Positions 1-38,769 of a stretch of DNA of 38,769 bases are shown piece by piece. The stretch lies in IMG/VR virus record IMGVR_UViG_3300036819_000332, positions 1 through 38,769 of that record; one strand, written 5' to 3'. Source of the DNA: a virus. Positions within the stretch are counted from its first letter, which is position 1, and each line of letters opens with the position of its first letter. The notes under the pieces were generated by a model that was given only the letters and a program-made list of their open reading frames with translations, did no database searches and was not told where the DNA came from. Made by a program: the position numbers and the translations under genes.

Positions 1-744
1 ATGGACGCTTCTCGCACCGTCCGCTCATCCTGCCACGTTCGTAATTTCTCCGAACCTGGCCCGCTTTCCCGCCCGCTCACCGAACTCCCCTCCCCTCAGC
101 TCTACCTCGAACCTGGCCCCGGCATCGATTCCACCTTGCCCGCCGGCGTCGACTACCCCGGCATCGGTCATGTGAAGTCGACCGAGTCCGGACCCCGCCT
201 GGTCGGCGAGGTCCCCCAACCCCTGGCAGCGCAGCTGGATTTTGAAGACGCGCGCGAACGCGCCATGATCCGTCTTCTGTTCGCGGCGCGCGACCTGGCC
301 AACCGTGCGATGCAGCGCGTGCGCCAGCCGCACGGCATCGGCGAGTTCCTGGCCGCAACCCTGGCCGTCCTTCCTATCTTCTTCCGCTGCACCGAGTGTG
401 GCCGCACCGGCTCAGCGGTCGAGCTCGTGCGCCATCGCAAGCGCTGCAACGTCGGCCGCGTGCAGCACGCGCTTGAGCAGCTGAGCAAAACCGGCGTGCG
501 CGATATCGCGACCGCGCAGCTTTCCAAACCCGCCGTCGGCGATGGCCATCTGTGCCAGGACTGCGGCCGGCGCGACACCGCATGGCTGGTCGAAGAGCGG
601 CCCGCGAATGAGATCGATCTCGGATTGCTGAGAAGGAACCAGTCGGCCTCCGTCGAAACATCGAATGGCAAGCGCACCCTCTACACGCATCTGTGCCCCG
701 GCATCATCTCCAGCGCCGCCGCATCGCAAGGCGGTGCAGCATGA
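1..744 (+). CDS. zinc-finger protein, unknown function (possibly 5'-partial)
   Basis: 247-aa reading frame open from the first base of the window, so the real start may lie upstream. The first 70 residues are Pro/Ser-rich and look unstructured. The rest carries two probable zinc sites: C130-x2-C133 with H145-x3-C149, and C185-x2-C188 with H230-x-C232. The stop overlaps the ATG of the ParB-like gene (ATGA at 741-744), so the two are probably translated together. I recognise no family. The cysteine pairs suggest a small nucleic-acid-binding or regulatory phage protein, which is inference. Confidence 0.6.
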   Translation: MDASRTVRSSCHVRNFSEPGPLSRPLTELPSPQLYLEPGPGIDSTLPAGVDYPGIGHVKSTESGPRLVGEVPQPLAAQLDFEDARERAMIRLLFAARDLANRAMQRVRQPHGIGEFLAATLAVLPIFFRCTECGRTGSAVELVRHRKRCNVGRVQHALEQLSKTGVRDIATAQLSKPAVGDGHLCQDCGRRDTAWLVEERPANEIDLGLLRRNQSASVETSNGKRTLYTHLCPGIISSAAASQGGAA

Positions 745-2831
745 GTACTGCCAAAGCGAAATTGATTCCGACTTCTGAGCCCGTGTCGCCTGGTCCGGTC
801 CTGGCTCGGATAAATCCTGCAGCGCTCGGTGACCAGGACTTGGCGCAGCAGGTTCCTGAGCAGGTCGAGAGCATCGCGATCCTCGATCTGCGCGTTGCTC
901 CATGGAATGCACGTAAAACCATCGAGCCAAGCTCTCTCGCTGAGCTCGTCGCCAGTGTTGAGGCGCACCGAATTCAAGTCCCGCTACTCGTGCGCGCCTA
1001 CCGCAAACAGTTCTATGTGACGTCATCGCAGGGTTCGCCTGAGGACAAGGTCTGGTACCTCGCGTGTAAAAACATCGTGGGTCGCGAGAACCTCCTTGAA
1101 ACCTTCAGTCATCGGTCGCCGGAGGATAACCGAAAGGCTGCAGAAGCCGCGGCCACAAAGAGAAACGGCGATGGCAATTATGAGATCGTCTGCGGTCATC
1201 GCCGCTTCGCAGCTGCAAAACAGATCGGCATCAACTACGTGCCCTGCATCGTGCGCGAGCTCACCGATGATCAGGCCCGAGAGATTGGCCTGGTCGACAA
1301 CCTGCAGCGCGAAGATGTGCCGGCCATGGAAGAAGCCGACGCATACAACGAGCTCAAGCAGAGGCTGGGCACGCCGGCGGCGATCGCCGCGCGTGTCGGC
1401 AAAGATGTGTCCTACGTTACGCGGCGTCTCCAGTTGGTCTCCCTGGCTGAGATGCCGCGCCGGGCGCTGCAGGAGCGGCTGATCACAATCGATCATGCGC
1501 TCCTGTTCGCGCGTCTGGGCGCCGATGAGCAGAACGTCAATCTCAAGTGGTGTCTCAGGCCTGGCGCCGGCACGAAGGAAAAGCTTGAAGATGTGCTTGC
1601 ATCCGGCATCAAGGATCGCGACGGCAGCGGCCGCTACGGCTATTACGAAGCGCAGTCGGTGCTCGAACTCAAGTCGCACATCGAAGAGAATGTCGGTCGC
1701 AAGCTTTCGCGCGCGCCATGGGATCTCGATGACGCCGGGCTTTTCGGCGCGGCCGGCGCCTGCAGCTCGTGCCCATCGAACACCAAAGCGAACGATCTTC
1801 TCTTCGGCGATATGTCGATCGCCGCGGCGACGTGCGAGAACGGGGCATGCTTCGAACAGAAGCGCGATGCCTTTGTCCTGATTCGGCAGTCGAAAGCTTC
1901 GGATGATCTGCCGGCCGATCGCGGGCCGGCATTGCGGCTGAGTTGGAAGTCGACGACTGTCAAACCGCGTGTCTCGAAGAGCGAGGTTCTCGACGTCGAC
2001 GGCTTCACGATTGTTCAGACTTTCAAGCAGGGGCAATGGCTCGAGGCGAAGAAAGGCTCGTGCGAGTTCATTCGCACGGGCGTGACTGTCGACTGGAGTG
2101 ACGGCGGCGATCGCGGGTATATGCATTCAGGCGAGAAGCTGCGCAAGCCTGGCCAGATCCTCACCATCTGCATCGCGGAGGCCTGCAAGGCTCACAAGAA
2201 GAGCTACACCGGCGCCGCACGCAAGGCGAGTTCGAACAGTGGCTATGATCCGAAGGTCGAAGAGGAAAAGCGCGAGAAGCAGAAGCAGGCTGCGATCGTC
2301 GAATCGAAAATCCGCATGGCGGCCGCGACCGCGGCGGTCGAGAAAGTTAAGGCGATGCCGGCCGACGCCCTGCGCGCGATCGTGCTCAATCATCTGCCTG
2401 ACTGGTCTGAGCAGCTTCGGCTCTACGAAGCGCTCATGCCTGGCATCAAGAAGATCATCCAGACGGCCAAGCTTGACAGCGTCGAGTTTGCGCGCGCGGT
2501 CGCTGTCGCATCGATCGATCATCCTTCGTGCCGCGAGCACAATGATGCGAAATCCTACCGCAGCGAGTTCCTTGCGTCGCTGAAACGCATTGGCCACGAC
2601 GCATCAAAAGCTTGGCTCGCGCTCGGGAAGGCGAGAGTCGAGAAGGCCGCACCTCCTCCAAGAGGGGCTTCGTCGTCGAGCGCTCCGACCTCCAGCGCTT
2701 CGACGAAGCCGGCGGCCAAACCTGCCAAGAAGAAAACCGTTCTGCCTGCAGCTGCGCGCAAGCGCATCGCTGAGGCACAACGCAAGCGCTGGGCTGTCCA
2801 GGCGGCGAAGAAGAAAGCGGGCCGCAAATGA
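741..2831 (+). CDS. ParB-like nuclease/partition-domain protein
   Basis: 696 aa from the ATG at 741. The N-terminal half has the ParB/Spo0J layout: an NARKT box at about 56-60, then EIVCGHRRFAAAK (about 148-160, the ERR-type box), VDNLQRED (about 185-192), and a helix-turn-helix around 211-233. About 65 extra residues (about 85-147) sit between the first beta strands and the ERR box. A cysteine set (C341, C344, C365, C370) resembles the zinc-like cluster seen in some phage and plasmid ParB-like proteins. The C-terminus is a Lys/Ala-rich basic tail. No ParA follows, so classical partition is unlikely. Phage ParB-like proteins are usually DNA binders, nucleases or CTP-dependent clamps. Family confidence is high; role is not known. 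Confidence 0.85.
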   Translation: MSTAKAKLIPTSEPVSPGPVLARINPAALGDQDLAQQVPEQVESIAILDLRVAPWNARKTIEPSSLAELVASVEAHRIQVPLLVRAYRKQFYVTSSQGSPEDKVWYLACKNIVGRENLLETFSHRSPEDNRKAAEAAATKRNGDGNYEIVCGHRRFAAAKQIGINYVPCIVRELTDDQAREIGLVDNLQREDVPAMEEADAYNELKQRLGTPAAIAARVGKDVSYVTRRLQLVSLAEMPRRALQERLITIDHALLFARLGADEQNVNLKWCLRPGAGTKEKLEDVLASGIKDRDGSGRYGYYEAQSVLELKSHIEENVGRKLSRAPWDLDDAGLFGAAGACSSCPSNTKANDLLFGDMSIAAATCENGACFEQKRDAFVLIRQSKASDDLPADRGPALRLSWKSTTVKPRVSKSEVLDVDGFTIVQTFKQGQWLEAKKGSCEFIRTGVTVDWSDGGDRGYMHSGEKLRKPGQILTICIAEACKAHKKSYTGAARKASSNSGYDPKVEEEKREKQKQAAIVESKIRMAAATAAVEKVKAMPADALRAIVLNHLPDWSEQLRLYEALMPGIKKIIQTAKLDSVEFARAVAVASIDHPSCREHNDAKSYRSEFLASLKRIGHDASKAWLALGKARVEKAAPPPRGASSSSAPTSSASTKPAAKPAKKKTVLPAAARKRIAEAQRKRWAVQAAKKKAGRK

Positions 2832-3076
2832 ATGGTCCCGCTCTTGCCGTTGCAATCCGCAACCATGCCTCAATTCTTCGCGATGCAGATCAGAAGCCGC
2901 CGACGATCGGCGAGCTCGCAGACTGCAGCGATCTCGTCCTCGCATTAGCGCGCATCGTGGAGCGTAGCACTGAGCCGCGCGTGATAGGTCGAGCATTCGG
3001 CGCACCGGGCGACTGGGGCTATAACTCGCCGATCGGGAGAGCGCTCGCCGATATCCCCGAGAAAGGCGGCCGTTGA
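2828..3076 (+). CDS. small hypothetical protein
   Basis: 82 aa; the ATG overlaps the ParB-like stop (ATGA at 2828-2831), indicating translational coupling. The middle (IGELADCSDLVLALARIVE) looks helical. The tail with GAPGDWGYNSPIGRAL is typical of small phage early proteins. No family recognised, no membrane segment and no cysteine motif. Confidence 0.6.
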   Translation: MNGPALAVAIRNHASILRDADQKPPTIGELADCSDLVLALARIVERSTEPRVIGRAFGAPGDWGYNSPIGRALADIPEKGGR

Positions 3077-3522
3077 TGCTGATCAGTGTTCCCAACTCTT
3101 CCGAGCTCGCCACCCAGATGCTCACCGAGGGCTACACGGTACATGCGACGACGTCGATCACCAAAGGCCTGCCGCCAGGCGCGAAGCTGATCGGCGTCAC
3201 CTTCGCGGGCTCCCCGCAAATGCTTGTCCTGGTCTTCGAGGTTCCCGGCGAAGGCCTGGCGCGCGACATCGCGATCGAGGTTCGCGCTTCCAATCGCGCG
3301 AGCTGCTTCTGGGTAATTGAGCGCTTCGAGGATGGTCATAGTAAAGGCTACTGGACCGGAGAAAGCTCGCGCAGTTTCACGCCCAGCATAGATGCGGCAG
3401 TTCAATTTCGTCGGCGGCAGGATGCGCTTCCTATCAAATCATCGTGGCATTGGAAAGACTGCGCGATTGTGGAGCACAAATATGCGGATGGCCCCGATCC
3501 GGAGGGCGCATGCCCGCCGTGA
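3076..3522 (+). CDS. hypothetical early protein
   Basis: 148 aa. The ATG at 3076 overlaps the previous stop (TGATG); a TTG at 3073 is in frame but the ATG is the better start. The sequence is a mixed alpha/beta domain with a beta-rich core (LIGVTFAGSPQMLVLVFEVP). No catalytic motif is seen and I do not recognise the family. Its 3' end overlaps the next gene by 13 bases. Confidence 0.6.
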   Translation: MLISVPNSSELATQMLTEGYTVHATTSITKGLPPGAKLIGVTFAGSPQMLVLVFEVPGEGLARDIAIEVRASNRASCFWVIERFEDGHSKGYWTGESSRSFTPSIDAAVQFRRRQDALPIKSSWHWKDCAIVEHKYADGPDPEGACPP

Positions 3523-3758
3523 GCGGCACCTGCCGCTTCTGCGGATGCACGGAGGCCAATCCCTGCAACCTCCGGACTGGCGATAACTGTTGCTGGGTCG
3601 ACAGCGATCGCACAGTCTGCAGCAGGCCTTCGTGCATTCACGCGGAGATGATGAGGATGAAGAACTTCCGGAGAAGTGTCTTCGCTGCACAGAATGCGCG
3701 TGAGCGCGAACGGCGGGATCGAAAGAAGCATCCCCGCAGAAAGAGAAGGGCCGCGTGA
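3510..3758 (+). CDS. small cysteine-rich zinc-binding protein
   Basis: 82 aa. The ATG at 3510 is chosen because GGAGG lies at 3501-3505 and the N-terminus then reads MPAVSGTCRFCGCTEANPC. A C-x2-C-x-C pattern followed by CNLR, NCCW and VCSRPSC gives nine cysteines in about 40 residues, a small phage zinc-binding type that recurs in many phage genomes. The C-terminus is strongly basic (RERERRDRKKHPRRKRR), so nucleic-acid binding is likely. A longer GTG start at 3444 would overlap the previous gene heavily and is less likely. Confidence 0.65.
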   Translation: MPAVSGTCRFCGCTEANPCNLRTGDNCCWVDSDRTVCSRPSCIHAEMMRMKNFRRSVFAAQNARERERRDRKKHPRRKRRAA

Positions 3759-4105
3759 TGAATTCCGAGTTCACAAGTCTCCCCCTGCCGCCCTGGCCGG
3801 CGTTTGATGCGCGATCGATCTATTGCTCCGTCAGTGGTTGCGGCCAGGTGGCCGTGTGCGGGGTCTATTGCGAAGACTGCTACTTCGAGATTGCGGCCTT
3901 CGAAAAGGCGTTTGAAGAGAAAAAGGCGGCACGGCTCGCCAGGCAGCAGGCGGACGCCGGCAAGAGCTACATGGCGATCGCGATCGAGGCCGCCGCCCGC
4001 AATGAATGGGTCGGACTGCTGGGCATCATTGCGATCGCGATGGCGATGATCCTCATCGAATTCCTGCCCTGGCTCCGCGAGCTCGTTCGCATGTGGTGGT
4101 TCTAG
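3758..4105 (+). CDS. small protein with C-terminal membrane anchor
   Basis: 115 aa from the ATG at 3758, preceded by AGAGAAGGG and coupled to the previous gene by TGATG. A cysteine cluster (CSVSGCGQVAVCGVYCEDC, about residues 23-41) suggests a zinc knuckle. A helical charged stretch follows, then a single transmembrane segment near the C-terminus (GLLGIIAIAMAMILIEF), ending RMWWF. It is probably a membrane-tethered early protein. Function unknown. Confidence 0.6.
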   Translation: MNSEFTSLPLPPWPAFDARSIYCSVSGCGQVAVCGVYCEDCYFEIAAFEKAFEEKKAARLARQQADAGKSYMAIAIEAAARNEWVGLLGIIAIAMAMILIEFLPWLRELVRMWWF

Positions 4106-4681
4106 ATGGCGAATAAGAAAATCCTCTTCGAGCTGATCCAGCCGCCCGCCGGCACGCAGACCAGCGAGCCCTACGAGCTGATGAATGAGATGCGGGCGAA
4201 GTATCACCCGGAGCTCGAGCCGGCGCGGATCGCGCTGGCCTGGCGGCTTGAGTGGAAGCCGGACTCCGATCACCGGCTCATTCTCGGCATGTGCGTGAAG
4301 GCGACGGATCTTCAAAAGGAGCTCGTCGCCTGGGACTTTGTCATCCTTCTTAATCGCGAAGTGTGGGACGAGGAAGAATTCACGCGCGATCGCAAGCTTG
4401 CCTTGCTCGATCACGAGCTTTGCCACGCGGCGCGCGCAAAGACGAAGCTGCTGATCCCTCGCATCGACACGCGCGGCAGGCCTGTATGGCGCATGCGCGG
4501 CCATGACATCGAAGAGTTTCGCTGCATCGTCGAACGTCACGGCCTCTATAAGGCAGACCTTGAGCGGTTCTTCGAGGCGATCGTTCGCAACAAAAAAGGC
4601 CTGCCCTTCGAGAATCCGACGACCGATGCTCCGATCGCGCAGCAGGGGGAGCTCGGCTACGACGGAGGTCGGCCGAATTGA
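4106..4681 (+). CDS. putative phage metallopeptidase (HExxH)
   Basis: 191 aa, starting directly after the previous stop. It carries HELCH at 103-107, a zinc-peptidase HExxH motif in the context LALLDHELCHA, and a downstream GHDIEEF (132-138) that can supply the third ligand. Length and motif layout match a family of small phage-encoded putative metallopeptidases of about 150-200 aa whose substrate is unknown. It may act on a host protein early in infection; that is inference. Confidence 0.75.
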   Translation: MANKKILFELIQPPAGTQTSEPYELMNEMRAKYHPELEPARIALAWRLEWKPDSDHRLILGMCVKATDLQKELVAWDFVILLNREVWDEEEFTRDRKLALLDHELCHAARAKTKLLIPRIDTRGRPVWRMRGHDIEEFRCIVERHGLYKADLERFFEAIVRNKKGLPFENPTTDAPIAQQGELGYDGGRPN

Positions 4682-4883
4682 ATTTTGAAAGCTTGCGCCG
4701 GAGTGCGAGCTACGGCGCGAGGCGTGCGGCGGGGCCGGCTGATGCGGGATCGGTGAAAAATAGTTCGGGGCTTCGGCCCGTCTGAACTGGAGTAGCCCAT
4801 AGACCCATTGGCAAGCGCGCGTGATAGCGGAGCCAGCGATGAGACGCGCGCCGCCGCACAACTTGAAATGGAGGCAGTTGGAA
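4682..4883 (+). other. 202-bp gap with a UUCG-loop hairpin, no gene
   Basis: Non-coding by inspection. It holds a small hairpin, GGGC-TTCG-GCCC (4768-4779), a very stable tetraloop type, flanked by possible outer arms GTTC (4763-4766) and GAAC (4784-4787). No T-run follows, so it is not an obvious terminator. No tRNA T-arm consensus was found. Confidence 0.4.
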
Positions 4884-5375
4884 ATGCGAATCTATGTCGC
4901 CAGTTCCTGGCGGAACGAATATCAGCAAGAGGTTGTGAGACAGCTTCGCGCGATGGGGCACGACGTGTACGATTTTCGCGCAGGCGGTGATGGCTGGAGT
5001 GAATCCGATGGCGAGGGTGGATTCAGCTGGAAGCAGATCTCCTTCGATTGGCAGCACTGGACGCCAGAGCGGTATGTTCTCGCATTGACGAGCCCGGTGG
5101 CGCAGGCCGGATTTGATCGCGATATGAATGCTTTGAAGGGTTGCGATTGCTGCGTGTTTGTAATGCCGTGCGGACCCTCGGCAAGCATGGAGATGGGTTG
5201 GGCAGCTGGCGCTGGAAGATGGGTCGCGGCTTATATACCCGCGATGCGTGAACCCGATCTGATGGTCAAAATGGCGCATCTTGTCGCTTCGGAATGGTCT
5301 GCGGTCACCTCTTGGATCCGCGCGATTGATGTGACGCCGGTTTTGATCCCGGCGCAGATCGCGGGGCACGCGTGA
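4884..5375 (+). CDS. nucleoside 2-deoxyribosyltransferase-like protein
   Basis: 163 aa. The ATG at 4884 is chosen because GGAGG lies at 4870-4874 and the protein then starts MRIYVASSWRNEYQQ, the first strand and loop of the fold. Later parts fit the family: an acidic D80 in DRDMNAL, CDCCVFVMP (strand, about 87-95) and SASMEMGWAAG, whose E103 sits where the catalytic glutamate of nucleoside 2-deoxyribosyltransferases lies. Such enzymes cleave or transfer the base-deoxyribose bond. In a phage this could serve nucleotide salvage, base modification, or removal of a nucleotide signal. The latter roles are speculation. Confidence 0.7.
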   Translation: MRIYVASSWRNEYQQEVVRQLRAMGHDVYDFRAGGDGWSESDGEGGFSWKQISFDWQHWTPERYVLALTSPVAQAGFDRDMNALKGCDCCVFVMPCGPSASMEMGWAAGAGRWVAAYIPAMREPDLMVKMAHLVASEWSAVTSWIRAIDVTPVLIPAQIAGHA

Positions 5376-5857
5376 TGGCGACCATCGATCCTCCGATTAA
5401 TAAGAAGGAGCTGGAGGCCTTCGTTCTTGATCTCAATGAACTCATGGGCAGCGTCTCCAGGGGGAGCACCTATCGCGGCCTAACGATGATCGCCGGCGGT
5501 TTTGCAATGCTCCTCGAGACCTATGCAAAGCCGAACGCGGAGAATCCGGAGGGGATGTGCGACGACGTCCCGGCGTTTCGGCGCCATTTTGCCGACGTGG
5601 TAGCGCGCGCGGGATCCCCAGTTCCTCTGAGTGGCTCAGCTCGAGGGCAGCTCGAGGTCGGCACCAACGGAGCCGGCGAGGTTGTGATCAATCATCCTGA
5701 TCTCATGCCGGATGACAATGGCGTCGGGCATATTGTCTTTTCGGTCGAGCAGGCATTGAATCTTGCGCTCGTGCTCGAGGCGAAAGCGCGCGAGGCTGCG
5801 AAGGAGATCGGCGCGCAGATTATCGGAGAAGTCTCGCGAGCTCCTCATGCCGACTAA
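5375..5857 (+). CDS. hypothetical protein
   Basis: 160 aa, with ATG overlapping the previous stop (TGATG). An N-terminal helical part (KKELEAFVLDLNELM) is followed by a variable middle and a helical C-terminus (EQALNLALVLEAKAREAAKEIG). No motif or family recognised. Its 3' end overlaps the next gene by 11 bases. Confidence 0.55.
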   Translation: MATIDPPINKKELEAFVLDLNELMGSVSRGSTYRGLTMIAGGFAMLLETYAKPNAENPEGMCDDVPAFRRHFADVVARAGSPVPLSGSARGQLEVGTNGAGEVVINHPDLMPDDNGVGHIVFSVEQALNLALVLEAKAREAAKEIGAQIIGEVSRAPHAD

Positions 5858-6116
5858 ATCGAAAACGCCACGTGATTGGTCGCGCACCGGCACCGTGCAG
5901 GGTTTCGCTGAATATCTGCAGAAGCAAGCGGGCGCCTTTGTTGTGCTCGTGATTCGCCGCGATGACGCGGTGCTCTGCGTCGACAGCGCGATCGCGCTCA
6001 CCGATGCTGAGCAGCTCGTGACGACGAACTGGCCGGAGCTCGCTGCCGGCGTTACTGCCGCGCGCCAGGAGCAGAAAAGAACGGCGCGCTTGAACTGGGG
6101 AGACATGCGCGAATGA
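5847..6116 (+). CDS. hypothetical protein
   Basis: 89 aa. The ATG at 5847 gives MPTKSKTPRDWSRTG; upstream in-frame codons are Arg-rich and out-of-frame with the preceding gene, so they are unlikely to be translated. The core AFVVLVIRRDDAVLCVD looks like a buried beta hairpin, followed by helices. No family recognised. It overlaps the next small gene by ATGA. Confidence 0.5.
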   Translation: MPTKSKTPRDWSRTGTVQGFAEYLQKQAGAFVVLVIRRDDAVLCVDSAIALTDAEQLVTTNWPELAAGVTAARQEQKRTARLNWGDMRE

Positions 6117-6259
6117 ACGACTTCATCGATTGGCTTGCGGTGTTTCAGCGCGAGGTTAACGAACTCGGCATGCCGGCCTACGCCCTGCTCTGTGCGACGG
6201 CCGCGTGCTTCCTGGCGGCGTGGCTGATTTATTGCGGGCACCGACGGAACTTGAAATGA
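6113..6259 (+). CDS. 48-aa single-pass membrane protein
   Basis: Short gene starting at the ATGA junction (6113-6116). It begins MNDFIDWLAVFQ, has one transmembrane segment (YALLCATAACFLAAWLIYC, about residues 23-41) and ends with a basic HRRNLK tail. Coupling at both ends (ATGA at 6113 and at 6256) supports it being real. Function unknown; it could be a small inner-membrane early protein. Confidence 0.5.
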   Translation: MNDFIDWLAVFQREVNELGMPAYALLCATAACFLAAWLIYCGHRRNLK

Positions 6260-6465
6260 ATCGGGGCCCTCAGGCAGTCGTTCCTCATGTCTCGAAAGAG
6301 GCGCTCGATTGTGGGCGCACCATCGACGAGTGCCTGCATGGCTTCCTGGCTGAGTCTTACGGGATCGAGCGCGTTGTGCCGACCGGTGAGTCGAAGCTGC
6401 CTTTCATCTTCGCGCAGATGGTGCAGCTGGCGATCGACGCTGCGATGGAGAAGGTCGATGCCTGA
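6256..6465 (+). CDS. hypothetical protein
   Basis: 69 aa from the ATG at 6256, coupled to the membrane protein by ATGA. An upstream in-frame TTG start at 6205 would extend into the previous gene and is not needed. Contains a helical C-terminus (FIFAQMVQLAIDAAMEKVDA). No family recognised. Confidence 0.5.
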   Translation: MNRGPQAVVPHVSKEALDCGRTIDECLHGFLAESYGIERVVPTGESKLPFIFAQMVQLAIDAAMEKVDA

Positions 6466-6470
6466 GCAGT

Positions 6471-6668
6471 TCACTTTGTTTCGGAAGCCGGGGTGATGCG
6501 GAATGAGATCGCGGTGTTCGTTGCGTATTGGCTGAGCTGCCCGCATTTGGGGCATTGGATGTGTTCGCCGTCGACGTGAAGCAATCCAATCGGCGGAATC
6601 TTGTACGCGCAGTGAGGGCAGGGATGGGTGAGATCGAGGGTGTGGGGATTCAAAGGCTTGCCGCGCAT
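6471..6668 (-). CDS. zinc-ribbon protein on the minus strand
   Basis: 65 aa reading leftward from the ATG at 6668. It has two CxxC knuckles, LTHPCPHCAYKIPP and HIQCPKCGQ, separated by about 20 residues, a typical small zinc-ribbon layout. Similar short zinc ribbons with C-x2-C-x-Y-K-I-P-P are, from memory, frequent in Acidobacteriota genomes. The gene exactly fills the gap between 6465 and about 6720 where no convincing + gene exists. It opposes the early operon, so it is probably an independently transcribed regulator or accessory gene. Confidence 0.6.
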   Translation of the reverse strand: MRGKPLNPHTLDLTHPCPHCAYKIPPIGLLHVDGEHIQCPKCGQLSQYATNTAISFRITPASETK

Positions 6669-6675
6669 GATGGCC

Positions 6676-6681
6676 AGTATA
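6676..6681 (-). promoter_or_regulatory. possible -10 box for a leaderless minus-strand gene
   Basis: On the minus strand TATACT lies 7 nt before the ATG at 6668, the distance expected if transcription starts at or next to the ATG. No Shine-Dalgarno sequence precedes this ATG and no good -35 box is seen. Suggestive only. Confidence 0.25.
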
Positions 6682-6719
6682 GGGCGCCGCGGCGCCGGCC
6701 TGGGGACCATTGGCGCGGC

Positions 6720-7004
6720 GTGGGCCTGGTCGGTTCGCGGAATGTTCCGCCGGCGCAGCCGACGCGCTGGGAACACTTTCTGGATGAGCTCGGGATGACG
6801 GATGCAGACGCGCTCCTCGCTCTGCGAGAGCGGCATGTTTCTTCGGTCCGTGTGAGTAGGTTCGTGAACCGATGGTTCCGCAATGTCTTCATCCCGGAAT
6901 CGATCCTGGCCGAGCTCGATCTTCTTCGCACTCTCGATCAGATGCCTCTGCAGAGCATTCGGGTTTCACGGAGAAACGAATTTGAATTGGAAGGCGCCGA
7001 GTGA
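6720..7004 (+). CDS. hypothetical protein, start uncertain
   Basis: 94 aa if it starts at the GTG at 6720, or 69 aa from the ATG at 6795. The protein-like part runs NVPPAQPTRWEHFLDELG through FIPESILAELDLLRTLDQM. Codons further upstream lie opposite the minus-strand zinc-ribbon gene and look non-coding on this strand. The stop overlaps the next gene's GTG start (GTGA). No family recognised. Confidence 0.45.
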   Translation: MGLVGSRNVPPAQPTRWEHFLDELGMTDADALLALRERHVSSVRVSRFVNRWFRNVFIPESILAELDLLRTLDQMPLQSIRVSRRNEFELEGAE

Positions 7005-7894
7005 AGCCTCCGCGCGGCGTCATCTGTGAGCCGTGCCGGGCTCGAGGCCATCGATGCGAGGCAGTGCTGTTTTGCGACGCCACGGACGCCGAGGGCGCCG
7101 CGCTGGCCGAGCTTGTGCCGATGTGCCTTCCCTGCGCCGACGGAGAGCCCTGCGTGGTTGTGCGTTGCAATGGCGCCGGCCGCCAGGTCTCTGCGACGCG
7201 CATCGAGCAGAACGTGTTCGGCGAGGTTTTCGATGTCGGGCACGTCTCTGCGGTGATCCACCGCACGCCGGAGGAGCTGGGCATCCCGCGCGAGATTCCT
7301 GATGTTGCGCCGGCGCCGGTGATCCGGGACATTCGCCCGGACTGGGCCGACGAGCGCACGATGCGCCGCGCGGTGCGGCCCAAGATGAGCGCGCCGCGCC
7401 CTGAGCCGGTGATCGCGAGGGTGCGCGAAGAGATCGATGTCGAGCCGCCGGCGCCGATTGCCGAGCCGATTGTGGAGCATGAAGAAGAGATTGCGGCCGT
7501 CGAGGTCGTATGTGAGGAGAGAGAGCAAATGTCAAACGACAAGAAACACTTCGGCCGAGGCCATCGCATTCCGCCCGAGATCCGCATCAAGATCGCGCAG
7601 GAGCCGGATGATCTCACGCTGGCCCAGATCGCCAGGAAGTATGGCGTGAGCGAGCCGACGATCTCGAAGATTCGCAGCGGGCCCAGGTCTCCGGTGAATG
7701 ATCCGGAGCCGGTAGCGATGTCGATCGAGCCGGTGCGGATGCCGGTTGAGATCCGCAAGCCGCTGATCGACGGGCTGGTAAGAATCACGCTGGAGTTGAC
7801 GCCGCATGAGATTGGCCAGATCGTCGCCGGTCTGTCGCCGGCTCAATCTGCGTCGTTCGTTTCTGCAGGCCTGCGCGCAGCACTGCTTTCGTAG
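7001..7894 (+). CDS. two-part protein: Cys-rich N-terminus and C-terminal HTH
   Basis: 297 aa from a GTG at 7001 (GTGA overlap). The N-terminal 70 residues hold cysteine pairs (CEPCRARGHRC, MCLPCADGEPC) likely to bind zinc. Residues about 95-176 are Pro/Glu-rich linker. Residues 205-227 form a helix-turn-helix (LTLAQIARKYGVSEPTISKI), and a helical tail follows. The HTH half also has its own strong ribosome binding site (see 7529). Probably a DNA-binding regulator; target unknown. Confidence 0.65.
   Translation: MKPPRGVICEPCRARGHRCEAVLFCDATDAEGAALAELVPMCLPCADGEPCVVVRCNGAGRQVSATRIEQNVFGEVFDVGHVSAVIHRTPEELGIPREIPDVAPAPVIRDIRPDWADERTMRRAVRPKMSAPRPEPVIARVREEIDVEPPAPIAEPIVEHEEEIAAVEVVCEEREQMSNDKKHFGRGHRIPPEIRIKIAQEPDDLTLAQIARKYGVSEPTISKIRSGPRSPVNDPEPVAMSIEPVRMPVEIRKPLIDGLVRITLELTPHEIGQIVAGLSPAQSASFVSAGLRAALLS
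7514..7531 (+). promoter_or_regulatory. internal Shine-Dalgarno and start codon
   Basis: GAGGAGA at 7514-7520 lies 8 nt before an in-frame ATG at 7529, inside the 297-aa gene. The site falls exactly at the border between the acidic linker and the HTH half. It is a better ribosome binding site than the one for the full-length GTG start. Confidence 0.55.
7529..7894 (+). CDS. possible short HTH isoform (internal start)
   Basis: Same frame and stop as the 297-aa protein, starting at the internal ATG after GAGGAGA. It would give a 121-aa protein, MSNDKKHFGRGHRIPP onward, with the HTH and C-terminal helices but no cysteine domain. It could be a separate regulator or a competitor of the long form. 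Whether it is made is not shown by the sequence alone. Confidence 0.4.
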   Translation: MSNDKKHFGRGHRIPPEIRIKIAQEPDDLTLAQIARKYGVSEPTISKIRSGPRSPVNDPEPVAMSIEPVRMPVEIRKPLIDGLVRITLELTPHEIGQIVAGLSPAQSASFVSAGLRAALLS

Positions 7895-7963
7895 TTCGGC
7901 TTTTCATTTTTAGATTATTGGGCGTCGAGAGACTCGTATCGCTCGCGCCATGGGGATATCTCT
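7895..7963 (+). promoter_or_regulatory. AT-richer gap before the replication gene
   Basis: 69 bp between coupled genes, with an unusually AT-rich stretch (CTTTTCATTTTTAGATTATT, about 7900-7919). It is a plausible site for a promoter of the initiator-like gene, with TAGATT at 7911 as a weak -10. No convincing -35 was found. Confidence 0.25.
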
Positions 7964-9124
7964 GTGAGCGGAAAAGTTCAAGGCCTGGCGTGGGAGTCGA
8001 CAATCAGCGATCGCGTCCAGGTCTCTGTGTTGGTTTATCTCGGCAACTGCTCGGACGACTTCGGGGGCAACTGCTTCCCGGGGATCGCGCTGATTGCCAA
8101 GCGAACGCGGTACTCGGCGCGGGCCGTGATTCGTGCGATCGGCGAGCTCGAGAGTGAGGGCTGGATCTCGGTGAAGCGCGGAGACGGCAAGGGAAACTTC
8201 TCGCAATATCAGATCGATGTCGAAAAGTTGAAAGAGTGCCAGGATGTCACCCTTTCAAAACCGCGCAAACCCCGAGCAAAGCCGAAAGAGTGCCAAGGTG
8301 GCACCCTTTTCGATGCAGCTCAAAGGGTGAACTCTGGACACCAAAGGGTGAAATCTACGACAGCAAAGGGTGAAATTCACGACAATCCCCCACACCCCCT
8401 ATTAGGTGTAAACGTCACTGAAACGTCACTAGAAACTACAACCCCCCTTACCCCCCATCGCAAGCGACGGGGGGAATTGTCTGCGGAGATCCCCGATGCT
8501 GTCCAGACGAAAGCCCGCGCCACGGATGTGGCGCCGCACTCCCTTCCGGGCCGCAAGAGCGAACGCCCGCTGGCTTTTCACCGAGACGCTGCAAGTGTGG
8601 CGCGAGATCCTGCCGCGGAGGGACGAGCGGATCCAGCTGCAGGCCCGGCTCGTGCGGCTGAGGGCGGAGCTGGCGCTGGCGGCCTGAGTTCAGGGTTCGA
8701 GCCCGATGAGTTCACGCCTGGCCAACGTGAGCACCTGGCGCGCTGCAAGCCGGCCGACCTGCCGCGTTGGGAGCGCCACTACCGCGAAGAGAACGCCTCG
8801 ATCAGCGCGGCCGGTCGCAGGGCGATCGCCGACGTCGAAAAAGCGCGGCGGTTATTCCCGACCCGCCAGGCCGCGATCGAGCGCGTGATGCAGGCCTGCG
8901 GCTTTGTTGCCGGTACCAGGCGCAACCCGTTGCCCGCGATCCTGGGCCAGGTGTTCGAACGCTGTGCCCAGCTCGGCGCCGAACCGTGGACGACCGGGCC
9001 GATGCTGATCGCGGCCTGGGAAGCGCAGCGGGGGGACGGCGGAAAGTTTCACTGGGGTGCGCTGAAATTCTTCCGCGATGGCCACTGGCGCGACTACGTG
9101 CCGACGGGAAAGGCGGTCGCCTGA
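7964..9124 (+). CDS. putative phage replication initiator (lambda-O-like layout)
   Basis: 386 aa from a GTG at 7964. Residues about 1-90 form a winged-helix domain (ALIAKRTRYSARAVIRAIGE, then the wing GWISVKRGDGKGNFSQY), typical of phage replication O/DnaD-like N-termini. Residues about 95-240 are a low-complexity linker. The C-terminal domain (about 245-386) is helical and could bind a helicase loader or helicase. The linker DNA contains a dense repeat array (8231-8474), as lambda gene O contains its origin. No separate helicase or helicase loader is visible nearby. The initiator role is an inference from domain layout plus repeats. Confidence 0.65.
   Translation: MSGKVQGLAWESTISDRVQVSVLVYLGNCSDDFGGNCFPGIALIAKRTRYSARAVIRAIGELESEGWISVKRGDGKGNFSQYQIDVEKLKECQDVTLSKPRKPRAKPKECQGGTLFDAAQRVNSGHQRVKSTTAKGEIHDNPPHPLLGVNVTETSLETTTPLTPHRKRRGELSAEIPDAVQTKARATDVAPHSLPGRKSERPLAFHRDAASVARDPAAEGRADPAAGPARAAEGGAGAGGLSSGFEPDEFTPGQREHLARCKPADLPRWERHYREENASISAAGRRAIADVEKARRLFPTRQAAIERVMQACGFVAGTRRNPLPAILGQVFERCAQLGAEPWTTGPMLIAAWEAQRGDGGKFHWGALKFFRDGHWRDYVPTGKAVA
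8231..8372 (+). repeat. iteron-like array: seven AAAGRGTG half-sites (candidate origin)
   Basis: AAAGAGTG or AAAGGGTG occurs on the + strand at 8231, 8285, 8322, 8343 and 8365, and on the - strand at 8248-8255 and 8302-8309. The first four half-sites form two 25-bp dyads (8231-8255 and 8285-8309), 22/25 identical and 54 bp apart. The second has arms AAAGAGTGCCA / TGGCACCCTTT with one mismatch. The last three are direct repeats spaced 21 and 22 bp, about two helical turns. Copy five of the + set is in a different reading frame from the two before it, so peptide repetition alone does not explain the array. Confidence 0.7.
8410..8430 (+). repeat. 11-bp tandem repeat next to the iterons
   Basis: AAACGTCACT occurs at 8410-8419 and 8421-8430, separated by one base, in an AT-richer stretch (about 8398-8440) that could be the melting region of an origin. 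Confidence 0.55.
8451..8474 (+). repeat. GC-rich palindrome at the end of the candidate origin
   Basis: CCCCCC (8451-8456) and TCGC (8458-8461) pair with GCGA (8464-8467) and GGGGGG (8469-8474) around an AA centre, with one A/C mismatch. No T-run follows, so it is not a standard terminator. Its position beside iterons recalls the inverted repeat of lambdoid origins. Confidence 0.55.
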
Positions 9125-9369
9125 TGCGTGGTTTCAAGATCGTAAGCACGATGCAGCGCGGCCGCGTCAGTCCACCGGAAGCGCTCGATTCGGAAAACAC
9201 CGCGGCGGCCCTGCAGCGGCTTGACTACGATACGGCGAGCCGGCATTTCAGTCCGGTCAGAGTCGTGTGGGATGATCCGCGCTCGGGGCTGATCTCTGCC
9301 GGTTCGTCCGGCGAGCTGATGGGTTCCGTGCGCCGGCTCGTGCGTCTGGCTGAGAAAGCGAGGGCATAA
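9124..9369 (+). CDS. hypothetical protein
   Basis: 81 aa; the ATG overlaps the initiator stop (TGATG). Contains a beta-rich centre (FSPVRVVWDDPRSGLISAG) and a basic helical tail (SVRRLVRLAEKARA). The position directly after the initiator gene suggests a replication accessory role, but no family was recognised. Confidence 0.55.
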   Translation: MRGFKIVSTMQRGRVSPPEALDSENTAAALQRLDYDTASRHFSPVRVVWDDPRSGLISAGSSGELMGSVRRLVRLAEKARA

Positions 9370-9371
9370 AA

Positions 9372-9656
9372 GTGCCCCGGCGTCGAAAGGAATCAAGAGA
9401 GAAAACATTTGATCTGATCGTGGGCTCGCTGATCGCAGCCGCGCGGCTACGCAAAAAGTGCAGCATGTCGCGCCTGGCCAAGGGTTTGGGGATCGGCCGC
9501 CAGCTTCTGTACAAGTACGAGACCGGGATTGTTTCTTGCCCTCTCGTTGTGGCCGCCCAGATCACTGAATCGCTGGAAATTGATCTCGCTGAGCTGCTAC
9601 CGAAGAATCATAAAAAGTTACAAACCTTGCAATCTCGCCAGAAAACCCTAAAGTGA
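9372..9656 (+). CDS. XRE-family (Cro/CI-type) helix-turn-helix regulator
   Basis: 94 aa from a GTG at 9372 with AGGG at 9361-9364. Residues about 14-75 fit the Cro/C1 HTH fold: SMSRLAKGLGIGRQLLYKYETGI with the usual QLLYKYE turn-recognition pattern, then VVAAQITESLEIDLAELLP. A basic tail follows. It is the last gene before the 9733 terminator. It may control the early operon or the lysis/late switch. No divergent partner repressor is present, so it is not a classical CI/Cro pair. Confidence 0.75.
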   Translation: MPRRRKESREKTFDLIVGSLIAAARLRKKCSMSRLAKGLGIGRQLLYKYETGIVSCPLVVAAQITESLEIDLAELLPKNHKKLQTLQSRQKTLK

Positions 9657-9732
9657 ATCTCGAACCTTCAGCAACTTCTCAGAAGCTTGAGCGGAATGGC
9701 GACAGCCTGGGGTCCCCGATGCGGCCTCTGTA

Positions 9733-9776
9733 ATGCCCAAAGATACGCGAACGTGTCTTCGGGCATTTCTGTTTTT
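9733..9776 (+). terminator. rho-independent terminator closing the early block
   Basis: Stem arms ATGCCC...AAGA..AC (9733-9746) and GT.TCTT.GGGCAT (9753-9766) around GCGAAC, with two small mismatches, followed by TTCTGTTTTT to 9776. The T-run ends just before the ribosome binding site of the next gene. Confidence 0.8.
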
Positions 9777-9789
9777 GGAGGGTTATCCG

Positions 9790-10224
9790 ATGAGCCGTAA
9801 GGGAAGAAGTAGAACCGAGAGCGGCCGCGACCGTTTCCCGATTTTCGTTGCCGGCGGCGGCGAGCAGATCTCCAGGCATGTAAGCCGCGAGAAAGCTCTA
9901 TGCCTGGAACAGGCCGGCGCGGTGCGACGCGAGTTCTGTTCTGTATCGGGGGCGCTGATCGGCTTCCGTGTCGTCGGGCTGGAAAATCGTCGCGTGGATA
10001 CAGAGCTGCGCACGACGCACTCTTCGACATCGATCGATCGCCGCGAGATGATCTGCAACATCGAGCGGTCGAGGACGCATGGCCTGCCGGAGTTGGAACG
10101 CGCTGCGCGCATCGCCAATGGCCAGCCTCCGGAAGATCGCGCCGAGCGCGTCCAGGCGAAGGTGCGCGTCTACGCCATCATCGGCGCATCGAAGGGCGAC
10201 ATCTTGAGAGTGTGGCCGCGGTGA
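9790..10224 (+). CDS. hypothetical protein
   Basis: 144 aa from the ATG at 9790, preceded by GGAGGG right after the terminator T-run. An earlier in-frame ATG at 9733 lies inside the terminator stem and is rejected. A basic N-terminus is followed by a mixed domain (CLEQAGAVRREFCSVSGALIGFRVVG) and a helical C-terminus. No family recognised. First gene of the lysis-side block. Confidence 0.55.
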   Translation: MSRKGRSRTESGRDRFPIFVAGGGEQISRHVSREKALCLEQAGAVRREFCSVSGALIGFRVVGLENRRVDTELRTTHSSTSIDRREMICNIERSRTHGLPELERAARIANGQPPEDRAERVQAKVRVYAIIGASKGDILRVWPR

Positions 10225-10493
10225 CACTGGCTTCGACGGGCGGACCAGGCGCGATCGACTTCGCTATCTCGGCATCCAAAGAGCCCGACCGCGCCGACCT
10301 GGTCGAGTACAAAGTCTGCGAGGGCTTCAACTGCGGGATCAGTTTTTACAGAAGAGTTCCATCTTCGGCCAAGTGTGGCGAGACGCTCTGTGCGCGTTGC
10401 CGCGTGTCGGAGGAAAGCAGGGATCGCACGGTCGGAGCGAGAGGAAATAATTCGAGGTTGTTCCGCGAGCTCGGTTTGCGGAAGGCCAGCTGA
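10221..10493 (+). CDS. small protein with possible zinc site
   Basis: 90 aa from a GTG at 10221 overlapping the previous stop (GTGA). Cysteines in CEGFNCG and CGETLCARC could form one zinc site. The tail is basic. No family recognised. Confidence 0.5.
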   Translation: MTLASTGGPGAIDFAISASKEPDRADLVEYKVCEGFNCGISFYRRVPSSAKCGETLCARCRVSEESRDRTVGARGNNSRLFRELGLRKAS

Positions 10494-10534
10494 ACGATTT
10501 GCCGAGAGATGGTTCTTCGAGTTCGGGAGAGACG

Positions 10535-10879
10535 ATGGGGCCGAGCCGCATGCCTGAACTTAGCGCAAGTGACATTGCCAAGATGCATGCAGACAATGCT
10601 TCACGCGCCACGCTGCAGGATGAGCGCATGCAGCGGATTGAAGGAAAGCAGGACAGGCAGGCGGATCTGCTGGCGAACATCCGCGAGATGCTCGCGCGCA
10701 TCGACGAGCGAACCAAGAAATTTGAAGACATCGAAGGCGTCGTCGAGAAGCTTGACGGCCGCGTCTGTGAAGTCGAGGAATCGACGAACAAGGCGAAGGG
10801 GATGGGTTTGCTCGGATCTCTTGTGCTGGGCGGCGGCGAGCTAGGGCACATCATCTGGACTGTGATCAAGGGGCACTGA
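10535..10879 (+). CDS. coiled-coil protein with C-terminal hydrophobic segment (XhlA-like layout)
   Basis: 114 aa from the ATG at 10535, with GGGAG just upstream; ATG 10550 and TTG 10499 are alternatives. A heptad-like helical region (about 25-85: QRIEGKQDRQADLLANIREM, IDERTKKFEDIEGVVEKLDG) is followed by GLLGSLVLGGGELGHIIW. N-terminal coiled coil plus C-terminal membrane segment is the layout of XhlA-type holin partners, and the next genes include an endolysin. The role as holin accessory is inferred from shape and position. Confidence 0.5.
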   Translation: MGPSRMPELSASDIAKMHADNASRATLQDERMQRIEGKQDRQADLLANIREMLARIDERTKKFEDIEGVVEKLDGRVCEVEESTNKAKGMGLLGSLVLGGGELGHIIWTVIKGH

Positions 10880-11043
10880 TGAACATCCGCCTTCTCGATT
10901 CCCTGATTGAGGTTTACGAAAAGAAGGCTCAGACCACGCACCCGCGCGCTACGCCTCATTTCAAGCAACTCGCCGAAGAGACTGCGATGTTTCTGCGCGA
11001 GCTGCGAAGCCGCGAGATTCCCGTTGAAGGAGCGATCAGCTGA
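10879..11043 (+). CDS. 54-aa small protein in the lysis cassette
   Basis: Starts at the TGATG junction with the previous gene and ends at a TGATG junction with the endolysin. Sequence is helical (MNIRLLDSLIEVYEKKAQ ... LAEETAMFLRELRSRE), without membrane segment or cysteines. Its tight coupling on both sides supports expression. Function unknown; an endolysin-modulating role would be a guess. Confidence 0.5.
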   Translation: MNIRLLDSLIEVYEKKAQTTHPRATPHFKQLAEETAMFLRELRSREIPVEGAIS

Positions 11044-11483
11044 TGCAACTCACTGAGCATTTCGAAGATTCAGAGCTCGGCGTCGCTGGCTGCAGCGACC
11101 AGCTGATCGCCCAGGCGACGTTCCTTTGTGAGCTGATCCTTGAGCCGATACGCGCAAAGCTCGGCCCGGTATCGGTCCATGACGGCTATCGCGATCCAGG
11201 CCACAACGCCCGCGTGGGCGGAAAGCCGGATTCGTTTCATCTTTTCGACGGAGGCAAGGCTGCAGCCGATATCAGCGCGCAGCCAACCAGTTGCGAGCAG
11301 CTGTTTGATTGGATCCGCCTCGAGAGTCATCTTCCATTCGACAAGGTGATTCTTGAGCGCAATGCCGGTGGCTTCGCTGCTACGGTGCACCTGCAGGTTG
11401 ATATGGCCGCCAAGCCACGGCGCCAGGCCTTCACGGGTTCAACCGGTGCCGGAACGATCTACACGCCAGCTGGCGTGAATTGA
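11043..11483 (+). CDS. endolysin, peptidase M15 type (D-Ala-D-Ala / L,D-cleaving)
   Basis: 146 aa. Family motifs are visible: VHDGYRDPGHNARVGG, then SFHLFDGGKAAADI (the SxHxxG..AxD zinc-binding block, His about 76, Asp about 85), and a late VHLQVD with a further histidine. The length is that of single-domain M15_3 phage lysins. No signal peptide, so a holin is needed; the neighbours on both sides supply candidates. Confidence 0.85.
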   Translation: MQLTEHFEDSELGVAGCSDQLIAQATFLCELILEPIRAKLGPVSVHDGYRDPGHNARVGGKPDSFHLFDGGKAAADISAQPTSCEQLFDWIRLESHLPFDKVILERNAGGFAATVHLQVDMAAKPRRQAFTGSTGAGTIYTPAGVN

Positions 11484-11499
11484 AGGAGAGGAAAAATCT

Positions 11500-12321
11500 A
11501 TGCAGTTAAGTTTCAGCAATGCCTTTCAGCATCCGAAGACAACTGTCATCGGCCTGTTGGTCGCCATCACGATTGCTTGCCCCATCATTGCCAGCGTCGA
11601 TTGGAAGCATGTCACCGTGCCAACGATCTGCGGTTTGTTGGTCTCGCTCGCGACCGCCTTCCTGGGCATCCTGATGAGGGATCCGAAGAAACCATCGAAC
11701 GGAACCGACACTCAGCAGCTCGGCGCCTTCGCGCTGATCGCGCTCCTGTTGGCTGGATCGTTTGGAACTGTCGGTTGCAATGGGACCAGTGTCGCCCAGA
11801 ACATCGTGAACTGGACGCCGACGATCATCTCGACCGCGAACACGGTGGGAGCGACAGTTTCGATCCTGGCTCCGCAGGATGCTGCGATCATCGGCATCGC
11901 AACGGCTGGCTTTGATGCCGCCGCGACGCTGCTGCAGAAACAGGCGGAGACCTACCTGGCCAATCCTGGCGCGACGGCGCTGCAGCAACTGCAGGCGCAG
12001 GCATTGACCTTCCAGCAGAATGTGAATGCGTCTCTGCTGCAGGCCGCGAAGATCGTCAATCCTGAGAGCCAGCAAAAGGTGATTGTCGCGATCCAAAGTC
12101 TTGCGACTGGCCTGACTGCGGTGCTTGGGTTGATCGCGACCATCAAAGGCTCGACGATTACGCCTGCCGCGGTCACTCAGGTGAAGATCGCCCAGGTCAT
12201 GCCGCTCATGGATCGGAATAGGTCGATCGCGTTGGTAGCAGCGCATTACGGCGAGCCTCGCTTCATGGCTGCGTATCAGGTCGATTCGACAGTGCAGCAG
12301 CTTGAGGCGCTCGGGCTCTAA
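11500..12321 (+). CDS. holin-like N-terminus fused to a lipoprotein-like domain
   Basis: 273 aa, ATG at 11500 after AAGGAGAGG. Residues 14-33 and 40-60 are two transmembrane segments with a short positively charged loop after them, a holin-like hairpin. After a linker (DPKKPSNGTDTQQ) comes a third hydrophobic stretch ending TVGC at 90-93, similar to a lipobox though Thr at -3 is unusual. The remaining 180 residues are Ala/Gln-rich helices. No good internal start separates the parts. It may combine holin and spanin-like functions. It is the last gene before the 12357 terminator. Confidence 0.55.
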   Translation: MQLSFSNAFQHPKTTVIGLLVAITIACPIIASVDWKHVTVPTICGLLVSLATAFLGILMRDPKKPSNGTDTQQLGAFALIALLLAGSFGTVGCNGTSVAQNIVNWTPTIISTANTVGATVSILAPQDAAIIGIATAGFDAAATLLQKQAETYLANPGATALQQLQAQALTFQQNVNASLLQAAKIVNPESQQKVIVAIQSLATGLTAVLGLIATIKGSTITPAAVTQVKIAQVMPLMDRNRSIALVAAHYGEPRFMAAYQVDSTVQQLEALGL

Positions 12322-12325
12322 CAAG

Positions 12326-12342
12326 CTCTCGCAACACGAGAG
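12326..12342 (+). other. small hairpin before the terminator
   Basis: CTCTCG (12326-12331) pairs with CGAGAG (12337-12342) around CAACA. No T-run; it may stabilise the 3' end of the lysis transcript. Confidence 0.35.
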
Positions 12343-12356
12343 AACCAAGGCAACTT

Positions 12357-12385
12357 GGGGAGGGCCGAAAACCCTCCCCGTTTTT
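12357..12385 (+). terminator. rho-independent terminator after the lysis cassette
   Basis: Perfect 8-bp stem GGGGAGGG (12357-12364) / CCCTCCCC (12372-12379) with a 7-nt loop, followed by GTTTTT. Separates lysis genes from packaging genes. Confidence 0.85.
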
Positions 12386-12404
12386 CGCGACCGATGGCTT
12401 AGGA

Positions 12405-12659
12405 ATGCTAAGGATGCCTACCGACGATGCAGCCCGTGAGGTAGCGGCGATGCAATTCGCAGGCGGGATGTCGATCGCGCGGGTTGCCGAAGAGTGGGAG
12501 CGGGACGCTGCGTGGGTCGAGAGCGCGATCCGCCAGGCGCTGCTCTGTTCGATCCCGATCCGGGACGGCGGTCTGAAGGTCTCACGCAAGGATGTGCGCG
12601 CGGAGCATGGCGAGGAAGAGCGCGCGGCGCGTGAAGCGCAGGGAAGTTTGGAATGGTGA
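12405..12659 (+). CDS. small HTH-like protein upstream of terminase
   Basis: 84 aa from the ATG at 12405; ATG 12414 is also possible and neither has a well-spaced ribosome binding site. Residues about 14-48 (AMQFAGGMSIARVAEEWERD onward) look like a helix-turn-helix. The place before the small terminase suggests a packaging or late-gene accessory DNA binder. Function not known. Confidence 0.5.
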   Translation: MLRMPTDDAAREVAAMQFAGGMSIARVAEEWERDAAWVESAIRQALLCSIPIRDGGLKVSRKDVRAEHGEEERAAREAQGSLEW

Positions 12660-12663
12660 TGAT

Positions 12664-13182
12664 ATGACGCCCAGGCAGGCACTCTTTTACGGCGAGTACA
12701 TCAAGGACGGCAACGGCACGCGCGCGGCGATCGCGGCTGGCTTTCCGGAGAGCAGCGCGCACGTAGCCGCAAACCGTCTTCTGAAGAACGCGAAGATCGC
12801 GGCGGCCGTTGATGCGTGGCGCGAGCGTCAAAAAGTGAAGCTGGAGATCTCGGCCGAGCGCGTCATCCAGGAGCTGGTGAAGCTGGCCACTTACGATCCG
12901 GGGAATTTGTATGACGCCGAGGGCAACCGGATTCCGGTGCACAAGCTGGACGACGTGACGCGCGCGGCGGTGGCCGTGGTCGAAGATGAGACGTCGGAGA
13001 CGACTGCGCAGGCCGGAGAGAAGACTGTCACGCGCAGCCAGAAGATCAAGATGGCCGAGAAGGGCCAGAATCTTGAACGGCTGGGGCGCTACTTCAAATT
13101 GTTCACCGATCGGGTGGAGCATGACGGCCGCATTACCCTTGAGGACCTGGTCACCGGCAAGGGCGCGACGAAGGCGGCCTGA
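12664..13182 (+). CDS. terminase small subunit (Terminase_2-like)
   Basis: 172 aa from the ATG at 12664. Its start MTPRQALFYGEYIKDGNGTR followed by AAIAAGFPESSAHVAANRLL is the N-terminal HTH signature of Terminase_2 small subunits. A central oligomerisation helix region follows (ISAERVIQELVKLATYDP), and the C-terminus (HDGRITLEDLVTG) resembles the part that contacts the large subunit. It should recognise the packaging site and recruit the ATPase encoded next. An ATG at 12592 in frame would overlap the previous gene and is not preferred. Confidence 0.85.
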   Translation: MTPRQALFYGEYIKDGNGTRAAIAAGFPESSAHVAANRLLKNAKIAAAVDAWRERQKVKLEISAERVIQELVKLATYDPGNLYDAEGNRIPVHKLDDVTRAAVAVVEDETSETTAQAGEKTVTRSQKIKMAEKGQNLERLGRYFKLFTDRVEHDGRITLEDLVTGKGATKAA

Positions 13183-14649
13183 TTGGCGGGGTTTGAACGG
13201 ATCGCCGAGTGGCGTAGCGATCCGCTGAAGTTTGTACGAGACGTGTTCAACGCCGAGCCGGACGCCTGGCAGGCCGATGTGTTGCGGCGGCTGGGTCGGC
13301 CAGGACGCAAGCGGCTGGCGATGAAGGCCTGCGCGGGTCCAGGAAAAACAGCCGTTCTCGCGTGGGTGGGCTGGCATCGGTTGGCGTGCTTTGCGGCGCC
13401 GAAGGAGCATCCCAAGGGCCTTGCGGTCTCTGTCACCGGCGACAACCTGAAGCGCAATCTTTGGGCGGAGATGGCGCGGTGGCAGAACGAGAGCCCGTTT
13501 CTGCAGCGAGCGTTCGAGTGGACCGGATCGCGGATCGCGGCGCGGGATCATGCCGAGACCTGGTTTCTGTCGGCGACCAGCTGGCCGAAGACGGCCGATC
13601 TTGAGACGATCGGGCGCACGCTGTCGGGGTTGCATTCGCGGTTTCCGTTTTACCTGATCGATGAGAGCGGCGACATTCCGCCGAACCTGCTGCGCTCGGC
13701 CGAGCAGGGGTTGTCGAGCTGCGAAGACGGGCTGATCATCACGGCCGGCAATACGACCAGCCAGTCGGGTTTGTTGTATGACGTGTGCACGCGCCTCAGG
13801 GGAGACCAGGCTGCGGGCAAGTATGAAGTGATTTCGATTACCGCGGATCCTGACGATCCCAAGCGCACGCCGCGCGTCGACATCGAGTGGGCGCGTCAGC
13901 AGATCGCGACCTACGGTCGCGAGAACCCCTGGGTGATGGCCTACGTCCTGGGCCAGTTCCCGCCGGGCTCGATCAATGCGCTGCTGAGCGTGGAAGAAGT
14001 CGAAGCCGCGATGAGCCGATCGCCGCAAGCGGGCAGCTATGAATGGGCGGTCAAGCGGATCGGCGTCGATGTGGCCCGCTTCGGCGATGACCGCACCGTG
14101 CACTTTCCGCGCCAGGGGTTGGCAGGGTTTGAACCGAGGATCATGCGGCATGCGCGCGGTTCCTCTCCGAGTGTGGACATCGCCAGTCGCACGATGCAGA
14201 TGATGAACGAGCTGAACGCGGACGAAGCCTACTTCGACGACACCGTGGGATGGGCGCATGGCGCAGTGGACATCTGCCGGTCGGCTGGCAGGCAGGTCTA
14301 TGCGATCCAGTTCGACAAGCCGAGCGCCAACCCGCGCTACTTCAACATGCGAGCTCAGATGTGGATGGAGATGGCCGACTGGATCAAGGGAGGCGGGTGC
14401 CTGCCGAAGATCCCGGAGATGATTGCGGAGCTGACCACGCCGACGTACTTCTTCTCAAGCGGCAAGTTTCAAATTGAGGCCAAGGATCAGGTGAAAAAGC
14501 GGCTGGGCCGTTCGCCTGACCTGGCTGATGCGAAGGCCTTGACGTTTGCGCTGCCGGACACGCCGAAGCGCGAAAGCGGAGTCCGCGGACAGCAGCAGCG
14601 CCGGCAGTCGCTCGATAGCTACGATCCATACGCGGGGATGAATGGATGA
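13183..14649 (+). CDS. terminase large subunit
   Basis: 488 aa from a TTG at 13183 right after the small-subunit stop. Motor ATPase: Walker A-type KACAGPGKTAV (K55, T56) and Walker B FYLIDESGD (D160, catalytic E161). Nuclease domain: GVDVARFGDDRT (D296, D302/303), DDTVGWAHG (D352/353) and SPDLADA (D446/D449) give the RNase H-like acidic triad. It packages DNA into the prohead through the portal encoded at 16699 and cuts the concatemer. Length is normal. Confidence 0.93.
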   Translation: MAGFERIAEWRSDPLKFVRDVFNAEPDAWQADVLRRLGRPGRKRLAMKACAGPGKTAVLAWVGWHRLACFAAPKEHPKGLAVSVTGDNLKRNLWAEMARWQNESPFLQRAFEWTGSRIAARDHAETWFLSATSWPKTADLETIGRTLSGLHSRFPFYLIDESGDIPPNLLRSAEQGLSSCEDGLIITAGNTTSQSGLLYDVCTRLRGDQAAGKYEVISITADPDDPKRTPRVDIEWARQQIATYGRENPWVMAYVLGQFPPGSINALLSVEEVEAAMSRSPQAGSYEWAVKRIGVDVARFGDDRTVHFPRQGLAGFEPRIMRHARGSSPSVDIASRTMQMMNELNADEAYFDDTVGWAHGAVDICRSAGRQVYAIQFDKPSANPRYFNMRAQMWMEMADWIKGGGCLPKIPEMIAELTTPTYFFSSGKFQIEAKDQVKKRLGRSPDLADAKALTFALPDTPKRESGVRGQQQRRQSLDSYDPYAGMNG

Positions 14650-15104
14650 ATGATATTCGGAAGTGCACCGCCGCGGAGATCTTCGACGACCCGGCCAGCG
14701 CGGAGCTGTTCGCGGAAAACGAAGTTGAGTGCGCCAACCCCCTGCTGGGTCCGACGCGGCCGGAGCGCAACCGCTACGAGGCAATGGAGGAGATCGGCCT
14801 GGCGCACTGTTTCTCGTTTCGCGAGGGCGGCGTGTTGTGCGGGTTTGCCTGCCTGCTGACGGCGGTGGTCCCTCACTTTGGGCTGAGCCACGCCACGGTC
14901 GAGAGTTTGTTTGTCAAGAAGTCGGCACGCGGCGTCGCGGTCTGGTTTGCTGTGCGGCGGGCTCTGGAAGACTTTGCGCGCGAGTCCGGCTGTGGATCGA
15001 TCTTCTACACGGCGCCGGTGGGAAGCAGCCTGGCACGCATTCTGGCGCATGAGGACGATCTTTACCGCAACACGAATCTGGTCTTCGGGCGCAGCCTAAA
15101 GTGA
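14646..15104 (+). CDS. GNAT-like acetyltransferase-fold protein
   Basis: 152 aa with an ATGA overlap to the terminase gene. The order of a sheet region (GVLCGFACLLTAVVPHFG), VESLFVKKSARGVAVWFAVR (pattern of the acetyl-CoA pyrophosphate loop) and the C-terminal strand and helix fits the GNAT fold. The loop lacks a perfect Q/RxxGxG/A, so activity is uncertain. GNAT-like genes beside terminase are known in some podoviruses; the target is not known. Confidence 0.55.
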   Translation: MNDIRKCTAAEIFDDPASAELFAENEVECANPLLGPTRPERNRYEAMEEIGLAHCFSFREGGVLCGFACLLTAVVPHFGLSHATVESLFVKKSARGVAVWFAVRRALEDFARESGCGSIFYTAPVGSSLARILAHEDDLYRNTNLVFGRSLK

Positions 15105-15235
15105 AATCAGGCAAGCCGCGACCGCGCAAGGCGAAGAAGAAACGGATCGTTCTGCAGCCGGCGCTGGGCGGACGGCGGGTGCGACCGACGCCGACGCTCG
15201 ACCAGTACGACAAGGGAACGCGATGGGTGAATTAG
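15101..15235 (+). CDS. 44-aa strongly basic protein
   Basis: GTG start overlapping the previous stop (GTGA), ending 13 bases inside the next gene. Sequence is Lys/Arg-rich (KPRPRKAKKKRIVLQPALGG) with a C-terminal DQYDKGTRWVN. Likely nucleic-acid or capsid associated by charge only. Confidence 0.45.
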   Translation: MKSGKPRPRKAKKKRIVLQPALGGRRVRPTPTLDQYDKGTRWVN

Positions 15236-15681
15236 TAGTTTCTACCCCGGCGTTGCCGGCGACGCTGCCGGAGATGGTCAAGGCGCTCGAGGCTCTGGAG
15301 GAGCGGCTGATCGGTCGCGAGCCGGTGGAGCTGCCGACCGAGCATGTGATCCATGCCGGCATGTATGTACGTACGATCGCGATGCCGGAGGGGATGGTGT
15401 TGACGGGTGCGTTCATCAAGCTCGCCACGCTGGTGATCGTGACGGGCTCGGCCGCGGTGCTGGTGGGAGACGACTGGCTGAGGCTCGATGGCTATAACGT
15501 GCTACCGGCAAGTGCTGGACGCAAGCAGGTGTTTGTTTCGTATTCGTCGGTGATCATCTCGATGGCTTTCCCGACCAAGGCGCGGACGGTGGAAGAAGCC
15601 GAGCGCGAGTTTACCGATGATGCCGATCGGTTGCTGAGTCGGCGGCAGAACGCGAACGCGGTTGTCATCACGGAGGAGTAA
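15223..15681 (+). CDS. cupin-like phage protein
   Basis: 152 aa from the ATG at 15223, after AAGGGA. The central part (HAGMYVRTIAMPEGMVLTGA, then LVIVTGSAAVLVGDDWLRL and ASAGRKQVFVSYSSVIISM) has the strand order of a small cupin/double-stranded beta-helix domain. A helical acidic C-terminus follows. Similar proteins occur between terminase and portal in other podoviruses. No full metal site (HxH...H) is seen, so it is probably structural rather than enzymatic. Confidence 0.5.
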   Translation: MGELVVSTPALPATLPEMVKALEALEERLIGREPVELPTEHVIHAGMYVRTIAMPEGMVLTGAFIKLATLVIVTGSAAVLVGDDWLRLDGYNVLPASAGRKQVFVSYSSVIISMAFPTKARTVEEAEREFTDDADRLLSRRQNANAVVITEE

Positions 15682-15837
15682 ATGCACCAAGTCCGTTATT
15701 ACACGCAAAAGAATCAGCCCGGCGTCATGCTCCCGGACAGGCATCACAGCGTCGACAAGCACGGGACAATTCACAGTTTGCGTAAGAAAGTGAGCAAGAA
15801 GGAACGCGCGCGGCTAAAGCGTCAACGAGGGGAATAG
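15682..15837 (+). CDS. 51-aa basic protein
   Basis: ATG at 15682 with a perfect GGAGGAG three bases upstream of the ATG region. Starts MHQVRYYTQKNQPGVMLPD, with a basic C-terminus (RKKVSKKERARLKRQRGE). Unknown function. Confidence 0.5.
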   Translation: MHQVRYYTQKNQPGVMLPDRHHSVDKHGTIHSLRKKVSKKERARLKRQRGE

Positions 15838-15839
15838 CG

Positions 15840-16040
15840 ATGGCGAGCAATGCGAAGAAGGTTGTCGATCATTGGGCGCAGGGTGTCTTCAAGAAAAGCC
15901 ACAAGGGCAAACTGCACCGCGCTACGAAGACGCCCCTGGGCGAGAAGATTCCAGCCTCGAAGATGAAAGCCGCGCTGGCTGGGAAGTATGGTACGGCGGC
16001 TCGCAAGGAAGCGCAGGCTGCGCACAACATCAACGAATAA
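15840..16040 (+). CDS. 66-aa basic protein
   Basis: ATG at 15840, two bases after the previous stop. Rich in Lys and Ala (HWAQGVFKKSHKGKLHRATK). This pattern is common in small podovirus proteins encoded near the portal. Unknown function. Confidence 0.5.
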   Translation: MASNAKKVVDHWAQGVFKKSHKGKLHRATKTPLGEKIPASKMKAALAGKYGTAARKEAQAAHNINE

Positions 16041-16053
16041 AAAGGAGAACCCA

Positions 16054-16329
16054 TTGGAAGACAAACTCACACCGCCCGAGGAAGCGCGCGTGTCTGCAGC
16101 GCTTTCGTTTGGCCTCGACAAAAGCCCGAGCGACATGCGGCGTACATCTCCGCCGATCCTGAAGTACTTCGAGTTCGCGCACCTGCCTGCCAAGTTGCAG
16201 GAAGTGAGCGAGCCGATCTGCGCGCTGGCGCAAGCGATGGAGGTCATCCTCCCCGACGGCCCCGAGAAATCTGCAGGCCTCAGAAAACTGCTCGAAGCCA
16301 AAGACTGCTTCGTCCGCGCGCGGCTCTAA
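16054..16329 (+). CDS. Acb2-like / Vs.4-like small protein (candidate anti-CBASS)
   Basis: 91 aa from a TTG at 16054, chosen because AAGGAG lies at 16042-16047 with a 6-nt spacer. YFEFAHLPAKLQEVSEPICA (38-57) and LPDGPEKSAGLRKLLEAKDC (66-85) form two helices with a KLxEA-x5-RA pattern. This recalls the small phage family that includes T4 Vs.4/Acb2, which binds cyclic nucleotides and blocks CBASS immunity. The link is by motif memory, not by search. Many phage relatives of this shape have no tested function. Confidence 0.45.
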   Translation: MEDKLTPPEEARVSAALSFGLDKSPSDMRRTSPPILKYFEFAHLPAKLQEVSEPICALAQAMEVILPDGPEKSAGLRKLLEAKDCFVRARL

Positions 16330-16340
16330 AGGAGATTTCG

Positions 16341-16694
16341 ATGTCGGGAGCAATTACGCTGTCAACGATTGCGGCTGTAGTCGGCGCCGGCGCCGCGGTG
16401 GGCGGGACGGCTTACGGCATTTATAACGGCCAGAAGCAGCAGGGGGCGCAGAAGAAAGCCCTCGCGCAACAAACGACCGCACAGCAAGAGGCTGAAGCAA
16501 GTTCGCTCTCGACGGAGCGCAAGAGTGAGCTGGCGCAGAATGCAGCCAACCAGCAGACGCCGAACGTGGCCGGAATCCTGGCCCGCGCGGCGACGATGGG
16601 CAACAAGGGTCTGTCGAGCACCATGCTCACCGGACCCGCCGGCGTGAACTCCGCCGCTCTGAGCCTGGGCAAGAGCACGCTGCTGGGGAGCTGA
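16341..16694 (+). CDS. small virion-associated membrane-like protein
   Basis: 117 aa from the ATG at 16341 after AAAGGAG. An N-terminal Gly/Ala hydrophobic segment (TIAAVVGAGAAVGGTAYGIY) is followed by a Gln-rich helix and the C-terminal signature TMLTGPAGVNSAALSLGKST-LLG. That tail recurs in small proteins next to portal genes of T7-like and BPP-1-like podoviruses. Probably a minor virion or assembly protein. Confidence 0.5.
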   Translation: MSGAITLSTIAAVVGAGAAVGGTAYGIYNGQKQQGAQKKALAQQTTAQQEAEASSLSTERKSELAQNAANQQTPNVAGILARAATMGNKGLSSTMLTGPAGVNSAALSLGKSTLLGS

Positions 16695-16698
16695 ACGA

Positions 16699-18381
16699 AT
16701 GGCTGACAACTTTACATCGACGCGGCAGAAGCTGCTGATGCGCTGGGGGCAGATGAAGACCGAGCGCTCCAGCTGGTGGGGGCACTGGCAGGAGATCTCG
16801 ACCTACGTCATTCCCTGGTCGGGCCGCTACTTCCGCCAGGATCGCGACAAGGGCGGACGCCGCAACAACAACATCTACGACAACACCGGGATCCGCGCGC
16901 TGCGCACCCTGGGCGCAGGCCTGATGGCTGGCGCAACGTCGCCGGCGCGGCCGTGGTTTCGGCTGGGCACGCATGACCCCGCCCTGAACCAGGCGCAGCC
17001 CGTGAAGCTGTGGCTTTCGGATGTGGCGCAGCGCATGCACACCGTCTTTCAGAAGTCGAATACCTACCGCGCTCTGCACCAGGTCTACGAGGAGCTGGGC
17101 GGCTTCGGTACCGGCGCTTCGATCGTGCTGCCCGACTTCAATTCGGTGATCCATCAATACCCCCTCACGACGGGCGAGTACGCGATCGCGACCGACTGGC
17201 AGGGGAAAGTGACGGCGCTGTATCGCGACTTTGAGAAGACGGTGAGCGAGGTCGTCAAAGAGTTCGGTATCGAGAACTGCTCGCCCACGGTGCAGTCGCT
17301 CTACACCACGGGCCAATTGGGCGCATGGGTCCCGATTATCCATGCCATCGAGCCGCGGTCGGACCGCGACCCCTCAAAGCGCGACGCGCGCAATATGGAG
17401 TGGGGCAGCTATTACTTCGAGCTCTCGGGCGATACGGACAAGGCGCTGCGCGAGAGCGGCTATAAGCAGTTCCCTGCCGTCTGCCCGCGCTGGGCCGTCT
17501 CCGGCGGCGACATCTACGGCAACTCGCCGGGCATGGAAGCGCTGGGCGACATCAAGCAGCTGCAGCACGAGCAACTGCGCAAGGCGCAGGCCATCGACTA
17601 TCAGACCAATCCTCCTCTGCAGGTCCCGGATAGTTTGAAGAACCGCGACGTCGAACGGCTGCCTGGCGGGATCTCCTTTGTGCCGGCGGGTGGCACGCAG
17701 AAGATCGAGACCGCGTTCGATGTGAACCTCAACCTGACCGAGCTGCTGGGCGACATCCAGGACTGCCGCGAGCGGATCCGCGAGAGCTTCTTCTCGGACA
17801 TCTTTATGATGTTGGCCAACTCGACCAACCCGGCCATGACAGCCACCGAGGTTGCCGAGCGGCATGAAGAGAAGATGCTGATGATGGGGCCGGTACTGGA
17901 GAGGCTGAATAACGAGCTGCTCTACCCGCTGATCGAGATCACGTTCACGCACATGGTCGAGATGGGCGCACTGCCGCCGGCGCCGCAGGAGTTGGCGGGA
18001 ATGGACCTCAGTGTCGAGTTTGTCTCGATGCTGGCGCAGGCCCAGCGCGCGATCGGCACCAACAGCGTGGACCGGTTTGTGGGGTCGCTCGGAACCATCG
18101 CCGGGATGAAGCCGGATGTGCTGGACAAGTTCGACTCCGATTCGTGGGCCGATATCTACTCGGACGATCTGGGCGTCGATCCGCGGCTGATTGTGGCCAG
18201 CGACAAGGTTGCGGTCATCCGCCAGGCGCGTGCCAATGCGCAGGCGGCCCAGCAGAAGATCGCGGCCGCGCAGCAGGTTGGCCAGGCCGCGCAGGCAATC
18301 CAGCAGGGGACCGGGCAGGGCCAGGGCGGCGGTCCGGGCAGCGACGTTGTCAACATGTTCAGCGGCTATCAATCGCAGTAA
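16699..18381 (+). CDS. portal protein (T7 gp8-type head-tail connector)
   Basis: 560 aa, GGGGAG upstream. Family hallmarks are WQEISTYVIPWSGRY near the start, NNNIYDNTGIRALRTLGAGL (TLaAGLmaG core), SPARPWFRL, EELGGFGTGAS, and the late RESFFSDIFMMLANS with TATEVAERHEEKMLMMGPVL. The C-terminus is Gln/Ala-rich. It forms the dodecameric ring through which DNA is packed and ejected. Length matches BPP-1/epsilon15-type portals. Confidence 0.93.
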   Translation: MADNFTSTRQKLLMRWGQMKTERSSWWGHWQEISTYVIPWSGRYFRQDRDKGGRRNNNIYDNTGIRALRTLGAGLMAGATSPARPWFRLGTHDPALNQAQPVKLWLSDVAQRMHTVFQKSNTYRALHQVYEELGGFGTGASIVLPDFNSVIHQYPLTTGEYAIATDWQGKVTALYRDFEKTVSEVVKEFGIENCSPTVQSLYTTGQLGAWVPIIHAIEPRSDRDPSKRDARNMEWGSYYFELSGDTDKALRESGYKQFPAVCPRWAVSGGDIYGNSPGMEALGDIKQLQHEQLRKAQAIDYQTNPPLQVPDSLKNRDVERLPGGISFVPAGGTQKIETAFDVNLNLTELLGDIQDCRERIRESFFSDIFMMLANSTNPAMTATEVAERHEEKMLMMGPVLERLNNELLYPLIEITFTHMVEMGALPPAPQELAGMDLSVEFVSMLAQAQRAIGTNSVDRFVGSLGTIAGMKPDVLDKFDSDSWADIYSDDLGVDPRLIVASDKVAVIRQARANAQAAQQKIAAAQQVGQAAQAIQQGTGQGQGGGPGSDVVNMFSGYQSQ

Positions 18382-18397
18382 ATCTCAAGGAGAAAGC

Positions 18398-19159
18398 ATG
18401 AACCGAATTCTGAAGGCGCTGCCGCTGGCTGCGCTTGCGATCTTTGCTGCGCTTCTGAGCTTGCCGGCGGCGGCGCAGAATCCGCGCTATACCGGGTCGG
18501 GAACGATCACCACCAACGCGTCGATCGTCACGCTGCCCACCCGGGATTACGCCATCGCGACTGTGACGGTACACGGGACCTACGCCGGCGTTGGCATCGT
18601 CTTCGAGTTTTCTGACGACGGCACCAACTGGTATCCCGACACGTGTTCGCGCAGCGATACGCCGGTCCAGGAGACGGGCGAGACGCTGGCCTCGAACGCC
18701 GCGCTCTCCTGGGATTGCGGCGTGGTGGCCACGAGCAACTTCCGGGTGAGGGCCACCGCATACAGTTCCGGAACTGCCACGGTGAACCTCACGATGACGC
18801 AGGACCAGATCGAGCCTGCAGGAACCATCGCGATCGCCAACCAGGCAACCCTGGTGCAGACCTTGAGCGCGGCGGGCACGGCAAGCACGGTGAAGGCGAC
18901 CGCGGGCCTGGTGTTCGGCGTGAGCCTGGTGAACAACAATGCCGCCGTGGTGTTTGTGGAGTTCTTCAACACCACGAGCGTCACGCTGGGAACGACGACG
19001 CCGGTGCTGGTGCTGGTGATTCCGGCCTCGTCGACGCTGACCCTGGGCCCAACCGATACAGCCATGATCTCGAACTCGACGGCGGTCGCGGTCGCGGCGG
19101 TGACGGCCTTCAATGGCGCAACTCCGGGATCCGTGTCTGGGTCGGTGTTCTACCGCTAA
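18398..19159 (+). CDS. secreted beta-sandwich protein inside the head gene block
   Basis: 253 aa from the ATG at 18398 after AAGGAG. The first 24 residues are a clear Sec signal peptide: basic start, hydrophobic core LAALAIFAALLSL, and cleavage motif AAA-Q. The mature part is beta-rich, with IATVTVHGTYAGVGIVFEFS and DDGTNWYPDTC, like an immunoglobulin-like or decoration-type sandwich, then a second sandwich near 150-253. A signal peptide is unusual for a gene between portal and staple. It may be exported before lysis and later coat virions or cell surfaces, but this is only an inference. Confidence 0.6.
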   Translation: MNRILKALPLAALAIFAALLSLPAAAQNPRYTGSGTITTNASIVTLPTRDYAIATVTVHGTYAGVGIVFEFSDDGTNWYPDTCSRSDTPVQETGETLASNAALSWDCGVVATSNFRVRATAYSSGTATVNLTMTQDQIEPAGTIAIANQATLVQTLSAAGTASTVKATAGLVFGVSLVNNNAAVVFVEFFNTTSVTLGTTTPVLVLVIPASSTLTLGPTDTAMISNSTAVAVAAVTAFNGATPGSVSGSVFYR

Positions 19160-19207
19160 GCGCTTCAGTCAACCGCAGTCTTACAACGCACGCGGAGGTG
19201 CAATCGC

Positions 19208-19525
19208 ATGCCATCGCTCATCAACATGGAAATGTCGAAGGCAGAGGCCAAGGAGTACACCGAGCCCAAAGTTTCTGAAGGGCCGAAGTATCCCTGGGGC
19301 CTTTGCCTCACGCTCAACGATGATTCGCTCAAAAAGCTGGGCATCGACAAGATGCCTTCGGTTGAGACCGAGGTGACGATCATCGCCAAGGCTGTGGTAT
19401 CGGGCACGCGCGAGAACCAGACGCAGGGTGGCGACAGCCAGGCCTCGATGGACCTGCAGATCACCGACATGACGCTGAGCACCGAAAGCGACGCGGCCAG
19501 CAAGCTGTACAGCAAGACGAAGTAG
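19208..19525 (+). CDS. capsid staple/decoration-like protein
   Basis: 105 aa, GGAGG at 19194-19198. The pattern GPKYPWGLCLTLNDDSLKKLG, then VETEVTIIAKAVVSG and MDLQITDMTL, is that of the small staple proteins of epsilon15/BPP-1-like and many other phages. These clamp capsid subunits from outside. The position just before scaffold and capsid genes agrees. Confidence 0.75.
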   Translation: MPSLINMEMSKAEAKEYTEPKVSEGPKYPWGLCLTLNDDSLKKLGIDKMPSVETEVTIIAKAVVSGTRENQTQGGDSQASMDLQITDMTLSTESDAASKLYSKTK

Positions 19526-19529
19526 AGCG

Positions 19530-19874
19530 ATGGCGCGAGACTACGATCCAATCGATATGCCCGGGCAGCAGGCCGACAAGAAAGAGGCCGATGCCCGCAA
19601 ACGCCTCGTACGCGACAACGAGATCGCGTCGATCCGATGGCTGATGAGTTCGAAGAAGGGCCGCGGTTTTATGTGGCGGCTGCTCGAGCTCTCCGGGCCT
19701 TTCCGTTTGTCCTTCGATTCGAACGCCATGAAGATGGCCTTCAACGAAGGGAATCGGAACCTGGGCAATCAGCTCTTCAATGAAGTGATGACCCTGTGTC
19801 CGGAGATGTATCCGGTCATGGTGAAGGAGCAACACGATGGCAAACGAGACGGCAACGGCGAACAATCCAACTGA
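19530..19874 (+). CDS. Bbp19-like phage protein
   Basis: 114 aa. The signature IASIRWLMSSKKGRGFMWRL, LLELSGPFRLSF, MAFNEGNRNLGNQLFNEV and CPEMYPVMVKE matches the family named after BPP-1 Bbp19, always encoded beside scaffold and capsid. Precise role unknown, likely in head assembly. It overlaps the scaffold gene by 38 bases. Confidence 0.75.
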   Translation: MARDYDPIDMPGQQADKKEADARKRLVRDNEIASIRWLMSSKKGRGFMWRLLELSGPFRLSFDSNAMKMAFNEGNRNLGNQLFNEVMTLCPEMYPVMVKEQHDGKRDGNGEQSN

Positions 19875-20550
19875 CGCCAGCGCCTCTGAGGCGGCCGCAA
19901 CGCTGCTCGCACAGGCGGGCACCGAAACGGCTACGCAGACGCAAACCTCGGAGACTCAGGCCGCGCCCGCGGCTGAGACCAAGGGGACGGAAACCAAGAC
20001 CACGGACAAACCGGCTGCTGAGGCCGGCACGAAGACTACCACCGTTGCGCCCGAGAAGTATGAGTTCAAGGCGCCGGATGGTTCTGAGTACGCTCCGGAA
20101 GTCCTGGAAACCTTCTCCGCGGCGGCGAAAGAAGCCGATCTCTCGCAGGCTGCGGCGCAGAAACTGATCGAGAAGATGGCGCCGGCGCTGGTTGCGCGGC
20201 AAGTCGATCAGGTGACGGCGATCCAAAAAGAGTGGCTCGATGCTTCGACTGCCGACAAGGAATTTGGCGGAGAGAAGCTGCGCGAGAACCTCGGGGTTGC
20301 CAAGCGTGCATTGGATGCGTTCGACCCGATCCCTACCGGGACCGATGCGAACGGAAAGCCACTGAGCACGCCCCTGCGCGTGCTGCTGGACGAAACCGGC
20401 CTGGGCAATCATCCGGAGGTGCTCCGGTTCATGTTCAGGGCTGGTAAGGCGATCAGCGAGGACAAGTTTGTTGGCGGCAAGGGCAGCGGCAGCAATGTGA
20501 CCGACGTCGGCAAAATCCTCTATCCCAACACACCCACTGGAAAGGGGTAA
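19837..20550 (+). CDS. capsid scaffold protein
   Basis: 237 aa, ATG after GGAG. An acidic, low-complexity N-terminus (Ala/Thr/Glu-rich, about 1-65) is followed by a helical core (FSAAAKEADLSQAAAQKLIE). The conserved C-terminal part contains LRVLLDETGLGNHPEVLRFM and FRAGKAISED, the signature of podovirus scaffolds. It guides major capsid assembly and then leaves the prohead. Confidence 0.8.
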   Translation: MANETATANNPTDASASEAAATLLAQAGTETATQTQTSETQAAPAAETKGTETKTTDKPAAEAGTKTTTVAPEKYEFKAPDGSEYAPEVLETFSAAAKEADLSQAAAQKLIEKMAPALVARQVDQVTAIQKEWLDASTADKEFGGEKLRENLGVAKRALDAFDPIPTGTDANGKPLSTPLRVLLDETGLGNHPEVLRFMFRAGKAISEDKFVGGKGSGSNVTDVGKILYPNTPTGKG

Positions 20551-20556
20551 TCGAAC

Positions 20557-21624
20557 ATGGCAGTTCTCCCGTTGAATACAGGGCACGTCACCCTGCTCGA
20601 TATTGCGAAGTCCATGGACCCGGATGGCAGCGTTGCCGTTGTGGCTGAGCTGTTGAATCAGTCGAACGAGATCATCCAGTACATGAACTTCAAGGAAGGC
20701 AACCTGCCCACCGGCCACAAGGCCACGGTGCGGACCGGTCTGCCCTCCGTGCAGCTCCGCGAGTTCTACCAGGGCGTCAAGGTGTCGAAGTCGGGCCGGG
20801 CTCAGATCACCGATGTGTGCGCGATGATCGAAGGCCGGAACGAGATCGACAAAGACGAAGCGGACCTGAATGGCAACGCGGCTGCTTTCCGCATGTCGGA
20901 AGGGCTGTCGTTCGTCGAGGCGATGAATCAGCAGTTCTCCCAGCAGCTCATCTACGGCAACACGGCCACCAACAAGGATGGCGTGCTCGGCCTCGCTCCG
21001 CGGTATGGCGCGATCTCGGGCGCGACCAATGCCCAGAACATGATTTCGGCCGGCGGCGCATCGAACAACAACACCTCGGTGTGGCTGGTGGTCTTCGGCG
21101 AGAACACGATCACGGGCATCTACCCGAAGGGATCGAAAGCCGGTCTGATCCAGGAGGACCTGGGCGTGATCGACGCCTTCGACGCCTCGAACAATCGCTT
21201 CCGCGCCTATGCGGAGCGGTGGCAGTGGAAGTTCGGCCTGCATGTGAAGGACTGGCGGTACGGGGTGCGCGTGTGCAACATCAACACCGCCGACCTGATC
21301 GCGCAGGCCAACACGCAGGCCCTCACGGCCGCGACCTGGTTGCCCCTGTTGATGATGCGCGCGTTTGCCCGCATTCCTTCGATGGGCATGGGCACTCCGG
21401 TGTTCCTGGCCAACCGTACCGTGAAGGAGATGTTGAGCGTCGCGGCGGTCATGAAGACCTTCTACGGTCTGACGATCGAACAGTCCGGCAACCAGTTCGG
21501 CAACGTAGCGCCGGGCAGCGTCGCCGGCACGGGCACGGGCATCAAGGGCGGCCAGCTGAAGTTCTTCGGAACTCCGGTGCTCACCGTCGACCAAATCCTG
21601 ATGACCGAGGCGACGATCTCGTAA
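20557..21624 (+). CDS. major capsid protein
   Basis: 355 aa, AAAGGGG upstream. Position after scaffold, length and sequence features (VAELLNQSNEIIQYMNFKEG, LPSVQLREFYQGV, RWQWKFGLHVKDWRYGVRV) match the BPP-1-type major capsid proteins with an HK97-related fold. The last residues (GTPVLTVDQILMTEATIS) form the usual C-terminal strand. It is expected to be the most abundant virion protein. Confidence 0.88.
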   Translation: MAVLPLNTGHVTLLDIAKSMDPDGSVAVVAELLNQSNEIIQYMNFKEGNLPTGHKATVRTGLPSVQLREFYQGVKVSKSGRAQITDVCAMIEGRNEIDKDEADLNGNAAAFRMSEGLSFVEAMNQQFSQQLIYGNTATNKDGVLGLAPRYGAISGATNAQNMISAGGASNNNTSVWLVVFGENTITGIYPKGSKAGLIQEDLGVIDAFDASNNRFRAYAERWQWKFGLHVKDWRYGVRVCNINTADLIAQANTQALTAATWLPLLMMRAFARIPSMGMGTPVFLANRTVKEMLSVAAVMKTFYGLTIEQSGNQFGNVAPGSVAGTGTGIKGGQLKFFGTPVLTVDQILMTEATIS

Positions 21625-21667
21625 GGGGTCGCCGGGGCAACCGCAAATCTCTCAACCTTGAACGGCG

Positions 21668-21685
21668 GAGCGCGCCGACGCGCTC
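21668..21685 (+). other. GC hairpin between capsid and cement genes
   Basis: GAGCGCG (21668-21674) / CGCGCTC (21679-21685) with a CCGA loop, lying just upstream of the next gene's AGGAG. No T-run. It may protect or tune the high-level capsid transcript. Confidence 0.4.
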
Positions 21686-21701
21686 TGCAGGAGAACACAG
21701 T

Positions 21702-22157
21702 ATGGGTATGCTTGACAGTGAGTTGGTGCTTTCAGCGGCTCAGTCGACCGCGGCATTCAACATTGGCGACAATCCGAGCACCAACGTCTACGACACGGGC
21801 TCGGCTATCGGCAATGCGCAGAACGCCGACGCCTCGATGACGACGGAAAACCTCTGGGTGAACGTGATCTGCAACACGCTTTTTGTGGGCGCAGGCGCAA
21901 CCATCGCGGCGGTGCTGCAGTCGTCCCCCGACAACGCGACCTGGACGGACGTGGTGGCGAGCAAGGCGTTCACCATCGCCTCGATCGCGGCCGGCAGCGT
22001 CCTGCTGCAGGTTCAACCTCCTCCGAACACGCAGCGGTACTGGCGCACGATCCTGCGCGTCGCGACCGCGAACGTCACGGCGGGTGCGGTCGATAGCTAT
22101 ATCTCGAACACCATCCAGAACAACGTCCTGCGGCCGGTTGGGTTCGTAGTCAGCTAA
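21702..22157 (+). CDS. Bbp16-like capsid cement protein
   Basis: 151 aa from the ATG at 21702 after AGGAG. Starts MGMLDSELVLSAAQ, followed by a long beta-sandwich with LWVNVICNTLFVGAGATIAA and LQSSPDNATWTDVV, then RYWRTILRVATANVTAGAV. This is the Bbp16-type layout of BPP-1, a decoration or cement protein encoded directly after the capsid gene. Confidence 0.75.
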   Translation: MGMLDSELVLSAAQSTAAFNIGDNPSTNVYDTGSAIGNAQNADASMTTENLWVNVICNTLFVGAGATIAAVLQSSPDNATWTDVVASKAFTIASIAAGSVLLQVQPPPNTQRYWRTILRVATANVTAGAVDSYISNTIQNNVLRPVGFVVS

Positions 22158-22179
22158 CTGGAAGCCCTGGACAAAACCA

Positions 22180-22228
22180 AAGCATGCCCGCGCGGGGACA
22201 CTGAGACCTGCGCGGGCATGCTTCTTTC
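22180..22228 (+). terminator. 14-bp perfect hairpin between head and tail genes
   Basis: AAGCATGCCCGCGC (22180-22193) pairs perfectly with GCGCGGGCATGCTT (22210-22223) across a 16-nt loop, followed by only CTTTC. The stem is strong but the U-tract is weak, so it may be a partial terminator, an RNA-processing site or a 3' stabiliser that sets the ratio of head to tail products. Confidence 0.6.
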
Positions 22229-22250
22229 ACAACGAAGGGAGAACACGCTT

Positions 22251-22439
22251 ATGCGCGTACGCGCGATCCGCGATCACATTGAGCCTAAAGTGCATGCCTA
22301 CCGGGCGGCAGGCGACGAGTTCGAATTCACCGGCAAGCTCTATGAACACATCGAGAAGGTCGGCAAGTCAGAGGCGCCGGCGAAGAATGAGGACGAGCCG
22401 GCGGACGAAGGCGAGACGGGCCCCGACGAGGGGAAGTAG
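22251..22439 (+). CDS. 62-aa hypothetical protein
   Basis: ATG at 22251 is chosen because AAGGGAGA lies at 22235-22242; an in-frame ATG at 22218 lies inside the hairpin arm. Starts MRVRAIRDHIEPKVHAYRAAG and ends with an acidic low-complexity tail. Function unknown. Confidence 0.5.
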   Translation: MRVRAIRDHIEPKVHAYRAAGDEFEFTGKLYEHIEKVGKSEAPAKNEDEPADEGETGPDEGK

Positions 22440-22614
22440 CCGGCGGCGGGATTATTGGCGGCAGAGATTTCGCAAGGTGATCCTCGGCGCTGGTTATAGC
22501 GAATCGGCGGCCGAGGGGATTCTTGCGGACTATCTGCCGCAGTACCTTAACGATCTTCCCCGCTTTACCGAGATGCTCGAATCGTACGAGCGCTCGCAGT
22601 TTGACCCCGAGTGA
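22387..22614 (+). CDS. small protein with unclear start
   Basis: The protein-like part is DYWRQRFRKVILGAGYSESA followed by DYLPQYLNDLPRFTEMLESY. After the previous stop the only usable start is a GTG at 22477, which would cut off the DYWRQRF part. The ATG at 22387 overlaps the preceding gene in the +1 frame and adds an Arg-rich stretch. It could start at 22387, at 22477, or be reached by frameshifting. Listed from 22387 with low confidence in the start. Confidence 0.4.
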   Translation: MRTSRRTKARRAPTRGSSRRRDYWRQRFRKVILGAGYSESAAEGILADYLPQYLNDLPRFTEMLESYERSQFDPE

Positions 22615-22621
22615 GGCGTAG

Positions 22622-23344
22622 ATGAGCGAAGTTGTGATTTGCAATCTGGCGCTGAGTCACCTGGGCGACACGGCGACGGTGATGAGCATCCGCCCTCCGG
22701 ACTCTTCGGTACAGGCGCAGCTGTGCGCGCGCTTCTACGATGTGGCGCGCAATGCGCTGCTGGAGATGGCCAACTGGGGCTTCGCGACCAAGCGGATCCA
22801 GCTGGCGCAGGTTGTGCTGCCGACCTATACCGACAGCGACGGCAACGCGGTGACGGGGAGCTGGCAGTACGGCTACGCCGTGCCGGCCGACATTGTCAAC
22901 GCCGCGGCGGTGCTGCCCGCTGAAGCGATGGATGACTATGAGCAGCACTTCGGACCCTGGCAATCTGGGACGGAATGCTTGCCGTCGTTCCCGCAGGGTT
23001 ACGTGCCGATCCCTGGCGCGGTGGACTACACGCCGCGGCCGTTCTCGATCGAGAGCGATCAGAAGGGCAATTCGATTCTGCTGACCAACGTGAGCGCCGC
23101 GGTGCTGCGCTACACGGGGATCGTCACCGACACAACCGAGTTCACGCCGCTGTTCACGCTGGCGCTCTCGTATTTGCTGGCCTCGATGCTGGCCGGCCCG
23201 ATCATCAAGGGCGATGAAGGTGCTGCGAAAGCTGTTGCGATGATGCAGATGTTTGGTTCGTTCAAGGGGCAGGCCTCGGCCAGCGACGCTAACCAGCGCA
23301 AGATTCACGTGGAACCGGCGGTGAGCTGGATCAGGGGACGATGA
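22622..23344 (+). CDS. tail tubular protein A (T7 gp11-like adaptor)
   Basis: 240 aa. The beginning VVICNLALSHLGDTATVMSI followed by LCARFYDVARNALLEMANWG and FATKRIQLA is the standard signature. Later VLRYTGIVTDTTEFTPLFTL and LASMLAGPIIKGDEGAAKA also fit. It forms the ring that joins portal to nozzle. Confidence 0.9.
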   Translation: MSEVVICNLALSHLGDTATVMSIRPPDSSVQAQLCARFYDVARNALLEMANWGFATKRIQLAQVVLPTYTDSDGNAVTGSWQYGYAVPADIVNAAAVLPAEAMDDYEQHFGPWQSGTECLPSFPQGYVPIPGAVDYTPRPFSIESDQKGNSILLTNVSAAVLRYTGIVTDTTEFTPLFTLALSYLLASMLAGPIIKGDEGAAKAVAMMQMFGSFKGQASASDANQRKIHVEPAVSWIRGR

Positions 23345-23538
23345 GATACATCCTGCGTAAGTTCGTCGAAGCGGCAACCGTTGCAGAGGCGCTCGCCAAA
23401 GATGCCTCGACGCCCGTCCACGACGCCTACCTCAAAGAAGGCGAAGAGCCGAAGGGTGGGGGGGGCAGCTCGTTTGTCTCCGCGATCGGCTTTGCGCTCT
23501 CTCCCTGCGACGACGGTCCGACGTTGAGGAAGAAATAG
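23341..23538 (+). CDS. 65-aa podovirus tail-region protein with a G8 tract
   Basis: ATGA overlap with the adaptor gene. MRYILRKFVEAATVAEALAK, TPVHDAYLKEGEE and SAIGFAL match short proteins commonly found in this position in podoviruses. Codons for GGGG are a run of eight G at 23458-23465, a possible slippage point. Function unknown. Confidence 0.6.
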   Translation: MRYILRKFVEAATVAEALAKDASTPVHDAYLKEGEEPKGGGGSSFVSAIGFALSPCDDGPTLRKK

Positions 23539-23539
23539 A

Positions 23540-26281
23540 ATGGCGCCGAACATGCGCACCTATAACCGGAGCTTCGCCGGCGGCGAGATCTCGAAGGAGA
23601 TGTTCGGCCGAATCGACGACGCCAAGTTTCAGACCGGCGCCGCGACCGTGCGCAACTTTGTCGTCGCGCCGACCGGAGCGGCCGAGAACCGTGCCGGCTT
23701 TGCCTTCGTCAAGGCGACGAAGAACAACGGCGTGGCGCGGCTGATCTCTTTCACCTTCTCGCTGAACCAGACGATGGTGATCGAACTCGGCGACGGCTAC
23801 GCGCGATTTCACACGATGGGCGGGACGCTGCAGCAGCCGGGCGGAGTCCCCGCCTATGTAGGCGTCACAAGCGTCACCTTCGATGTGGGTGCAAGTAAAG
23901 TGAACTGGACGGCCCACGGGTTCACCGCCAATACCCGGATCTTTTTTCAGTCGATCAGTGGATCCACGATGCCGACGCCCCTGGCGTTCAACACCATCTA
24001 TTACGTCATCGTCATCGACGCCAACACGATCCAGCTGGCGGCAACTTCAGGCGGTTCTGCGATTCCGTTCTCGGGTTCGGCAACAGGCTCTACGGTTGGA
24101 TGGAAGTACTATGCGCCAGGCGACCTGGTTGCCTTGGCCGGCACGAACTATTACTGCACGACCGCCTTCCCGGTCAACAATCCCCCCAACACAACCTATT
24201 GGTATCCTCTGCCCGCCGATGGCACCTACGAGATCCTGACGCCGTACGCCGCGGGCGATCTGTTTGGGATCCATTACGTGCAGAGCGCGGACGTGATGAC
24301 GCTGGTGCATCCGAACTATCCGCCGGCCGAGCTGGCGCGGAATAGCGCGACAAACTGGACGCTGACGCCGATCGCGTTCGGACCGCCGCTGGCTACGCCG
24401 GCGAATGTGGCCGTCACAGCTTCACCTGGTTACCTGGCGCAGATCTCCTCCGTGGCGACGGGCGGTACGGGTTTCACCGGCCAGGCGCTGATCACGACGC
24501 TGTCGAGCCACACGCTTGCCCTGGGCGATGGCGTGTATGTCAAGAACCTGAACTTCGTCCCTTCGGTCGGGCCGCCCGTTGCGCTGGACGGGTTCTACAT
24601 GGTGGACGCTGTGCCGGTCGACGGCAGCGGCAACCTGATCAAGAATCAGCTCTACCTGATGGACTACAGCGGAAACAACCTCCTCTTCCAGTCCTCGGGT
24701 GTTTACTCGGGCGGCGGGACCATCCAGTTCGGCACCAAGATCTTCAACATCACCAACAGCTATGCGGTGCAGGCGGTGGCCTCGGATGGCGTGAGCACGA
24801 GCGCCCTGAGCGCGTCGGTGAGCGTGCTCGATAACCTCGACGTGCCGGGCAGCTACAACACGGTGAGCTGGGCCGCTGTCCCGGGCGCGCAGAGCTACAA
24901 CGTCTATAAGCAGCTGAACGGCTTGTGGGGGTTCATCGGCAACGCGCTGGCGCTGACCTTCGCCGACAACAACATCGCGCCGGACTTCAGTATCGTTCCC
25001 GGTACGCCGGACGCGGTCTTTGGCAGCGCCGGCAATTATCCCGGTGCGGTCTGCTACTTTCAGCAGCGGCGCTGCTTTGCTGGGACGGCGAACGGCCCAG
25101 ACAATACCTGGATGTCGAACTCGGGGACCGAGAGCATGTTCAGCTTCTCGCTGCCCTCGCTCGACACCGATCGCATCGCCTTCCGCGTGGCTGCGCTGAA
25201 GGCTGACGTGATTCAGCATCTGATGCCGATGACGCAGCTGCTGATCCTGACCAGCGAGAGCGAGTTTGCCCTGACCCCGGGCGGCTCCAATGCCGTGACA
25301 CCGACGACGGTGGGCGCTGCCAACCCGCAGAGCTACATCGGCGCCTCGACTGTGCAGCCGACCATCATCAACACCTCGATGGTGTATGCGGCGGCGCGCG
25401 GCGGCCATGTGCGCGAGCTGGCCTACGCCTGGACAGTGAACGGCTTTACGACCGGCGACCTCTCCCTGCGCTCAGCTCAATTGTTTGACAATCTCACCAT
25501 CATTGACCAGGCCTACGCGAAGTCGCCGCGGCCGATCATCTGGTTTGTGTCGTCGAGCGGCGATCTGCTGGGACTGACCTACATCCCCGAAGAGCAGCTC
25601 GGCGCCTGGCACCATCACGATACGCAGGGAACTTTTGAAAGCGTGGCCTGCGTCGCCGAAGGGTCGGAGGACGTGCTCTACGCTGTGATCAACCGCACCA
25701 TCAACGGATCCACGGTGCGTTATGTGGAGCGGATGGCGAGCCGCATTGTCGACCCGAACGATTCGTCGACCTGGTTCTTTGTGGATGCCGGCGTTACGCA
25801 GACCTTCGGCAGCCCCGTGACGAACATCAGCGGCCTGACCTGGCTCGAGGGCGCAACCGTCGCGGTGCTGGCCGACGGCGGCGAACAATCGCAGAAGGTA
25901 GTGACGGGCGGGGCGATCACCCTGGATCACGCAGCGAGCGTGATCACCATCGGTTTGCCCATTACGGCGGATCTGCAGACGCTGCCGGCGATCCTGCAGC
26001 TGGACGCTTTCGGCCAGGGCCGCATGAAGAACATCAACAAGGCCTGGGTGAAGGTGTTCCAGTCGAGCGGGATCTTTGTGGGCCCTGATGCCAACAACCT
26101 GACCGAGATCAAGCAGCGCACGACTGAGCCGTGGGGCTCGCCGCCGTCGTTGCAAAGCGCGGAGCTGATGGTGCTGACCACGCCGCAATGGCAGGAAACC
26201 GGGCAGTCGTTCATCCGGCAGCAGCGGCCGCTGCCGCTGAGCGTGGTGGGACTGACGATGGAAGTTGCAATCGGAGGCTAA
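23540..26281 (+). CDS. tail nozzle / stabilisation protein (gp12-like)
   Basis: 913 aa. The opening NRSFAGGEISKEMFGRIDDA, then RNFVVAPTGAAENRAGFAFV, is the signature of large podovirus nozzle proteins. Middle blocks add beta domains, including a fibronectin III-like segment (about 400-480, with YNTVSWAAVPGAQSYNVYKQ). The C-terminal third carries further conserved nozzle blocks (RCFAGTANGPDNTWMS, FALTPGGSNAVTP). It forms the tail tip channel and carries fibres. Length is large but normal for this group. Confidence 0.88.
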   Translation: MAPNMRTYNRSFAGGEISKEMFGRIDDAKFQTGAATVRNFVVAPTGAAENRAGFAFVKATKNNGVARLISFTFSLNQTMVIELGDGYARFHTMGGTLQQPGGVPAYVGVTSVTFDVGASKVNWTAHGFTANTRIFFQSISGSTMPTPLAFNTIYYVIVIDANTIQLAATSGGSAIPFSGSATGSTVGWKYYAPGDLVALAGTNYYCTTAFPVNNPPNTTYWYPLPADGTYEILTPYAAGDLFGIHYVQSADVMTLVHPNYPPAELARNSATNWTLTPIAFGPPLATPANVAVTASPGYLAQISSVATGGTGFTGQALITTLSSHTLALGDGVYVKNLNFVPSVGPPVALDGFYMVDAVPVDGSGNLIKNQLYLMDYSGNNLLFQSSGVYSGGGTIQFGTKIFNITNSYAVQAVASDGVSTSALSASVSVLDNLDVPGSYNTVSWAAVPGAQSYNVYKQLNGLWGFIGNALALTFADNNIAPDFSIVPGTPDAVFGSAGNYPGAVCYFQQRRCFAGTANGPDNTWMSNSGTESMFSFSLPSLDTDRIAFRVAALKADVIQHLMPMTQLLILTSESEFALTPGGSNAVTPTTVGAANPQSYIGASTVQPTIINTSMVYAAARGGHVRELAYAWTVNGFTTGDLSLRSAQLFDNLTIIDQAYAKSPRPIIWFVSSSGDLLGLTYIPEEQLGAWHHHDTQGTFESVACVAEGSEDVLYAVINRTINGSTVRYVERMASRIVDPNDSSTWFFVDAGVTQTFGSPVTNISGLTWLEGATVAVLADGGEQSQKVVTGGAITLDHAASVITIGLPITADLQTLPAILQLDAFGQGRMKNINKAWVKVFQSSGIFVGPDANNLTEIKQRTTEPWGSPPSLQSAELMVLTTPQWQETGQSFIRQQRPLPLSVVGLTMEVAIGG

Positions 26282-26282
26282 G

Positions 26283-27032
26283 ATGGGCAGTTTCTCACCA
26301 TGGATCCTACCCCGGAATAACCCTCCGGACGACGGCGGCGACTATATGGGCGGCTCGAGCCTGCTCACGTCGTTCAGCGACGGCGGGGATTCTTCGTCGA
26401 TGGACGAGTTGAAGTCGGACAGTAAGACGGCCAAGACAGCCGGCGTGATCATGCAGGTGATGGGCGCCGTGAACTCGGCGATCGGCACCTACTATGCGGC
26501 GAAGACAGCGCAGTATCAGGAGAAGTCGCAGGCCTCAAGCTTCGCTTTTCAGAGTGACATGGCCTCGATCAATGCCAGCCGCGAAGAGATGACCGCCGAG
26601 TCGATCGAAGAATCGGGCAAGAGCCAGATCGCGAGTTACACGATGCAGGCCGGTCAGCAGAAAGCCGGCGCGACAGCCTCGATGGCCGCGCGCGGCATCT
26701 CGCTGGGTGTGGGCTCGGCCGCCGATGTTTCAGCCAGCATAGACATCGAAAAGGATCTGAACGTGATGGCCATCAACTCGAACACTGTGCGCCAGGCCTG
26801 GGGCGCGCGCGAGCAGGGCACGAACTATGCGAATGAAAGCCTGCTCGATCGCACCAGCTCGGTGAATGCGCTGCGCTCGGCCTCATCGATCTCGCCAGCG
26901 GGAAACACGGTGAACAGCCTGCTCGGCTCGGCCACGCAGATTGCAGGGCAATGGGACTACAGCCAGTGGCTGAAGAAGCGCATGGCGGCAGGGATGCCCG
27001 TGCCTCAGGTTGGAATTGGAGCGGGAGCGTGA
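26283..27032 (+). CDS. internal virion protein (T7 gp14-like)
   Basis: 249 aa from the ATG at 26283, directly after the nozzle stop. Hydrophobic helix GVIMQVMGAVNSAIGTYYAA (about 54-73), then a long Ala/Ser-rich helical region (AFQSDMASINASREEMTAES, GATASMAARGISLGVGSAAD) typical of gp14-like ejection proteins. It would be ejected first and form the outer-membrane pore. Confidence 0.7.
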   Translation: MGSFSPWILPRNNPPDDGGDYMGGSSLLTSFSDGGDSSSMDELKSDSKTAKTAGVIMQVMGAVNSAIGTYYAAKTAQYQEKSQASSFAFQSDMASINASREEMTAESIEESGKSQIASYTMQAGQQKAGATASMAARGISLGVGSAADVSASIDIEKDLNVMAINSNTVRQAWGAREQGTNYANESLLDRTSSVNALRSASSISPAGNTVNSLLGSATQIAGQWDYSQWLKKRMAAGMPVPQVGIGAGA

Positions 27033-27469
27033 TCCCAGTTCAGCAAACAAAGTTTGGTGCGGGTAATGGCAATTGCCTTCTTGCGGCCGTTGCCTCTGTG
27101 CTCGAACGCCCACTTGAAGAGATTCCTGATTTCAACCTCAGCGGTTGTGGATGGTTCGAGGACCTCTACGAGTGGTGTCTAAATGAGGGAATTGGACTGA
27201 TCAAGCTCAATCCTTCGCAGCAGTCAGAAGTGGCTGTATTTGGTTGCTATGGAGTCGTATCCGTCAAGGTTCACGGACATGACGAGCTCCATGCCGTGGT
27301 CGCCGAGTTCGAGCGCGGGCCGAATCAGGAGCACCCGGACGGCCTCAGGTGGACTTGGGAAGCCGTACATCGTTTCGATCCAAATCCCAATCGGCTCGCC
27401 TTGGGTGAGGCGGATTGCATTCTCATTTTTGTACCGCCGCCTTCGCCGCGACGTAGGACGGGAGCGTAA
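27029..27469 (+). CDS. C39-like/papain-fold phage protein
   Basis: 146 aa from a GTG at 27029 (GTGA overlap). The opening MIPVQQTKFGAGNGNCLLAA has the conserved Gln...Cys of C39-like papain-fold proteins (Cys about 16), followed by HAVVAEFE (His) and DPNPNRLAL (Asp/Asn), in the proper order for a catalytic triad. Related small phage proteins often begin this way. Substrate unknown; encoded between two internal virion proteins, so it may travel in the particle or process its partners. Confidence 0.6.
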   Translation: MIPVQQTKFGAGNGNCLLAAVASVLERPLEEIPDFNLSGCGWFEDLYEWCLNEGIGLIKLNPSQQSEVAVFGCYGVVSVKVHGHDELHAVVAEFERGPNQEHPDGLRWTWEAVHRFDPNPNRLALGEADCILIFVPPPSPRRRTGA

Positions 27470-27472
27470 ACG

Positions 27473-29944
27473 ATGCCGATGGTCCCTGAGACATTTGCGC
27501 CCAGCGTGAGCCTCACTCCGACGCCCACGACGCCGGCAACCGGCCCCTGGGTAAGTCCGATGAAGAACGCGGCGCCTGGCCAGCTGCAGCAGGCCGGGGC
27601 AACGCTGATGCAGGCCGGGGAAACGGCCTCGCACATCGGCAACACCATCGGCGACGCCGTCCAGACCACGATGGACGACGCGCAGACCAAGGCGGCCGAG
27701 ACGCAGTTTCTGAAAGGCGCGCAGGATGCGCTGAGCAATCCGCAGAACGGCTACCTGTTCTCGCGCGGCATGGATGCCCAGACTGGATGGGACCCGGCGA
27801 CCTCGGCGATTGTGAAGGCGCGGCAGGATGCGCGCGCCACGCTCACCAACCCGGTGCAGGAGCGGATGTTCGACCAGGTCACCAACGATCACATGCTGAC
27901 GCTGGGTCGGACCATGGCTGATCATCAGCACCAACAGGTGACGCAGTACGGGATTCAGCAGAGCCAGGATCGCACCGACTCGATGAACATTCTGGCTAAG
28001 CAGGCGTATCTCTCGGGGCACCTGGACGACTATCAGAAGTACTCTGACCAGGCGCAGTCGGAGGTGTTGCATGTGGCGGCGCTGAACGGTGCCGCGCCGG
28101 ACTCGGACGTAGCCCAGGCGCTGCTGCGCGCCAAGCGCACGGACCTCGTGCACGGCATTACGGTGGGCCTGCTCGACAATCATCAACCCGACCAGGCCAA
28201 GCAGTACTTCGAATCCGAGCAGGGCAACATCGACATGCGGTCTTCGGAGCTGCTGGGCAATGCGGTGAAGACCGAGTATGACCGCAATCTGACGGAGACC
28301 AAAGGGGACGCGTTTCTTGCCGCGGCTTCGGTAGTGCACGCCAATCCCAACATGGCCGTTCCGAATCCGAAGGGCTTGGTTGAGTCCGGTAATCTTCCGA
28401 TCTGGAATCGGCCCATCGTAAAGAACGCGGATGGCACGATCAGCAGCGAGTACTCCACTTCGTTTCAGGACGATCAGGGCCACGAGGTCCTCGTGCCGAC
28501 CGTAGTCAACGGGAAGTTCCTTACGCCGGACGGAACGAAACCCGAAGAAGGCAGCGCTGCCGAGAAAACCATGTTTCAAGCCGCCTGGGATCACTACCTC
28601 AAAACTGGCGAGAATCTTGGCAAGTTCGATAACTCGAACGATGCGGATGCCTACGCCGACCAGCTCCACAACCGCGGTACGGCATCTTTGCCGCAGGCGC
28701 CGTACACTTATGGCCCGCTGGCGACCGGCTCGACTATCAATCCGATGCGCATCACCGATGTGCCAGGGACGCCGCGGCCTAACGGACGTGTGCATGACGG
28801 CTACGACATCGCGATGCCGGCCGGATCCGCGGTTACTTCTCCGCTCGATGGCAAAGTGGTGAAGGTGTGGAACGATGAGCAGTATGGCGGCGGCCTCTCG
28901 ATGCGGGTGCAGCTGGCCGACGGCAACACGCTGGGCGTCGCACACCTGTCGACCGCCAACCTCAAGGAAGGCGACACCGTGAATCAGGGCCAGGTGCTCG
29001 CGCTTTCAGGAAAGACGGGCAACGCGACCGGACCGGTGCTCCACGTGGCGCTGCAGGATCCAGACGGGAAGTACATCGACTACTTCGGCGCAAGCAAGGC
29101 GCAGCCTGATCAGGCTGGGGTCGCCGATCCGAACGTGCTGCAGCGCGCGATCGACGCAGCGAAGAGCGATGACTCGCTCGACCCCTACCAGCAGAAGCGC
29201 GTGATCAGCTACATGGAGGCCCAGCACTCGCACGAGCGCGGGATCCAAGAGCAGCAGTACCAGGACGTCAAGCAGCAGGCGGTCAGCTTCTACTACCAGA
29301 ACGGTTCAATTGACAATCTGCCGGCGTCGATCAAGTCGCAACTGCGGCCGCAGGACCTGGACAGCCTGAGCCAGCCGCCCGCAGTCGACACCGACCCGGC
29401 GACGATGGCGAACTTCATCCTGAACCCGAAGTCGCTGACGGTTCCGGCCGTGCAGAACGCCTACACCGACAAGAAACTCAGCAACGGATCGTACCTGAGC
29501 CTGCTGCGCGATGCGACCGACAATGCGAACTCACCGGAGAAGCTGATCGACGCGACGGTGGAAGCGGACCGTCTGAAGTACTTCGCCGACCAGGCCGGCA
29601 TTCCGAACATCTACAAGGCTGAGAATGAGCAGCAGAAACGCGACTACGCGGCGCTGCTGGTGAGGACGCAGCAGCAGATCGACCAGGCCCAGCAGCAGAA
29701 ACAGGGCAAACTCACGCAGACCGAGAAGGACGCCATCATCCAGCAGAACGTGCAGCAGCATGTGATCACACACCTGCGCAGCGCGTGGAACCCGCTCTCG
29801 TGGATCCCCGGGCACAACACCTATGACACCTCCGTGCGCGGGTACCAGATGCCGCAGGGCGCGACCGGGACGGTGAAGGGCTCGGACGGAAAGCTGCATT
29901 ACACGACCGACGGCAAGAATGATCTTGGGGTGGTACCGGAATGA
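27473..29944 (+). CDS. internal virion protein with M23 peptidase domain
   Basis: 823 aa, GGGAG upstream. Long helical, Gln-rich N-terminus. Residues about 302-404 form a domain common in phage internal proteins (LPIWNRPIVKNADGTISSEY, YLKTGENLGKFDN). Residues about 415-545 are an M23 (lysostaphin-type) endopeptidase: HDGYDIAMPAG (H441, D445), AHLS (H491) and LHVAL (H524) give the zinc and catalytic set. The C-terminus is helical. It likely cuts the peptidoglycan cross-bridge during DNA ejection, in place of the lytic transglycosylase of T7 gp16. Confidence 0.8.
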   Translation: MPMVPETFAPSVSLTPTPTTPATGPWVSPMKNAAPGQLQQAGATLMQAGETASHIGNTIGDAVQTTMDDAQTKAAETQFLKGAQDALSNPQNGYLFSRGMDAQTGWDPATSAIVKARQDARATLTNPVQERMFDQVTNDHMLTLGRTMADHQHQQVTQYGIQQSQDRTDSMNILAKQAYLSGHLDDYQKYSDQAQSEVLHVAALNGAAPDSDVAQALLRAKRTDLVHGITVGLLDNHQPDQAKQYFESEQGNIDMRSSELLGNAVKTEYDRNLTETKGDAFLAAASVVHANPNMAVPNPKGLVESGNLPIWNRPIVKNADGTISSEYSTSFQDDQGHEVLVPTVVNGKFLTPDGTKPEEGSAAEKTMFQAAWDHYLKTGENLGKFDNSNDADAYADQLHNRGTASLPQAPYTYGPLATGSTINPMRITDVPGTPRPNGRVHDGYDIAMPAGSAVTSPLDGKVVKVWNDEQYGGGLSMRVQLADGNTLGVAHLSTANLKEGDTVNQGQVLALSGKTGNATGPVLHVALQDPDGKYIDYFGASKAQPDQAGVADPNVLQRAIDAAKSDDSLDPYQQKRVISYMEAQHSHERGIQEQQYQDVKQQAVSFYYQNGSIDNLPASIKSQLRPQDLDSLSQPPAVDTDPATMANFILNPKSLTVPAVQNAYTDKKLSNGSYLSLLRDATDNANSPEKLIDATVEADRLKYFADQAGIPNIYKAENEQQKRDYAALLVRTQQQIDQAQQQKQGKLTQTEKDAIIQQNVQQHVITHLRSAWNPLSWIPGHNTYDTSVRGYQMPQGATGTVKGSDGKLHYTTDGKNDLGVVPE

Positions 29945-32900
29945 GCACGACGCCCGTCACGCTTGATTCGTCAACTTTCGCGCCGTTCGATTCAGGCAAG
30001 CCAGCCGACGCGCCCCAAGGCGCTGCCTCCAATCTGCGCCAGTCGGTCGCCTACGGCGTGCAGCAGAATCCCGACCAGTACGCGAAGCTGCTGAAGCAGC
30101 AGCAGGTGACGGGCATGGCCCCGCAGGTCTCGGCGCCGCTGGCGAGCGAGACGCAGAATGCGATCGACGTCGAGCAGCTGAATCCGGAACAGATGGTGAG
30201 CAGCTCGCCGCGCACCGCGGCCTGGGCCACCAATCCTGACAACGCAGCCGTCTCCGGCGCCGACGATCTGGCCCGGCTGACGCGCATCGAGCAGCATGCC
30301 GCGACGATGCGTGCGACTGCGCCGACGTGGCAGGACAAGGTGAGCGATGCGGCGCAGAACGCCTTTGAGTTCATGGGCGGTACCGGATCGCTGAAGCAGC
30401 GCGTGTTTCAGTATCCGCTGGCGCGGCTGGGGATCGGCACACTGCGCGGCGCCGAAGAGATGGCCGGCAACGTGGGTTCGTTTGTCGGGATCCACGGCGA
30501 CAATCCGGAAGGCCTGAACGCGCTGCAGCGCTCGGCGCGCAGTCTCGAGCCTTTTAACTTCGGCGAACCGGAGACGGGGATCGACAAGCTGGCGTCGACC
30601 GTGGGGCCGATGATTCCCGCGATGATGGCTTCGGGTGGCGCATCGCTGCTGGCGCGCACACTCGGCATGAGCGACAAAGCCGCGAAGGTGCTCGCAGGCC
30701 TCGGCGTGGGCGGCATGTTCACCGCCGACCAGGGCGGCAGCACCTACAACGCGATGCGCGAGCAAGGCGCCTCGGACTACGATGCGCGCCTGGCAGCCAA
30801 CCGCGTGGCGGCGATCAACGCGCCGGCGAATGCTTTGTTCGGTGCGACCGAGCTCACTCCCTTCACGCGCAACAATCCCCTTCTCACTTCGATTGGCTTG
30901 GGCGGCGTGACGGGCGCCTCGGGACAGTTTGCGCAGAATGTCGCCACGGGGCAGCCCTGGTCGAAGAACATCGCAACGTCGGCTCTGCAGGGCGCGGCCG
31001 TCCAGGGCGGCATGCACATGGGCATGAGCTTCCTCGATGGGATGGAAGGCGCGATCGCGGAGACGGAAGACTCGAAGCTGCGGATGCGCTCGCCTGAAAA
31101 GTTTGAGGAAGCAGCGCAGAAGATCTTCGAGGGCGATGCCAGCCTTCGCATCCCGGCGCAGGACTTCGTCAATTACTTCCAGGGCAAGGATCTTGACCCG
31201 GCCGTAGCGGCGAATCGTCTCGGCGTGACGAACCTCGATGAAGCGACCGCGGCGGGATCGGATCTCGAAATCCCGAAGGCGAACTATCTTGCCCAGCTCG
31301 ATCCGGAGCATCAGCGCGGATTGCTGTCGGACATCATCGACCCGTCGACGGAGATGACCACGCGCCAGGCTGAAGCCGGCAAACAGGAGCTGCAGGACTG
31401 GCTTGCCAACGGCGGCGCCGAGAAGCTGCAGGCCGAATACGCGCAGGCCGATGCCGACACAAAGGCCACGCCGGAATGGCAGAACGTCTACAGCGATCTG
31501 AAGCAAAGATATGTCGACGCCGGCGAGAGCGACACCGCGGCCGACAGTTACGCCACGCTGCAGGCCAATGCGATCGCGAACCTGGCGAAGAATGCAGGTC
31601 TCAAGCCGGACGAGCTGCTGGCGCTGCATAATCCCAAGATCACCGGGGCTGAAACGCCTGCCGGCGAGACGCTCTTCCAGGGCGGCGCGGGGGACGAGGA
31701 CGAAGATGGCGAGACGAAGCCAGAGGCCGCCGGCGAGGTGCAGCAGCAACCAGAAGGTCCTCGGGGATGGTTCAAGGTGCTTCCGGACGGCCGCTACGAG
31801 ATCGGCAAAACCTCGATCGGCGATTTCTCGACGTTCATCCACGAGCCGGCGCATGCGTATCTCGAACTGTTTCGCGAGCTGACGCAGCGCGAGGGCGCGA
31901 GCGAGCCGCTGAAAGATGATTTCGCGAAGATTGCGAGCTGGCTGGGCACGACGCCGGAAGAGGCCTACAAGAATGGCTTCACGCGCGAGCAGCATGAGCA
32001 GTGGGCCCGCGCCAACGAACAGTACGTCCGCGAAGGCAAGGCACCGACCTCAGGGCTTCGCCGCGCTTTCCAGAATTTCTCGGTGTGGCTGGGATCGATC
32101 TATCGCCGCTCGAGCGCGTTGGGGGTGGAGCTGCACGGCGACATCCGCGGCGTGATGGACCGGCTCTATGCCGGCGACACGGCCGTCGACCGCGCCGAGC
32201 AGGAAGCGGGCGGCCGCCAGCAGCTGTTCGAGAAGCCGGAAGACGGTGAGCTCACCGAGGCGGAGTACCGCAACTATGCGGATGCCAAGGGCCTCGAAGT
32301 CGACAAGGCAAAAGAGCAGGTGCATCGCGAGCTGAACGAGGCGGCCGAGCGCGATCGCACGCACGAGCGCCGGCAGGAGCGCGGCTCCGTGCAGGATGCG
32401 GTGACCGAGCAGATCGACGACAGGCCGGAGTACAAAGCGATCCGCAGCCTGCGGCGCGGGACGACGGATCTGGGCACCGACCTGACACTGAACCGTGATG
32501 CGCTGGTGGCGCAGTTCGGCGAGGAGCGCGTGAAGGCTCTGCAGGATCTGCATCGCGGGCTCTACCGCAACGAGGGCGGGACGGACGCCGAGACTGCCGC
32601 GGAGATGCTCGGCTTCCCTTCCGGCGAGCAGATGATGAAGTCTCTGGAAGCGGCGCCGCGGCGCGCCAAGGCGATCGAAGCTGAGACGCGCAACTTCCTC
32701 GTCAACAAGTACGGCGACGTGCGCTACGACGGCACGCTGATGGACCGAGCGCGGTTTGCTCTGGAGAACCAGGAGCGCGCCGGCAGCATCTATCGCGAGC
32801 TGAAGACACTGCGCCAGCGCGTGGCCAGCCTGCAGCAGCGGGCATCTGATTCGAAAGAGGCCATGCGGGGCCTGGTGATGCCACCGCTCGATACCTTCCA

Positions 32901-35529
32901 GGCCGCGGCCAAGAACATCATTGACGACAAGGCGATCGCCGATCTGCAGCCGCATCGGTATCTCGACGCCAGCCGGAAGTACTCCCGTGAGGCGTTCGAC
33001 GCGTTGCGCAGGGGGGACGTGAAGACGGCGGCCGACGCGAAGAACAAAGAGCTGCTGAATCACTTCCTGTTTCGCGAGGCCTCATCGGCGCGCGACTATG
33101 TCGACAAGTTCGAGAGCTATGCCAAGCGCGTGCAGAGCCGCGGCATCCAGCAGAGGATGGGCCTGGCCGGCAGCGACTATCGCGACCAGTTCAACTGGCT
33201 CATGGCGCGCTACCGGCTGGGCCCGTCGCCGCAAGCTCCGGAGCGCAGCCTGCGCGCCTGGGCTGACGACGTCTTCAGCCAGGGCAACGAAGTGGTGATC
33301 GACCCGCAGATCTTTAACGAGAGCCGCATCGCCGACTACCGCAACGTGCCTCTGAGCGAAGTGCGCAACGTGCACGACGCGCTGGTGAATATCCGCACCC
33401 TGGCCCAGCAGCAGTTCAAGATGTTTGTGCAGGGCAAGCAGGTGGACTTCGCCGAAGCCAAGCAATCGATGATCGACAGCGCGCGGGAGAATTTGAAGTC
33501 GAAACCGGAGCAGGTCTTCGACGAAAACATTTCGCGCGGCGACAAGCTGCTGCGCGGGCTCCAGTGGGTCGATTCACTGCTGATCCGGATGGAGCGGCTT
33601 GTGGAGTGGCTGGACGGCGGCAAGAGTGGGCCGTGGCATGACAACCTCTGGAACCTGGCCTCTGATGCGCAGGGCGACGAATACAAGCTGCAGGAGCAGG
33701 TGACGAAGAAAGTCACCGATGCTCTGGCCGATATGCCGACGGATATGCGCCGGAGGTTGTGGACCGAGAAGGTCAACGTCGACGGGATCCCTGAACCGCT
33801 GTCGCGCCGGCGGATGCTTTCGATCGCCTTCAATATGGGCAACGAGGGGAACCTCGACCGTCTGAAAAAGACTTTCACTTCCTTCGGTTGGGATCCGGAT
33901 GCGATCAAGCAGATCGGCGGGATGCTCACACACGAAGAATGGAACTTTGTGCAGAAGGCCTGGGACTCGCTGAAGCCGATGGGCGAGCGCATGCAGGAGC
34001 TCGAGAAGCGGCTGACAGGCCTGCCGCCGCAGATGGTGAAGGTGACGCCGTTCAAGGTGGTCGCCAACGAGGGTGGCGCCGAGACCAATCTCGACGGCGG
34101 CTACTTCCCGATCGTGATGGATCCGCGGTTCTCCCAGCGCGCGATCGAGCAGGACGCCAAGGAGTCGGCGCAGAACGCGATGCAGGCTGGCTACGTGCGC
34201 GCAACTACGTCGAAGGGTTATACGAAGGAGCGCACCGGTTTCGGCGGCCCGCTGCTGCTGGACTACGAACAGGTGCTGACGAGCCACGTGGCCAAGGTGG
34301 CCAAGGACCTTTCGCATCGCGAGTTCATGCTGGCCAGCCAGCGCCTGCTGCTCGACACCGACGTACGTAAGACGGTGCGCGAAACGTTGGGGCCAGCGTA
34401 TGAGCAGCAGTTCATGCCCTGGCTGCGCACGATCATCAACGACAACAACGGAAGCACCCAGGAGCGGCTGGACGGGCTGAAGGATGGCATGCAGAAGCTG
34501 CGCGGCAATATCGTCGCCGCGTCGCTGGGGTTTAACTTCTCGACGTCGCTGCTGCAGATCTCGCACGCCCCGCGCATGCTGCTGTATGCGAAGCCTGCAA
34601 GCCTGGCGCAGGCCTTCGTCGACCTGCTGGCGCACCCGATCGGGACGGCGCAGGAGGTTCGCGACCTATCGCCGAACGAGATGCGCTTTCGTAGCGACAA
34701 CCTCGACAGAGACGTGCGCGCGGTGCTGCAGCAGCCGGACTACAAGGCCGGCTACACGCACAAGGTTGCGGTGGCGGCCCGCTTCTCGCTCGAGGTGATG
34801 GATCACCTGCTGTCGCACACGCTGTGGAAAGCGGCCTATCGGGATTCGCTCGACAAGTACGTCGACCTGCCGATTGACCAGGCGCAGGAGAAGGCCGCGC
34901 ACGAAGCCGACAGCGCAGTGCGGCTGGGCCTGGGCACATCGGCGCCGAAGGATCTGCCGGCGATCATGCGCTCGAACGAGTTCAACAAGTTCATCACCAC
35001 GCTCTACGGCTTCCACAACGGCGTCTACAACCAGCTGCGCGACATCGGCCATCAGGCTCGCTACGACCACAACGTGGGCAAGGCGACACTGGCCACGGTC
35101 CTGACGGCGGTGCTGCCGGCGGTGCTCGGTTCTTATTTAACGGGTCGTGGGCCCAGCGACAACGAGAAGAAGCCGGAAGGCGAGAATCCTGGCTGGTGGG
35201 CGGCCAAGCAGTCGCTGCTGTTTGCGGCCGACACGGTGCCGATCCTGCGCTCGGTGGCCTCCGCGATGGAGGGCGGTCATGACGTGCAATTCAGCCCGAT
35301 CGAGAACGTGATGGAAAAGGGCGGAAAGGCCGCGGCGGAGGCGCTATCTGACAAGGACGAGAAGGACTGGCTGGGGATTGGTCTGAATGCCGCGGAGGCT
35401 GGCGGCGAGATGGCCGGCGTGCCGGGGATCCATCAGGTAGTGAAGATTGGCCGGTATGCGAAGCGGGCGAGCGAGGGGAAACTGGAGAACCCAAACCTAT
35501 GGAATGCGGTTGTGGGCGGGGGGCACTAG
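29941..35529 (+). CDS. giant internal virion/ejection protein with HExxH domain
   Basis: 1862 aa, ATGA overlap with the M23 protein gene. N-terminal 600 residues are helical with hydrophobic patches (IPAMMASGGASLLARTLGMS). Around 610-730 lies a polyvalent-protein-type zinc metallopeptidase domain: STFIHEPAHAYLELF with HEPAH (H634, E635, H638), then FTREQHEQWARANEQYVREG. Long coiled-coil regions follow, and a C-terminal part near 1500-1862 has helical repeats and a hydrophobic stretch (LATVLTAVLPAVLGSYLTG). It is probably the large ejected protein that crosses the periplasm. Confidence 0.75.
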   Translation: MSTTPVTLDSSTFAPFDSGKPADAPQGAASNLRQSVAYGVQQNPDQYAKLLKQQQVTGMAPQVSAPLASETQNAIDVEQLNPEQMVSSSPRTAAWATNPDNAAVSGADDLARLTRIEQHAATMRATAPTWQDKVSDAAQNAFEFMGGTGSLKQRVFQYPLARLGIGTLRGAEEMAGNVGSFVGIHGDNPEGLNALQRSARSLEPFNFGEPETGIDKLASTVGPMIPAMMASGGASLLARTLGMSDKAAKVLAGLGVGGMFTADQGGSTYNAMREQGASDYDARLAANRVAAINAPANALFGATELTPFTRNNPLLTSIGLGGVTGASGQFAQNVATGQPWSKNIATSALQGAAVQGGMHMGMSFLDGMEGAIAETEDSKLRMRSPEKFEEAAQKIFEGDASLRIPAQDFVNYFQGKDLDPAVAANRLGVTNLDEATAAGSDLEIPKANYLAQLDPEHQRGLLSDIIDPSTEMTTRQAEAGKQELQDWLANGGAEKLQAEYAQADADTKATPEWQNVYSDLKQRYVDAGESDTAADSYATLQANAIANLAKNAGLKPDELLALHNPKITGAETPAGETLFQGGAGDEDEDGETKPEAAGEVQQQPEGPRGWFKVLPDGRYEIGKTSIGDFSTFIHEPAHAYLELFRELTQREGASEPLKDDFAKIASWLGTTPEEAYKNGFTREQHEQWARANEQYVREGKAPTSGLRRAFQNFSVWLGSIYRRSSALGVELHGDIRGVMDRLYAGDTAVDRAEQEAGGRQQLFEKPEDGELTEAEYRNYADAKGLEVDKAKEQVHRELNEAAERDRTHERRQERGSVQDAVTEQIDDRPEYKAIRSLRRGTTDLGTDLTLNRDALVAQFGEERVKALQDLHRGLYRNEGGTDAETAAEMLGFPSGEQMMKSLEAAPRRAKAIEAETRNFLVNKYGDVRYDGTLMDRARFALENQERAGSIYRELKTLRQRVASLQQRASDSKEAMRGLVMPPLDTFQAAAKNIIDDKAIADLQPHRYLDASRKYSREAFDALRRGDVKTAADAKNKELLNHFLFREASSARDYVDKFESYAKRVQSRGIQQRMGLAGSDYRDQFNWLMARYRLGPSPQAPERSLRAWADDVFSQGNEVVIDPQIFNESRIADYRNVPLSEVRNVHDALVNIRTLAQQQFKMFVQGKQVDFAEAKQSMIDSARENLKSKPEQVFDENISRGDKLLRGLQWVDSLLIRMERLVEWLDGGKSGPWHDNLWNLASDAQGDEYKLQEQVTKKVTDALADMPTDMRRRLWTEKVNVDGIPEPLSRRRMLSIAFNMGNEGNLDRLKKTFTSFGWDPDAIKQIGGMLTHEEWNFVQKAWDSLKPMGERMQELEKRLTGLPPQMVKVTPFKVVANEGGAETNLDGGYFPIVMDPRFSQRAIEQDAKESAQNAMQAGYVRATTSKGYTKERTGFGGPLLLDYEQVLTSHVAKVAKDLSHREFMLASQRLLLDTDVRKTVRETLGPAYEQQFMPWLRTIINDNNGSTQERLDGLKDGMQKLRGNIVAASLGFNFSTSLLQISHAPRMLLYAKPASLAQAFVDLLAHPIGTAQEVRDLSPNEMRFRSDNLDRDVRAVLQQPDYKAGYTHKVAVAARFSLEVMDHLLSHTLWKAAYRDSLDKYVDLPIDQAQEKAAHEADSAVRLGLGTSAPKDLPAIMRSNEFNKFITTLYGFHNGVYNQLRDIGHQARYDHNVGKATLATVLTAVLPAVLGSYLTGRGPSDNEKKPEGENPGWWAAKQSLLFAADTVPILRSVASAMEGGHDVQFSPIENVMEKGGKAAAEALSDKDEKDWLGIGLNAAEAGGEMAGVPGIHQVVKIGRYAKRASEGKLENPNLWNAVVGGGH

Positions 35530-35873
35530 CGGTGCAGGCTGAAATACGCAACGCCTGCAAAGTAACAGACGGCCAGAACCGCCACAAGAACACCGGCCAC
35601 CTTGCCGCCGCGGCTGGAAAAAAAGCTCTTGACTCTCTCGCCCACGGTGGGACTCCAGGTTGGCTCTTCCTTGGGGTTGAAGCCGTGCCTCAGATAGAGT
35701 TTCGAGCCTAGATATCCCCCACCGTACACACAGGCCATGGCGATGAAGCCCTGCAGCGCGTTTGCGATCGAGCCTGTGATCCAGTGAGGCACCCGGATAA
35801 ACATCGCGGCGAACAGCAGGCCCAAGAAAGCGCCGCCTAAGAGTAAGAGCATGCAGCGGGTTTGGTTCTTCAT
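35526..35873 (-). CDS. minus-strand membrane protein (moron candidate)
   Basis: 115 aa reading leftward from the ATG at 35873, with GAAGG a few bases upstream on that strand. Three hydrophobic segments: CMLLLLGGAFLGLLFAAMF, ALQGFIAMACVYGGGYLGS and VAGVLVAVLAVCYFAGVAYF. The + strand has no gene here, and the frame fills the gap between the ejection protein and fibre genes. Being opposite to the late operon, it is likely expressed separately, for example from a prophage. Superinfection exclusion or lysogenic conversion is a fair guess, not shown. Confidence 0.6.
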   Translation of the reverse strand: MKNQTRCMLLLLGGAFLGLLFAAMFIRVPHWITGSIANALQGFIAMACVYGGGYLGSKLYLRHGFNPKEEPTWSPTVGERVKSFFSSRGGKVAGVLVAVLAVCYFAGVAYFSLHR

Positions 35874-35937
35874 AAGGCCTTCAGTCTAGCAGCGCGCCGC
35901 GCAACCGCAATCCCACCTTGGTCATAGGAGTTTTCTG

Positions 35938-36684
35938 ATGACAATCAGTTCGACCAACCGCGTCGCGGGGCCCTACACCGGCTCCGGGACGGCGGCTACC
36001 TTTCCGTTCACTTTCAAGGTTTTCGAAGCGGCTGATCTCGAGGTGGTCACCTTGAACCTGACCACCTTCGCCCTGGCGACGCTTGCGCTCACGACGGACT
36101 ATACCGTGGCGCTGAACGCCGACCAGGACTCGAGCCCGGGCGGCTCGATCACCCTGACGGCCGGCAACCTGGCCACCGGCATGACCTTGACCCTGACCAC
36201 CGACATTGCCCAGCTGCAGGGCCTGGACCTGACCAACGGCGGCGCGTTCTATCCGGATGTCGTCAATGCCGCGCTGGACTTGCTGACCATCCTGGTTCAG
36301 CAGCTGGCCGTGCAGACGGGCAACTCTCTGCAGGCGCCCCTGGTGGATGGGTCGGCGGCGATGACCCTGCCGCCGGCTGCCGAGCGCGCGGGAAAGCTGT
36401 TGATGTTCGACAGCAACGGAAACCCTACCCTGGCGTCCGTGGCTCCCGGGGGAACGATCCCCGGGGCGCAGACGGCGACCGGGACGGTCAACGGTGTGAA
36501 CAGGATCTTCACGTTTATCGCATCGCCGGGCGCAACCCCGGCGGCGATGGTCTTTGCGGGCGGCGTGTACCAGACGCCGAGCGCGGATTACCCGCCGCCA
36601 GTGAATCTCAGCGGAAGCACCTGGCAGATCACCTTCACCGTCGCTCCGACGCAGGGGCCCGTCACCGTCGCACTGTTCGCCTAA
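35938..36684 (+). CDS. tail fibre protein with T7-fibre-like N-terminus
   Basis: 248 aa, AGGAG at 35926-35930. ISSTNRVAGPYTGSGTAATF followed by PFTFKVFEAADLEVV is the common phage fibre N-terminal module that docks to the tail. The C-terminal half (GTVNGVNRIFTFIASPGATP, VFAGGVYQTPSADY) is another small fibre domain. No long receptor-binding shaft, so other proteins probably complete the fibre; the next gene is a candidate. Confidence 0.75.
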   Translation: MTISSTNRVAGPYTGSGTAATFPFTFKVFEAADLEVVTLNLTTFALATLALTTDYTVALNADQDSSPGGSITLTAGNLATGMTLTLTTDIAQLQGLDLTNGGAFYPDVVNAALDLLTILVQQLAVQTGNSLQAPLVDGSAAMTLPPAAERAGKLLMFDSNGNPTLASVAPGGTIPGAQTATGTVNGVNRIFTFIASPGATPAAMVFAGGVYQTPSADYPPPVNLSGSTWQITFTVAPTQGPVTVALFA

Positions 36685-36708
36685 CCCAGCGCTGTAGAAG
36701 GAGAAGTC

Positions 36709-38769
36709 GTGAAGCGATTGATCTTTATTTTGTTGTTTGCGCTCGCGTGCGCCACCACCGCGGCCCATGGGCAGGGGGCAACCCCGCAGTACCTGCCTGC
36801 GAACGGATGCACCACGACCGCCGGCGTTGTGAATTGCCCCAACGGGCTGGGCCTGGGCCTCAGCAACACGTTGAATCCCTACACCCTCGTGAGCGGCGTA
36901 TGGCGCAGAGCGGGAATCATCCTTCCTGGGACCTCTGCCTGCCAATATGTGACGCAGGAAGCATCGATCATGGTGGAGCCACCGCTGATGGAGGTGTGGT
37001 ACACCTGCGGCTGGTCTTCGACCCACATCAACTATGCATTCGCAAACTTGTCCTCCAACCTTGCAGACCCTGCCTCCTGGACCATCGCATCGACGGGCGT
37101 GCCGGCCGATCACAGTCGCATGATGAAAGACCTGAGTGGCATCTATCACATCTACGGAACCGACTCGTCAACAGGGAACGGCTATAAATTCGGCCGATGG
37201 ACGAGCTCGAGTCCAGGCGGTCCCTTCACGCAGGACGGCACCAACATGCTCCCTGCCGGCATCCAGCCTTCGTGGTGTGCGAGCCAGGGAGACGGGGGGC
37301 AGACGGGCAACATCCGTGTCTGGCAGACGGCCAGCAACGCTTGGCATGCCTATTTTGATTGTTTCGGTGGGACGGTTCCAAACTGGCGCGCCGGAGAAGC
37401 TGAATCGACCGACGGAGTGACGTGGACGCCCTATAGCGGCAATCCAATCTTTGAGACGGGGCTCATCGGGGAGTTTGGCGGCGTGGATCTTCACATCGTC
37501 AACGGGACCTATTACACATGGGGCACCGCGTCTCCGAGCGGCTTTGCGCCGACATCCATCATGCTTCAATCATCGGCCTCGATCACCGGACCCTTCACGC
37601 CGGTCTTTGGTCGCCCTGTATTTGAGGCGCAATTGCCCTGGGAAGGCGCCGGGACTCCTTCAGGCGGCCAACTCGGCGATTTCTCAATCGCCGAATATAA
37701 CGGCTCCTCGTATGCAGTTGTCGATGGCACCGCGGCTCAGGGAACGCCCGACTCCTCATCTCCCAACAGCATCGAGCTGGTCGTCGCCCCGATGACGATC
37801 ACGCAGGTCCTGAACACGCCTCAGGGAACCGGCTATCCGATGGGGGCCGATGGTCCGCTCGACAACGGACCTTTTGGCTGGGCGGGACCTCACTGGTGGG
37901 CGGACTCCGTGCGCAATCATGGTCCGGTGGGAACATCGGCTCCTGTGTTCGACATCCATGGCAGTTTCGACACAGGCCTCGTCACTCTTTATCAGGGGCT
38001 TTATTGCTTCAACTGCTACTGGGATGGCGCCGCGGGAACCTTCCGGTACACGACCACGGGTCCAGCATTTCAATTTGGCCAGTCGACCGGACCCGGGGGG
38101 TTTGTAGGTCTTTCGTTCGCCCCGAGTGGAACTGCGGGCACGGCTTTTGTTTTCGCCGCGAGCCAGGCCTTTGCCGTCGATGTCAATGGAACCTTTTTCA
38201 CCAAAAACGTTGCTGTCAACGCTCCGGCGACAGCTACCGCAGCGTCGCCCAACATTGCGCGCCTGGTCGATAACAACGGTACCGCGCAGCTCTTGTCTTA
38301 TGGGCAGGACACTTCAACCAATGGCGCCTTTAAACTTACCAGCCAGCGCTCAGACGGCACTTCTAGCTTCGATTTCATGAGTTGCCCCTCAACGACAACT
38401 CCCTGCGCGGTGAAGCCGGGGATCGCGCCTTCGCTGCTTCTCGGAGGGCAAACGCTCACCTTCACGGTGTTGGCAAATGCGGGCTCAGGAGCGACCGCGG
38501 CGTGTGATATCGCCGACGGTGCTGTATGCACCAACGTCGATGGCGTGGTGAAGTTCGTCACCGGAACCAGCGCGACGACCGGAGACATGTTCCGGCTGAA
38601 TCTTCCTAGTGCTGGCGTCGGAACGTTCAACTGTATTTACCAGAACATTTCCTCAGGCGTGGCCTTCACGCAGGATGGCTCGATCTTCTCGACCTCAGCG
38701 AGCACGACCTTTGCCACCTCGCCCGCTTCCTCGGCCACCCTGAAAATCATCTACCACTGCGGCAACTAA
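36709..38769 (+). CDS. secreted GH43-like beta-propeller protein with fibre-like C-terminus
   Basis: 686 aa from a GTG at 36709, AAGGAG at 36698-36703. Signal peptide: KRLIFILLFALACATTAAHG, then a mature start near Gln-Gly-Ala. Residues about 60-360 repeat strands typical of five-bladed GH43-like propellers (ASIMVEPPLMEVWYTCG, DGVTWTPYSGNPIFETG, GEFGGVDLHIVNGTYYTWG). The C-terminal third is beta-rich and fibre-like, ending TLKIIYHCGN at the window end. It could bind or cleave host polysaccharide. A signal peptide on a tail-locus protein is unusual. Confidence 0.6.
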   Translation: MKRLIFILLFALACATTAAHGQGATPQYLPANGCTTTAGVVNCPNGLGLGLSNTLNPYTLVSGVWRRAGIILPGTSACQYVTQEASIMVEPPLMEVWYTCGWSSTHINYAFANLSSNLADPASWTIASTGVPADHSRMMKDLSGIYHIYGTDSSTGNGYKFGRWTSSSPGGPFTQDGTNMLPAGIQPSWCASQGDGGQTGNIRVWQTASNAWHAYFDCFGGTVPNWRAGEAESTDGVTWTPYSGNPIFETGLIGEFGGVDLHIVNGTYYTWGTASPSGFAPTSIMLQSSASITGPFTPVFGRPVFEAQLPWEGAGTPSGGQLGDFSIAEYNGSSYAVVDGTAAQGTPDSSSPNSIELVVAPMTITQVLNTPQGTGYPMGADGPLDNGPFGWAGPHWWADSVRNHGPVGTSAPVFDIHGSFDTGLVTLYQGLYCFNCYWDGAAGTFRYTTTGPAFQFGQSTGPGGFVGLSFAPSGTAGTAFVFAASQAFAVDVNGTFFTKNVAVNAPATATAASPNIARLVDNNGTAQLLSYGQDTSTNGAFKLTSQRSDGTSSFDFMSCPSTTTPCAVKPGIAPSLLLGGQTLTFTVLANAGSGATAACDIADGAVCTNVDGVVKFVTGTSATTGDMFRLNLPSAGVGTFNCIYQNISSGVAFTQDGSIFSTSASTTFATSPASSATLKIIYHCGN

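Follow-up and report, generated by a model that had tools for sequence, protein, structure and literature searches.

A probable replication origin in the linker-coding part of an O-like initiator gene of a BPP-1/epsilon15-like phage

Replication origins have rarely been mapped outside lambda-like model phages. Phage O-like initiator genes commonly have a helicase, loader or P gene beside them, although such a companion is not strictly defining. Plasmid iterons are usually found outside the coding sequence of rep. The O protein of lambda binds repeated inverted-repeat iterons within its own gene, next to an AT-rich tract (PMC7466680). On plasmids, initiators bind to the iterons as monomers (PMC5043065). 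In the RK2 oriV/TrfA system, the repeats of the DUE are bound on one single strand by the winged-helix initiator (PMC4081077).

The window analyzed here is the whole stretch of 38,769 nucleotides, and its portal protein identifies the phage as a BPP-1/epsilon15-like podovirus. The early region encodes a large ParB-like protein with ParB_N and HTH_ParB domains at 738-2831. No helicase, loader or P gene was recognized anywhere in the 38.8-kb window, a contig that may be incomplete. The gene of interest and the domains of its product are as follows.

7964-9124, plus strand: array-bearing gene of an O-like replication initiator, 386 aa (phrog_391, 4.4e-16; phrog_270, 9e-12; HTH_36, 1.6e-9)
7964-8257, plus strand: winged-helix DNA-binding domain, residues 1-98, with a two-stranded wing (AlphaFold2 pLDDT mostly 87-98 per 10-residue block)
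8717-9094, plus strand: C-terminal helical domain, residues 252-377 (AlphaFold2)

The phage most likely has its replication origin at 8231-8474, in the part of its initiator gene that encodes the linker; on sequence evidence, we put the probability of this reading at about 0.85. Its working mode would be best read as similar to that of ori-lambda, with a different family of DNA-binding domain, a different word and a different layout. An N-terminal winged helix with O-like profile matches characterizes phage O-like initiators, and the PHROGs search and the AlphaFold2 model find both in this protein, which also matches phrog_678 and phrog_1032. With 55 relatives as input, AlphaFold2 predicts a confident winged helix at residues 1-98, disorder from about 100 to 250, and a helical domain at 252-377. 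The C-terminal domain is related to the C-termini of the relatives L306, L309 and L272. The first dyad of the array starts at residue 90, in the last residues of the winged-helix domain; what remains of the array lies in the disordered stretch. The first-pass annotation had placed the array in the linker of a winged-helix initiator, and the O-like profiles and the predicted disorder agree with that placement. A codon-usage score in the gene's own frame is above zero in the winged-helix and C-terminal regions and drops below zero over 8264-8473, which is where constraint at the DNA level would be expected.

Further along the gene, at 8496-8688, the +1 frame holds an ATG-to-stop reading frame of 63 codons whose codon usage is strongly of coding type, and the initiator frame looks non-coding there. 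The stretch resembled a frameshift, and no homolog was found among the relatives; a nested gene, an old frameshift pair and an assembly error are the candidates.

The DNA features in and behind the array are as follows.

8231+, 8248-, 8285+, 8302-, 8322+, 8343+ and 8365+: AAAGRGTG copies of the array
12680, 20227 and 37983: scattered AAAGRGTG copies
8231-8255: dyad 1, AAAGAGTGCCAGGATGTCACCCTTT
8285-8309: dyad 2, AAAGAGTGCCAAGGTGGCACCCTTT
8322-8329, plus strand: direct half-site 1, AAAGGGTG, with a decayed right arm (CACC) 9 bp further on
8343-8350, plus strand: direct half-site 2, AAAGGGTGA, 21 bp on from half-site 1
8365-8372, plus strand: direct half-site 3, AAAGGGTGA, 22 bp on from half-site 2 and in another codon phase
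8385-8409, plus strand: CCCCCACACCCCCTATTAGGTGTAA block, at the same place in L272 and L306 in an alignment by eye
8400-8439: AT-richest stretch behind the array, candidate unwinding element, 62% AT against a gene mean of 37%
8410-8419, plus strand: box 1 of a tandem pair, AAACGTCACT, one mismatch from AACCRTCA
8421-8430, plus strand: box 2 of the pair, AAACGTCACT, 11 bp on from box 1
8451-8474: C6/G6 hairpin (palindrome), CCCCCCATCGCAAGCGACGGGGGG

AAAGRGTG occurs ten times in the window, with seven copies packed into 142 bp (8231-8372) and three in the remaining 38.6 kb. In dinucleotide-shuffled versions of the whole window the count averages 1.27 and never exceeds 6. The two dyads, which start at 8231 and 8285, are perfect 25-bp elements of the form AAAGAGTG-N9-CACCCTTT set 54 bp apart, and a search of the whole window with up to four mismatches has the 8322 copy as its sole further match. 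The first-pass annotation had described these elements from the letters alone. Its count of seven half-sites in 142 bp is correct to the base, and the dyads, the direct copies at 21-22 bp, the tandem AAACGTCACT pair in AT-richer DNA and the C6/G6 palindrome are all found where it put them. A GC-skew switch, which it had proposed to look for as an origin marker, is absent at the array.

Selection appears to act on the DNA rather than on the peptide, as had been claimed. In 20,000 synonymous resyntheses of the linker there were at most four sites, and in 20,000 synonymous permutations at most five, against the seven observed. The plus-strand copies occupy codon phases 0, 0, 1, 1 and 2, and two further sites lie on the other strand, so that no single peptide motif can explain the copies in the window. 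The earlier argument from one direct copy in another frame and two half-sites on the other strand was therefore understated, since all three phases are used.

The closest parallel is ori-lambda, as found in lambda and the Stx phages. There, the origin lies within the initiator gene and the sites follow the DNA-binding domain; the sites are inverted repeats, and the AT-rich tract is on the C-terminal side (for lambda, PMC7466680), the side on which the window also has its AT-rich stretch. The pitch of the lambda sites is about 20-24 bp in the lambda record, and that of the ladder in the window is 21-22 bp. The same repeated-word test that was applied to the window class gives the same signature in lambda O and picks out the proven origin there, which upholds the likeness that had been drawn to this gene. 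In contrast, the word here is AAAGRGTG, and 25-bp dyads with direct half-sites take the place of the four to six 19-bp iterons of lambda. The architecture thus differs from that of lambda, as the first-pass annotation held, but it is not private to this phage, since the layout recurs in 55 initiator clusters. The DNA-binding domain is HTH_36 here and Phage_rep_O (PF04492) in lambda O. Profiles of the winged helices of the class do not find lambda O (E about 0.8), and the remote link between the two runs only through common matches to phrog_678 and phrog_345. One-strand GAACCRTCA boxes are absent in lambda. Judged by its sequence, the initiator of the window does not appear to be lambda O proper, as it has neither a Phage_rep_O domain nor iterons with the lambda word.

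Plasmid systems resemble the locus in other respects. RK2 oriV/TrfA likewise has a winged-helix initiator and iterons beside an AT-rich element; the words of such iteron plasmids differ. The initiators of the Paracoccus plasmids pAES7, pMARC3 and pMOS2 share the HTH_36 domain and have iteron-like repeats, but there are two repeats only, and they are described with a predicted oriV and not as an array in the rep linker (PMC3832669).

A cultured example with the same word is Bordetella phage vB_BbrS_PHB09 (L444). Its gene for 'DNA replication protein O' contains five plus-strand copies and one minus-strand copy of AAAGRGTG, and at 1698-1902 direct copies at 21-22 bp are followed by tandem AACCRTCA boxes. 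Unlike the window, PHB09 is without the 17-bp dyad, has four boxes in tandem, of which three are exact and one has a mismatch, where the window has two, and carries another C-terminal domain. The examined stretch of its record has no annotated origin.

The class to which the window belongs was found by a protein-blind search of viral contigs with the pattern AAAGGGTGA N10-14 AAAGGGTGA, that is, two words 19-23 bp apart. Among 99 viral contigs with the pattern, 78 have the array directly behind a winged helix with O-like profile matches. Of 118 bacterial contigs with the pattern, 10 show the same arrangement, in records labeled Aquabacterium, Pannonibacter, Acidobacteriaceae, Chloroflexia, Dehalococcoidia, Ktedonobacterales, Verrucomicrobiia and others; most bacterial matches fall outside such genes. 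Among 754 sampled genomes, only the two seed genomes have the word pair, and its backward control occurs once, which indicates that it is rare by chance. A pattern built on the dyad only gave one match per contig among the matches listed, about the chance level, and was left unused. Six cyanobacterial or Bacteroidetes contigs (L319, L321, L351, L359, L375 and L342, the last with six matches) have the AAAGGGTGA pattern without a winged-helix match; these are possibly unrelated tandem repeats.

Clustering at 60% identity of the viral and bacterial contigs together with the window gave 55 initiator clusters, a sample biased to the exact word used in the search. The winged-helix domains of these clusters are 12-58% identical to that of the window. 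Their representatives match phrog_270 'replication initiation protein' (55/55), the O-like phrog_391 (53/55) and HTH_36 (48/55). The defining feature of the class is a linker, behind an HTH_36/O-like winged helix, that carries two or more AAAGRGTG at a spacing of 21-23 bp. The class includes the window and, with PHB09 as its cultured member, looks widespread. Genes for a DnaB helicase (5), a DnaC-like loader (6) or a P-like loader (3) stand beside the initiator gene in some relatives.

The geometry of the arrays is tightly held. The 101 plus-plus intervals measure 21 bp (48), 22 bp (36) or 23 bp (17), and none measures 19 or 20 bp, though the search pattern permitted both. The plus-minus spacings, which the search did not force, are 17 bp in 12 of 20 cases, 18 bp in 6 and 19 bp in 2. 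Both the dyad of 25 bp and the ladder with its two-turn spacing are therefore characteristic of the class. At least two codon phases are used by the plus-strand sites of 42 of the 55 arrays, which again argues for selection on DNA. Phase 0 is rare (9 of 215 plus-strand sites), as expected from the stop codon at the end of AAA GGG TGA; the phase-0 copies of the window have AAA GAG TGC. Site columns that the search did not force hardly vary within clusters, in contrast to neighboring array columns, with changes of 0.000 versus 0.462 in L271, 0.000 versus 0.578 in L280, and 0.025 versus 0.203 in L298. The comparison of relatives that the first-pass annotation had proposed thus came out mostly in its favor: the sites are kept as the linker peptide, the codon phase and the flanks change, but the conservation fails in two small clusters, L285/L278 (L278 is truncated) and L241/L290.

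The DNA behind the array has features of its own. In 51 of 54 arrays, the 60 bp that follow exceed the gene in AT content (mean +0.106, p = 3e-10), and an AT excess is barely present in the 60 bp before the array. Within 110 bp behind the array, the coding strand has 41 exact copies of AACCRTCA and the other strand none, against an expectation of 0.34 from shuffles, and at least two such boxes with at most one mismatch are found in 24 of 52 clusters (expected 0.46); the motif was read off the same sequences before counting, so the enrichment is descriptive only, but this does not explain the strand bias, the position or the pitch. Of 46 intervals between boxes, 31 measure 10-12 bp, and the codon phases are mixed. 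The tandem AAACGTCACT of the window appears to be a weak pair of this second element, the GAACCRTCA boxes: there are two, each with one mismatch, at offsets +36 and +47. L306 has boxes at these same two offsets, and L272 at +36, +46 and +56. Pseudomonas phage MD8 and Gordonia phage DatBoi, whose iteron words are different, also have boxes or near variants behind them. In the closest relatives, L272, L306 and L268, a CCCC..CCCCYTATWNGGTGTAA-like block can again be seen by eye between array and boxes. A C-run/G-run hairpin follows the array in 6 of 51 clusters, including closer relatives of the window (L272, L285 and L332), and none has the reverse order; L303 and L309 also have elements like that of the window. 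The single-strand energy of the C6/G6 hairpin by itself is unexceptional (z = -1.1).

Binding sites of an initiator often also regulate its gene, and the array could in principle be an operator through which the same winged-helix protein throttles its own transcription for copy control, with the true origin elsewhere. The best PDB fold matches of the winged helix, though weak, are MarR-type winged helices, a type found in repressors, and the missing skew switch also fits this view. Operators are normally located at promoters, however, and this array lies 270 bp inside the gene. The consistent AT excess and the one-strand boxes fit strand opening, and the O-like annotation and the helicase or loader genes near some relatives point to replication, so we consider a purely regulatory role unlikely. 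A parS-like partition site for the ParB-like protein of 738-2831 is more improbable still. The window does contain that gene, and the form of the dyads is reminiscent of centromere sites, but across the 55 clusters the array tracks O-like winged-helix genes, ParB-like genes are beside only about three, and the constant feature is the position inside the initiator linker. Least probable of all is that the repeats are a by-product of a linker peptide of KGD/QRV type selected as protein: linkers do contain short peptide repeats, and the linker repeat of enteric relatives is mostly in one frame, but the mixed phases of most arrays, the use of both strands in the window, the synonymous nulls and the predicted disorder of the linker leave it hardly any room.

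If the array is an origin, the winged-helix domain would occupy the dyads of 25 bp in dimeric form and would bind the direct half-sites at intervals of two helical turns. This nucleoprotein complex could strain and open the adjacent AT-richer DNA. The tandem one-strand boxes, of GAACCRTCA type and represented in the window by AAACGTCACT, may then be held single-stranded by the initiator, and the C-terminal helical domain, the presumed recruiter, would bring in a helicase or loader. The binding of DUE repeats on one strand by winged-helix plasmid initiators is a precedent for this role of the boxes (PMC4081077). We tentatively suggest that the GAACCRTCA boxes are an origin-opening code of phages, in which strand-specific single-strand sites for O-like winged-helix initiators are common to origins with differing iteron words. 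Together with the 25-bp dyad and the 21-23 bp ladder, they could make up a widespread class of three-part origins concealed within initiator genes. A search of open-access papers found no account of the AAAGGGTG or GAACCRTCA elements. If the array is an origin, word and layout would predict an origin from sequence and allow origin calling in uncultured viruses, and the arrays would form a large natural series for studying site recognition by a winged helix. It also offers a test of whether phage initiators hold one strand of opened DNA, like plasmid Rep proteins.

Arrays with other words are found when the search starts from the protein. From the window alone, protein searches reached only L002, the nearest such relative, with 43% identity in the winged helix and CACCGGTGC repeats as its other word; the excess of CACCGGTGC is not significant in the repeated-word test, as 6 of 60 nulls reach the observed value. 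A search of bacterial genomes with the two-sequence alignment A2 gave no match. The tight protein set A3 was derived from the DNA search, and re-finding L428-L431 by protein is thus circular; these members were left uncounted. The only new members from A3 are L433 and L434, both with other words and both with significant arrays. A small winged-helix family (L264, L217, L228, L240, L256, L267, L283 and L284) has AAAGGGTG copies 12 and 11 bp apart directly behind the domain, in place of the 21-23 bp spacing of the class. In L434, the gene at 839-1546 and the DNA downstream show two dyads followed by direct half-sites at a 22-bp pitch, with the word AAACCACATGACA, and by eye a DnaB-like helicase gene comes next.
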